Below are positions 1-64,000 of a stretch of 64,000 bases of DNA, in pieces. The first letter of the stretch is position 1; each line of letters opens with the position of its first letter. The notes beneath the pieces were generated by a model. The model saw only the letters and a program-made list of their open reading frames with translations. It did no database searches and was not told the DNA's origin. This DNA is from Mesaphorura yosii. Its lineage: Eukaryota; Arthropoda; Collembola; Poduromorpha; Tullbergiidae. The stretch covers positions 1-64,000 of the forward strand of contig WIXG01000369.1 of the NCBI GenBank assembly GCA_009869945.1, read 5' to 3'. Both the position numbers and the translations under genes were made by a program.

Positions 1-3000
1 TTTGACCTCCGTAGTCGTCTCGACACGCCAAATCTTCGCAAAGTACAGCGCCCAGCCGCGGCTGAGCTCGATGACGTGGCGCTTGAGTCCCGGTTTCACG
101 GCGTGCAGGGGCCCACCCGCCTGAATTTGATTTTCCTGCAGGAAGGATCGCATTCGAGCTGCTTCTGCGGGCAGGATTCTGATGTGGGATTTGAAGACGT
201 CGCGAACCACCTGCGAAAAGATGAGGCTGACCGCGAGCGGGGATTGGATGGTTTCCCCGGGGGCGAAGACTTCCTTGCGGAGCCGGAACACGTACGGCAT
301 GCGCGCGTATGTATAATGAGGGCCGGTGCTGGTTGGCTGCGCTCCGGAACCGAAGGCAAAGGCAGCCATGCCATTCCCATTGCCGTTCCCATTTCCATTG
401 CTGAAGCCGTTGTCGTTCATGGCGGCACCGCCATTTCGTCCAGGCGGCGGTGGCGGCGGCGCTCCGTGTTGTAGTTGCAGCAGTTTCGAGCCCCCAAATC
501 CATCATGAGTGTCACGTGGCACTGCGACAGGCCGCACAGCCGCCGGAGGCGGCGGTGGTGGAGGCGCTCCGCCGCCCCCGAGCTTCTCGGCAAGCGCCGA
601 CTTGCGATCTTCCCCAATCTTCTTGATTATAATCTCCTCGTCGAGGGCCGAGCGTTTCTTCACGCCTGCGCTCGCGCCTCGCACCGAACTCGTGACCATC
701 TCGAGCTTCTCCCGCATCTCTGAACTGATCTTGAGCTTGCCGACGAGTTCGCCTCCGAAGGGGCGAGCCACTTTGAAAGGCGTCACTGCGACGGAAGGCG
801 CTGTTGTCCCACCGGCACCAGCACGCGCTGCGGGTTGGTCGATGTTCGATTTGGCCTCCTGCCTCGCCTTGAAGTCGGTAAAATTGTCAGCCCCGCCGCC
901 TGAGCTGGGCTGCGCTGGGCACGGAGGCCAGCGCCATTTCCCGATGCGGACCGTCTTAGCACGGCCGTACGGATCGACGAATGGACGCGAGCCTTGTTCG
1001 ATGAGCTCGGCCGGAAGCGGTGGCGGTGGAGGAGGCTTGCTGGCGTGAGTTCCTGGCCCGCGTGTTGCGTGGCCGGCGTTTCCTGTGCTATTGCCTGCGG
1101 CAGCAGCGGCGAGAAGCTGCTGGAGCGCGTTATTCTGCTGAATGAGCTGCTGCTGAATCTGCACGTTCTGCTGCATCGCTGATTGGAGGAAGGCGGCCGC
1201 ATTCGCAGGCGGCTGAACGCTGGCTCCCTGGGCAGCCACAGCCAAGTTGGGCGAAAAGAAGGGCGCGGGTCCGGACGCCGTCGCACTCGTTCCCCCAGTC
1301 ACTCCGCCTCCACCGCCTTTGATTCTGCTGCTCAGACTCCGCACGTCCGACATGTCGTCCAGGCCGAGGACGGGGCTGAAGAGGTCGTCCAGAAACTGCT
1401 CTACGTCCGAGCCGACGGAGGGCACTCGCACGCGGCGGACGTGCGACGCGAGGCTTGGCGCTTCGCTCGTGTCGCTCATGGCACTCGATTTGACGTGGTC
1501 TCGGCCAGCGGCGCTGTACAGCGACGTGTTGGTGCTGGACCGCTTGCTTTTGATGAAGCGTGGGTGCCCGGAGCGGTGGCCAGGCATCTGCTCGCTGATG
1601 GTCGTGATTTGGTCTTCGCGGACGCCGCCGCCGCCACGGCCAAGCGGAGGTCCACGCCCATGTCCACGCTCACGTGTGACAGGATACAATTCTTCGTCAT
1701 GCGAGGAGACCGACGAGCCTCCTCGTGAAGCTCGACCGTCGTCGCCCTCTTCTTCCTCATCGTCCAGATCGAGAAGCTGTTCTTGGCTGCTGGCGCGGTA
1801 GCGATCGTTTAGCTTGGACGGGCTCAGCCCGTAGCCGCTGCTGGAGAGGTCGTCCAACGAGCGCGTGTGAGCTGCTGCATGCGCGCTTCGAACATTTCGC
1901 ACGTTTCCATTTTGTAGCGCAGCCGCAGTCACAGCGCTTCCGTTTGCGTTGCCATTCATTCGAGCTTTGTTTGGATGCCCATTTTTGCTTCCGCCGCGTG
2001 CTCCCATTTGAATTGCTTCATCAGTCCGAATTGGGACAACATCGCGTTCTCGCTCGCGGGCGTTCATCCAATTTTCAACCCCGCCAGCCGCTGCCGCACC
2101 AAACAAGAATCCAACGCTCGTTCCGAATTCCAGGCTGCCCACGACGTCCAGGACGAATCCACTCGACTCCAGTTCGTGTTCGTCCAGCTCCAGATTCCAT
2201 CCATTCAGTGTTGAGCCCACCCCCACGCCCGCGCCGATGCCGCCGTGTCCTTCGTGCGCGAATCTTCTCGCTGCAGCGGCCTGCGCCAGCTCACCTACGG
2301 TCGTCCATGAGTGCAGTTCGAAAGTCTCCGCCACGCCGTCAATATACTGCACAGGCAGCGCCAGCGCCGACCGCGATTTATTACAGCGGGCTTCCAGAAG
2401 GCTGAGCGCCGAACGCTGCTGGGCGTTGTGCACGACGCTTCCGTACGACTGGAGAAGTTTGCAGTGCAGCAGCGGCGCGTACGCACTGGACGCCGCCTCG
2501 TCGACGAAATTCAGGACGTACTTCATCAGCCAGGCGGACGGTCGGACCATGCTGAGCAGATTTGCGAGCATCGCAAGGCCCCGCTCGCGGTTCTCGACGC
2601 TCGGGTTCCCGATGCACTGGTTCAGCACCTGCACTATCGCTTCGTCCTCCGCCCGAGCGACGTAGTTGATGATGGCTGCCTGGCGGGGTTCGGGCAGTGC
2701 AGGCAGAGGCGTGTTCATGTAGCGAAGCACGAGCTTGAAGACAGCCTGTGCCTCGCCTGTGTCCGAGTTCGGAAGGAATGGCACGCTGATTGGCTCCCGC
2801 TTCATCCCGAGTATCTTCTTGATTTCTCGCTGGAGGCGGGCGATGCTGTGAGCGCTGTACTGCGGCAGTGCCACTGCACTCACGCCTGCGCCACGGGCTG
2901 TCGTGCTCGTCGGCAGCGCCACTTTGACGAAATCCATCGCGGCGGACGGAAGACCCTCCAGTTTCTTAAACGTGTACGCGAGCTGTGGTGGAATTTCCAA

Positions 3001-5659
3001 GTGATTCAGTGGCAGCATGCAGGAAGAGTCCTGCAGGCGCTTGCGGGCTTGGTGCCTACGCGCCCTCCGCTTTCGCCAGCTCTTCTGTAGTGTAATGGCG
3101 CTCTCCCGCAGTTCGGTGTACTGCTTCCTCTCCTTCCGCATGCGAGCCAGGCTCTGAATGAGGAGCGTCGCCCTTCGCAGCCGCGAGTAGGCCTTTCGCT
3201 GGAGGTACCCCCGCACAGCCGTCTGAATCCGGGTCGCGGCCGCCTCATGTATGCCGTACAGCTCTTGCTCCAGGCGTTGATGCAACGCCTCGCGGAGAAA
3301 CACTTTGCTCAGCCCAAGCTGGAAGTCGTTGTGCTTGCTGAGGATCAGTCGACTCGCATCACGGGCGTTGAGGCTGTGGAGGAACTCGCGAGGCGCGAGT
3401 GCTTGGAACCGCTTTGCGAAAATTGTGTACTCCAGCCGCACTGCATACCCGTGCTTTCTGATGCGGATCGTTTCCAGGAGTCCGGAGTAGCGAATCTGTT
3501 CCAGAACGAGGGCGGGGTCGAATGTCTCCGCCTGCTTCTGGGAATTCGGCTTCAGGCAGCGAACGAACCACGGCGCCTGCTTGCTCATGTTAGCCAGCAG
3601 CTGCTGGAGCGAGTCGTGGAATCGGGCGGCGATCGTCGGCGCTCGGGGTTTGACGGTCGGGCTGCGCGGAGCTCCGCCGCTACCGCGTGCGTGGGCGTGT
3701 CCATGCCCGTGGCTGGCAGACGACGGCGCTCCTCGCTGCATCGATCCGCTGCCGCTGTGGTGGTAGTGCTGGAAGATGCGCCCGACTGTCGGGTGGGCGC
3801 TCGTCGCAAGCAGGCGCGCAACGTCAAGGCGCAGTGTGTCTCGGTTCTTCTCCAGGAATCCAGTCACGTGATACGTTACGGCACCAGCGTAGTGCTTGAC
3901 CGTGAACGAAGGCGCTGACAGACGTGGTCGAGCGTAATGCGGGCTCAGCGCGTGGTTGTAGTGAGCTTTCTCCAAGAAAGAAGCATCTGTACCCTTCGGG
4001 AAATTAGATTCGTCGTCAAGCAAATGGAGGAGCCCGACAGGTTTCTTCGCGAGAAGATGCAACACGGGCGCGTTGTCGACGTACACGATCGGAGCCCAGT
4101 CAATCTTCTCCCTGGCGTACTCGGCTTGCTCCTGCTTAAAAATGTACTTGTTGTGGTAGTGCTGCAGCGACTCATTCGCGTAGTTGATACACAGCTGCTC
4201 GAAGCTGTTGTTCTCCGCCTGGAGGTCCTCAAACCCGAAAATGTCCAGTACAGACAAAGTAAGTCGAGTCTCGCCCTTGAACACGATGCGATTGACACGC
4301 GAGACGAGCCAGCTGAAGAGCGAGCTGTACAGCACTTTGGCGATGGCGTCCCGCGAGTCTAGACTCTGGTCAATTGTGAGCGGAGTCGCAATGCGGTCGC
4401 GCTCCCGGCCGCGTGGGGCTCCCGCCTCGGTGATGCGTGTCGTGAGCGCCTTTTTGATTCCGTCGACGGAGATTTGGAGGAGATGCCCAATCCACGCGAT
4501 TTCCGCATCCGAGCCGATCTCGACGCCTTCCTGCCCGTGCTTCAGCGCTTTGCGGTGGAAGTACACGTTGCCCAAATGCAGGACGGAAGCCAGAATCCGG
4601 AGAATGACGTCCACGTCGTCGGCTCCGAATCCGAGGATCTGCAGCGCGCTCATAAGCGCTTTATAGTCTTCGCCATCGTTCTTCGTTGTCGCGACGCGGG
4701 AGGCGCTGTTACCCTGATTCAAGTAGAAATACTTCTCCGCGCTCGTGAGCCCGTACGTCTCCTTCTGCTCACGGCTCAGTCCTCGCAGCACTTCGTAAAA
4801 GACGTGATAGTTTCGCTCTTCTGGTGATTGAGTGCAGATCCGCGATTTCTCCAGCAAATATTCCGTGATTCGGGCTCCCGTGATGGAGCCTCCGTTCTCG
4901 CTGTAGTACAGCTGCACGTACTTGCCGAATCGCGAGCTGTTGTCGTTCTTCACGGTTTTAGCGTTTCCAAACGACTCGAGCAGCGGTGAAGCCTCCAGAA
5001 TTTGCTCGGTGATGAGGTTCGAAGGGCACTTGTTGACGAGGGCGAGGTACCCCAAAATGAGCTTTGTCGACTCGGTCTTCCCGGAGCCCGACTCGCCGCT
5101 GATGACGACCACCTGGCCCGCCTTGTCCTTCATCATGTTGGCGTATGCTGACGAGCCGATGGCGAAGAGATGTGGTGGGAGTGTGCCCAGCACGCGGCCT
5201 TCGTACTCCTTGACAACTGCCTGGCCGTACAGAGTGTCTGACATGCGGTACGGGTTCACGGAGATGAGGATGGAGCCGATGTACGTGTAGATGAGTCCCG
5301 ATTCGTACCGCTGCTTGATGTTCCAGAGCAGAGACGGCTCGCAGAGGTCTGCCAGCTGGACCATGTCTTCGACGGGCGTGTCGCTGTCATCCAGCCGCTT
5401 CTTCACGGCCGCAGACGGGAGTTCAAACGTATGGATCGTGGAGGTCGGCTCGTCTTGGACGGACAGCACGTTGCCTTGCTTGTGGAACTCGAGCACTCGG
5501 CCGGGGACAAAGAAGGCGGGTGGGCCCGTGTCGGGAGCCAGCAGCCAGACCGGGTCTCCCTGCGAAATGCGAAATAAATGCAAAATTCAAGACAAATACC
5601 GCACAAATGACTGTGTCGAGGTGAGGACTTACCGGTCCATACTCCATTTTGTCCAGCAT
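1..5659 (-). CDS. Myo15: Unconventional myosin XV (MyTH4 type), 3' end outside window
   Basis: Actin motor of the myosin XV class (Drosophila Myo10A/sisyphus, vertebrate MYO15A), expected in filopodia or other actin protrusions. Exons read: 5633-5659 (nine residues, starting MLDKMEYGP) and a single exon from 5559 to the window edge; the joint gives GPGDPVWLL, the usual myosin N-terminus. Visible in order: P-loop GESGSGKT (about residue 164), switch I NDNSSRFGK, switch II DIFGFE (about 448), about three IQ motifs (about 782-843), a MyTH4 domain (about 880-1050, with KREPISVPFL), a FERM-like start (PVYIDGVAETFEL), then a long Pro/Gly/Ala-rich linker. The reading frame stays open over the whole 5.56 kb. 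The remaining SH3, second MyTH4 and FERM domains should lie beyond base 1. The start is the first in-frame ATG before a good donor; further upstream exons cannot be excluded. Class confidence is high because of the motor plus MyTH4 order and the FRLRKEVF-type segment near the edge. Confidence 0.87.
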
Positions 5660-6857
5660 ACACACACAACACGAATACTCCAATCAGTCAGTGGATCAAT
5701 TAATCAATCCAGTCACAGTGACACCTGTACCGAAACATATTTGATCTTTCTACTGCTACGTAGGACTTAAATCTTCTGAATGAAAGGAGTACAGGACAGT
5801 ACACAGCACCAACACCTTGCAGTTTACTTACACTGATACACGGATTATACGTGACGTGAGTAGTTGGGCAGGCTAAGATAGGTAAATGACAAGACAAGAC
5901 AAGGCAAGGCAAGGCAATGGCCGGGAGGCAAATAACAACAATGCGGATGTCTTCTTGACTTAACTCTCTCTTCTCAGGTGTGTCTTCTCACAGAATCACA
6001 GGCCAGGCTCAAGATGCAGGCAGGGCAAAGAAGAGTGAAGATCGCCAGGCCTTCGGGGCAGCGCAGTTCATTCCACTTTGGAATGCGATACGAGACCAGA
6101 TTCAATGCAGGCGCAGGTACAGGCAAATGGAAAACAGCCAAGAAAGGAGGTTACAACCGTCTCGTTCGCGTTCACTTCGTTTACGTTGCAGTTGTAATAT
6201 TTTGTACTCTTTCTCGTAATTCGTATCGAAATGAATGGCGAATCGAGCACAATGTTCAATTATCACTGACGAAGAAGGTGAAAAGGCGACAATTGACCCA
6301 GTTTACAGCTGCATGTGGCATTTTGAATTCAAATTCATAAAAACGGTCATCGATTCACTTTGAATTCAATTCAACAGAGCAGCGGCATGCAGCACGCGGC
6401 AAGCACGCCTGACCTGATCTTGGATGTTGGTCAAAGTGATTGACAGCTTGAAAATTGGCTGAATAATTGCGAATTGATGAGTTGAAGAGCCATTCTTGAG
6501 TCTTGCATTTTATTACGGCTTCACGTCACACTTGAGCGCGTCTCCTCCAAAGGCTTGAGTTCGTCAAATGAGTGTCTAATTGCCAATTGCTGGACAGAAA
6601 GCCCAGTCACAGCCACCTCTCAAGATAAAATGAGAATTTAAGATTCTGATTGCGCAAGCGAGCGATCTGATAAGAATCTCACGTGCCACGCGCGCTCAGC
6701 CAAGCCTGACTAATTAGTCGACGTTTGCAGCGCAGCTTTGCATTGCCAGACAGCCAGAAGTCAATGCCAAGAATTCTAACGAAAAAGAAGGCAAAATGCA
6801 AGTAAAGTCAAGACTTTGGGCACGATTTAGTTAAGCTCCAGCACTGGTCAAGCAATA
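5660..6857. other. Intergenic, myosin 5' side to small secreted gene
   Basis: No convincing gene. The open frames on both strands lack domain character or splice support. It should hold the myosin XV promoter (reading left) and that of the secreted gene at 6858 (reading right). A short simple repeat of CAAGA/CAAGG units lies at about 5886-5917. Confidence 0.5.
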
Positions 6858-7431
6858 ATGCGAGTATCAGCAATAATTCTCCTTCTGTTCTTTCAATTCC
6901 TCTGTCTTTTATTAATCAGTGACACTGTGCTAATGTTTGGCAAATTGCGAGTCCGCCGTGCAAGGAAGCCGCCTCCGCCACCGCCGATCTCCCCTGAAGA
7001 CCACGATGCGCGTGAATTTTGGGGTGGAAGCTGCTTGGCCTCTGACTGGGAACGCTGCAAGCACAAACGGCGCCTGCGTGGTCGTTATTGGATGCGAAAT
7101 GCGCCACGGAACCAAGCCGTGCAATATCACCCGAATCGGACAATTGAGTGCGCCATTCTGAAGCCATACTGGTGCCTGAAAAACGGGTGGACAGTGACGG
7201 ATTGCCAGCTCCTATGCATGGCGAACTGCAATCGAGGTAGGTAACTTGCTTATGCTTACGCTTTGCCTAAGTAGGCTTAACCTTCAAATATTTCAAACTT
7301 CAAATCGGCTTGACTTCAATAATAATTAATTCGGCTTCATTGTTTTCTCTCTGGTTTTGTTTGTTTCAGTTGTTTTGAAGGACTTGTTCAATTACGTCCA
7401 ACACAGCGGCTCGTGTCCCCTGATTTTCTGA
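6858..7431 (+). CDS. Small secreted Cys-containing protein, unknown
   Basis: Two exons, 6858-7236 and 7370-7431, joined by a 133-bp intron (AG|GTAGGT ... TTTCAG) give a 146-residue protein; the joined end reads NRVVLKDLFNYVQ. I do not recognise the family. It has a strong N-terminal hydrophobic stretch (about residues 4-27, MRVSAIILLLFFQF...), which could be a signal peptide or anchor, then a basic Pro-rich patch (KPPPPPP) and about eight Cys spread over the rest (GGSC, ERC, TIEC, PYWC, TDC, LLC, NC, GSC). Even Cys number and a secretory start suggest a disulfide-bonded extracellular protein. The start ATG is the only one that includes the hydrophobic lead. Confidence 0.6.
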
Positions 7432-7632
7432 ATTCAATCAACAGAAGTAGAAAGGAACGTGCAAATGAAATTATTCTCGCTGAAAACTATTTGAAGTCTA
7501 CAGCTCAAAAATCTCTAAACTTGACCACCGAAAGATGTTATTCAAAATCCAAGCGGCTTGACGCTACACAAAGCATGATTTCGACTCTACTTCTACTTTG
7601 GCTAATCGTAGCGTAGTAACCTTACTCGTTTC

Positions 7633-8532
7633 TTAATTAAACTTGAACATTTTGCCCCAATCGAAGGCTGGCCAGTGGGGAAATGCAGGCGCAGCTCCAT
7701 GGCATTCGATCATCTCAATCTTCTGTATCGCCATCTCTGCATTGGTCGAGTTGTACACGACGTAGTTCTTGTCAAACTTCAGTTTGTTGACCAGGTAGTC
7801 CTCAATCTTGGCTTGAGTCGCCTCTGGAAGTGATGACGTGCGTGAGAGCGTCATGAAATAGTTCTTGGAGCCAAGTAGACAGGCATACACGACCATGTAC
7901 GTCTGCTGGTCCGTCATCACGATTTGGAAGGTGCCGTAGTCTAAGGAAATAGGAGAAGTTTGCACATTACTGATAGCATGTACTTTAGAGGGGCAGGCAT
8001 GCAGCTTTTGACTCTTACGTCTAAAAACTCCGTTCAGACTCGTGCCAGTCGTCTCCAGCCTGCACTGCTGTCTCGCCACGTCGTTGTAGTACGTGCATGT
8101 ACTCCGAAACTCCTCAAACGGTCCGTTTGGCGTTTTCATGAACACCTTCCAGCACCGATTGTGCTTGGCGTGTTTGTCGACGGGTGGAGGAGGTGGGAAA
8201 TTGACAGTCGAGCGCCACTCGTTGAATTGATAGCTGATTGAGTTATACAGGCCAGGCGACTGCGAAAAGTCGTCCACCTGATTCCAGATTAGGAAGTGTT
8301 TGTTATTTACGTATTGCGCCTGGAATTCCAAACTCTGCCCGACCACGAAACTTACCCATTTCTCCTCGACACCATCGACCATTTCTGGAGTGATACACTT
8401 CCCCTTGTTGCCCTCAGGAGCTGCTGCTGCTGCTGTACTCGCCGCAGCCTCTCTTTTGATGCCAGCTGAGCCTTCAACCTCCACGTACACAAGTAGAAGT
8501 ATGACAATCGCAGGGAGCTTCATCGTCTCCAT
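7633..8532 (-). CDS. Secreted lipocalin-like protein
   Basis: Exons 8532-8019 and 7940-7633 give 273 residues. The chosen ATG (8532) is inside a longer open frame because it directly starts a signal peptide (METMKLPAIVILLLVYVEVEG). The C-terminal half has the lipocalin-like strand pattern around YGTFQIVMTDQQTYMVVYAC, followed by a helix and a final Cys (IECHG); family assignment is by pattern only. The 78-bp intron 8018-7941 (GTAAGA ... TTCCTTAG) is a multiple of three without stops, so an unspliced mRNA would still be read through. A second possible intron of 78 bp (8355-8278, GTAAGT ... AATCAG) has the same property; which form is real cannot be told here. Lipocalins bind small hydrophobic ligands outside cells; no ligand can be inferred. 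Confidence 0.65.
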   Translation of the reverse strand: METMKLPAIVILLLVYVEVEGSAGIKREAAASTAAAAAPEGNKGKCITPEMVDGVEEKWVSFVVGQSLEFQAQYVNNKHFLIWNQVDDFSQSPGLYNSISYQFNEWRSTVNFPPPPPVDKHAKHNRCWKVFMKTPNGPFEEFRSTCTYYNDVARQQCRLETTGTSLNGVFRRKSQKLHACPSKVHAISNVQTSPISLDYGTFQIVMTDQQTYMVVYACLLGSKNYFMTLSRTSSLPEATQAKIEDYLVNKLKFDKNYVVYNSTNAEMAIQKIEMIECHGAAPAFPHWPAFDWGKMFKFN

Positions 8533-10143
8533 CGCAGTTACCGTCGCGGCTGCAGATGCAGTTTTAGTTTTGCAATGATTCAACTCTTCCGCCTGACGTC
8601 CACGGATTTGAAACTTCGGAGCTTGTTTGCGACTTGTATTTATGCTAGCGGACTTGCGTGGCGGCGGCGGCAGGTCCACCAAAGCAACAGGTGCATGAAA
8701 TACAAGACTTCGTGTGCGCTCGTGTATTAAATTCATTCAACTTCAACGATCTGGGTCATGATTAATGAAATCTCCGTGCTAGGCAGGCAGGCGGTGAAAT
8801 CAATGCGAAATCTGCGCTTGGCGAACGAGTAGCGAGTGGTGGCCCAAGTACAGAAACCTGACCCTTTTGTCACAAAAACATTTCTCGCCGACGTAACCAA
8901 AGAACTCTACTGACAAGTCATCAAATTCACGCCCAGACGAAGCTGAAGGTGATTGGCTGTTCGATCAGGACGCAAAGATATTAGCGAAATCAAGAGTGGT
9001 AAATTACTACCCTGGACCCGAGAACGAACCGGTCCTACAGCCCATCATCTTTGATTTACCGCCTCCAGTACCACCGCCACAGAAGGGGTCTGTCAGTCTG
9101 TATTTTGTACCTTTCACCGTTTTTGGCTTCATGATTCTAGTTTCGATATTTGCATCCTTTCTTGAATTATTCCTTTTGCATTTTGCATCGCACATATTGT
9201 CAACTTCATAGCTCTTGTGCGTGCACGCTTTAGGACGTGCAAATTCTAGATCCGATTCATCCTAGATGTTCTCAGAATTCACCTGTGTGATAAGTGTACT
9301 AGAAGTGTAGTGTACATAATTGAATAGAAGTAGAAATAAGCATAGAAGTTACTCCTTCGTCGTCAACTTAGTTTCTTAGGAATAGTTTCTAGTCTCACTA
9401 ATCCTTGTGTAATGTTGTTCAATAATAATTTTTGCGAATAAATACAATTTCATGCGATTGTACGTTGTATGGCAGCCAACGCTGTTGATTGCGTTCTGTT
9501 CACTTCGCGTGTCTCCGCAATACGAATAATTCAACGAGGTTAATGAAGGGGATGTATTTTCAACATTTATTTTCGCGAACCGCCGCAATAGTGGCTGGTG
9601 CGTCGATCAAAACATTCGTGGTTTATAACCATAAAGTCTATTCGTGCTATTGGAGGCGCCGGGCTCGATGGTGTCGATGTCAATATCTAACACACAAACC
9701 TACCATCTATGTGACATGCGTGATTCCCGTTCATGAATTCTCAAATTAGTACTTTTCTGGGCCTAAATTGTCATTTATCATAAGACATGCAATAGCACGG
9801 GGGTTCCCATCCAGCTTCACGCACAAATTTACACTTCCTGATGTACGTGCCCACTTTGACCACCTTCATGAAGCAAATTAAGCATGGAGAAATTAATTTT
9901 TTAGCTGTTTCATGTAAAAATGCTACAACCGATCAATTTATTGCTCCTCACAGTTATTACAATAGCATTATTCATATCACATTTAAGCGAGCCAGGCACC
10001 ACGAAGTTTTATTGCCTTTGACCCTCGCACAATAAGAGCCTTGAATTTAACCAAAAACAAGGTGGGCAAAGTCCGTTGCTTTCATTTCGTTGGAGAAAGG
10101 CAACCAATTCGGTAACATCGTCGAAGTCGAAAATACGTTGAGA
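8533..10143. other. Intergenic, no gene supported
   Basis: The only long frames start with non-ATG codons (for example about 8996-9211, hydrophobic end) and have no splice or domain support. The 5' part must carry the promoter of the lipocalin-like gene; the 3' part that of the chemoreceptor at 10144. Confidence 0.45.
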
Positions 10144-11410
10144 ATGTGCTCGAATCAATCTCTGAAGTTGTACAAGTTTCTGAGGGACGTCGGCCACAAG
10201 CTGTACTTTCTCCCATTCAAACTGGTGATCGAGGAGCCTGGTCGTGGACGGATGGAGTACTGCCACGAGAATCGGACACGAATTTGTCGTGCCGCCACGC
10301 TGTTTCACATGCTATGGAAGATAATCGTAATGTTCGCAATTGGAATGGTCTACGATCGCACGCACAAAGTTCGCATGGCCTTCAGGTCCCAGTATTATTT
10401 CTTCCTCACCTGCGAATGCATGGCCATGTCATACCAAACGTGCATTTTTCTCTACCCGAAAAGGCTCTACGAAGTGGAGAGAGAGTTTATTCGTTTTCTG
10501 AGCGGAATCAGTAAGAAAATCAGTACAAAATCAATTTATTCATTTATTCGGTTAGTCGCTAGTTGCGAAATTTTTGCTAATTGCAGATAAGCTGATTCCC
10601 TGTGATAAGGACGGTGTCGAGCTGTACTTGCATGGCTTCACTCACGTTATTTTCAGCACCACCCTAACAATTCCTGTCCTCGTGCTCCTGTTTCTCTATC
10701 ATGATATGCACTTTTTTAGCATCCTGCGCTCGGATTGGTGGCCTACCAATGCACTGATCGCCACGATATTCATGGTGGAAATCTTTTATGACTGGCTGTC
10801 AGTTTTCGAATTCTGCAGTCTTGCCCTTCTCTACTTCAATTCCACGTGTCGCTGCCTTCGAAGAATGAAGTACGTAGCTGTGACGAATTAAGTTTGCAGA
10901 ATTTGTAAGGCAGATTTCTTTCTCAGGTGGACTACAGTCAATAAAACCGAACACCGCGGACGGCGCAAGGCAGAGTTATTCAAAATGTACCGGGCCCATC
11001 AAGTCATGAACAACCATGCAATGGGCGAAGGCAAGCACATGATCGGGCTCGCAATAGCTCAAAGTGCACTCCTTCAAATCTTCGCACTACTCCTCGTCAT
11101 TCGCTATCACTCGCGTGCAGGAATCATTCTGACCAATGCTGCTGCTGGAACCTTCCTGCTCTGCCTCGTCATTACTATGCTCCTGCTCTATCTCGAAAGC
11201 CTCGTTGATGTTCTGTCGGAAGAATTCATCAACTCGTTTGTCCGCAACGGAGCGAAGCTGACTCCTGTGGAACGAAAGAGCTTGAAAGCGTTTCGACCGA
11301 TGTACACGCCAGCTGGAAATTTCGGCCCGATCACTCCTCACATGTCTCTGCATTTGGTGAACGAAGTCATCATCAAGAATGTGGTGGACTTGCTTTTAAT
11401 GTCTGACTAG
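10144..11410 (+). CDS. Chemoreceptor A (gustatory-receptor-like)
   Basis: Three exons, 10144-10510, 10587-10869 and 10927-11410 (introns 76 and 57 bp), give 377 residues. The protein has about six or seven hydrophobic segments, e.g. FHMLWKIIVMFAIGMVY, VIFSTTLTIPVLVLLFLY, IAQSALLQIFALLLVI and a long one near FLLCLVITMLLLYL. Length, topology and the absence of any other domain fit the insect gustatory/odorant receptor superfamily; the usual TYxxxxxQF end motif is missing, so the call is family-level inference. The end has the pattern RPM-x5-G-x3-PIT-x2-MSL, shared with the genes at 12384 and 21082. The paralog at 21082 has identical exon lengths (367, 283, 484 bp) and phases, showing tandem duplication. 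The ATG at 10144 aligns with the paralog start. Confidence 0.72.
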
Positions 11411-11616
11411 TGCCATTAAAACTAGGTTAAGACCAGCTAAGGCTGGTTTGATTGTATTTAAAATTTAATTTTTCCCAACCCTCTCGTAATCGAAATTCCA
11501 TGCTCAAAATTCTTTTGGTAATTCCGTGACAAGTCAGCAGTCTCGGAGTGCGAGTTACATTTCTTTTGAAATGTCCATTTGTTCGGGCTCTCTGCAATGG
11601 AAATTGTAAAAATAAG

Positions 11617-11659
11617 TATGTCGAATTAAATTTTCAATACGCGATTAGGCCAGCAAAAG
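11617..11659 (+). repeat. Upstream box, copy 1 (pairs with 20805-20848)
   Basis: A stretch beginning TATGTCGAATTAAATTTT and ending near CCAGCAAAA occurs here, 246 bp before the ATG of the truncated receptor copy, and again 277 bp before the ATG of receptor C. It is probably flanking DNA carried along in the receptor duplication, or a kept promoter element. I did not see it before receptor A. Confidence 0.6.
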
Positions 11660-11862
11660 GCGTGTCAAGCCTAAAGATGAGTGCTTTAAATTTTACTTAG
11701 AATTTATGGACCACGTCTCCTAATGGTTTTTAAAGGAAACTAAGCCTATCTCACCACATGCTTCTAAATATCGTCTAAAAGAGTAAGCATTAAGCCAAAC
11801 CGTCATCCGCAAGACATTTCAAATCCATTTGGTAGCTGCACTACCGAAAACCACGTAATAAG

Positions 11863-12060
11863 ATGTGCTCCGTTCAGATTCTAAAATTGTACAAGTTCTT
11901 GAGGGATGTCGGCTACAAGCTGTACTTTCTTTCATTCAAGTTGGTGATCCAAGATCATGGCTGCGACTACGGGCTGAGTTTCGCTACGAAAGAAGGATAC
12001 GGAATTTGTCGTCTCGCTACGGACATGCGTCTGGATGGTCAACGAACATGCGCCATAAAT
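11863..12060 (+). pseudogene. Truncated chemoreceptor copy
   Basis: The first about 65 codons match the start of receptors A and C: MCSVQILKLYKFLRDVGYKL against MCSNQSLKLYKFLRDVGHKL in A. After about 40 codons the similarity fades, and no later receptor exon follows before the next gene. It is a gene fragment left by the local duplications. No membrane segment survives, so a functional product is unlikely. Confidence 0.7.
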
Positions 12061-12383
12061 GAATGTAGCACTGGTACACATGTTTTGATCATCATACCTT
12101 GCCCTTACTCTAATCATCATCACTACACTTGTTGCATTTAAATTTATAATTCACTCATATCTGTCGCATAATCTTAATCCCTCCTTTAATTAAGATGGCT
12201 GTCTTGAATTCCACTCATTAAAATTCTACCTGTACACGCAATCAATTTAAGAGCAATCTCCTGTCGCATGCAACAAATAACGTCGTTTGCATAAATTTTT
12301 AATTATGAAGTACAGAATTTGAAGGCCAAGCTGTACGAACTTGGAATAGTATCACGAAGTGCACCAGAAAAGCACAACTGGGA

Positions 12384-13619
12384 ATGTTGGCGCAAATTTT
12401 TGCCCGAATTCGCCTTGTTTTGGAGCACCTCAATCCTGACATCCCTCAAAGTGACCAACGTGCCTTAAAATGGACATATTGGGCATTCGCTTGGCTTTCT
12501 CGCGTTTGCAGAGTAAATTTAGTGTATTGGAATGAAGAAACGTGCACGGTGGTTCCGGTACATCGCTCGGAATCCAGGTCCCGTTGGATAGCTTGGACAG
12601 TTGCAAACACTGTTACCATAATTGTTACCACAGCTGTTACTATAGTAACACTGGTCAACTTATCAACCGTAAACTGGGGCGCGAGTAGTGCAAATGACCT
12701 GCAGTTAACATTTGAGCTTGTACTCTTAAGTTTCTGCTCACTGTACTCCATCTTTTCTGTACATGGCGCGTGCCAGATTCAATCATTTTGTGATCTATTT
12801 AATTATGCTACGCGTGCATTTGAAAACACGCACAGCCACGACGCGGGCGCGCCGCGTCATCTAGTGGACTTCGACATCCTCTTCACAATTACAATAGTTG
12901 TGGGTCAACTCTTGATTTGTGCGGGCGTCACGGGCTTTATGGTTTTCTACACTGTAGACTGCCAGCTCAGCATCTTATCAATAGTGCTACCAATCTGTGA
13001 CACGTCCACACAACCGCTACGCCCTCTTTGGTATGCAGCCAACATATTTGTATACACCATACTTGCGCAACGTTTGCTACTCCAAGGATATATGGTTATA
13101 CCAATCCTTGCTATCGGACATCGCCTTGTTCGCGTCACCATGGAAAATGGCTTGAAGTCGAAATCACAGCCAAACCCACAGCTGATAAGTACACGCCACA
13201 AAGGTCTTTATCGGTATGCACGTCGTTGTGATGAAGAATTCAGCCTCCTCATTGCATTCCTGTTAGCCCAAATCGCTGGATTCATTATCCTGGAAAGCTT
13301 TTATCAAATACGTGCGGATATCCATCCCCTGGTACGTGTGTACCTTAGCCTTGGTTGGGCTACAATGATATTTGCCTTCGCAATTGTGGCGGTTGTGATC
13401 GGAGAGTTGAGTTCAAAATTCGGAAGCGTGTCCCGACGAAGAGGCGGAGAACATCCACACTTAGTGGTCACAAATCATGCAAGAGTTGTGTACAGGAGCC
13501 TGGTCCCCATTCGCCTGCATGTGGGTAACCTGACTCCTATCAGTAGACATACACCGCTATCGCTAATGTATCGTACGTTAGATTTACTTGTGTCGCTCCT
13601 TTGTGGTACAACTCTCTGA
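12384..13619 (+). CDS. Chemoreceptor B, single exon
   Basis: One open frame of 411 residues with about seven hydrophobic segments (WIAWTVANTVTIIVTTAVTIVTLV, LLSFCSLYSIFSV, LFTITIVVGQLLICAGVTGFMVFYT and others, each only partly quoted here). Its C-terminus (SLVPIRLHVGNLTPISRHT, then DLLVSLL) follows the same pattern as the ends of receptors A and C, which places it in the same family even though it has no introns. A poly(A) signal AATAAA (13619-13624) overlaps the TGA stop, so the 3' UTR must be very short or use a later signal. Intron loss or retroposition could explain the single exon. Function (contact chemosensation) is inferred from family only. Confidence 0.66.
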   Translation: MLAQIFARIRLVLEHLNPDIPQSDQRALKWTYWAFAWLSRVCRVNLVYWNEETCTVVPVHRSESRSRWIAWTVANTVTIIVTTAVTIVTLVNLSTVNWGASSANDLQLTFELVLLSFCSLYSIFSVHGACQIQSFCDLFNYATRAFENTHSHDAGAPRHLVDFDILFTITIVVGQLLICAGVTGFMVFYTVDCQLSILSIVLPICDTSTQPLRPLWYAANIFVYTILAQRLLLQGYMVIPILAIGHRLVRVTMENGLKSKSQPNPQLISTRHKGLYRYARRCDEEFSLLIAFLLAQIAGFIILESFYQIRADIHPLVRVYLSLGWATMIFAFAIVAVVIGELSSKFGSVSRRRGGEHPHLVVTNHARVVYRSLVPIRLHVGNLTPISRHTPLSLMYRTLDLLVSLLCGTTL

Positions 13620-15462
13620 ATAAATTATAGATTCAAGGATAAATTGCAAAAGCAGGTTTTACCGTATCAAGTGCTGCTATACGGTTCACATTTCATTGCT
13701 GTCACATTGCATTTATGATTCAGAGCACATTAACCCAGTCTGCACAAAATTCCCCGCTGGCCTCACAAAGCTGGCGAAATCCACCTTCACCATTTACATG
13801 GCATCGTCAGTTACAGCAAGCATCGCTTTTCCCAGTGTCTGGTACATTGCAAATGTCAGGATGCTTCGGTGGCTCATTCTCCGCAACCTAGTGGAAATAC
13901 TCAATCTCATCGTACGGGAAGCATTTGATGCATTTTCGGAGGAGGCTTCAGGTACTTTGCCGTAACTTCGGCTTCGCTTCTGACAACGTGGTGGAAGCAG
14001 AAATAGTTGTCACAAACGGAGTCGTGTAGCACGCGAACAATACCAGCGATCCTGAGCTGCTCTGGGAACTCCGAAGCGTCCATGGAGGCTACTTTGGGAT
14101 CGTGACGAAGTTCAAGTTCAAACTGCACTTCGCACCGAAGAAGGTTGTGTTTGTAGAGGCTAACTAGAGCCTGACTGACTTCCCACCACTGTTCAGTATT
14201 AGTGGAGCGAGGCCACAGCTCGTCATTGGACACGGTGGGTGCGCTTGGGCGAGTACGAGGAGGGCTGACACGTGATCCTTTTCTCTGAACGGGGGACTTC
14301 GTATCAAGTACTCCAACTGACAATCACGATAGATCTTGAGCTTGGATTCTTGGATACTGCCATTGTTTGAGAACGATGGGTGGACGTATACTGTCTGAAG
14401 GACGTGTTAAAGTAATACGATATGCGGGAGTGTTGCTATGCTCTAGGGAGATGGTGCGCTGACCACTTAATGACAATAAAACTTAACATAGCATAACCAT
14501 AACATGGCAACTTCCCATTCAATCCCCGCTTTCAACTTAATTGACCATGACAAGAAAATCCCATTTAGAAACCGTTCCATTATCGTCCATACTTGTAGCT
14601 CATCATTTCCGCAAATGTTTCGTGGGGTATTTTTCCAACTGCTAAACTATGTTCTGGTTCGGATTAGCATCAGTAATCAGCGTCCGGTCCGGGCAGAATG
14701 ATAGCCAAACTGATGAGCACGACAAGAAGATTCATTTTCTCTCTCTTTGTTGGAATTCTTGGTGTTGGTTCTGCAATAATGCAAAGGATGCTTATGGCTT
14801 AGTAACATATGTGACTGATTCCGATTCCCGCTTTTATGTTATACTTTAAATAATTTGCAAGCACAACAATTAATACCGTTGAGCCTTCGCTGAGATCATT
14901 TCACGTATTTTGTAAAGTACATGAGGATAAACACAACTTTCAACCCTTTATCTGTTCAACTGTGCACAGTGATTGTGATTCTCCTGATGTCATTTTTAGG
15001 GCTCATTTAATGCTTAATACTCCTCTGGGCATTACAGCGAGAATGCTAGTGTAGAGTCGAGCACCAGCACCAACAAAGCTCAAGGTCAGTTAGTGACTTC
15101 CGCCTTGCCTTGCACTTGAACATTAACGGACGAGCCTCCCATACGTGCTATGATCTAATCATGGGAGTCTTTACGCCTCATGTCAGAGGTTCCACGACAG
15201 TCGTTACTATGATAAGTGTTATCCCCTATCGAAAATTTATTGACATAAGTCACGCTGGATTCGTCCACATGTACTTGTGAATGTAATCCAGTTGTATTTC
15301 TACATGTACTTCAAGTTGGATGTAAAAAAGGAAGTCGATCGAGATCTCAAAGCTATTGAATTTATTTTCTTTTGGTTTCAATTTGGCAGATACGCGCTTA
15401 CTAGAATTGAATCGTCGTGTTGTCTAAGTATCCCATTAATCAGGTGAGATTTGGTAGAGAAA
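13620..15462. other. Intergenic with unassigned open frames
   Basis: A plus-strand frame at about 13720-13965 has a weakly hydrophobic receptor-like look (FTIYMASSVTASIAFPSVWY) and may be another receptor scrap. A minus-strand frame at 14323-13907 (about 138 codons, with RCEVQFELELRHDPKVASMD) looks protein-like but has no ATG, domain or splice support that I can defend. Nothing else is evident up to the WAP gene. Confidence 0.35.
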
Positions 15463-15821
15463 TCAATAAGACCGGATTGGAATTCCAAAAGAATCCAAGT
15501 ACACTGGATTCGCGCATTCGTAGGAGCATGCAATGTGACAGCATTTCTGACTTCCTGAGCATTTGCCATCGTCACCAAAACCTGTACAATCTTTTGGGAC
15601 AATTTTCATGCAGAAGAATGAATTTGGTGGGCAAGCAAGTGTGGACATTGCTGGTGGACCTGAATGGAAGCGAACATCAAACTCGTTAATTCTACGGTAA
15701 AGATTACAAATGCACGCACGCCATCGCAATCGTCTGGCTTACGTCTTTCCGGCCGAGCTGGCGATGACGAGCTGGTTGATAAAACCACGGCTAAAGTGAA
15801 CAGCACGATGAGAATCTTCAT
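15463..15821 (-). CDS. Secreted single-domain WAP (four-disulfide core) protein
   Basis: Exons 15821-15743 and 15659-15463, joined over an 83-bp intron (GTAAGC ... CATTCAG), give 91 residues. The N-terminus MKILIVLFTLAVVLSTSSSS is a clear signal peptide; after PARPERR comes one WAP domain of eight Cys in the classic order (LACPPNSFFC, KDC, GKC, KCC, IAC, YEC). Such proteins are usually extracellular serine-protease inhibitors or antimicrobial factors. The second exon encodes the whole domain, a common exon-shuffling layout. The short frame would be missed without splicing. It lies alone between receptor and F-box genes. Confidence 0.85.
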
Positions 15822-16799
15822 TATGTACACGTCTTCGATGGATTTGCTTTCTCGTACTGTGGAATTGATGTGCTGTGCTCCTACTTTTAACTGATGAATT
15901 GGGACTGCGTCCGTTCCTGCCATTATATATTTTAAAGAATGTAGCAAGTATGCAAATTGATGCTGTACAGTTCACGTCATGAGTTATTGTTCAACTTTGA
16001 CTTTGTCTTTTCCTTGACGTCATTTTCTGGCAACTGGTGCTTATTCCTTGCAGGCAAAAGCGTGTACCTGATTGATTGAGTGCATACAATTGAATAATAG
16101 TACAATACAGGATAATAGTACCTGCATGAACTAAGCTTTTGTTATTGCTGCCTAGAGTCGATTTAATACTCTCTTCTCCAAGGTCAAGGTCATTTTGTGG
16201 TTTGCCATTATACGTACTACTGGATGTTATTGTCAAGTAAATGCAATTTATATCACATAAACGAACGAGCCACCTGTACTAAGGATCAAATCTTCATCGC
16301 TTAAACGAAGTTCTAGCATGAGACAAGTGTTTTTCGAAAACTGATAAGACATTACAACAAAATTTCATCGAATTCATCCTCATGTGCTTGAAATGTTAAC
16401 TGAGCCTGCTTGTGTAAGACTGCAGACTGGTTTCTGCTGCAAAAATGCATCCTGTATCATCTTTGTCTTGATTTTAATATGGAGCTATGCGACAGTGTCT
16501 GCCAGAGAGTTTAAATCTGCTACAATTCAAGCCGAAGCAGATGATGAGCTATGAGGCACTCCGCACTTGAATGGGCTTCGATCTGGCCGATACAATGAAA
16601 ATGATCGTGAGAGACCTTTGAAGAAATCGCATTGAGTAACCGGATGAAGCGATCCTTGAAAGTTGCATGCATTTGAATCTATTACAGCATAAAATTGCAA
16701 ATCAATATGATAACCACAGCAGAATTGAAGTCGATGCAGTAGTGCTAGGGCTCGTATGGTGGTACTCAACGAATTGGTAATTAGTCCTCTAGCTCACGT
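15822..16799. other. Intergenic, nothing seen
   Basis: AT-rich sequence. Frames here are short, start at non-ATG codons and show no domain. The first part should contain the WAP gene promoter. Confidence 0.45.
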
Positions 16800-17480
16800 T
16801 ATGCTCATGCCATTACCACTAATTAGTAGCGAATTTTGCCAGGTATTTCAACAAATTGGCAATTATCGCCGACTTGCTTCACCTCCACCAAACATGCCAA
16901 ATTTGGAACCGTGCATTCCCACGTCTACGAAACAAGCATGCTCCAGTTGATCTCGAGACGTACCCGTGGAAAAATCACAAAGACGCAGACGTCAACGACT
17001 TTTGCAGACTGGTCAAGTTCAGTGAATTGAATCCGTTCATGAAGTTCAAGCTCCATTTGCAGAGCCTGAGATGCGGACGAATTCTTCACCGTCTGCGGGG
17101 AGGGGGCCAAGGTATTGGATGTCACAGCATTCAGAAAAAGTGCCTCAGCCACCATCAAAATGAAGGAGATCACTTTTGGGCGGACTGGCACCCTACCTCA
17201 CGGAGCTCTGATTTAGAACCGGCGATAGCTTGGAACCGAACCGACCGATTCCTGCGATTACGCACGAAATTCCTGCCTTGAGAAAGGCCGTCTTTAGAAT
17301 CACGCACGTGCCCAACAATCCGATGTTGAGAACTTGTTCACTGACACCATCCGATACGCAACTAGACTGCAGTCACTCAAAACTGAAGGGCAGAATAACA
17401 GTTCGATCGTGCTTGTCGCCTTGGCCTCCGCCCGAAAGGACTGGGAAGCTGATCTGGTCAAATGCGTGCTAGGTTCGGTG
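16800..17480 (+). pseudogene. Decayed F-box/LRR gene
   Basis: Pieces of an F-box protein appear in successive frames: an F-box start (SSEFCQVFQQI), then in another frame LLHLHQTCQIWNRAFPR, then after NPFMKFKLHLQSLRC a third-frame piece (EFFTVCGEGAKVLDVTAF). These match in order the intact gene at 18368, where the equivalent parts are CQLRLTCTAWHN and KFFCKVGKSVKSLE. At least three frame changes and no shared start or long frame make it a pseudogene. It is a tandem relative of the intact gene 0.9 kb downstream. Confidence 0.65.
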
Positions 17481-18367
17481 TCAGGATTTGCTTGTGAAAC
17501 TTGAGAGCGCTCTTACCATTGAATTACTTTGAACTTTATATCAGAAATCCATTGCAGAGATGTGGTTGAATAAATTGCAAATATAAATACGACGAACTTG
17601 TCTGAACTATCTAATGCTTACTAGAAGACTAAAAGAAACGATTGGATATCTACTGAAAGCTTCTGAACGACTTTTTTGTCAGTGGGTTATACTTGTACGA
17701 AACATTTTTACTGTTGTTGGCGTTTGGTAACGCGCGTAAAACCTAACCTAACCTAAAAAATTAAGAATGCTGTTTTGCGGGCACTCCTTGCACGTGTGCG
17801 GGATTTAATCACCTTTAGCGTGTCCGGCTTGAATTCATTTCTTTTGTACTTCCCATTGCGTGTAGAGCCCGGCCGGTTTAAATTTTTTACGATTAGTCAC
17901 CGTAAATTCGATGCGGAGAGGTCACGCAAAAAGTAGGATTTATATTTTCACATTACGAGTATTCATCATGAGTTGAGGTCCTTTTCTTAAGTGTCGAGCA
18001 GATCCCACTCAGTAATGATCTCATGCACATCTCGTGCGACCTTGGACTTCAGCTTTGCGTTGTTGCCGTGACGTACGAAACACAGCAAACAAATCACATA
18101 TTTTTTATCACCGAGAGTTATTAATAGCATCAAACCTTGCATAGCATAACAATGAAACTGCTTGAGACCAATGAAGACGACAGAAATTAATCAGATTTCA
18201 TTTTGCTCTGTAGTAAATTGCACGTCCAGAAATGGGGAACTGTACAAGTTTGAGTAAGTCTGACCATCGTGAGGATCTAGATTAAGCTCTTTCCGAATGC
18301 TACGCGGGCCATGCGCGAATATTACAAACTCCATGGGTAAGTCGCACTTAACGCAATTGCTCGAACA
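17481..18367. other. Intergenic with a short telomere-like motif
   Basis: Three CCTAA units (arthropod telomere repeat TTAGG read backwards) occur at 17742-17756. Otherwise no gene is visible. The right end is the F-box gene promoter region. Confidence 0.45.
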
Positions 18368-19390
18368 ATGACTGAGATATCTTTTATGCAGCTAATGGAA
18401 AAAGTGGCTTCGTTCTTGCCCACAAGCGAAATTTGCCAACTCCGTCTAACATGCACCGCCTGGCACAACATTCTCACACAAGAATTTATAAGAAGGTCCA
18501 AACCATTCGACCTGTCCAGCCTTCAGCACACGCCTCGTGTCGATTTGCCTCGTTTCACCAAAATCATGGCCAAAAGCAACTTCACACCATTCACGAGATA
18601 TAATCTGTGCTTTACTTCTTCTCGTGACCAGGATCTGAACTTGTACCACAAATTCTTCTGTAAAGTTGGCAAATCCGTAAAGAGTCTTGAGATTAAGCAA
18701 TCCTACAACGAGCTTAAAGCCGTCCCCAGGCACATGCTGCGATGGTTGGCCCTTGATTGGACTTCCAACTTGGTCAAGTTGGAATTGGAATATTTGATTT
18801 ACCTCGAAGATGCCATCGGGGAGGAGGTTGGACAGAAGCCGCAGATGCCGAATCTCAGGAGTCTCAGCATCCGGCATTCATCTCATCCTGCTCTGATGGC
18901 GGATCTGATTCCCGGAGCCGTGGAGCTGAACGAACTAAAACTGGCATATCCGCAATGGGACAACAGGGATATTCAGAATGGACTGGGTTTATCGGCACTT
19001 TGGAATCTACCCGCATGTTCTTCCATTCGAGTACTTGACTTGGTACTTGACATGCCAGGCGATCTTGACACACTCATCAAGCTTGGGCGATCAAGCACGG
19101 ATAATCAACACCGACTTGAACTACGCGAGTTGGATATATATTCAAGCTCATACGATGATCCTCAATTCATTGCGCAGATGTGTGCGTTTTTGGAAGCACA
19201 AGCTCCATCGCTGGCACACTTGCAAGTTTGGGTTTGGGACGAGAAAGCGGCGGAAGCTTTCAGGAGGCTCCCTTGCCTGAAACGGATTCCAATTGCGTTT
19301 ATCGATAATCGCATGGACAGATTTACATGGAACGAGGGTGATTTCACCATAATATACCCCGAGGAGCAGGCAGAACGGGAACATGTTTAA
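18368..19390 (+). CDS. F-box / leucine-rich-repeat protein
   Basis: A 340-residue single-exon frame. Residues about 5-45 are an F-box (LMEKVASFLPTSEICQLRLT, then CTAWHNIL), the Skp1-binding motif of SCF ubiquitin ligases. The rest has irregular leucine-rich segments (LVKLELEYLIYLEDA, MPNLRSLSIRH, SIRVLDLVLDM, LRELDIYS), the usual substrate-binding part. Inferred role: substrate adaptor of an SCF E3 ligase; substrate unknown. Poly(A) signal AATAAA at 19440-19445. A decayed relative lies just upstream, as expected for an expanding family in this lineage. Confidence 0.82.
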   Translation: MTEISFMQLMEKVASFLPTSEICQLRLTCTAWHNILTQEFIRRSKPFDLSSLQHTPRVDLPRFTKIMAKSNFTPFTRYNLCFTSSRDQDLNLYHKFFCKVGKSVKSLEIKQSYNELKAVPRHMLRWLALDWTSNLVKLELEYLIYLEDAIGEEVGQKPQMPNLRSLSIRHSSHPALMADLIPGAVELNELKLAYPQWDNRDIQNGLGLSALWNLPACSSIRVLDLVLDMPGDLDTLIKLGRSSTDNQHRLELRELDIYSSSYDDPQFIAQMCAFLEAQAPSLAHLQVWVWDEKAAEAFRRLPCLKRIPIAFIDNRMDRFTWNEGDFTIIYPEEQAEREHV

Positions 19391-21081
19391 CGGAATCCGC
19401 ACATGCCGGAATGCCATGACTAGCTCATTTATTGAAGGCAATAAAACTAACTTGATGTGGAATGCGTGGTTGCCCTGAGATCTTGTAATTGTTAAGAGAA
19501 ACGCAACAACCACCAACAAAGAGGTGGAGCCAAGTCATTCGCCATGAGACTGCAGCAGTGTTTTCAGATGAAGAGTTTTGGATCTACTCAAAATAGACTC
19601 TAAATTAATTTACTCCAATTGGAATTGAATGTTTAATTAAAATTGCGCATAAATAATAAATCATAAGTGAGATGGATTGTTTTTAGAGAAATTGATTCAG
19701 AAAGTAAAGATGCAGCGCCGGTCGTGGTGTTCGTAAACCTCCTTGGCGCTGTTCATGTTTTCATACACCTGAGCATAAACTTGATTGAGGATAGTCATGT
19801 TACTCCACCCGCCTGCCGCGTGTACGCTCACCCTTTGCTCAACTCTGGACGCGCCAACCCCACCTCAGACTCGGACGAGTAGATCGGCAGGAGAAACTGT
19901 TCAGACTCCATCATGAATGCCGTGTGCCCTGGTGTGGAGGGGAGGGTCAACACCTCCAACCAAATCACACTGCCAAAGTCGGGGTGGGAAGACCTTGACG
20001 ATGCGCTGGACAACTACGGAATCCCCGTCACCGCTCCAACTTCGCTCGCATTGTCCACTCTGCCCACTCGTAACTCAACCCCACGTTAATCGGAAATTCA
20101 CCCCTGGTGGCGTAGGTGCTCAGCAAATTCGAATAAAAGCTGCGGAATCAGAGAAGAATGCAAATGTAAACGGAGAAGGTATTTCGGCCAGATCCTATTG
20201 ATTTTACGTGTAGATTGTGTGTGCAGTGAGCTGGCCATTTTGGCGCCGAGTCAGGATGCAAAATCCCGCGTTTGTTGTGCGCAATGTGGTTGGCAGGACG
20301 AAGAGGAGCAGGTTTTTTGCCCGTCCCCAAATGTCCCTGATCAGAGTGGCGTCTAGTCCAATGGACGAAGCGGTGAGATGACCTTGCCCAATTCAGCACC
20401 TGCGGTAGGGACGCCCGCATTGACTTGGCCGACAATGGCACTCGCGGCCCTGGGGATAATGTAGCTAAAGGGATAGTTGAAGGGAGTGGACAGTGGACAC
20501 GCGGCGGGAGGTAAGGGGGCGTGTCGGGGCGCCACCCAGATCTTCAACCACGGCCTCTCAGTGAGTGCCAACAGAATAATATCGAATGCTGCCATGTTGT
20601 CCGCTAGGCTGCTGATCGTCGTCAGGTCGGGAATGTGAGCTGCTTCCTCGGGGCTCGCAAACAATTTAGCCACAGACACGTCAGTGAAACTTTGGCAGCG
20701 TAAGTGCGATAGGTGCCCCGCTTGAAGCGTGACCTCCACTACGAACGTCCACCTGAGATGTGCATCCTTTGCATGTCCTCGTGTAATTGAAAATCAAAAC
20801 CAAATATGTCGAATTAAATTTTAACGCGATTAAACCAGCAAAAGCCTGTTCCAACTCAAACGCCAGTTTTTGAGGGTCACCCATAATGTATGTTTTCATT
20901 AACTTAAAGCGAATGTACCCATTCGATCTCGCGATATTCTTCGGATTTTTGCTGGAAAGCATGCATCTTTTTAAGAAAGGCGCAACCACTGACTTGTTCG
21001 ACACCGCGACGTCACCATTGGCAAGTGATTCCAAACGCTCTTCGTAATTGTGCTACCATTTAACTAGATCAGTAGAATATA
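19391..21081. other. Intergenic with possible decayed coding scraps
   Basis: Around 20180-20340 (plus) pieces with paired Cys (FTCRLC in one frame, SRVCCAQCGWQDEEEQVFC in another) hint at a broken zinc-binding gene, but I cannot name it. Minus-strand frames at 20739-20353 and 21034-20681 begin at non-ATG codons or lack any domain. The last 280 bp hold the upstream box of receptor C. Confidence 0.35.
20805..20848 (+). repeat. Upstream box, copy 2 (pairs with 11617-11659)
   Basis: Second copy of the TATGTCGAATTAAATTTT ... CCAGCAAAA stretch, 277 bp before the ATG of receptor C. It differs by a few small gaps and substitutions from the copy before the truncated receptor fragment. Confidence 0.6.
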
Positions 21082-22364
21082 ATGTGCTCGATTCAGACGC
21101 TAAACTTGTACAAGTCCCTGAGGGACCTCAGCCACAAGTTGTATTTCCTGCCTTTCAAAATGGAGATGCCACAGCCTGGATTTGCACAAGTGGACCAATG
21201 TCACCAGAAGAGGGTAACAATTTGTAGAATTGTTGTTCTCTTCCCCATCCTTTTTAAAGTCATCCTCGTGTTCACCATTGGATTCATTTACGACCTCACA
21301 CACGACATCGGAATGGATTTTAGATCACAGTTCTACTTTCTGTGCACCGTTGAATCCATGGCCTTGTCGTTTCAAGTGTGCATGTTCCTCTATCCGAGCC
21401 GGCTGTTCAAAGTAGAGAAAGAGTTTCTTCGTTTCTTGAGCGAAATGAGTAAGTGGGAAGTTAGGTTAGCCGCATTATGGCCAGCAATCTTTATCAAAAT
21501 AATTCTATAATTAACTGTAGATAGGATCAACCCCACTGAGAAAGACGGTATCGAGTGGATCATGCACGCTTTCATTCACACCATTTTTGGCGTGTCGCTT
21601 TCAGCCCTCCCGATAGTTCTCTTCACACTTTACCACGACATACATTTCGCCGCCCTCTTGAGGTCAGAATGGCTACCGCTTAATGTGTTGACCGGAATAT
21701 TTTCCATGGTGGTAATATTCTTTGATTGGCTGACTGTCTTCGAATTCTTCACGTTGGACCTTCTCTACTTGAACTCAACCTGTCGTTGTCTCTCTAAGAT
21801 GATGTACGTATACGCAATTAAATTAATTTTGTCATCGTTTAACCTTATTGCTAGTAATTTAACAATTTCACCAATTTCAGGTGGACTCCAGGCCCCACAC
21901 ATGAGCAGCGAGGTCGACGCAAGGGCTTACTCAAGATGTATCGAGCCCATCAAGTTATGAATAATCTCATAATGGGCGAGGGCAAGCATCTGATTGGAAC
22001 TGCTAAAATTCTGAGCGCGTTTCTTCAAATTTTTGCACTCCTTCTCGTAATCCGATTTCATAAGCGCGCTGGAGTGCTTTTGACCACGGCGGCTGTCGGG
22101 ACTCTTCTGCTTGCGGTCGTCCTGACCATGCTTCTCTTCTATTTGGAAAGCCTGCTGTACGTACTCTCGAACGACTTCCTCAGCTCTTTTCACAGGAATG
22201 GTGCAAAGCTGGAGACTTTCGAACGGAAGAGCTTGAAGGCTCTGCGTCCGATGCAGGTGCCGGCTGGAACGTTTGGCCGGATAACTAGCCACACAGCCCT
22301 GCGATTGTTAAACGATGTCATTATCAAAAACTTGGTGGATCTACTTTTAATGTCTGTTGCTTAA
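21082..22364 (+). CDS. Chemoreceptor C (paralog of A)
   Basis: Exons 21082-21448, 21521-21803 and 21881-22364 (introns 72 and 77 bp) give 377 residues, the same length, exon sizes and phases as receptor A. The two are clearly paralogs throughout (MYRAHQVMNN identical; LESLVDVLSEEF against LESLLYVLSNDF). The membrane pattern is conserved while introns have diverged fully, so the duplication is not recent. Open, unbroken and with conserved splice sites, so likely functional. Chemosensory function is inferred from family topology. Confidence 0.72.
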
Positions 22365-23057
22365 TTTCATATGCATGCTTTACAGTTTTGTTTGGCGGCT
22401 CAAGTCATTCCTCAACGCAAAAGTTGGCCGAGAGCTTTGACTTCGACTAAACGTTACGTTACAGCCCAATTAAAATCGACGAAATGTCATGATAGAAGAA
22501 TCCTCACAAATTCACTTCGGTCACTGCATTTCCGGTTTTTCTGGTTCTAGACTTAACCTATCTCGACCTTGAATGTGTCGGGCACCGTCGTTAATACTCT
22601 AGTTGCATTCTTAGGTTGAAAATGGCAATTCCTTCCTTGTACCAGAAAAGGGCGTGTTTGGGCTTCACGAATATTTCATGCGACATGCGACGAGAACGTC
22701 TCGGTTGCGTCTTGCGTGCGTTTGAATTGACGTGTGACGCTGAGAAGCAAAATTCTAGAGGGTAACTTGAAGAAAAAGCTCACGTGCATAATTTAGCTCG
22801 CTGGTTTTGTTGACGTCTTTCCTCTCCTGGCCTCAGTAATGTAACGACTCGAAAATATGCAATTATTCTAACGACACGTGTTAAAAATCGCAAATGAAAG
22901 AAATTTGGTGTCTTTTTATGCGCGGGGCGTTCATGTCACATTTTATTTCCCCCGTTACGTTTCATTTGATTTGATAATATAAGATCTATCACAGCAACAC
23001 AAGTGAATTTGGTATTTAGTGTTTTCATGGCTTGTATCGTGGGTCGAGTGACTTCTC
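22365..23057. other. Intergenic, nothing seen
   Basis: 3' flanks of receptor C (plus) and the SLC6 gene (minus) meet here. No coding or RNA feature that I can support. Confidence 0.45.
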
Positions 23058-26000
23058 TCAGACTTCAGATCCGGATTTCATTGTAGCAGGCTCCGAGGGT
23101 TCAGGCGACTCCGGGTGGTGTGTCCCTCCATGGGCATTGGCATCTGTAGTAGAGTCGGGGGCTGGCGTCACGGCGTTAATTCGGTGAGGATCAGTACGAA
23201 TTCCCCAGTAGAGGGCTTTCTGGATCCAAGTTTCAGGTTGGTCCAAATAGGCGTCGGTGATGTTGTGTTGAGCACACAGTTCCTCCTCTGGAAACTCCGC
23301 TGGCGGTTGATCTTTGATTATACGAATTTTAAATTTGCTGCCGAAAGGAAAGACACATCGATGTTAGCGTCATAGATTAGTCTCTCAATGGAAGAACCAC
23401 ACGGCACACGTGGAACTTACGCCAGAATCGCAAACAAAGGAACTGCTCCAACGGCCAACAGCAAAATGAAGAATCCAAAGACGATTGCGTGCAACGGCCA
23501 TTTTACATATTCCTTCTTGCCTTGTTCATGGTTGAAGAATTGGTACATGAGAGAATCTTTTTTCGAGAAGTAGTCAATTACTGTTATGATAAATAACCCA
23601 AACATGATCAATGGTGAGAAGAAGCGCCAGCAAAACAGCATATACAAGTTGGGTTTGTGGCCAGTCATCATATGAATGTCGTATGAAAACCTGAAATTAC
23701 ACATCATTTCAGAAGCTCGAATGAAGGCGAAATGCGGGTAAAGGTAAAGAGAGTAAAGGCGAAATTACCGCTTCAATCCATAAACCCAAGCCACACCCAC
23801 ACACTCGAAGAATCCGATGGTGAGCTGAAACAGAATACAAGTAAATAATATTACAGACCATGTTGATCGATATTGGCGGTTTTTCTGAGCATGAGCCTTC
23901 ATTACCAAAGTCCAATTTATTGTGAATTCATCGATAAACGTGACCATGTACTCGGCCCAACCAAATGCGAAGAGAAATGAGCATAACCAAAGAAATACAC
24001 AGAGCCCAGCTGATGGAAGCAAAATTAACGTTTAAAATTGGACCTGTTGATACGATTCTGACACTTTACTTGTAATTTTCCATTTCTTGATGTTCAAGTT
24101 GAAGATATTCCACTCGTGTATCATAATGATAGCACCCTCCACAGTCGTGAAGCCAGAATCAATTCCAAGGGTTAGAATCATCACAAAGAACAAAATGGCC
24201 CAGAATTGCGAAGCCTCGAATTGAGCAATTGCTTCAGCATAAGCAATAAAAATGAGTCCGGTGCCTGAAGCGGTCTGTGCAGTGTATACAAAATTAATAT
24301 TTACTAGAGTTTTAAACTTGATGGGTGTAACTACAATGGAACGTACCGCGCGAACGGAACTCAGGAGATCGCAAACAGGCTTGTCGCCAGTCCGAATGCC
24401 ATCGTCAAAATGGAACGCCCAAGTTCTGTTCGAACCATCCGTCCATCCTGGGGTAACGTTCATTCCATATGCTTGTTGTTCGGTAGTTGGATTCGGATTC
24501 CATTCCAAGTAGTGGATGTTTTCGTTCTTTTTCACACATTCATTGAACTCCCGTGTCCCTTTGAAGCCTAGAATAGCAGTATAGATGATTAATTTAGTAC
24601 TAGTACCCAGGATCGGATATCTATTGGAGCCGTACCCAAAGTAGGAAAGACAACTGAAGCTGCAAGGAGACTCGTGACAAAATTGATGACTGCCACCGAT
24701 AGGCAGTCACGATAACAGTTGTTGTTTGCCGGTAAAAGAGCGGAGAAGGAAACCAGAAGCCCGTACCCAAGTCCAAAGTTGAAGAATACTTGAGTCCCGG
24801 CGGTAAACCATATTTTAGCGTCCAAGAGTTTTTCGAACTGTGGATGAGACGCAGACCAAACGATAACTTGCTTAGGCTTAAACTACAAGTACGGAGCATT
24901 TCACATTACTTACATCTGGTGTAAACACTACTTCGTATCCCACTGCCATTCCGGGCAAATACAGACCACGAATCCAGAAAACAGTGAGCACGAAATATGG
25001 AAGTAAGGCGGTGACGTAAGCAACTTGTCCTGATGCCTTGATCCCTCTTACGAGAATTCCCCATGTCAGAAACTACACAAGAAAAGTCATCAAAAGTTTC
25101 AAACTGCTTGTAATGTCCACTTGCATTCTCGGTAATTGCTATTGTTCTTACCCACGCCAAGAGGAGGCACCCAGCAACAGCCCAGTTGAACTGCCCTGGG
25201 TCATTAATTGATCCAGTGGTCTTGATTACTACGTCATACCAGAAGTGCGAACTTGCGCCCGTTTGCTGAAGAAAAGTCTTTGTGAGCAGCCTAATTTGAT
25301 TAGAAAAGCGACCGAAGCAGCCACAACTTACTTTACACTGCAAGCACAAGGTGCCGTTTGGTTCTTTACAGCACGAAACTTCAGCAACATCGCAGTCGCG
25401 CCACGGCAAAGGACCTTGGAAGGACTTTAAAGGAAAATATGAATTATCCTAAACCGTCCATAAGCATAACTGATTCAGAATTTCCGCAAACTTACGCTGA
25501 AGAAGTAGTACAGACACCAGGCAATCAACTGAAAGATCGGAAAATAGCAATTTAGTGCACGCTCGGCCCTGAATTTTATTTATATTAAAATTTACGGTTG
25601 TGTAGTAGTAGCCCAAGATTAAACATGCTCCGCCACCGGCCACTCCAAGGCCACTAAGATATGGCGACACTTCATTCCATGCATGAAGAGCACTTTTTCT
25701 CAGACGCTGGCCAATTGCTAGATAGACAGACGAAAATCATTAACGATGTAGCCTTGTCTAGAGAGGAAAGTTGATCGAACTTGCCCAATTCCAAAAAGAA
25801 GATAGGAATTCCAAGGAAGGCCATGCAAATAACGAATGGAATCAGGAACACGACTAAAACCCACACATTAACTTGAAAGAAATTCAGAAACATATTGAAC
25901 GGCTAAAAGTACTCACCACCACCTGAAATAAAAGTACAATTCATGTTAGTTAAAGTTGATCAGCTGTTTCTTGACGGAATTACTAGACTTACCATTTTCC

Positions 26001-26315
26001 TGCATCAAGTATGGAAAGCGCCAAATGTTACCGAATCCAACAGCATAGCCGACTAGTACTAGGATGTACGATAGCTTCGATGCAAACGATTCCTTCTCTT
26101 CGTGGATCAGAGAATGTGAGCGAGTTTCGAGTTGGGCGTTGGGCTCCGAGGCTTCACTGCCAGGACTTGCGCCTGACACAGACGTTGGGGTAGAAATAGG
26201 AGACTGAGAATTATCAGCTGGATTCTTTTCCTGCAATTTGATAGAGGCAATCTGAGTACTGAGTAGCACTGCACAAGACTCCTGCTAATTATCAGCTCCT
26301 GACGTTGCTTACCAT
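23058..26315 (-). CDS. SLC6-family sodium-dependent transporter
   Basis: Sixteen exons give 724 residues: 26315-26313 (ATG only), 26230-25993, 25922-25917, 25853-25785, 25717-25596, 25528-25496, 25424-25332, 25265-25152, 25072-24914, 24837-24636, 24567-24347, 24274-24070, 24009-23906, 23824-23769, 23690-23421, 23337-23058. Every joint keeps frame and family motifs: [17 protein letters not shown] in TM1, [18 protein letters not shown], then 12 membrane segments, a large extracellular loop with Cys ([14 protein letters not shown]), [13 protein letters not shown] and WVYGLKRFSYDI. Members import amino acids, neurotransmitters or osmolytes with Na+ (often Cl-) across the plasma membrane; sequence fits the amino-acid/orphan branch better than a monoamine transporter. 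Odd points: a GC-AG intron (25784-25718), a six-base exon (25922-25917), and a start codon alone on its exon. Confidence 0.88.
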
Positions 26316-27320
26316 TGCAGATGATTAACGGAGCCACGAGGTTCAGTATCAAACTTAATCAGGCTCTTTCGGTGAGTAGTTTTAACTTCCGTAGTTTTAT
26401 CTTTACTTGTACTGGCAGTGTAAACTGCTAATGCGCCATCAATTTAGACTAAGAATCAATTCAAGCGGGTGCGTAAGTTGTGGTTGGGGCTAAATTATAC
26501 GACCGCCAAATGACAAAGTAAGTAGGAGACTTCAAACGGCAACGGCCCGGCTTGCGACGCCATTTAACGACTGCATCGTTTGCTATAAAACAAATGCATA
26601 CAAACATTTCTAGTCTTCACCTTGAATATGGCAATATGGCAATTAGCAAGCAAATTCTTCAGCAGCAAATCTGTAAAGGAAAGGCTTTTCGGAATTTAGT
26701 CCTTTTGAAAAAAATTCCAATTTGGAGAATTTGGAGTATTTTCAGACGAATTTCTTGAGGTTTTTATTTGGTTGGAAGAAATAGACTATTTTAGGAAAAA
26801 ATTCGTGAATCCGTCGATGTACTCCGCTAAAGATTTGAGGGCAAGCAGTCATAATTCATAATTAAAACTTAAAATGACTCATAATAATTATTATGAAGTG
26901 TGACGCAGTGAGCGTGTAAATAAATGAAAACAACGAGCGCGAGCGTTAGAAAGTGTGTTATTGAACCAAGTGCGTGTTGTAATAAATGGGACTGCTTCAG
27001 TCAGCTCATTGGCATAAAAGTTAATTACGAGTCAATGGATCCAGATTTTCTCTCCAACAGCAAACCCATACTTGAGCCGTGCAGTGCTAAAGTCAAAAAC
27101 CATTAAACGACCGGAACTGGGCCGAATTGTGTCCCAAAAGAGTGCCATTGTTCTGACAGGTAATAAACTGAGAGGCAATCATTTAAGATTGAGGTCATTT
27201 CACCTTAATTTAATTGGACCGGAATGCGTGTACGGATTAACCTGAAGAGAAATCCCGACCACAACAAATTCTCGTCATATCTACTGAGTGGTCGCCGTCG
27301 CGACGTCACGTTGGTCCGAA
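26316..27320. other. Divergent promoter region, SLC6 and lipase-like
   Basis: About 1 kb between two genes read outward. It should contain both promoters and 5' UTRs. No coding feature is supported; the frames at 26552-26758 and 26924-27106 show no domain. Confidence 0.45.
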
Positions 27321-28524
27321 ATGAACTTGCCCATATTAACACAGTTACTTGTGCTTTTCGCCATCTTCGATCAAATATCTCAGGGCCATGGGAAGCGGTC
27401 TGACGCTGGTCTGGAACTGGGATTCTGGTATTGTGGGAGCAGTGAACCGGACTGTGAGCTGATTCAGTGGCCGGGAGACCCCGTCAAAGAACTTCTGACA
27501 TTGGACGGACACGGATTTTCAAAGCAGCCAATAATAATCTTCACGCACGGTCTGCTTGAAAATGTGCACGAAGATGTGGCGAGTAGTGGCAGGAATTCGA
27601 CATGGGAATTCATACGAAGCGGTAAGCTTTTCGCTTGCCTCGTCTTATTTGATTTGAGTCCACAGCCAATTTGGAATAAATGGAGACTCCCTTTTCTCCA
27701 CAGCTTATAAACGCGAAGGCTTTCAGCACTTCATCTTCATAAAATGGGAAGCGGTCCACGTTCAGTCTCGCCGTCGCAAGATTCTGCAAAGTTCCAGCAT
27801 CATGAGCCTCGCGCCAGTGATTAGAGACAAGATCCTCGATGCAATCACGAATCTCGTGCATGCCGGTGCCGATGCGTCCAGACTGCATCTAATCGGGCAG
27901 AACGTGGGAGCACACATAATGGGAGCAGTGGGTCACAAATTTCAGGCAACAACCAGCGCCAGCACCAAGATCGGGCGAATTACTGGACTTGATCCTTCGT
28001 CTCCACTTTTCTTATCCGCATTCATGGATGCTAAAACTTCTGCGTCTGCGTCGACAATGGTGCTCGACCCCACCGACGCTGAGTTTGTGGACGTTGTGCA
28101 CACAGACTCGAGTGGGCTGGGCTCACTCACCAGTTTCGGCCACGTGGACTGGTACGTGAATGGCGGGCCGGGCTCCATGCAGAACGGCTGCACGCTCCCT
28201 CTCGAGGAAGTCCCGTTTTTATCAGAGTTGATCACGATTGGCTGCGCACACGCGCGTGCAAGCGCGCTCTGGGCGTATGCGATTGGGAGCGACGTGCACT
28301 TGGAAGGCTGCCTGTGCAAGAAGGTCACTGCGCGAACGACCGGTAAAAGTTTCTGCAAAAGCATTGGAGTCGAGCCATGCCCAGCGAGTTCACGCGCCGT
28401 TCGTTTTGGGCAGTACACGCCTAGGACAGCGCGAGGCGACTTTCACGTGCACGTGAGCGAGGCGACCGTCCAGCGACTGCAGCCCGTTTGGTATCAATCA
28501 CAAATGACAGCAGCTAGAGCGTAA
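27321..28524 (+). CDS. Secreted lipase-like protein, nucleophile Ser replaced
   Basis: Exons 27321-27621 and 27704-28524 give 373 residues of the pancreatic-lipase superfamily. Signal peptide MNLPILTQLLVLFAIFDQIS (ATG chosen over an upstream GTG). Family motifs: IIIFTHGLLEN, then LHLIGQNVGAHIMG where GxSxG is expected, ITGLDPSSP with Asp197, VDVVHTDSS, GHVDWYVNGG, and CAHARA with His283. Asp and His of the triad are present at normal spacing, but the serine position is Asn167 (GQNVG). The protein is therefore probably not an active lipase; it may bind lipid, store or carry, as fly yolk proteins of this family do. AATAAA at 28640-28645. Confidence 0.85.
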
Positions 28525-28724
28525 ATGCCTAAAGAGTTCAGGAACTTTCAACACAAAAAATATTTTATTCCATTACATAATTAGAGTTATACATACTGCT
28601 AGTGGCTGATCATAGTCGATATTGAATATTGAACAGTTCAATAAATTACTAATAGTGGCTCTCGTGCCTTACGTCTCTTCTTCGCAACTTCGATTTCATC
28701 CGCTTAGCTATGCACAATCAGTAT

Positions 28725-31260
28725 TCAGTATTTCTTGGCGAATGTCGACAACTTCAGGCTCCCCAGGCGGGAAGTCACGCCTTCTGGAAGAGCGACGGCT
28801 ACGATGGACTGTAGACGGCTGCTACTAAGCACTCGTGACCCGATGCGATACGCTCCGTACCCAATTAGGCAATAGAATCCAATCTTGATTGTTCTTCGGA
28901 CAACGAGGGAGGTAGTCGACGTCTTCGGCATCCTGCAAATCAGAATAGACGGGATCATTGATAGATTTGATGTGATTTAGTGACTGAAGATAAATGCGGC
29001 TGTAGGAAGGCGGAAGGAGTTAGACTTACTGATTGACTTCATTCACTTGCGCCTCATTCGTCCTTCCCCAATGTTTGGTGATTCCTGGCACGTGCCCAAT
29101 GCCCACGATGCCCACAACCGGTCCATCCGTCGCCAGCGCACTGAGCCAAAGACTGTGAGCCAGGAAAATGTCTCGTTCGCCCACAAACACGTGCGAAATG
29201 CTCGGATACTCGCCCACCATCTCCTCCAGCATCTGCTCCAAGATATCCTTCTCCTTGCAGCGCTCAATCTCCTCCTTTGTGATGTCGTTCGGAGTCGTCA
29301 AAAACTGCCAAGCAAGCTTCACCTTCTGCCAGAATGTCAACGAGTCCAGGGCTCGAGCCAGTGTGACAGCGAAGGCACGGTCACCGAAGATGATGTCGCA
29401 CTTGTGGTCCAACGTCTGCGCCTCGCGGTACCCAACACGGAATTCACCACCAGGCGCCATGCCCAGCTTCTTCGTGATGCTACTCGAGATGGAAAGCAGG
29501 AGCAGGTGCAGTGATCCCTGGACGAGGCCTGATCTCTTGATGGTGAACCGAATTTTTTCTGAAATTAGATTAAGTCAATAATCCTTTCAGAAATCAAAAT
29601 TAAAGCCTAACTTAAACTTAAATAATGAATCAATCAATTTACCCAAGTCAAGATTGGAAGCCTCCCTAAGAATGGTTTCTTCGTCGTACACGAGAATATG
29701 CTGACGAGCTTGGCACAATTCCAGGAACACAATTTTTGGCTGTGTTTCGCGTATTGTCTGCAATTTACAATACGTTGTCAATTAACCCAGTCAAATTTTA
29801 TATTTTATCGAGTATTCTGTATTTAGGATTCAGGCTTACCCTGATAACATCGTCTTGGCTCGCTTCGGAGAAATGAGCCGTACCAACTAAATACACCATT
29901 GTCCCATTGCTCGCCTGCAACATGGTTACAGTCTTCGGAAAACCTGCCTCCGCCGCCACTTCAGGCGGTTGCACTTCTTCAACAGCTGATTCTTCGACTT
30001 GACGAGTGGTCGAGCTAACTTCAACAGTGCTGGCGGTCTTGTTCTTGTCTTTTTGTTCCTCGTGATCCAATGTGGTTGAGGCAGTGTTAGCATCGATCGA
30101 TGTCGAACTTACTTCAGTCCCAGAAACCCGTGATGCAGATTTGGCGACTTCAGTCGCGCTAGTTGAATCTTGGCGTGGCTTGGATTCATTCGTGTTGCTA
30201 CTGCTACCGACCGAGTCATCCAATTCCAAAGTCGAGTCCAGAGTGATAAGAGGCGGTGCATCTTTCACTCCCGTCGCAGGCGTATGCTGGGGACGGCTTG
30301 GCGTTGAGCTGTACAAGTACTGAACCTCATCATCATCCTCTTCAGTGTCGGCGTCAGCGTCACGCTCATGTGATAGATCAGGTGGTGCTGATCTCGCACT
30401 TGACAACGGTTCCGGGTCCTCACGCGCAGGCTGTGTCAAATCAACTCGTGCCCGGTGTTCACGGAAATCAATTGACGAGTTGTCAGTGGACAAATTGACA
30501 ATCAGGCTTGCATGCGTGTACTCCTCAGCTTGCGGCGTGCTAGATTCGTATCCATCTCCGTCATATTCAAGCTCTTCATCCGGTTCTGCGGTCGTATTTC
30601 CATTTATAGAATCGGCAGACTGAACTTCAGACTTCTTTTGATAAGATACTTCGACGGTATCATCCGAGTTGTCTCTGGCATCGGTAAATGTGGCAGATGC
30701 TGACGATGAGTTGGAGTTATTCAAATCGTTCAGGTTCGCATTGGCATTAGAGTTGGCATTTCCAAACATTGTGTCGTCTCCTTCACTGGCAGATACAAAT
30801 CCAGATCGTGATGACGGTGACGGGGATACGTCACCACCACCGTTAGCATTGTGGATGTTCTCAACAACTTCAATTTCCTTAGCGGTACTCGTGCTGGACC
30901 CAGGCTCATTGTTGTTACTGTTGTTACTGTTCACATCGGCGTGATCCCCATCCCCAACATGAACACGACCGACAGCTTCAGCGTGCTTCTCACGTTCCTG
31001 TTGCATCTGCTTAAGGTGGTCAGCTGGAGTCAGACCGGGTCTTCCAAGTGGAGGTGGACGATGCGTTGAATTGTCTACACCAGCACGTGGTGGCGGATTC
31101 CTCCTCTACAATTAGGTAATTACTTTATGAAAATTGTAAAAACGCCAAAGAATTGACTGCAGCTTAGGCTAGTGGTTACCTTGTTCTTATTGGCACGATT
31201 CTGGCTGAACGACTGCTGCTGGTGGTGTTGATACGGATCCGCGTGCGTTCGTCTATCCAT
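28725..31260 (-). CDS. TRABD: TraB-domain protein with long acidic N-terminus
   Basis: Exons 31260-31180, 31105-29840, 29757-29643, 29558-29030 and 28932-28725 give 732 residues. The conserved C-terminal third has the TraB/PrgY motifs: MVYLVGTAHFSEASQDDV, FLELCQAR, FGDRAFAVTLARAL and VGIVGIGHVPGI (GxxHxS, GDR and GHV boxes), followed by a hydrophobic segment (KIGFYCLIGYGAYRIGSRVL), as in animal TRABD proteins associated with the mitochondrial outer membrane. The N-terminal about 410 residues are low-complexity, rich in Ser, Asp, Glu and Asn; vertebrate TRABD is far shorter. Family members share a protease-like fold; activity here is unproven. 3' end faces the lipase-like gene. Confidence 0.87.
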
Positions 31261-32156
31261 GCTGTCTTGCTTTAACTTTAACCTGGACTCTTGACTTGTG
31301 GTTTCCTTATGTATTATGCAAATTATAAATTAAGTAAGAAGTAGTATTACTTTCAACTCTTCCTATGCATGCAAAAAGCAAATACACGGTAGACGGTGAT
31401 GGTAAGTATTGAACTTTGAATGTGTTGCAAACTTTAGTCGCAGTAGCAATCCAAGCAATGCTCAATGCAATAAGGACACTTTTAATTATGACTTAACTCA
31501 CTACCGAACTTAGTACGCATACGCATTAATTATCAGAACTTTGAAACTCGAACTCAGCCTGCTGCTGCTGCTCGCCAGCGAGCGTCGCGACTCGTGATCG
31601 TGATGCTAAATTCCATGCAAGATGCAATGAAAAGAAACCAACAGCCAATTCACCTCGCAGCTCGACATTTCGCATGAGAGCGCATTTTAACGAATGCAAG
31701 CACTCACATTGGCATAAAATCCTTTGTGTTCATGTACCAAGTCAAGTCATCTGCAGCAGTGCAGTGCTGGAAAGTGGGTCAACTCACGCAAAGCCAAAAG
31801 AAGTTGGAATTTTCTGAATTTTATTTAGTAATACACCGAGACCAAGAGAATAGAGAAGGAGTCACAAAATGATCATCAAATGTGAGTAATACGTCTAGCT
31901 CTAGCTCGTAGTTGGTTAGTAATACTTTAGTTAATTAATATTATAATTGTGACTACAGTAGTGGCAGTTCAATGACTATCATCTGACTAGACATAAAACT
32001 CATTCAGTACTGTAATCACAGCCAATGCCAAAGGCACATCGATATGTATCGAAGTAAATAGTAAAGTAGAGTTCAAATAATCATAAAATCATAAGTCAAA
32101 GTAGTCAAAGTTCGGCCAGCCGGCTGAATGTGAATTTACAATTTTCTCAATTTTCT
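31261..32156. other. Intergenic, TRABD promoter and Argonaute 3' flank
   Basis: No gene seen. Both neighbours are on the minus strand, so this is the upstream region of TRABD and the downstream region of Argonaute. Confidence 0.45.
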
Positions 32157-35100
32157 TCACACAAAATGCATTGGAAATTCCATGATCATCTGCGATTGGC
32201 GTCTGATCGCGTCGTTGACTCTGCCAATATCCTGCAATTCTTCGTCTCTCATATTCTGAGGAATATGAATCTTGGCTCGAGTCGCCGCCAGATGTGCGTA
32301 GTAGGTCGGAGCCGGGTACGAGACGGAGCGAGTACAACGGCAGTACATAAAGCACAGAGAGAAAGTCAGCATCTGAAGTTCGTCCATGTTGAGATCAGAA
32401 TCATCCCAAATGACCTGATATCGTGTAGGGCGGCTGGTGCCCTGAATTCCAAGATGAGACAGAAGAAAGAAGTCTCTTCGATTCGGCGAAACGATTTCTT
32501 TATCTACCACTGTGCCAGGCGGAGCGTTCTTGGGCTGCAATTCAAAGTAAAAAAAAGTTTTCAAGTTGACAGTATAACTTAATAATTTTAACTTCAAAAG
32601 TACGTCCTACCTTTCCAACACCATCGCCTGAATTTTGTGGAAAGAATCTCGTTTTGTGCCTCTTTTGAACGGCGACGAATGTAATCTTCGGCTCATATTT
32701 CTCTGCTGGTCCAGCAGGGTCATTTCTTCCTCTGATGTTGCCAAGTGCAGCGCATGCAGCACGAATTTGCATCATTTCCCTTTGCAGAACTTCTCCAAAT
32801 TGCGAGTCGCCAACACCGTCTCGATAGAGGATAATCTTCCTTGGCTTGTATCCGGATTTGTCAATGAATGTTTGGAGCATGTTTTTCATTATTTCATCTA
32901 AACCTTCGATAATTTCTGCAGCGCCGGCTTCGGCCTTGCGCTGGGCTTGTGTGTGCATCATAAAAGGCATCCCGGTGCGATCAATGCTGGCTGTAACAGC
33001 AGCCATGGAGGGCATCCTTGATCCGGGCGGCGGGTGAGTGACGTCAGCCCCAATGATAATGACTGGGGCTTTCAGAATATTGATTCGTTCAAAGCCGCGA
33101 TTTTCCAACATCAAGTAGTTGACACCTCCAAGCTTGGAATTGATCTTCAGAATCAAATTGTCGATTGTCGCCTGCTGAAATTTGGTCACATTTTTTTCCA
33201 CAACACATTGGGTAAGAATTCCACCCTGTGATCAAAACAAAAGCGTTTTATACAACGCAAACTTCAAAAGCTGATTCTAATGCAATCTAGCAATAGGCTA
33301 CGTACCGCCACGGAGAGTTCCGACGTTTGTTTCACCAAGGAATAGATGTTGGTGTCCTTTCGTGGAATGATAACAACCACCATCTTGTATTTATTATTTT
33401 GAAACCACTCGAAATCACTGTAAAGATTTCTCTTCAATTCGCGATCACGATCTGATCTCTGGAATAAAAGACGATGAACATGAATGTATTGACCTGTGAT
33501 TACGCACAAATTAATTGGAAGTTCGACTTTCAAAGGTGCGCTTACAGGTGGGCCCATGCCTGAAAAAACGTCGGCCGCATCTCCCAAGTTCAGCCCACCT
33601 TTGTGTCCTGATTTAATCACTGCTCCAACAAACGCCCTCAATGCTTCTTCCGGTATTCCTCTGCCGATCTGAATAATACTCCATTTGACCTTCCTAGCCG
33701 GCGTGAAAAAACGCATGGAAGAATTCATTGCCCAGAGTCCTTCTCGGCCAGGTACAACGTGAGCCTGCATGTTGGCCTGATTCGAGCCGTAGACCAGAGT
33801 CGGTGGTGGCAAAACTCTCGCCTTGTCAATCTTCAACAATTGGCTGTCAACGCTGACTCCAAATTCTCGAAGAACTGAATCATTTAAATGGTCATTAAGT
33901 CTGAGCGCCTCCTCAATCTTCTGCTTTCTGACTGCTGGATCCTTTGCGGTGTCTTTAATCATGTTCGCCGTCTGTGCTTCTTCCAATTTCTGCGAGAAGT
34001 TCTGACCCTTGACGACTTCACAAATTTCTGCAGGAACAATGTTATTGCCATTTAGCTTCAGGCACACTCCATTACGTTCTCGAAGAACTGTTCTCTTGCT
34101 GCGACAATACGCCTCCACGTTGGTGTCACCACCGTCCCTTGAGGTGAATGTGTGCTGTGAAGGTGCAATTTTGACAACTTCTACAACCCTCTTCGTGAAT
34201 TTTTCACCATTTCCATACTTGTACGAAACCTTGCAGGTGCGAAGTAAATTGTTAGCTCGACGAAGTACATCTCCACCAAAGCTGTCGAAATGGCGTGGAT
34301 TGACATCCATTTTGCCATCCCGCATTCGACGACGCTCTTCTTGATAGGTGTCCCGATTCCAGAATGTTTCAAAACACAACTCGTCCAAAACATCCATGAC
34401 AGACCGCCCAAGTACAAATGCGGAGTTCGCAAGGTCGATGTTGACGAATGGTTTCCAGCCAAAGTTGAAGATTAGTGAGTGTCCCGACCAGTTCACAAGA
34501 CCTTTACCAAGTGGAAAACCATCATCAGCGGGCATCGGAAAGAATGAAGCACGTCCCACAGGAATAAATCTATGAGAATATAAACCGTTAAGTTAATTAT
34601 TTGACAAAGACGAAATCGGGGAAATGCCTTTTTAATTTAATATTTTACTTGAATAGTGGCACGGTCTTCAGCACGATATTGTAAATTGCCGACAACTTAG
34701 TCACACTTCCGGGTAGCTGCCCGCCTTGTTCTCTGACCCAGTTAAGCATATCTGCAACATACGGTTGCAGTACTCCGGTTTGGATCACATCCACCAGCCT
34801 GACACGCGCCATGTAGACATCAGCCGCATGTACGTCTTCCTCCTCCAAGGCCGCCAGTGGGACGGTGATTTCATACTCGTTTTGGTCGGCATTCCACTTG
34901 ATTTTAATCATACCATAAATCGCCTCGTACGCAATCTTAGCAATCGGCAAGACTGTGTAAACTTGCTTGAAGCCATCAGTAGCAAATTTGATGCCACATC
35001 TTTGCGTTGAAGGCGGCTCTTTACCGGGTTCGGGCTCAGGTATCGGCTGTGTTTGAGCAGTCTTCCCCTTCCTCTTACTTTGCTTCATGCTCGAACCGCC

Positions 35101-36678
35101 TGTTCGTGGAGCTGGTGGTGCACCTGAGCCACTGCTGGTGCTAGGGACGGGGCCGCTGCATTCGTCGTGCCAGCGTTCCAGCAATGGGATGATATGTTTC
35201 ACAATCTTTTTCCACAGGCGTGGACGCGGAGCATCATCCAATGATGGATCTGTGTGTGAAACCGAGCCTGATCCCTTCCCCTTCTTGGGATCTTGAGGCT
35301 TCTTTTTCTTCCGTTCTTGCTTCGCCTTCTTGGATTCTTCATCCAGGTCCACAGCGATTTCATACTGATATATCTGTTCTGGCAGTTCAATCTTGGAAGG
35401 AACGTGATTTACGATCAAACCAATTTCTCGGTCTTTCACTTGTCCAGGTTCGCAGCCAGATGGTGGCTCCAATGTCTGGTTTGACCATCCAAGCGGAGCA
35501 GCTTGCAGCATCTCAGGTGTTACAGGGTCAGGCAGATTGGTCTCCTTCAATTTGAAATCCATTTTAGGCCCATAACCGCCACCGCCACCTCCTCCGCTGC
35601 CGCCATCACCAGCGCCTCGGCTGGTTCCTGTGGCCCCTCCCCTGGGAGCTAAACCTTGCCCTTGTCCTGCAATCGAATTCAAAAAGGGTAGAATTAGATT
35701 CACAATACTTTAGATTCTTCGTCTCTGGCCAAGTGCTCGAAGGTTCCGCAGAAGTCTTACATTTCTTGCGCTTGTTTCTGTTAGGACTGCGAACCGAACT
35801 CATTTCGGCCAGCAGAGCTCGGAGTTGTGGTTTCGGAAATCATAAGTTAGTACAGAAAATACTTTAGGATGGAATAATAAGTGCCATGTGCAATTTTGGA
35901 CGGGCGTTCTAAGGCTTATTGCAATCTAGCCTATTTTAGGAGACTCCACCGACTACCAGCAACCCTAATTAACTAAGTAACACTTCGACGCGAAGTAATT
36001 TTAAGGGAGTAATTCTATTTTTAAATTCAGGCGTGAATGTAAAAATAGAAAGGATTCGATACCAATAGAAGCAAAGTTGTGGAAGTTCTGATGGGAAACG
36101 AAGCCCTTGACTGACGGGCTCTGCTTGATCTCCTTTCTCTACTCCTTCCCTTTATAGGACTCTGACTGGATTCCTTCTCGGATTCCAAATGACAAGCAGT
36201 GCAGTGCAGGGAAATTACGATAACAATGTCACGAGAACACGCACCAAGGTTCTCTTCTTCCCCTGCTGGTTTTGGGGGAGATGACATGATGAAAATGACA
36301 AGCATGACAAGTATGATAGGCTGGCAGTTTATTATGCTACCGACAAAGCGAAGCCTATGAAGCGAAGGGTAAGTATTGGTTGGTTTGATCTTGGAAAGAG
36401 ACTCGAATCATTCGAAGCAAGTTAACTGATTCTTACTTCCATACACTTATCCTCGGTCTAGAATTTAAAATGAGAAATAAAATACACTTACTACCACCTC
36501 TTTGGCCTCCCTGATAGCTACCTCCACCACCACCTCGCTGTCCGCCGCCACCTCGTTGACCTTGCTGTCCACCGCCAGGAGGTCTCCAATTATCACCACC
36601 TCCGCCACCACCGGGAGGTCTCCAACCACCACCACCTCGACCACTTCCACGGTGGCCACCTCTTCCATGATCCGACAT
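32157..36678 (-). CDS. AGO2: Argonaute-2-like slicer
   Basis: Exons 36678-36492, 35666-34649, 34569-33546, 33458-33306, 33225-32611 and 32534-32157 give 1124 residues. The first exon is a Gly/Arg/Gln-rich tail ([15 protein letters not shown]) typical of insect Ago2. Then N, L1, PAZ (about 450-600), MID and PIWI domains. MID pocket residues are present ([24 protein letters not shown]). The catalytic tetrad is intact: Asp855 ([12 protein letters not shown]), Glu898 (AAEIIEGL), Asp930 ([12 protein letters not shown]), His1080 ([15 protein letters not shown]); the protein ends MHFV. Expected role: siRNA-guided cleavage of viral, transposon or endogenous RNA in the cytoplasm. Intron 33545-33459 (87 bp) is stop-free and in phase but its ends are good consensus and the spliced protein aligns better. 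An alternative first exon may exist at 36287-36245. Confidence 0.9.
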
Positions 36679-37384
36679 TCTTCTTTAGATGTTCTTACTG
36701 CAACTCAACCCTGAAATCAGTAACATCGATTTCCTAATTTATTAAGCTTGCACCAAACCCAAAACCTTCAATCACTGTTTTAAAAATCAATTTGGCTATA
36801 ATCGATCTACGTACCTTCGACTGCTTCCACATTCAGGACTCTCTTGGCTCTATTTATCTTCGTCCAACTATGGTTTATCACAACTGGTCAATATTAATCT
36901 TTGTGGTGTGTACAAACATAGTTTGATATTTAATTAGCGATGAATGCAATCGAAAACGTATTTAGAAAGTAGTAACTCCACAAGACGGACACACAAGAGA
37001 GAATTACAATTGCAATCGAAAACGTATTCAGAACGTATTTTGTTGCGAACTGGTTTCTTTGTTTTTATACTACTATAATTCTGTGTGAAGGATAGTCAAG
37101 GACACGACGAGGCGGAGTAGCCCACAGGTTGATGGTGTTCAGAGATTTGTTTTTTTCATCACATCCAAAGCTTGCTTGTACAGAATCTGGCCACATCGCA
37201 TCACAAGGTCAAAAGACAAGTTAATAAGACGTCTCTTTATTCGATAGAACTTAAACCACTACACTGGCATTTGATCTAAAATGGTTTGGTAATGCAAAAC
37301 TAAAACTATTGCTAACTGCTACCAAAAAGTCAGATAAGCACTATAAAGTAAATTGAAGGAAAAGGCACCCCGCTCCGCTCCGTC
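36679..37384. other. Intergenic, Argonaute promoter side
   Basis: No coding feature. Contains the upstream region of Argonaute-2; the right end is the 3' flank of snakeskin. Confidence 0.45.
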
Positions 37385-38015
37385 TTATTCCAGGCTCCTG
37401 TACGTGTTGTAAGTCAGGAATGTGTCTCCAAAGTAGACGGCCGAATTGATTACCGCCAAAACTCCCATCACAATTCCAGGCGCACTCGGGTTCTGCTGCA
37501 TGAAATGATTTCCCGGAATAAATCGAATCCACCACTGCATGATGACTCCACCCGTCACGAGCCACAGAATGGCACCGACAAAGTTCATGATCGTCTCCTG
37601 TAAAGTGGAAAGGTAAAAGCCCACGGGTAAAGAAACAGGACACATGGAATTTGGGATGGGCTCAAGTCTGATTGATGTTTGGCGTGGCCGTTTCGTTGAC
37701 TTACCGTAACGGACTGATTCACTGATCGGTTATCGAGGATCGAAGCCGCCAGCGCAATCATATTGTAAATCAGGTAGCCAATGAACACTCCCGCTGTGAG
37801 GATCTCGGCGTCCGGGTCCTTATTGTAGGAGGCGCCCATAAAATAGCCTTCATCGCCGTTCCGGTACAGAATCAGGACGATTATGTTGATTATCTGCGTA
37901 CAAAAGTAGATCAGTGCTTAAATCCGGCAGGCTAAAGACCAAAAGGCCTAATAACCCATTCACTTACGATTTTAATCAGCTTGGAAAAAGACTGAGCATG
38001 ATGTGACATCGACAT
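37385..38015 (-). CDS. Ssk: Snakeskin-like septate-junction membrane protein
   Basis: Exons 38015-37968, 37893-37705 and 37597-37385 give 149 residues with four membrane segments. It matches the insect snakeskin pattern in order: INIIVLILYRNGDEGYFMGA, KDPDAEILTAGVFIGYLIYN, ETIMNFVGAILWLV, a TM segment and VLAVINSAVYFGDTFLTY; fly Ssk is of similar length (about 160). Snakeskin with Mesh and Tsp2A builds smooth septate junctions in gut and Malpighian epithelium, sealing the paracellular route. Two ATGs (38015 and 38009) lie close together; the first is used. Assignment rests on recalled family sequence, no search was run. Confidence 0.85.
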
Positions 38016-38673
38016 CTTGGCAGTTGATTGCAAATTCGAAACACAGCACAAGACAATCTGGAGCGAATTTGATTAATTGATTGATAATTGATAAGTCAGG
38101 AGCTGCTTTCCAGCACTAATTCGTGCAAATCACTGAACTTAAAGGAAGGACCAACGCCTTGCTTGCTGAGCTGTAGCTTGCCAATTGAACGAATAACGAA
38201 TGGCGACCGAGTACAGATAAGAGCAGCATTTGCACTAAGCATTTGTTGTTCCAATTACTAATGGCCTTAAAAGGTGTAAATGTAAAGTCGTAAAGTATAC
38301 AAGGTGATAAAAGGCATGGCTTATGGCATGGCATGGCATGGCTTATCAGTATTTGTGAGTCAACTCAATGGGAAGATAACGGCCGCTTAGCCCTGCAAAT
38401 AATTTCGTACTATTCGTACGCCTTGCTGTGCTGTGCCTGAGATATGAGTCAACACCTGTGGATGGAAATGAATGAGATTACAAATTACGGTGATTGTGAC
38501 CTGTGATGATGAGCAACGGGTATGAATACGAAGAATTTAGTTCATGATACACTTTGATGGCTCATGGCGTTATGCGTTATCAGCAGCGTAGCGCCGAAAG
38601 TATTACCATTTATTTAGCATGACACAATTTCCGTTGCAAATGTTGGATTAGAATTCTTATTCTAAATTTGATT
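38016..38673. other. Intergenic, nothing but a GGCAT microsatellite
   Basis: Upstream region of snakeskin. A short GGCAT/GGCTTAT repeat sits at about 38311-38345. No gene seen. Confidence 0.45.
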
Positions 38674-39749
38674 CTACTTTGTCCCTTTGCCCGCACCCAC
38701 TTTGGCTCGATCCTCCGCCAGCGTGAATGATCCGTGTCTGCCAACGCCCTTAACGAATTCGGTGGCGCCCGGGACAGACTCCTGCTCCAGGACTTTGCTG
38801 CCATTTTCCATCTCGTTCCTGATCGCGTCTTCAAACGACGTTGCTTGGAATGTTGTGTAGAACGCGTTTTCTCGGTCTTTGAGCATGCATTCTTGCGGGT
38901 ACTTCATGAGTTCTGTGGCCAGTTCCAGAGCGCCTTCCAGCGCCGTCTTCCCAGGCTTCCCAGGCACCAGACGATTGGCCAACCCCATCGCGTACGCTTC
39001 CTTGCCCTGCACAGGTCGTCCAGTCAGAATAATATCCAGCGCGCGACTGAGTCCAATCAATTGGGGCAGGCGGACTGTGCCTCCGTCGATCAGCGGGACT
39101 CCGAAGCGCCGGCAAAAGACCCCCATGGTCGCCGATTCTTCCATGACGCGCAAGTCGCAGAGCAACGTGAGCTCCAGGCCTCCGGCAACGGCGTACCCGT
39201 CAACGGCTGCGATCACCGGCTTCTTCCACCACTTGCGCGTAGGGCCAAGCGGGCCAGCCCCATTCGGTGCGGCCGGGTCCAGGAAATATTTCTCGTATTC
39301 CTTAGCCGCAGGAGTTCCTGGCAGCATGCCGTGCGACACGAAACTGAGATCCCAACCTGCGCAGAACGTCCCGCCTTTCCCGTGCAGAATTGCGACCGGC
39401 GACGAAGAATTGTTCTCAAAATCATTGAATGCGGCAATCAGCTCGTGGGCCGTGTCTGGATTGACGCAATTCCGTTTCTCGGGGCGATTTATTCCGATCA
39501 GCGTGATTCCGGACGGCTTCTGCTCGACGATGACGTTCTTGTTGGCAGCTACACACAAACAAACACGATAGTCGATTATTGCTTCCAGTCAATTTAACGG
39601 GTGAAGCATCAAAAATCGGTCATTTCATTTCATTTTGTGCAGTGATTATGTTGCTTACCGGCTCTGACATGGACTGAAGTGGATAGCAGGCGGCGAGGGA
39701 GCCCACCTGTGCCCACGACCATGGCCCGAAGAGGTGGCGGAACCGGCAT
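38674..39749 (-). CDS. Mitochondrial crotonase (enoyl-CoA hydratase/isomerase), copy 1
   Basis: Exons 39749-39659 and 39548-38674 give 321 residues. Exon 1 (MPVPPPLRAM, RRLLSTSVHVRA) has the Arg/Ser/Leu-rich look of a mitochondrial presequence. Crotonase motifs: NRPEKRNCVNPDTAHEL, oxyanion-hole strands GKGGTFCAGWDL and DGYAVAGGLELTLLCDLRV, then the helix GVFCRRFGVPLIDGGTVRLP. Family members hydrate, isomerise or hydrolyse acyl-CoA thioesters; the exact substrate cannot be read. The CRRFGVPLIDGGTVRLP block is the form I associate with bacterial-type ECH rather than the classic mitochondrial ECHS1. A paralog lies at 42735. Gene intron 110 bp. Confidence 0.86.
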
Positions 39750-40334
39750 TTGTGGTGTGTGTGTGTAAAAAGAAATTACAAAATCGAAGATAACTTTGAC
39801 AGTCGGTAAGTTGAAGTTCAACTTATCAGTTGAAGATTGAAGTTTCTCAACTGTCAACCGTCTCAGCACTGACAAAACTGAGTTGACTGCCTTCTTTTTC
39901 GTGTCGTGTCCTCTGCCTGTGATTCTTGTGCAAGTTGATGTTGACCTTGTTTGCCTATTGCCTTTGTGGTATACGTGATCATAACTCCAGTGGACTTTGG
40001 ACTCTGCTCCTGAGTGGTGAAGGAGATTATTGTACAACTTGAATTTTATTTACAAAACAAGAAGCCAAGCGCACTTGAGTTTGATTTAAATTTACGAATT
40101 TAGTTCGATACTTCCAGCGAGTGTGCGTGTGCTTGTGGAGTGAAATGGCTTATAAACTGACGCACTTTAATCTTCGTCGCCGTGCCGCAGGTGCAGATGG
40201 CAAAATACTTTAATAAATTGTCAAATGTCCAATTACAATTACACATAGTTATAATGCTAGACAAGTAAAAGACTTGCGTGTGCGTGCCCACGTGCTCACA
40301 ATGCTCTTAAATGTCTTGAAGTACTGCCCAATAT
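39750..40334. other. Intergenic, crotonase 1 promoter side
   Basis: No gene seen. The open frame extending upstream of crotonase 1 to about 40037 is taken as 5' UTR. Confidence 0.4.
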
Positions 40335-41651
40335 TTAACCCAAACCCGAGCTCTTGCCTGACGATGCATACAGAAACTGTACAATGATAATCGTGTATGT
40401 CAGCACAAAGCCCAGGACAGTCGTCACGAAACTTGTCGATAGCACAAAGAAGCTTCCGCCCTTCATCGAGAGTGCGTTCAAGCTCATGTCCATCCGGAGC
40501 GCTGAGATGCTGGCGCACGAGAGCCGATGCTCCTGAAGCCAAGCCCTGTCCCGGTTAACCTCGCTCGCGACCCACTCGTAAAACTCTTGCCCTTTTCCAT
40601 GCAGCCTAGCTCCTAACCATGCTATCATAACAAATGCGACAGTAAACGAGCTCATACTGATGACAAACATGGCATTGGTGAAGGGCGACCACGATGCAGA
40701 GGTAAGGTGCTGGGGAATCGTAGCAATCAGCCCAGGATAATACACCAGAAGCTCCGCCACTACCAGGACGGTCATGGGCCCAAACACAGCGTTCGTTTTC
40801 TTGAACACGGCTTTTAGCTGCTCGTATTTTTCTAGGACATGCCTAAAATCCTGGCAACTCATGTAAAACACCCGGAACTCGTCCATCAGATTATGAAGCA
40901 AGGTTGCGACAAGGAGCTGGATGGGGATTATGGAGTACTGCATTGCGATGCAACTGATTAACCCTTCGACATGTACAGAGGTCACCACAGTCGCTAGAAG
41001 CGGGTTTCGAGTCCCACTCGGGATCCAGTACAAACGCATCGCTTCGTCCATTTGGCTCTCGAGCACAACGCTTACGTTCTCCGCTTCACGCAATCCGGGA
41101 ATTTCGTTCCATTTTGACGACGGAATTGCAAAGAAAAGCCAGAAAATGACACAGAAAGCCATCGCTCTGTTTCTTCGTAGTGACTCGCTACTTGTCTCTT
41201 GGAAACCTGACAAGATGGTCGCGATCTGCTCCAAGACAGGCGCAGCAGTCCATCTCATATGCACAAGGACGAGCATGTCAACCACCGAAACAAATGCATC
41301 AATCTCATAAAACCACTTGATCGAAATCCCGTTCCTGAAATTCCTTTGTGCTTCGGCCAAGTGCTGAACTGCATTGCAACACACTTCGTACAAGACGAGG
41401 GCGTGTATGAAAGCGCAGATAAGCTTGTGTGCTTTTGACGCCCGTGTCCTTGGCCCGGATTCCTGTTGGAATCGCGGAGCGAATTCGGCAGCTACGACAA
41501 GTGAAGGCGGCAACGACGACGGGTGTGTCTCTGCGTGGTGCAGCGCGTGTGTCGGCAAACGAAATGGGTTCAGGCACAAGAAATAGTTTACGTTGAAAAG
41601 TGTGGCAATGTTAGACAGATGATGATGATGGGCTCGAGCTGTTGAGCCCAT
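40335..41651 (-). CDS. Gustatory receptor
   Basis: A single-exon frame of 438 residues from the ATG at 41651 (an earlier in-frame ATG at 41816 would add 55 residues without hydrophobic character). About seven membrane segments (ICAFIHALVLYEVCCNAV, FCVIFWLFFAIP, YSIIPIQLLVATLLHNL, MTVLVVAELLVYYPGLI, NAMFVISMSSFTVAFVMIA, SFFVLSTSFVTTVLGFVL). Near the end it carries LTYTIIIVQFLY, matching the insect gustatory-receptor signature TYxxxxxQF. Likely a ligand-gated cation channel of taste or contact chemosensory neurons; ligand unknown. It lies between two crotonase paralogs. Confidence 0.85.
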   Translation of the reverse strand: MGSTARAHHHHLSNIATLFNVNYFLCLNPFRLPTHALHHAETHPSSLPPSLVVAAEFAPRFQQESGPRTRASKAHKLICAFIHALVLYEVCCNAVQHLAEAQRNFRNGISIKWFYEIDAFVSVVDMLVLVHMRWTAAPVLEQIATILSGFQETSSESLRRNRAMAFCVIFWLFFAIPSSKWNEIPGLREAENVSVVLESQMDEAMRLYWIPSGTRNPLLATVVTSVHVEGLISCIAMQYSIIPIQLLVATLLHNLMDEFRVFYMSCQDFRHVLEKYEQLKAVFKKTNAVFGPMTVLVVAELLVYYPGLIATIPQHLTSASWSPFTNAMFVISMSSFTVAFVMIAWLGARLHGKGQEFYEWVASEVNRDRAWLQEHRLSCASISALRMDMSLNALSMKGGSFFVLSTSFVTTVLGFVLTYTIIIVQFLYASSGKSSGLG

Positions 41652-42249
41652 TTCCCGGGTGGTTCTGATTGAGGACTGAAGGTAGAATTGGATGGAAACA
41701 CTAAGTACCTCCTTGCTCTCAGATTGTGTGCATGTGCTCTGTTTTGTGATTGACAGGACACCACACATTTCAATTTCATTTGAGCTCAGGTTTATTAACG
41801 TGTCAAAATTGATCAATAAATACTGTCAAATGTCAAAATCTTCTCATTGAGCTCAACAGACATTTCCATTCGGTGAAGAAACACGTTTCAATGAACAATG
41901 GTACAAGCTTAATAGCCTCTCTAGAGCTGTAATGGGCTACTAATTCCAACCTGTTCCAAATTACTACATTACTCGTACGAGTAGTGTCTTACGAACGGGA
42001 ACTAAGCAGAACTCGTCCCTGTACACGCACAAGTACTCCCCGAAACCTGAAACTGTACAATAATAGTCGACCAAGTGAAGCACAGCTTTGGAGGAGACTT
42101 CGAATAGGACTATGGAGTGCATGAAAACACAGCCAAGTCGATGGACGATGTTGAGCAGAAATTGGATAAAATGACTCGAGCCGGTCGTCGTCGTCCGGCT
42201 GATAATCCAATGGAGATTGAACTGGTATGTTTAAAATGTTTAACAGCCA
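41652..42249. other. Intergenic, receptor promoter side
   Basis: No gene supported. A short plus-strand frame at about 42144-42230 (MDDVEQKLDKMTRAGRRR) ends at a possible donor GTATGT, but no partner exon could be found. Confidence 0.4.
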
Positions 42250-42620
42250 GACCTCGCTCGACGATTTGGCTTGATTGGGGCAGATGAATTCGAGGCTGCA
42301 AAATGCGATGAGTTTGTCGACGAAATGAGAGACCTTCAAGACGAATGGGTTCGGATTCGATTCGAAGAGAAAGACGAGATGAAGAAAGACAAATTTAAGA
42401 GGATTTTGGTCGAGGAATCCATTCCCAGATACAAAAATTCGACAAGATTCAAGAGAAAAATGGTGGCAATTTCATGGTTAGTGAATCCGTTACATGGGCC
42501 AATTCATGGATTGCGAATGCGTTGGAGAGATTTGAAGATGGATTAAACACAAGCTGCCCGGACAAGTATCCGAATCTGAGAATGATGAAGAACGAGTTCT
42601 TTGCAATTCCGAATGTTTGA
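42250..42620 (+). pseudogene. Sigma-class GST remnant
   Basis: The C-terminal half of a glutathione S-transferase: LARRFGLIGADEF, EAAKCDEFVDEMRDLQDEW, then after a frame change near 42440-42455 NGGNFMVSESVTWAN and ALERFEDGLN, CPDKYPNLRMMKNEFFAIPN, stop. The order and spacing match sigma-class (prostaglandin synthase-like) GSTs. The whole N-terminal thioredoxin-like half with the glutathione site is missing, and the protein ends early, so it is a dead copy, not an enzyme. Confidence 0.8.
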
Positions 42621-42734
42621 GAATACGTCGCCCGCAGGCTTTCGCCTTAAAACTTTAGTTCGATAATTTAAAAATAGTTTATTGAACTACGCATAATATA
42701 AGTTTACTTAACATCATATCGTTTTCATCAACGA

Positions 42735-43853
42735 CTAGCTTTTGGAATTCTTGGCTGGTTTTACTGGCTTATTGTCCTCCATTTCATGCACCTTGACTCC
42801 GCCGATCTCGTCTAGATGAAACGACCCATGCCTTCCGACCCCACGCACAAATTCAGCGGCGCCAGGCACCGATTCCTTCGCTATCACTGTGACTCCGTTC
42901 TCAAGCTCGTTGCGTATCGCGTCCTCGAAGGAGCTGGCCGAGTACATCGCATAGTATGCGCTTTCTCGATCGCGGAGCATGCATTCTTGCGGATACTTGA
43001 TGAGTGAGCCGGCCAGTTGCACGGCTTGGCCCACAGCTGTTCCAACAGACGTGATTCGGTTCGCGAGCCCGATTTCGAACGCTTCCTTCCCTTTCACGGG
43101 TCTTCCAGTCAGGATCAAGTCCATGGCGCGGCTAAGTCCGATCAGATGCGGGAGTCGCACTGTCCCTCCATCGATCAGCGGGACCCCGAACCGTCTGCAA
43201 AACACGCCCATGACTGCAGTTTCTTCCACTACACGTAAATCACACATCAACGCGAGTTCGAGCCCTCCAGCGACGGCGTATCCGTTTATCGCAGCAACGA
43301 CGGGCTTCTTGAAAAATCTTCTGGATGGACCCTAAGTTATTATTCAAGCTGTTAACAGAATGGATCATTCAATCGTACTAAGATGTTCTCAATTCAATTT
43401 ACCATTGGGCCAATTCCTTTCTCAGCACTCGTACCCATGAAGTAGTCCATGCTTGACGCGTCACCCGTTTCTCCTTTTCCGGACAAAAACTCCAAGTCGT
43501 ACCCAGCACAAAATGTCCCTCCCTTGCCATAGAGTACAGCTACTGTCGAATTTGGGTCGGCTTCAAATGTGGAGAAGGCGTCGATGAGTTCATGCGCTGT
43601 CTCTGGATTGACACAGTTGCGCTTTTCTGGTCTATTGATCGCGATCATTGTGATTCCTCGTAATTCCTCGACCACCACATTCTTCCCTGTGGAAAACCGA
43701 TTACAATAATATTCAACTATTTCGGGAGAACAAAATGAAAATCATAATGGATTGATTACGGGGATTAACAGACGATGTTGATAACGACCTGACAAAAGCA
43801 CCGCAATTTGAAGTTGAAGCTATTTTTCGTAGGAGTCTAGAGGAAACTGCCAT
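42735..43853 (-). CDS. Mitochondrial crotonase, copy 2
   Basis: Exons 43853-43760, 43686-43403 and 43331-42735 give 324 residues. Exon 1 (MAVSSRLLRKIASTSNCGAF, then SLSTSS) reads as a mitochondrial presequence and its phase fits the second exon start RKNVVVEELRG. Core motifs mirror copy 1: NRPEKRNCVNPETAHEL, GKGGTFCAGYDL, NGYAVAGGLELALMCDLRV, GVFCRRFGVPLIDGGTVRLP, YPQECMLRDRES. It has an extra intron (43402-43332) inside the region that is one exon in copy 1, and a shorter loop after the first oxyanion strand. Substrate unknown. The two copies are an old local duplication, same orientation, with a gustatory receptor and a GST remnant between. Confidence 0.85.
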
Positions 43854-44618
43854 ATTGTCCTGAATCTGAACAGTGAACCAGTTGACGAAGGTATTTAGAT
43901 ATAAACTCTTATATTTAACTTACTGCTACTGAACTTCGACCTAACAAGGAGAAGGTTTGTTTCATTTCCTCACTCGTGCACCGATGAAATTCGCGTGAGA
44001 AGGCTGTGCAAGGAAATCGAAGCGAATTCAAGCATGCGTTCTTTGTTCCGTTCACTCACTGTTCGATTTTTCGAGACAGGTAATCAGTTGTTGAACTTCG
44101 ACTTCCTGGTCATCTTACTGTTAGATAAGGAGAAGCAGCGGCCAAGCCCAAAAAGACTCGCATTCGATTCCCTTCGATTTCGATTGCGCCTTTGGCATAC
44201 TGGGCACGTTCAACTAGCCTTTGGTTTCCTTAGCTGCTTGGTTTCCAAAAATGCTAAATGGCATCTGTTTTTGAGGAGAGTTCTTGACATCCGAAGTTGC
44301 TGTAATCTCATCCAAAATCCAGTTTCCAGGTTCCAGACAAGTGAAATGTGCAAGATTTCTTGGAGTTGACTGAAGAAACTGGCCATTATCAATCTGAAAG
44401 CAGCATATCTGAACTGATACGGGAGCAAAGAGGTAAAGAAGTGATTCATGGGCATGATTATTGCATTTACTGTTTAAAAAATTTCCGTTCTCTGAATTTA
44501 AAAGACACCACTTCTCGCTTCAGCCGCTTGTCATCGTCATCACCCTGCTTAGATCTGTTACTTGCGAACTTGGGATTTCAGTCTTTTCAATCAGTGACTC
44601 CATGACTAACTGATACTG
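43854..44618. other. Intergenic between crotonase 2 and CA-related gene
   Basis: Head-to-head promoters expected. On the minus strand, frames at about 44390-44213 and 44744-44520 look protein-like (e.g. RNLAHFTCLEPGNWILDE) and could be spliced together, but they overlap the 5' exons of the plus-strand gene and I could not identify them. Confidence 0.35.
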
Positions 44619-47600
44619 ATGGTCATGCCTCTCGAACTGATCATCTTCGTAATCTTGTGTAAGTTGAAGCTCACAGCGTACGTACTGGCCTTTTGCGTAT
44701 AGTATTAAAGTATCATTTAATTTACCATTACCTCTCCTCTCCATCTGTCAAACTTCCAGGTTTCATCATTAAGCGATCATTCTTGGAGCCAGTACCTTCT
44801 TTCTTATCACCTGTGTCATTTGATCAGAACCGTAAGTAAATTCATATACAACAACAAACTGCACTGGAGACTGTGCCTGGGTCGTAGTCGTAGCATTGAA
44901 TATGAAATCACCGTCTGTTTGACATTTACGCAGGACTTCAGTCATGGCAGGATTACTACGGGACCTGCAAAACAAACCCTCCAGAAATTGGAGTGCAAAA
45001 AGAGCAAGTGCTTCAATATCCTCTCTTCCTGCTATTACAAAGCCAGGATACAGCTCAGGCGGTGATGATGGATCCTAACTACAGATTTCCTGCCCTCCCA
45101 TTCCAGTCAAAAGTGCCAACTCCAATTAAGTTAATATTCGAATCCGACGCTTCATGTACTGCCGCCTCAATAGAGGAGGTTACTTGCTTAAGGTACAGCG
45201 TCAATGTGACGGACACCGAGAAGACATTATTCTTCGATGCGAGAAGTCCAACGCGTGACTACTTCGTCTCCTATTACATGAATAGAACTGGTTTCCCTTT
45301 TCGCCCGTCTAAAAAATCGGAGATTAATTTCCAGCTGAACAACCAAATTGAGTTATCACATGTTCGAACATGTAAGTCAATGCCAGCTTAAGAAGAAATC
45401 AAGCAATCGTTTCCAGAGATTAAATTAACTTTATTCTGTGCAATTTTTGCCTAGTGACCTTGTCTGTTAATGCAAATCAGCAGAGGAAGCAGAGTGCATT
45501 CAATGGCTTGGGACCAATCGATGATGCAAATATAAGCTTGCGGATAAATGTTGACCTTCCGTACTACTTCATTAACGCTGTGTTTCTTGGAGCCTCACCA
45601 GAAACGCCACATTTCACATCGCATGAGCTTTCAGATGGACGACGGTAATTTAGTCCTTTGAAAGGCCTTCCAGAACACAGGGTTCTATGCAGTTGGTCTT
45701 AGATTTCATGAATTACGCAGATATCCAATGGAGATTTACATGTACTTTGCAAAAGAATTTTGCACGTTACCGACATGTACCGTTCAGCTCGTTGTGCTTG
45801 TTGAGGTCAGTTCTAAGTGATATACTTATACTTATTGCTTTCGGGTGGATGCTTGTTCGATTTACGTAACCTCTCTTGCACTGCTCATGTTCAGGAGTCA
45901 GACACGGAGAACGAACAAATTAAGCCTGTCATTGAGATGCTTGGAGCTGCAGCTGGACAAGAGGCGTCCGGGCTTTACGAAGAAGAGATTAAATTCATTG
46001 AAAAGTATATGTTTGAGGGCCTGCCTTCCTTCGCCAACGATTTGTATCAAAGAGACTATACGGCCGGGAATAATTACTCTGTACAAATCTGGAGTTTAAT
46101 CAACAATGCCCTGGAGCGAGTACATTTGGTAACGTAACAAGAGTAACAACTTAAATAACGTGGTCACTGGTCAGGTTTAGGTGAAGCAATATATTTGGTA
46201 TGATTTTATGATTTACCAGGGTCATGCGTACAGAGTGATAGCAAACGAGAAGTTTGAACGTCGAACGAGTGTGGAGCGGCAGTTTGCGGTAGCAGAGCAG
46301 AACTTGATTCAGAAATGCCCGTTCTTCGACCAAAATGATGCAGACTCAAGCATAAAGGCAGTTGTACGGGACATGGCAGCGTTTACGACTATTTACAACG
46401 AGCTCCTGGAAAATGTTTATAATCTGACGCAGTTAGTTCAAGGGCCATTATTTGGTGGAAGAGGAGGAATATTTCTGGTAATAGCCGTTAACTGAAAACT
46501 AATAATGCGATTTGTTATCGATGCGATTCGATGTTATCTTAACAGTACGCCGACGCTTCCCTTTTTTCGAGCCAGTGGTACGCGAATTTTTTGTCTGCCT
46601 TGACAAACGCCGCCGCCGATGTTCTTGAAGCTATCGATAAGGCTTTCGAGGGGTTGAACAAACTAGGCGGAAGAATCTCTACGCAGTCATTCAGCGCAAC
46701 TCAACCAGTCCGCCTAGGCCTGGAGGTTGACGCTTCTCAACAGGTTTGTTAATACTGCCACTGCCACCGGCCACTTGCGTGCACCAGAAACATGCTCCTT
46801 CCTTAATATTTTTACATGGCTATGGCTATGGCATGACCTTACAGTTCAATTTCAACCACACTTCACGGAGAAAGCATTCCATCTTGGAGACGACGTTTGC
46901 GGACTGGCGCCAGGCGATCAACACGTACGCATACTACGGCTTTCACGTCGTCGCGCCAAGAAAACGAGATGTCAGTGACTTTGCCCAGCTTGCTGGATGG
47001 GCAGACAACGTGTACCAGCAGTTAAATGTTTGGAAGGATGCGTTGGAAGTGTTGCCGGAATACTATTTAACTGCAATCAGGGACATGTCGGTGAGAGTCG
47101 ATGAACCGGACTATCCGCAACACTGCAACTCAAAATGTCTATAATTCTAATAATTTACTCTTTCTGGTTACGAATACAGAAGTTTGTTAGTGAAAAGGGA
47201 TATTTGCTCCAGCAAAAGGCGCGAGATACAGTTCCAAGAGTTCAGCTGCGGAAGGACTTTCAAGTAAGGATATTTAAGGGTTCCGATAGTTTTGGGTTAG
47301 AAATGAAATACGAAACAGTGTTTTATCGTCGCGTTTCAGATCTCATGGTTGATTCCAAGTTTTGGTGGACATTACGAGTACAGCGGATCAACTCCTTTTC
47401 CTCCATGTCACCAAACATCCAGAACGATCGTGTTTGAACGGCCAATCCAAATGTCACGCTCGCAAATTGAAGCACTCACTCGGATTCCTACCAGCAAGAA
47501 CCGCGACGAAGATTTGACAAATACGCGACCGCCTTTCCATAAGATTGAAGATCTCACTCGTGACAACCGAACAGTGCCGTTGATTGTCAAGTACGACCTG

Positions 47601-47780
47601 AAGAATCCGCAATGGCTGGGCGAAGGCGATGGTTTTCATGAGAACTCAATTGAACGGGCCAAAAGGAAAAAGACCAAGTCTCTTGCGAGCCCGACGACGG
47701 CGGCAAGGCCTCGACTTTGGCTAGGAGTTGAATTCGGCACCGTTCTCAGTTGGCTTTTGCCACTCATGTTAACAACCTGA
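44619..47780 (+). CDS. Secreted carbonic-anhydrase-related protein with large insert
   Basis: Eleven exons give 761 residues: 44619-44658, 44760-44831, 44934-45371, 45455-45644, 45721-45805, 45895-46128, 46220-46477, 46546-46743, 46845-47090, 47180-47263, 47340-47780. N-terminus MVMPLELIIFVILC is a signal peptide. Alpha-CA hallmarks: HELSDGRRYPMEIYMYF (like GSEHxxDGxxYPxELHxVH, about residues 240-256), VQLVVLVE, and near the end ISWLIPSFGGHYEYSGSTPF plus PPC and IVFERPIQMSRSQIEAL. The three zinc His are replaced (Ala, Phe and Tyr by alignment to human CA2), so it is a CA-related, non-enzymatic protein. Between residues about 300 and 615 lies a mostly helical, family-foreign insert. The hydrophobic end (GTVLSWLLPLMLTT) suggests a GPI anchor. 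Exon 7 could instead begin at 46181. The first two exons rest on phase and consensus only. Confidence 0.66.
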
Positions 47781-50700
47781 AGCTGTGTTATGATTTGTGC
47801 AACTTTACACGAAATTCTTGACTAAATTCAGGTTCTCACCCCGTCGACTCGATTAAATTTATTGGTAATCGATTTGGACAGCCCAGCTTGAGCTTGGAGC
47901 AAAAAGCAACGCAACATCAGCAGCCATTCGATTTGGGTGGTCCGTAGTATCACCGGGCCATCGCGAATTGCCATGCGAAAATATGCGAACCCGCATCAAA
48001 AACTTGCCCAGCAACTAATTTAATGTCTTTTCACTTTCCTCTAATTGTAATTGTAATTTCCTTAATTCCCTGTTATCATGCAAAAATGCGCGACAAACAT
48101 AAGAGGCTTTTAGGCTCTGAGAACAATGCAACAATGGTGATAAGAGGATTTAACGTCAAGCGCCCAGCCAAGCTGAGCTGAGCGGAGCGGCTCATCAGGT
48201 AATCAAATCATAATCGCTAATTCACAAGCACAACACAAATTCACGATGCGCCCTTTCAACTTCTTGCCATCGCCAGAATTGTCCACTTAATAAATTACAA
48301 TCAACACTTTAGGCTTTGCTTTGTTGCTGCCTTTTTTGTGCTTATCGGCTTAGAAAGCGAATAAATGTCAAATGCCAAATGCCAAATGCCATAAACACCA
48401 TAAACTGCCAACCGCTCGATAAATTACGAGTGTTTCCTACACAGAAGGAGCTGATAAAGAAGCCAAGAAGATCGGAATTTCTCTCTTTGCCTTGCACGCA
48501 CGAGTTCAATTGCTGGCCCAAGAAAATCAAGTTTGACACTCTTGAACTTGTTGGCTTGTTCAAGCAGGCAGGCTGGCTGGGTTCAAGTTCAAATATCGAA
48601 TTCACTTTTCTCAATTACTCTACTCATTTCTCCAAATTGCCCAATGCAATGCGAAGTGCAAAATGAGAAATGCCGAGCCATAGAAAGAAGAATCGAAGGA
48701 TCGAAGAAAGAACGAAGCAGAATGCAGAAGCAGGCGAACAAGATTTGGCCAAAGAAAATTCAAAATCCTACCTTTGCAATTGCCCTACAATGGAAATGGT
48801 AAATTAACGTTTAATGCGTATTGTATTGCTAAATTAAATTGCTTTTCAAGTATTCTCGTTTGTGAATGTTTGAATCGCCGTCATAACTGGTTTAGGCAAT
48901 AAATTCCTGTCGTCCGTCCGTCCATCGAACATCCTTCCTCTTTTTCTTTCTACGGCCGGCCAGGCTACTTTACATCTTAACTACCGTCGATGTCGAGTCC
49001 GGCTCTGCACTGCCGTCGACTGTCTTGTCCTGTAATTATATTACACGCATGAAAACTCGTGCATCGTGTTACTCGTCGACTGCTTGACGGGATGGACGAG
49101 AACTCAAGAATCCTCTCAACCATGATTCCACGTATGCATGCATGCATGCAGTCGCATCGCGTTGCGTTGCATTTTACCATTTGCATTTGCCATAATTTCA
49201 TGATTGATCATCAAAATGCGAATAGCGAATCATTGCATGTGCTTGCTGCTTTACGTTCACAATTTACGCATACGCACAATGTCAAGAGGGAAATGAACTC
49301 TGGCAATGGCAATGGAAAAGTTTAAGATTCGGACGCGGACGCCGTGGAGAAAAGAGTTCGACAGGTTCACGTTCGCATTAGCGCATTCAGGCAGGGTTAT
49401 AATTATGAACTACGTTGCGATTTAAATTGAATTAAAAATCTCGTCTCTCTTTTTGTTATGTATACGTATTCGTATTTTCGTTCTTGTCTATCTCGACAAT
49501 TTGTACTTAAACACGTACGAGCGTATTTAGAAATGAATGAATGACAGATGCAAGTGCAGATGCAGAAGATTTCTTCAGCCCGGATAAGAAAGACGAAGAA
49601 ATACGCGTGAACAGCGAACGAACATAAACAAAAAGATGAGAAACCCCAACGAGCTGCTGTGTTGCGCTGAAGAAGACACGCAAAGACACGGCATTCAGCA
49701 TCATTTTATTAAAATAAATACACAAATGAGTGCTTTACTGTAAATTCGATTCAGCAATTCTACAATTCAACATTCGATTCAATTCAAGACAAGTCAAGCA
49801 ACGAGAGGCGAGTAATTTGCTTTGCCGATTCAGGACTCACAGAGCCACTGAGCAGTAAACAGCAAGGAGTAAGCAAAGCAGTAATGATAATGATGATGAT
49901 GTTATTAACAACCGTGTAGCACCACAGTCACAGCCATTGTAAATTGTAAATTGCAATCATTGTGCATCGAGCACACACTGAGCATGAATGTGAACCAGCT
50001 TCAGAATCTTCTCAGGCTCAGAACTAAGAAATTCAGAATCCCAACGGACGAGCCAGCCAGCCCGCATGATAAACAAGAATCGGAGCCTGCCTATTTATAA
50101 ATAATCTCGAAGACACGACCAACAACACGAACACGATGAACATGATCATCAGAAAGCATTCAGGGCTGATTCACACATTGTAATTGCTTACCGAACCCGC
50201 AAGAGCCGAGCCAAGCCAAAGCCAATTCACAATCCACCCTTGTGTTCTTGAAGTCAAGACGAGATAGAATCTTGGCATTGCCTTTTATAATGTAATCTTG
50301 CCATCTTCTCTGTGCTCTGTTCTGGTCTTTTACATGCTCGCTCGCAGTGTTTACAGTTTACTTCTCGTAATAATGAAGGCGTACTCGGTCTCAGGCCAGA
50401 ATTTGCTCGGGGGCAAAAATCATTTCGTTTCTCATAAAAAATCTCACCAAAAGCAAGTGAATTCTTTTCAACCCTTTCTCTCTGAAGTCTGAATGCTGTG
50501 GCCGTGGCTGAACCACAAGAAGCTCTTCTTTTTACAGTATTATTTGCACCTGTTCAATTTCCTCTCCTTTTCCCTTCCTTTCCTCCACTACACTGCACTG
50601 GCATTGCGTCCTTTGATGAGTTCTCTTCTCGCTACGCTACGCTACTACATTGTTGCGAGTCGTAGTCGTGAATTGTGAATAGAAAATGTCCGTCATCGTC

Positions 50701-51038
50701 GTCTCGTAAAAAGAAAAGGAATTTAAAGCAAAAAAAAACAGAACAGAAGAACAAGATTATTAAAAAGAAGTAAAGCTGAAGCCGAGTTGCTTTGCTTTTG
50801 CTGGCTGCAGGCAACTCGACTGCGACGACGATTGTGAAGTGATGTGAGTGACTATTGTCAAAACATTGTACGTTGGTTACATTGTTGTAGAGCTGTAGCG
50901 TATCGTAGCGTACACTGTACCCAAGTGCCAAGTACGAGTTACAGCGCAGCGCAGGTAGCAAGTGTTGTGTTGTATTATATTAATAAGATTACATTTTATT
51001 ACATTATTATATATAAAAACCTGGTTGACAAAACAATA
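47781..51038. other. 3.3-kb non-coding stretch upstream of prickle
   Basis: No frame with domain, start and splice support. AT-rich with small simple repeats: AAATGCC-type at about 48365-48390, ATGC at about 49133-49150, CTACG at about 50633-50647. A TATATAAAA lies at about 51010, only about 25 bp before the prickle ATG. Probably the prickle regulatory region and perhaps non-coding 5' exons. Confidence 0.5.
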
Positions 51039-54000
51039 ATGAGTTCAGTCGAGTTCTGGTTGAAACGTGTTTGTCTGCCTGGCACTTCGCAATCCCAATT
51101 AACTCATTACCGCGAACTGTACAGCAAGGCGAGACTTGCCGAACAGTTGCAGCGGCATCACAACAATAGTGGACAGATTCAGGAACAAGGCAATCAGATC
51201 GGTGCTGGTGCAAGGTAAGTAGAAAGTGGGCAGTAGGCGACTACAACTGCGATTGCGATTGTTGGCCCCGTTTGCTCAGATCGGGTGCTCTTTAATAAAG
51301 TCGTCTTCCGAACAGTGTCGGTCCTCCGTCGTCGTCGTGCTCGACAATCATGCCCCGCCACTCTACGCATCAACACGCGCACTGGCAGAACCACACTCAA
51401 TCGTCGAGCAGCACGTCCGGGGCAGCCGCCATACTTGGCCCCGGTCACCAGCAGCAGCAGTCTGATTCCGATTCGGGGTGCGCGCTGGAGGAGTACAGCT
51501 GGGTCCCGCCTGGGCTGCGTCCTGAGCAAGTCCACCTTTACTTCTCAACCCTACCTGAAGAGAAAATTCCGTATGTGAACTCCGTTGGAGAGAAGTACCG
51601 ACTCAAACAGCTCCTTCACCAGCTGCCCCCGCACGACAACGAAGTCCGCTACTGCAGCGCCCTGACTGACGATGAACGAGACGAGCTGCGTGAATTCAGT
51701 CAGCAAAGAAAACGAGACGCATTGGGCAGGGCGACTGTGCGGGAAATCCAGCGCACGGTGCAATGTCGAGGCGTAAGTTAAAAAAAGTCCATGCCGCTTA
51801 GTGCCTTTGGAGGGTGTTTGAGTTAATTTTTGCCTGGTTCACTTTTTCAGTGTCCGGAATTCCTGAATCCCACCGATCTGGCAGTTTTCGCCGCCCGCGC
51901 CCCGCAATATTACTGGCACCCGCAGTGCTTTACGTGTTCAACATGTTCCGAGCTCCTGATTGATCTAATCTACTTTTATAATGGTGAGAAACTGTTTTGC
52001 GGGAGACATCACGCAGAGACTCTGAAACCACGGTGTTCAGCGTGCGATGAGGTAATTACTTAATTACCACTCATTATCATTACTCATTACTATTACCCTC
52101 TTCACATAATGACTTTACTTACATCTGGCTGATTGCTGATTTGATGATTTCTTGATTCGTAGATAATTTTCTCAGACGAATGCACGGAGGCAGAAGGTCG
52201 AGCTTGGCATATGCGCCATTTTACGTGCGTCGAGTGCAGCACGTGCCTCGGCGGACTGAGGTACATCATGAAGAACTCTCGCCCGTACTGCCTCCACTGC
52301 TTCGATTCGCTCTTCGCCGAGTATTGCGACTGCTGCGGTGAAGCAATCGGAGTAGACCAGGGCCAGATGACACATGACGGCCAGCACTGGCACGCGACTG
52401 AGAGCTGTTTCTGCTGCGCGACCTGCAAAGAGTCGCTGCTTGGGCGTCCTTTCCTCCCACGACGTGGATTCATTTACTGCTCGATTCAGTGCAGCAAAAA
52501 CAACGAGCTAGCCATGGCCCCGATCGGACTTCCGAAGGAACCGTGGGCAAGGAGACTGCATAAGATTGAGATGGAGCCAGCAGCCAGCGGCAGTGGAAGC
52601 ACGACTGAGGCGTCCACGCCTGGCAGTGGAGCTTGTGTGGAGCTTGAAGATCAAAGTCTCAGTCTCCAGCCAGAAATTCAGCCAGATCTCAACGCAAATA
52701 CTCAAAAGGCAGACTCATCAACTCCCGATGACAAACTTTCCTTGACTTCAACCGGTGAAAGTGTGAATGTGAGTGCGATCAATTCAAGCCAAATTCAAGC
52801 CTCGTGTCCGTGTCCGGTGAATGAACCATCAGCTTTAAACGAACTTGTGACCCGCAAATTAACGCTTTCGGAAGAAATCTACAAAGTGCCTCCAAAGTGT
52901 GCGGAGAAATGTGTTCAGGCTGCAGTGCCGGCAGCGCCCCCCATGCCGGAAGACGAGAATGACAATGGCAATGAGAAGATATCATCAACAGTCGCCATTT
53001 CACAGCGAGACGATCTCACTGACGCGGAGGACTCGAACACAAATATTATCCAGGTGTCATTGGAATCCCAACGAAAAAGAGACAACCGCGACATCGCGGA
53101 AAAGGATAAAAACACAAATACCGACTCGTCCGCTGTCGCTGGAGCCAAGCGCCGGACTTCGTACGCGGAATTTGTGAATGAACAGTGCAACAAGAGTCCA
53201 AATGCGGACGGAAATTTGCATTCTGCGTCCGCTGTGGTGACTTCGCCAAAGCCCAAATCCAAGTCGAGTTTCACGGCAAGGCTGGGCAACAGCAAATCTA
53301 AAATTGTGTCGAGCCTGTTTCCTAAGGCTGCGGCCAAACCAGTCACGGCGCAGCCATCAACTTCCATTTCAACGCCTTCTTTGACGAATTTTTCGCTTTC
53401 GCTGAAGAAAAGCGCCGGAAACTTGAACCAGGCACCGGCACCCACGCTCGGAGCTGCCGCTGTCGATGCAAATGCAAGTACGAGCACGAGCTTGACAATG
53501 ATGAACGAGATTACGGCAAAATTGAAGCCCAAACTAAAATCAACCTCAGCCTCAACTTCAAGTGTTCAAAACAGTGGCGTCTGTGGCGCTCAGTCTTTGC
53601 GTGCTAATGCCAACGCCAACTTGAGTTTCGGGAGTTCAAAACCAATGCCCCAAGTGCCGTCCACGTCGACAATCACAGCTGTCAGTCCAAAACCCTCAAC
53701 TTCCAGCTCAGCAATCGCGATCGATCAAAATATCAAGTCTAGCATGCCAAACTCCAATTTGGTCAGCGGAAGTGCAAACGAACTTGATTCGAAAGCGCAT
53801 TCAGTAGCAGTGGCAGGGACAGCAGCAAAAGCAACTAAAGCTGGCAGCAGCCACCTGCACAAACGAAGTCACCGTGAGACGACAGTCCGGTTCGAGGAGT
53901 CAACGACGAAAAGCGGTGACCACCATCGCGGGAGCGTCAGGCGAGGTCGGGGCAGGCGTGGACGCCGTCGGCACGCTGCGGGCAATGGCGCATTCGTCAA

Positions 54001-54283
54001 TTCCACGGCCGCATCCGCCGCCGAGACTGCTGCAAGTGAAGAAAGAGCGATGATGGGCGAAGACAAATCTCACCACCGTGGCCAAGGTCAGAGTAGCCAA
54101 GAAGACGTACTCGAAGAGCACGACGAATGCTGCAGCACGTGTAGTTCGTGCTCCAGCTCAACGTCCTCGTCCGATTCGGAGCTGGACGACGAATACTTGC
54201 GCTACATCAATCCCCTGCAAGTGAAGTACATTCCCTCCAGCAGGATACAACAGACGTCCGTCAACAATTGCTTAATTAGTTAG
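51039..54283 (+). CDS. pk: Prickle (PET + 3 LIM), planar cell polarity
   Basis: Exons 51039-51214, 51316-51772, 51851-52051 and 52163-54283 give 984 residues. PET domain about residues 115-208 ([20 protein letters not shown], then [17 protein letters not shown]), then three LIM domains to about 395: LIM1 starts CRGC, with [23 protein letters not shown]2 has [21 protein letters not shown]3 [20 protein letters not shown]. The long tail is low-complexity, Ser/Ala-rich with a basic patch ([12 protein letters not shown]), and ends [13 protein letters not shown] ... NNCLIS, a CaaX farnesylation box. Prickle acts at the plasma membrane with Van Gogh/Strabismus in planar polarity. The short N-terminus before PET may have alternative first exons, as in flies. 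AATAAA at 54503-54508. Confidence 0.92.
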
Positions 54284-54839
54284 ACTCAGTTTTAGACATT
54301 CGACAATCCGTCCACGCAGTAGTAAAACATGCATTTCACCTGTGCCTTCTGTAATATTAATTTTAGATTTAAGAATTTTTACATGACTTTGACTATGACC
54401 TTATTTTTTATATTAGATAGATTTTACTCGTACTTTTGGTATTGCAGATGAAGATGATATTTTACTTAATACTCTTTGTACTTCTCGAATCTCAGTCCAG
54501 TGAATAAAGAAACATCAAAGTTTTTTGAGATTGACAGAATTCATTTATTTAGCCGATTTGGCTGGGTTTCAAAATAAAATAAAGTCGTAAAAATGGCACG
54601 GCATCGGGGAGGCAGGCACGTGATTTCAATTCAAAACAAGTCGGGTTTTGGTCGTTTTGGCTTTGTTGACGACCCTTTGAATCTCCATTCGCTGACCTGA
54701 TTTAATGAGCCTGCTCCATGCTGATTCCGCCATCATTCTTCGTTCAGCTGCTCGAGATACACAACAATCAACGAACAAGCCTCAATTTCTTCGACCAACG
54801 TTTACTCAAACTTGCCTTCGCAATTATTCAATTACTAAA

Positions 54840-55542
54840 ATGGAGCCCGAGCAACGAACCTCGTGCGGCCTGCAGATTCAGAGCACTTTTATTGGAGTTA
54901 TTGACACGGTACATTTTACGCCTACCAGCCCTTGATTATCTCTGACTCACATGATAAAAAGAAGTTATAAAACTACCCCCAACGAAACTGGGCCAGTGTG
55001 ACCTAGTGACTAATGATGAGCACAAGAATTCGGCTTTGGAGGCTCACCCGTGACAAATATTGTGAACCTAATGTCAATTTTTTGCAACTTTTTGCAGCAT
55101 CCAGGATAAGGGGGCTCAGTCGCAGAGGGGAAAGTCGGGGGCAACAGTCAGAGGGAACTGTCCACGGGGGCAACGTCATGGAATCCTCTCTTCGTACTTT
55201 TTAGAAACGACGACTTGCTCGCACTCGTCATTGTCGGGGTTCTCCTCTTTATCGAATGCGCCATGGCCTTGATCCTGAAAATGGGTGCTGATACGGTTAG
55301 ACTGTTGTACGGCAAAGAATTTCTCGTGCTCGTATTATATTTTGATCATTACACTTCATATTTCATTGCAGAAAGACATCAGCAAACTGAAGGCCTGGCT
55401 TATCTACTTGCTCACGACTACAATCACGTCGACTTTCCTGTTCATGATCCTGATTTCCATGGCCAACCTCAGTGACTCTGCTGAGCTGTTTCTGACCGGG
55501 TTCAATTTCGTGTACAACGTCGCCAGCATGTGGGTTGTTTAG
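54840..55542 (+). CDS. Small membrane protein, uncertain 5' structure
   Basis: Secure exons: one ending 55295 (LLALVIVGVLLFIECAMALI) and 55372-55542 (LKAWLIYLLTTTITSTFLFM ... NFVYNVASMWVV, stop). Upstream, 54840-54908 (MEPEQRTSCGLQIQSTFIGV) ends at a donor in phase 0 and can join an acceptor at 55151, giving about 127 residues with about four hydrophobic stretches. The layout resembles the small four-pass proteins common in arthropods; I cannot name it. The 243-bp first intron is long for this region, so the 5' exon is uncertain. After the TAG (55540-55542) the frame goes on for 25 sensible codons (KYKEIKHMHSASYRYAPAPT) to a TAA, suggesting readthrough or a recent stop. Confidence 0.42.
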
Positions 55543-55856
55543 AAGTACAAGGAAATCAAACACATGCACTCTGCTTCTTATCGATATGCACCTGCTCCTA
55601 CTGCTTCTACCGCTTAAAGTGCTCAAAGTATTCAAAGTGTGCCGCCAACCGGCGTTGGTGTTGGCGCCTTGGCGCTTGTTTTTGTCAACAAGTCACTAAA
55701 AGTGGACACGTGTATAAATAAAAACTCACGCTCATTATTTTGATTAATTACCCCGAAGCGAACCGGTTTCTTTACTTAATCAGAAAAATCACATTAAAAC
55801 ATCCGTCAAATGCATCAGAATCACACGACGCACCATCACAGATCAGGCCGACCAGG

Positions 55857-57232
55857 CTACTGCACCGTGCTTGTGTGGTTGGCATTGGCAGACGATGGCT
55901 GAGATGCAGAATTGACTTCACTCCTCCTATTAAAGGGTTCACCGCCTGCCCCCCCTGAGTGTAATGCAAGATTAGTTAAACCCAGCGTCCCAGCCTGCGG
56001 GAAATTAATCAGTAGCGTCAGCCTCAAGTCTTGATGTCGCATGTCTTGAAGTCTTGATTTAGTTATTTTGTGGTCTAGCTTACTGCTAAATGATGACTGT
56101 ACGCGTCAACTGCGATAATTTCACGGATGAGCTCCAGAATATCTGCGGCCTTCTCCTTCCGGCTTTCTTTCTCCTCTTCTTCTCGTTCCTCTTCTTTCTC
56201 CCGCTCCTTGCCCTTCTTTCTTTTGGATTTGGATTTCTTCTCTCTTTCTGCGCTTGCACCTTTCTTATCGTGGAAATGTAGGTGAATGCTGTACAATCCC
56301 TTCTTCAGTCTTTCGAGGTTCAACTCCGTTTCCTCTTCAGCGTCGGCTTCTGGTTCTTCTGCTCGTGGAACTTTTTTCTGCACAATCAGCCTGCAACAAA
56401 AGCAAGCATTTAGCAGTATACCAAGAATTAATTTGGAAACCAGCTGGAAGTTTCCAGCTTTCCGTACGTACCCGACATACGTCACGATAGTGAAGAAGAG
56501 AATTCCGATTCCGCTCACAATCACAGCGAGCACGGAGGCTGCGAGGAATTTTTCGCCAGGGTTCACATTCGTTTCGAGAGAGGGCTCGAGTCTGTGCGGC
56601 GAATGGCTTGCCATGGTTCCGTGCGGTTTTTCGCCGTGGGCCTCAGTCACTGGAGTGTACTTGTTCTCTTTCCCATTCTCATTTTCGTTCCAGTACATAT
56701 TGTCTTTGTACTTGTATTCAGGATACTCGGGACGTTCGCGCTCGTGCGAATTCCAAGAAGAAGGCTCAGATTCAGATTCCGTGAGCCACGGACCAAAACC
56801 AAAATCACTGTCCTCGAAACTCCAAACACTATTATTGGCCGGAAGCCCATCTTGATGGTGATGCTTACGAAGAAGCCTTTCTCTCCGTTTTCCGTTTATC
56901 AAGTTCCTGAGGCGTCTGAAGAAGTTCACTCTCGATCTTGACCTCAATTTTGGAGATCTCGCCCGCTCTCTTGTGCCAATGGGAATGCCACGGTTGGCTG
57001 AGTGTGTGAGTGAGTCTGAAGCGAGCAGAGGATCTTCGTCAATGCTCCCCCAGGTCAGGCCGTTTGAATCTGACTTGGACTTGGACTTGGACCAGATCGC
57101 TGGTGGAATTAAAGAAGCTGAGAGTTGATTGTAGTTCTGAGATCCAGTTGCCGGTGTTGAAAGTGTTGATGGCACAATTGTGAAGGTTAAGACAAATGGC
57201 ACCACGACAAGAAGGCTTGGGCTTCGATCCAT
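55857..57232 (-). CDS. Type I membrane protein, unknown, charged tail
   Basis: Exons 57232-56472, 56390-56084 and 55994-55857 give 401 residues. Signal peptide MDRSPSLLVVVPFVLTFTIV; a polar ectodomain rich in Ser, Arg, Glu with a basic part (RSRSRVNFFRRLRNL); one membrane helix (FLAASVLAVIVSGIGILFFT, continuing IVTYVG); then a cytosolic tail with a long Lys/Glu stretch (KSKRKKGKEREKEEE) that should form a charged helix. I do not recognise it. Intron 56471-56391 (81 bp) is stop-free and in phase; retention would add 27 residues after the membrane helix. If the donor at 56083 is not used the protein ends five codons later at 56075. The ATG at 57232 is chosen for the signal peptide. Confidence 0.62.
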
Positions 57233-57720
57233 CGTTATCGTTGAGTACGTTGAATACAACGAATGACAGACTAAAATTTCAATTTTCTTACAGCAGAGAC
57301 GACTGCCAAGCATCCAAACCTGAACCCATCCCAATAAAGTTTGATTTTTTTGCGAACAGGGGCAGCATGTGGGCCGGAATCGAGACCCACATGTGCCACA
57401 TGCATGTTTCAGGTCTTCACGTTTTTCCAATGATTGATTCTAATTGCTTCGAAAACTTTTTGAGCTTTATAACCCCTGATGAGCGCATTATTCAATGGTT
57501 TGCTTTGACATGTGCTAAACTATAAACTTGTTTCAAACAGATTTGTAACACTTCTTTATGCAGCATTCTGTATTGACACGCAACAACACAAACATTATCA
57601 AAGAATAAAGGATGAAATAAATTACCAGTTTGCTGTTGATGAATGGTGTTTTAAACATGTTTTCTTGTTTTTATCAAGTCGTTTTGGATTTGATTTGTTC
57701 GTGACTGACCGTATTTCACA
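57233..57720. other. Intergenic, nothing seen
   Basis: Short region between two minus-strand genes; no coding or RNA feature. An upstream open extension of the previous frame reaches about 57430 and is taken as 5' UTR. Confidence 0.4.
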
Positions 57721-58426
57721 TTAAAATTGATTTTGTGCTGCAATTGCATTTGCAATTGTGCCTGGTGCAAAATTCGGATTCGGAATTGCAATTCCACTGA
57801 CATTAATATTCAATATCCCTGATTGTCCAGGATTCAAGTTGGCCGAGATTTCCGTGATGTTTCTATGCAGGCTTTGAAGTTGCTTGATCGCCTGCTGTTG
57901 CTCGTCGCTCACCGCTGACGAGGCACTGTCCTGTGTCTGCGCCCCCGTGAGTCGTTGCAGAACGCGCTGGAGCCTTTCTGCTAAATGTGCAGCTTCGACT
58001 GCGACGAATGACTTTCCAGCAGCCAAGTTGAGGGATTGCGCGACAAGACCCACGACTCCGGTCGCGAGAGGAATGTGAATCCTTCCTTTCTCTGTCGACT
58101 CTTCTTCCTCACTTTCTTCAGACGAAAAGTCTACGTGAATCTCCTGAATTCTGTTACTCTTCCGTTTCTGAGTCAGTTGCCTGCTCGTTTCGCGGTCCCT
58201 GAATGTGGAAATCAAGTTAAACTATTCAGAATTTTGTGTCACCTGATGACTATCGTCGTCGTCTGACTTACCGTACAAATGCGAGGTACTCAAACGCGAA
58301 AATCACACATGCAAGCGCCAAACCACACAAAAGTGTCAGTGGACTACGAAATTGTTCCGAAATCGCTTCAATCGTCTGACTCAGGATACTGGACACTTCA
58401 CTGCGCCCGCTGTGTCGAGCGTCCAT
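57721..58426 (-). CDS. Single-pass membrane protein, unknown
   Basis: Exons 58426-58272 and 58198-57721 (73-bp intron) give 210 residues. One hydrophobic segment near residues 28-50 (PLTLLCGLALACVIFAFEYL) with no signal peptide, then a charged acidic region (DFSSEESEEEESTEKGR), an alpha-helical part (GKSFVAVEAAHLAERLQRVL), and a tail with repeated Asn/Pro/Gly (NPGQSGILNINVSGIAIPNP). No family recognised. The upstream exon is needed to supply the start and membrane segment; splice consensus and phase agree. Confidence 0.65.
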
Positions 58427-59173
58427 GTCGAAGTCAGTCTTGCATTTGAACTATGGTCGCACATGCACGCATAAGCATAAGCTGCAGTACGTGAACTTCA
58501 GGCCGCAAGAAAGCAAAATGCTAAACCAGAATTGCCACTTGCAATTGAAGCGTGCTACCAAACAGCAAACGTAAACACATTAAAAGCTTTCTCAACCGTT
58601 TGACGAGGGACATGACTTGAAGCTCATGAGTTCAAAGGTGAAAACATGTCTCTGGAGGGCAGAGCCAAGCCCTCACACAATATCTGGGTTGCTTTTTCCA
58701 TCACAATTGCGAAGGTCATAACACACGCCGTGCTGGTAAACTACCTTTGGAGGAAACTATAAAGATACAAAGGGCCAATCTCTTCGTTAGAGTTCATAAT
58801 TTTTCCTGTAATTGTGTTCACAGATTATTGACAAGACCAATTTCTCCACGTACCTGTAGGAAATCTGATATTGCGTAAGACGCTGCTCACGATCAACTTA
58901 CCTGAGAGATCATCATTGCATTTGTGTCTATAACGACGAATACGTATCGGCTTGCAACTTTGTTCAAGATTGCTATTAGAAGTGATCAGTTGGCAATCTC
59001 ATATTATACACCGTATCATGTTTAAAATCCCACAACTATCTTTGATGCTTATCGCTGGTGCTAATGACAAATCAGTTTGCAGTACAAAAATCGCGTTTAC
59101 AGAGTGGTGGTGGCCCAGCATTTCATCCATTACAAAAGCAAAAAGTAGAACCAGGCTAACATAATCATCGGAA
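58427..59173. other. Intergenic, divergent promoters
   Basis: Between a minus-strand and a plus-strand gene; must hold both promoters. No coding feature supported; the frames near 58952-59190 are read on both strands without domain. Confidence 0.42.
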
Positions 59174-61800
59174 ATGTCTTCCAATCCCAACAGAGGCAGG
59201 CATATTGGCCATCATTCTCGTGATAGAGGAGTTCAAAATGAAAATCGGGTAGGCAGCCTGAGTTCTGCACTAAAATATTTTGACGTAGATTTAACTAATA
59301 ATTTAATCTCAGAATGCATTCCGGAGTGACCCTGAAGCCCAAAGTCATCAATCTTCGCTGTCGCCCAAATCCAAGCCAGCATCAGCGCCTGTTATCTTCA
59401 CCCACCCTTCGTGCGATGACGACGAAGACGAAGAGTGCAACACTTCGCCATCACCGCCGACAACACCAGCGGCGGAGTCAGAGATGGGTAAATCAGGTAC
59501 CTCTGCTACCTCGCCAGACGCAAGCGACGAAGCAGCAGACTCTGACCACGTCACATACACTTGGAGGAACTTAAATGTGTGGACAAACCCACCAAGGCCC
59601 TCAATTTTCGCTCTATTAAAGAAGTGCTTCAAATCGGACACACCCCATCAGCACCACCACCACCATGGAAGACAACGTCACAGGGTCCACAAGCACAAGA
59701 CTGTGGAGGAGGACGAAGTGAGCAGGAAAACCATCAACAGTGAGCGCTGGATGCTGCTGAATAATGGTTCGTGTGATTGCATAAGAAATTGTCCACTGCA
59801 GATGCAAAGAACAAGTCCATTGTCGTGTGTAGTTTCAGGAACCGTCACGTCAGGTCAATTAACTGGCATTCTTGGGGGTTCTGGCTCTGGCAAGTCGCTT
59901 CTATTCAACATCCTCTCATTTCGCGTCAGTGATTCACTTCATGTAAATGGTGATCGAATTCTGAATGGGGAGGAGGCCGAATACAACACGGTTTCCCGTG
60001 TTTTGGCCTACGTCCAGCAGCAAGATGCTTTTTTCGGCACGCTCACCGTACGCGAACATCTCACGCTCCAAGCGAGACTCCGAATGAATCCACAGATTCC
60101 GTATGAGACTCAGATGGTGCGTGTGACAGACGTCATCAACCAATTTGGCCTGCGAAAGTGCGAGAACACCGTCATCGGAATAACTGGGCGCGTCAAAGGA
60201 ATCTCGGGCGGAGAGCAGAAGCGGCTGGCGTTTGCGACGGAGATTTTGACTGACCCACCAATGCTCTTCTGTGACGTTTGTGCCCAACACGAATAGTTAC
60301 GCGTTGAAATGTTCGATGTAGTCATTCGTCGTTACAGGAGCCGACGTCTGGGCTGGACTCATTCATGGCTTTCACCATTGTTTCCGCTCTGAAGGATCTC
60401 TCTGTGAAACATGGCAAAGCCGTAATGACGACGATTCACCAGCCTTCCACTGACTGCTTCGCGCTCTTCGACAATCTGATAGTGCTGGCCGAAGGACGGG
60501 TGGCGTACTCCGGGCCTACTGCGAACGCGTTGGAGTTTATGGCATCAGCCGGCTACCCCAGCCCGGCGTACTACAATCCGGCCGAGTTCCTCACTTGCAG
60601 TCTGACAATACATCCGGAGGAGGAGGAAGATAGTCGCGAGTGCATTGACAACGTCTGCAACGCGTTTGAAGCCTCACCGCAATACGAACAGCTCATGGTA
60701 AGCTGCGACTGAGGTCCTTCATCAGCCCAAGACCCAATGCTACTGAATTGTTTGTCTTTTCTTAGGAACTTGTTGAGTCAACAATTCCCAACGACAGTTC
60801 CTCGTCCAGCAGCGGCTCGAGCTCCGACGCCTCGTCCCTCGTCGTCCCTTGCTCAAGCCCCAGACGTTACAAGACCTCGTGGTTCAAGCAGTTTCGTGTT
60901 CTTTACGGGCGCTCAATGAACGCTTTCTTGAAGGACCCCATCATGCTCAAGATTCGAGTTTTTCAAGTGCTAGCCATGGGCCTCCTGATTGGCCTGGGCT
61001 TTGGGAAACAACGCTTGGATCAATACGGAGTACAGAACGTCAATGGTTTCATGTTTGTCGAAGTCTCTTTCTTGTCCTTCTCATTCGCATTTGGTGTGAT
61101 TGACGCGTTTTGTCAAGAACTGCCCATCGTCATTCGAGAACACTCCAACGGCATGTACAGCCCTTCTGCGTATTTCGTGTCCAAGCTCCTGACCGAAATT
61201 CCTTACTACGTCGTATGTTCCTTGGTCACCACTGCACTGGACTTTTACATGCTGGGACTGCACGACTTGAGCGTGGACGCGACCGAGAACCTCGCCTACC
61301 TTCTCCTTATCGGTAGCAATTTAAGCTTTATATATATACCTATCAATTAACTATGATAATAACTTGAAATTCAAGGCACTATGAACATGTTGGTCTCTGT
61401 CGCATTCGGCTACTTCGTCTCCTGCCTCTCGGGACAAGTCAAGATCGCGATGGTGCTCCTGCCCGCTCTTCTCTTCCCTTTCCTCCTCCTTGGAGGTCTG
61501 TACATGGTCGGCGACTCGAAGGTCAATTTCTTAAACTGGGTCCGGGAACTCTCCTGGTACAGCCCGCTGTATCACAACATGCTGATCAACCAGTGGGGAG
61601 AAGTGAAGGGAATCGTCTGTAACGTCGCCAACGACACCTGCCTGGCCGACGGGACCATGACTGGAGAGACGGTCCTCAAGAAGGCGAATGCGTACGACGA
61701 CGTCTTCAAAGAAAACATGTGGAAAGTGGTTGGCCAGATCTGCCTCTACACCGTCCTGGCCTACGTGGGTCTCGTCATGCACACGAGGAAACGAGATTAA
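59174..61800 (+). CDS. ABCG-family half-transporter
   Basis: Exons 59174-59248, 59313-59766, 59833-60275, 60338-60697, 60766-61312 and 61376-61800 give 767 residues. Cytosolic N-terminal ATPase: Walker A GGSGSGKS, Q-loop YVQQQDAFFGTLTVREHL, signature GISGGEQKR, Walker B LLFCDEPTSGLDSF (spliced across 60275/60338; first residues read MLFCD), H-loop TTIHQPS. Then about six membrane helices and a Cys-bearing last extracellular loop (CNVANDTC). Half-size ABCG proteins dimerise and export lipids, pigments or xenobiotics. The N-terminal extension carries a His-rich patch (HQHHHHHGRQRHR). Intron 59832-59767 (66 bp, weak donor GTTCGT) is inferred because splicing restores LLNNVSGTV. AATAAA at 61863-61868. 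Confidence 0.88.
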
Positions 61801-62236
61801 GATTAGCTCCCAACTACAACTACCGAATTGACAAATATTTGTGATTTGTACCACCAAATGTAAATAAATACAAAATCATGTGAGTCTGATTAGAAATACG
61901 CTCTTACGTGGGAATTCCTTCGCGTTAAATGCACACGGGCCGTGAGGCATGTGAGCTAAGCCAAATGCTGATGGCTGATGTCACTTCAGAATTGGAGCCT
62001 TATCTTATCGAACAGCGAGCACGTACGCAGTACGAATCAACAACGGATTGGTGCTTGAGGGGTTAGTTAACTTTTTCCAGTTTATTCGCATAAACGTTCA
62101 GATTTGCACAACGCTTTTTTAAAGAATCCACTCGACAGTGCAGAGGCGTTTCAGTTTGTGGGAATTTTTTCAATGCATGAGCAATTAATCGTTCAGCGAA
62201 TTTTAATTCAGTGCACTGATTAAAACGGAAACGGAC
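61801..62236. other. Intergenic, nothing seen
   Basis: 3' UTR of the ABCG gene (poly(A) signal at 61863) and upstream region of the esterase-like gene. No other feature. Confidence 0.45.
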
Positions 62237-64000
62237 ATGGAATCAAACGAAGGAGCCAACGCCCAGCAACAGCAATCGGAAGCAGTTGGAGGCTCGGGCT
62301 ACCAAACTGCTACTGTCCTCGTACCGCCTCTTCAAGGCAAATCAACTGACAGCGGTGGAGTTCATTCAGCTCATGAGGAGCAAGGTTACAATGAAAAGTC
62401 GGGCGAACATGCACCGCTGCTGGGAAGCGGCACAGCTGGTCGTGATCGTCGCATTCCGCGCAAGCAATGCATCTGGAATATTGTCATGGCCGTCGCCTTA
62501 CTGGCGACCATCATCCTAATTGTGCTGCTCGTGGTCCTGAGCTCCAACGCGGCAAAAGAAGATGGAGGCGACGGTGACATGAATTCGACGATACTGGAGG
62601 AGAGTAGGTTCAATCTTCCATTCAGGATGCTGCAGGCAACTGGCGACGGCACGGATGCGGACGGGGAAGCGGTGGATCCCGGACCAGAACCTGCGCCTGA
62701 TCCGCCTGTCGCCCCAACGCCTCGAAATGGCACAGCTTCCGACGTTGCGAATGCGACCTCGTCGACGTTGGCTCCTGTTCCCGTTCCGGTCAACGTTACG
62801 ACACCAATCCCAATTCCAAGCTCTTCTGCTAACGAGAGCGCTTCCTCGGCACCAACAACAATCGCTCCAGCCACGACGACGCCTGAGCCTCCACTCGACA
62901 CCTCCATCCAGGTGCAGGTCGATCAGGGGCTTCTCCAGGGCGTGAGACTCAACTCCAGCACCGGCCGTGAGTACTTGGCATTCCTGGGCGTGCCGTACGC
63001 TCAGCCGCCAATTGGAAACTTTCGATTTAAGGTACAAGTCAACCGGCTTCCAAAGTGATTTGGTGTTTTTGTGGAAAACATTGGAAATTTGGATTCTAGG
63101 AGCCCGTTGAAGCTGAGGTATGGAATGGAACGTATAATGCAACAAAATATATGCCGCGATGCGTGGGTCACCACCGTGACGCGGAAGGAGTCGACTTCAG
63201 TGAAGACTGCCTGTACCTTAACGTGTACACGCCAAAGGTAACAAGGCAAAGGCAAACCAAAGCATTTAATCCTTTTAAGCATTGTTGCGTCATGATAATC
63301 AAGATAACCATTTTCTTGCATTTAAATGCTGCTTTAATGGTTCGCTCTGCAGAACTCGAGCGAAATTGGCACGAACACCAACAATCGAGGTGGAGGCTTC
63401 GGCGGTGGTGGTGGCGGCGGCGGTGGAGGGTTTGGTCGACGTGGACAGCGGAATCAATCTCCAGTGATCGTGTACTTGACTGGCGATGGAAATGGCGGCA
63501 GTGCAGACGCAAAGGCGGTCGTGGATCAGTTTATGGCTCAGAACGTGACTGTTGTGACGCTAAATTATCGAGTGGGCATTTTCGGTGGGTTACGTTACGA
63601 CGTTACGAGTAGTCCGCGTATCAATTTTGACATAATGCTGATGACGATGACGCTGACTCGTGGCACTTTGCAGGAACCTTGAACTTAAACACAAGCAACG
63701 CTGCCGGTAACCAAGGTCTCAAGGACCAGGCCATGGCTCTGAAGTGGGTCAAGGACAACATTCGTGAGTTTGGAGGAAATAGACGAAAACTGACGCTGTT
63801 TGGTGCTCCGGGCATTGGATCGGCGCACGTGACAGCCCACTTGATCTCGCCGTCGGGTGATAGCACGTTCAAGCGAGCCGTGGTGAACTCAGGGTCCGTG
63901 CTCCAGCAAGGTTACTTTACGCCGTTATCTGAGTCGTTGTCATACGCGATGGCAATCGGATCCAGTCTGAACTGCAGTACGAATCAGATCACGGTGGCTG
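62237..64000 (+). CDS. Neurotactin-like type II membrane esterase-fold protein (3' cut)
   Basis: Exons 62237-63031, 63100-63237, 63353-63584 and 63674 to the edge. A cytosolic N-terminus of about 78 residues is followed by a membrane helix (NIVMAVALLATIILIVLLVV, about 81-100), a Pro/Thr/Ser-rich stalk, then a carboxylesterase-type domain from about residue 228: REYLAFLGVPYAQPPIGNF, SEDCLYLNVYTP, VTVVTLNYRVGIFG, GNQGLKDQAMALKWVKDNI. At the nucleophile elbow, where GESAG is normal, the sequence is LFGAPGIGSAH, so the catalytic Ser is gone. Type II orientation plus a dead esterase domain fits neurotactin and other cholinesterase-like adhesion molecules. A poly-Gly loop (GGGFGGGGGGGGGG) is inserted in exon 3. 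The C-terminal half lies outside the window. Confidence 0.82.

Follow-up and report, generated by a model that had tools for sequence, protein, structure and literature searches.

A carbonic anhydrase-related gene of the springtail Mesaphorura yosii whose domain appears to be interrupted by a large, helical-looking insert

Several homologs of carbonic anhydrase (CA) lack zinc histidines (PMC5437132). Among them are CARP VIII, X and XI and the CA-like domains of RPTP gamma and zeta. Interruption of the CA domain itself has been described in shell proteins of molluscs. A Gly-X-Asn repeat divides the CA-like domain of nacrein, and in two oyster relatives acidic repeats occur inside the CA domain, with the zinc histidines reported to be kept (PMC4066178). 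In N66, CA pieces at G69-G221 and D490-K554 lie on either side of a repeat at N245-G437; histidines 156, 158 and 181 are given as its zinc ligands, and the protein is active (PMC6599672). The nacrein repeat has also been described as C-terminal (PMC5618409, PMC6639325 and the introduction of PMC6599672). An oyster nacrein-like protein is reported to have an insertion halfway along (PMC5618409), and a mussel nacrein-like CA is described as being without the repeat and as having a changed zinc-binding domain (PMC6639325).

Outside molluscs, TgCA_RP of Toxoplasma gondii is described as an inactive CA relative with a signal peptide and a GPI anchor; two of its three zinc histidines are replaced (by Phe and Gln), its CA domain spans residues 121-445, and it lies nearer to the Plasmodium eta-CA (PMC5437132). 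Roles other than CO2 hydration have been reported for several CA relatives: CA-VIII acts on the IP3 receptor, CARPs aid a lactate transporter (PMC7215520, PMC6609565), and CA-like proteins of plants have an unexpected role in the formation of alkaloid scaffolds (PMC10700139). Our literature search, which covered mostly titles and the openings of abstracts, returned no CA with a helical insert and, under those terms, no paper on a CA domain with a domain insertion. The same search found nothing that joins a Collembola or springtail genome with carbonic anhydrase, and a term search of a paper on Daphnia CAs showed no mention of an insertion or an intron (PMC4393933).

Here we describe a gene located in a 64,000-nucleotide stretch of the Mesaphorura yosii genome (the window). 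We read it, with moderate confidence, as one gene for a secreted, inactive CA-related binding scaffold that carries a helical insert in one loop.

Gene model and carbonic anhydrase descent of the two halves

The gene model, taken from a first-pass annotation of the window, is supported. Splicing of its 11 exons over 44619-47780 on the plus strand was reproduced and yields 761 residues followed by a stop codon at 47778-47780 (Table 1). All ten introns are GT-AG and measure 68-102 bases, and the reading frame of exon 1 is open from three codons upstream. Up to its last codon the used frame is free of stops; the other two contain 33 and 38, summed over exons. Hexamer scores, trained on the other long frames in the 64-kb window, were best in the used frame for 10 of the 11 exons, the exception being exon 10 (28 codons), with narrow margins in exons 3, 8 and 11. 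For exons 6-10 taken together, the score was +0.18 in frame, against -0.22 and -0.23 in the other frames. Exons 3-5 (-0.15) and exon 11 (-0.08) scored just below zero in frame, lower than exons 6-10; among intron frames, 29 of 30 scored between -0.18 and -1.09, and one scored +0.03. The protein contains seven sequons, three of them within the insert. Elsewhere in the window, a neighbouring frame matched Pfam 7tm_7 (chemosensory receptor) with 26.8 bits, barely above the cut-off of 26.6, in keeping with an arthropod.

These coding features also bear on the reading of the locus as a decaying CA copy that drifts without function. The N-terminal half is strongly diverged, and a search of the organism's own genome (a 93-Mb assembly of 1127 contigs, with the window gene on contig C369) found no close relative, as such a copy might predict; but all 11 exons are open where the other frames are littered with stops, every intron keeps its GT-AG boundaries, and the used frame is preferred in all exons but one. 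We regard decay as very unlikely.

Table 1. Features of the carbonic anhydrase-related gene, in window coordinates
Feature	Position	Strand	Description
Exon 1	44619..44658	+	Start codon; hydrophobic N-terminus MVMPLELIIFVILC, probable signal peptide or anchor
Exon 2	44760..44831	+	Stretch preceding the CA domain
Exon 3	44934..45371	+	CA-like domain begins; W42 four residues past the split codon; C49
Exon 4	45455..45644	+	Region of the CA His94-x-His96 strand
Exon 5	45721..45805	+	YPMEIYMYF...VVLVE; Tyr253 (45737-45739) at the His119 position
Exon 6	45895..46128	+	First 20-29 residues CA (profile match to residue 295 or 304), remainder insert
Exon 7	46220..46477	+	Two predicted helices
Exon 8	46546..46743	+	Highest helical periodicity (z 4.6)
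Exon 9	46845..47090	+	Three predicted helices
Exon 10	47180..47263	+	Insert ends; CA resumes at VQLRKDFQ (own-genome profile)
Exon 11	47340..47780	+	CA C-terminal part (PF00194), basic linker, hydrophobic tail, stop
Insert, residues ~305-606	45982..47236	+	Profile co-linearity and helical periodicity; introns 6-9 within, all phase 0
Cys49	44966..44968	+	Candidate disulfide partner of Cys638
Ala225-Val-Phe-Leu228	45577..45588	+	Residues opposite CA His94-Phe-His96
Cys638 in GSTPFPPC	47406..47408	+	Ungapped in PDB and own-profile alignments
GPI-signal-like tail LWLGVEFGTVLSWLLPLMLTT	47715..47777	+	From sequence alone

The C-terminal part is readily identified as CA. Pfam PF00194 (CA) matched residues 608-679 only, with 43.2 bits against a curated cut-off of 27 (E 4.8e-11). 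We also built a CA profile from ten sequences, nine CAs of the same genome and human CA2, with L004 left out; the C439 sequence used in this profile and in the pairwise tests has Arg in place of Ser at one exon junction. The profile matched residues 607-700 with 39.3 bits, equalled by none of 300 shuffles, and in pairwise comparisons with 12 CAs the C-terminal part scored above all 100 shuffles in every case. In a search of the PDB, the best relatives were the CA-like domains of RPTP gamma, and other solved CAs also matched. The RPTP gamma alignment picks out DGRRYPMEIYMYF as well, at just 0.4-0.6 bits. The CA motifs quoted in the first-pass annotation were both found, HELSDGRRYPMEIYMYF at residues 240-256 and a stretch with GSTPFPPC that ends at residue 638.

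The sequence signal of the N-terminal half lies near noise, and from sequence alone its identity as CA is undecided. No Pfam family matched residues 1-275 searched alone. With our CA profile, residues 20-300 scored 3.8 bits and residues 180-300 scored 5.3 bits, each equalled by one of 300 shuffles, and with the whole protein the N-terminal stretch scored 3.1 bits and was flagged as below inclusion. In pairwise tests, residues 184-304 scored best against C47, a CA-related gene of the same genome (z 5.5, none of 100 shuffles as high), followed by L002 (z 3.2), by L001, L005, C439, C241 and C183 (z 1.5 to 2.6) and by L006 (z 0.8); the scores against human CA2, C571, L003 and C117 were noise (z -0.2 to 0.2). 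The alignment with C241 is out of register and is thus put down to chance. Exon 3 gave noise against all 12 CAs (z -1.1 to 1.6).

Intron positions are more informative. We compared the gene with C439, a CA gene of the usual kind from the same genome, with all three zinc histidines present. Introns 2-5 of the window gene, with phases 1, 1, 2 and 0, correspond to four successive C439 introns (four of four): order, phase and landmark all agree. Intron 2 interrupts a codon that precedes the first Trp by four residues, giving (with the residue of the split codon in brackets) [R]LQSW here and [A]PSHW in C439. C571 has the counterpart [G]PDKW, and both C183 and C98 have [G]PAFW; for C439, C571, C183 and C98 the phase of intron 2 was deduced from the acceptor together with the reading frame. 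For intron 3 the comparison covers C439 alone (SHVRT[L]TLSV here, NNGHT[I]QVQL there). Intron 4, in phase 2, falls right before the Tyr of YxME in this gene (GR[R]YPMEIYM), in C439 (GF[S]YAMELHM) and in C241 (GN[G]YVMEMHM); this position is not general: in C571 and C183 the intron instead lies past the Glu, six residues further on. Intron 5, in phase 0, lies past the next strand, at VVLVE/ESDTENEQIKP here (the slash marks the intron) and GIFFT/ATKKDNPALSP in C439; phase-0 counterparts occur in C571 (GIFFN/IGGEHPEM), C183 (SVLLQ/) and C117 (VTLYE/LSSENNFALEP), and C241 has no intron at this position. The next C439 intron (ISQRQ/LSVF) is missing from the window gene. By a rough estimate that leaves position uncounted, four matching phases alone would arise by chance about once in 100. 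The coincidence of introns 2-5 with C439, together with the weak profile match, supports homology of the N-terminal part to CA, illustrating that CA ancestry missed by sequence profiles can show in the position and phase of introns. Exon 3 comprises 146 codons, compared with 54 in the matching C439 exon; the first-pass annotation had overlooked these approximately 92 extra residues.

The interrupted loop and its insert

The two halves match complementary ranges of our CA profile. The N-terminal part runs to profile position 166 at residue 304, or to position 157 at residue 295 in a search of that piece by itself; the C-terminal part takes up the profile at position 165 with residue 607, or at 169 with 611. 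This complementarity points to a single CA domain interrupted by about 300 residues; by these alignments, the insert seems to comprise about 302 residues (305-606). Its site is presumably the loop that follows the helix at about 155-168 of human CA2. That a long segment of helical appearance divides the CA domain was the central proposal of the first-pass annotation, and it is supported by the profile ranges, the matching introns and the helical periodicity described below.

An alternative is that there are two neighbouring genes here, or that the model is mis-joined: the N-terminal part and the helical exons would come from a secreted protein unrelated to CA, and CA ancestry would be limited to exon 11 and the last part of exon 10. 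That would explain why the Pfam match is confined to residues 608-679 and why exon 3 lacks sequence similarity to 12 CAs. Four upstream introns with CA-like landmarks and phases, the complementary profile ranges, candidate cysteine partners in both halves, and short introns throughout a frame free of stops argue against this reading, which we consider quite unlikely.

The boundaries of the insert do not coincide with those of exons. The alignment to CA takes in the first residues of exon 6 (ESDTENEQIKPVIEMLGAA) and the last ones of exon 10 (VQLRKDFQ), and the insert is therefore not exactly exons 6-10, as first annotated, although the proposed size of about 300 residues holds. The purely insert exons are only 7-9. 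For the same reason we rejected shuffling of exons 6-10 as a unit, which their flanking phases (0-0) would permit. It could also be that exons 6-10 are an optional cassette, and that some transcripts run from exon 5 directly into exon 11 and encode a short CA-related protein. Such a joint would be in frame, as introns 5 and 10 share phase 0; the skipped form would, however, drop the CA-like start of exon 6 and VQLRKDFQ of exon 10, both inside the profile match, and two forms of this kind appear unlikely.

The place of the insert in one loop of the CA domain and its helical character are supported, the latter by periodicity. We compared the mean hydrophobic moment at 100 degrees with that of 400 shuffles. 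Residues 291-607 gave a z of 4.1, with no shuffle as high. Taken singly, exons 6 (z 3.0) and 8 (z 4.6) showed strong helical periodicity, and the signal was not significant in exon 7 (z 1.1, 55 of 400 shuffles as high), exon 9 (z 1.6, 31 of 400) or exon 10 (z 0.0, 187 of 400). Exon 3 tends to strand periodicity (z 2.0), and exons 4-5 and the C-terminal part showed neither helical nor strand periodicity. Single-sequence AlphaFold2 models of exons 7 and 9, two of the five insert exons, indicate helix and not a fold: helices were predicted at 3-32 and 38-73 of exon 7 (pLDDT 65.1, pTM 0.32) and at 13-34, 43-69 and 72-81 of exon 9 (pLDDT 66.1, pTM 0.36), in both cases with low confidence.

The insert contains 10.6% Ala, 9.3% Leu, 6.3% Asn and 5.0% Gly, and it matched no Pfam family up to E 10. 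The PDB search returned 21 distinct sequences, all photosystem I PsaB, at E 0.0073 to 0.75, and NCBIfam psaB matched at E 0.014; we took both to be chance. No second copy of the insert was found among the matches in the organism's own genome, the best being residues 359-459 against C909 (E 0.26), and no internal repeats among exons 6-9 were seen by eye.

C47 (L027), the closest pairwise match of the N-terminal half, is itself a degenerate CA. It has IHIKYG and MELQF instead of FHFHWG and AELHL, with the first zinc histidine still present (RIHIKYG). Counted by eye, it has about 43 residues more than CA2 in the loop that holds the insert of the window gene; as also read by eye, a phase-0 intron lies just before the extra loop, and the protein has a hydrophobic tail ending KALLLVLILLTLSF. 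The same loop is thus expanded in both genes, but the insert of C47 is far smaller. The own-genome search with the whole window protein did not list C47, which indicates that its loop is not detectably like the window insert.

The former zinc site, cysteines and protein ends

The loss of the zinc site is supported. Tyr253 stands at the position of His119, where the register is anchored by the shared intron 4 before YxMExxM. The partners of His94 and His96 are Ala225 and Phe227 in the register of the first-pass annotation, or Val226 and Leu228 in the pairwise alignment with C439, and none is His. Exon 4 contains only His236 and His240, so no HxH motif is available in any register. The claims that the zinc ligands are absent and that Tyr replaces His119 are hence confirmed, whereas Ala and Phe at His94 and His96 depend on the register chosen. 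GSLTTPPC is replaced, ungapped, by GSTPFPPC, in which Pro-Phe takes the place of Thr199-Thr200 and Thr199 itself becomes Pro. Thus none of the residues His94, His96, His119 and Thr199 of an active enzyme is found, and the protein falls among CARPs, as CA homologs without one or more zinc histidines. With no zinc histidine and with Thr199 replaced by Pro, hydration of CO2 is not expected, and to judge from these residues the protein should not carry it out.

The CA cavity could instead have been rebuilt for other chemistry, with the insert acting as a lid or a dimer module, on the analogy of the CA-like enzymes of plant alkaloid synthesis (PMC10700139). Such a new enzyme seems highly improbable to us, as a single sequence does not allow a new polar centre to be named and the old site reads Ala/Val, Phe/Leu, Tyr and Pro-Phe.

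Extracellular CAs have a disulfide, C23-C203, and a comparable pair, C49-C638, may be kept here. Cys638 aligns ungapped with the Cys of TTPSC in C439. Cys49 is near the Cys of WGGVC in C439, but it lies seven residues after the Trp, compared with four in C439. Seven cysteines follow Cys14, an odd number that leaves one or more unpaired. Both ends of the protein are hydrophobic. The hydrophobic C-terminal tail, already pointed out in the first-pass annotation, is seen in the sequence; it includes a Glu, unusual for a GPI signal. The protein is possibly secreted and GPI-anchored.

Proposed origin and comparison with described carbonic anhydrases

We propose that the window gene descends from an intron-bearing CA gene. 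On this line of descent, the catalytic centre has been lost, leaving no zinc histidine and Pro for Thr199; a surface loop of the CA appears to have gained about 300 residues that make up a mostly helical module, and exon 3 to have expanded by about 92 residues. CA folds are used for binding in the CA domains of RPTP gamma and zeta and in CARPs. By analogy we infer a binding function: the product would be a glycosylated protein, membrane-tethered or secreted, whose CA core, which a C49-C638 disulfide may hold together, presents the helical module, which in turn would contact a partner.

If real, this gene would extend split CAs beyond the shell proteins of molluscs, would indicate that the CA fold can accommodate, in a single loop, a module that exceeds the domain in size, and would offer a test case for the conversion of a dead enzyme into the carrier of a new domain. 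A more far-reaching version, which we advance only tentatively and with some doubt, holds that the protein is a non-catalytic CA display scaffold on the arthropod cell surface; that the loop occupied by repeats in mollusc shell proteins here carries an undescribed, independently folding, all-helical recognition domain; and that expansion of this loop, as here, in C47 and in nacrein, is a repeated route to new CA functions.

Among described proteins, TgCA_RP shares an inactive CA domain with the proposed product, but the excerpts available of its description mention no inserted helical domain, unlike the window protein (PMC5437132). The CARPs and the CA-like domains of RPTP gamma and zeta are likewise CA homologs without zinc histidines; compared with them, the window protein has lost all three. 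The RPTP chains matched in the PDB are 264-273 residues long and therefore lack a large insert, again unlike the window protein.

The closest likeness is with nacrein and N66, which, as described, also have a secreted alpha-CA domain cut by a long insert (PMC4066178, PMC6599672). The suggestion of the first-pass annotation that no CA-related protein has such an insertion fails because of nacrein. In N66, 40 residues separate His181, which should correspond to His119, from G221 at the end of the first CA piece, and in the window protein CA ends about 42-51 residues after Tyr253; judged by this residue count and not by alignment, the two splits lie in about the same loop (PMC6599672). The nacrein insert, as reported, is a low-complexity Gly-X-Asn repeat, unlike the complex, helical-looking insert found here together with loss of the zinc site (PMC4066178). 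Split CAs are thus already known from the shells of molluscs, and what appears to be new in this springtail gene, set against those accounts, is a large, complex, helical insert in a CA without its zinc site.

Carbonic anhydrase genes elsewhere in the genome

Two further alpha-carbonic anhydrase (CA) genes of the M. yosii assembly (G000) have degenerate zinc sites. The gene on contig C47 retains the first zinc histidine, carries about 43 additional residues in the loop where the window's CA-related gene (44619-47780) has its insert, and ends in a hydrophobic tail; that on C117 contains the motifs YGTCHWD, FPLDVQL and NGTRTNTPDC. The assembly holds intron-bearing CA genes as well as six with the whole CA domain inside one open frame (two on C175 and one each on C456, C99, C333 and C674), and these six are possibly retrocopies that expanded.

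Other genes of the window

The two neighbouring enoyl-CoA hydratase frames are apparently tandem copies; judged by eye, exon 1 of the second copy seems to lie at 43394-43741. The 7tm_7 frame and the hydrophobic frames perhaps form a chemoreceptor cluster; a Pfam search of 12309-13616 and 21858-22361 matched no family.

The 1862-codon frame at 1-5586 contains GESGSGKT, presumably a myosin-like P-loop. G+C is 62% in the first 4 kb of the window versus 44-51% in the remaining 4 kb blocks. This long intron-free gene adjoins intron-rich genes.

Features in the window and in G000
Feature	Location	Strand	Pfam
Single open frame, extends past window start	1-5586	minus	
Hydrophobic many-span frame	10051-11410	plus	
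Hydrophobic many-span frame	12309-13619	plus	
Hydrophobic many-span frame	21858-22364	plus	
Enoyl-CoA hydratase frame	38674-39588	minus	PF00378
Chemosensory receptor frame	40335-41825	minus	7tm_7
Enoyl-CoA hydratase frame	42735-43331	minus	PF00378
Degenerate CA gene (L027)	G000:C47:79500-84500		
CA gene, degenerate zinc site (L026)	G000:C117:174000-179000, about 2950-3560 within locus
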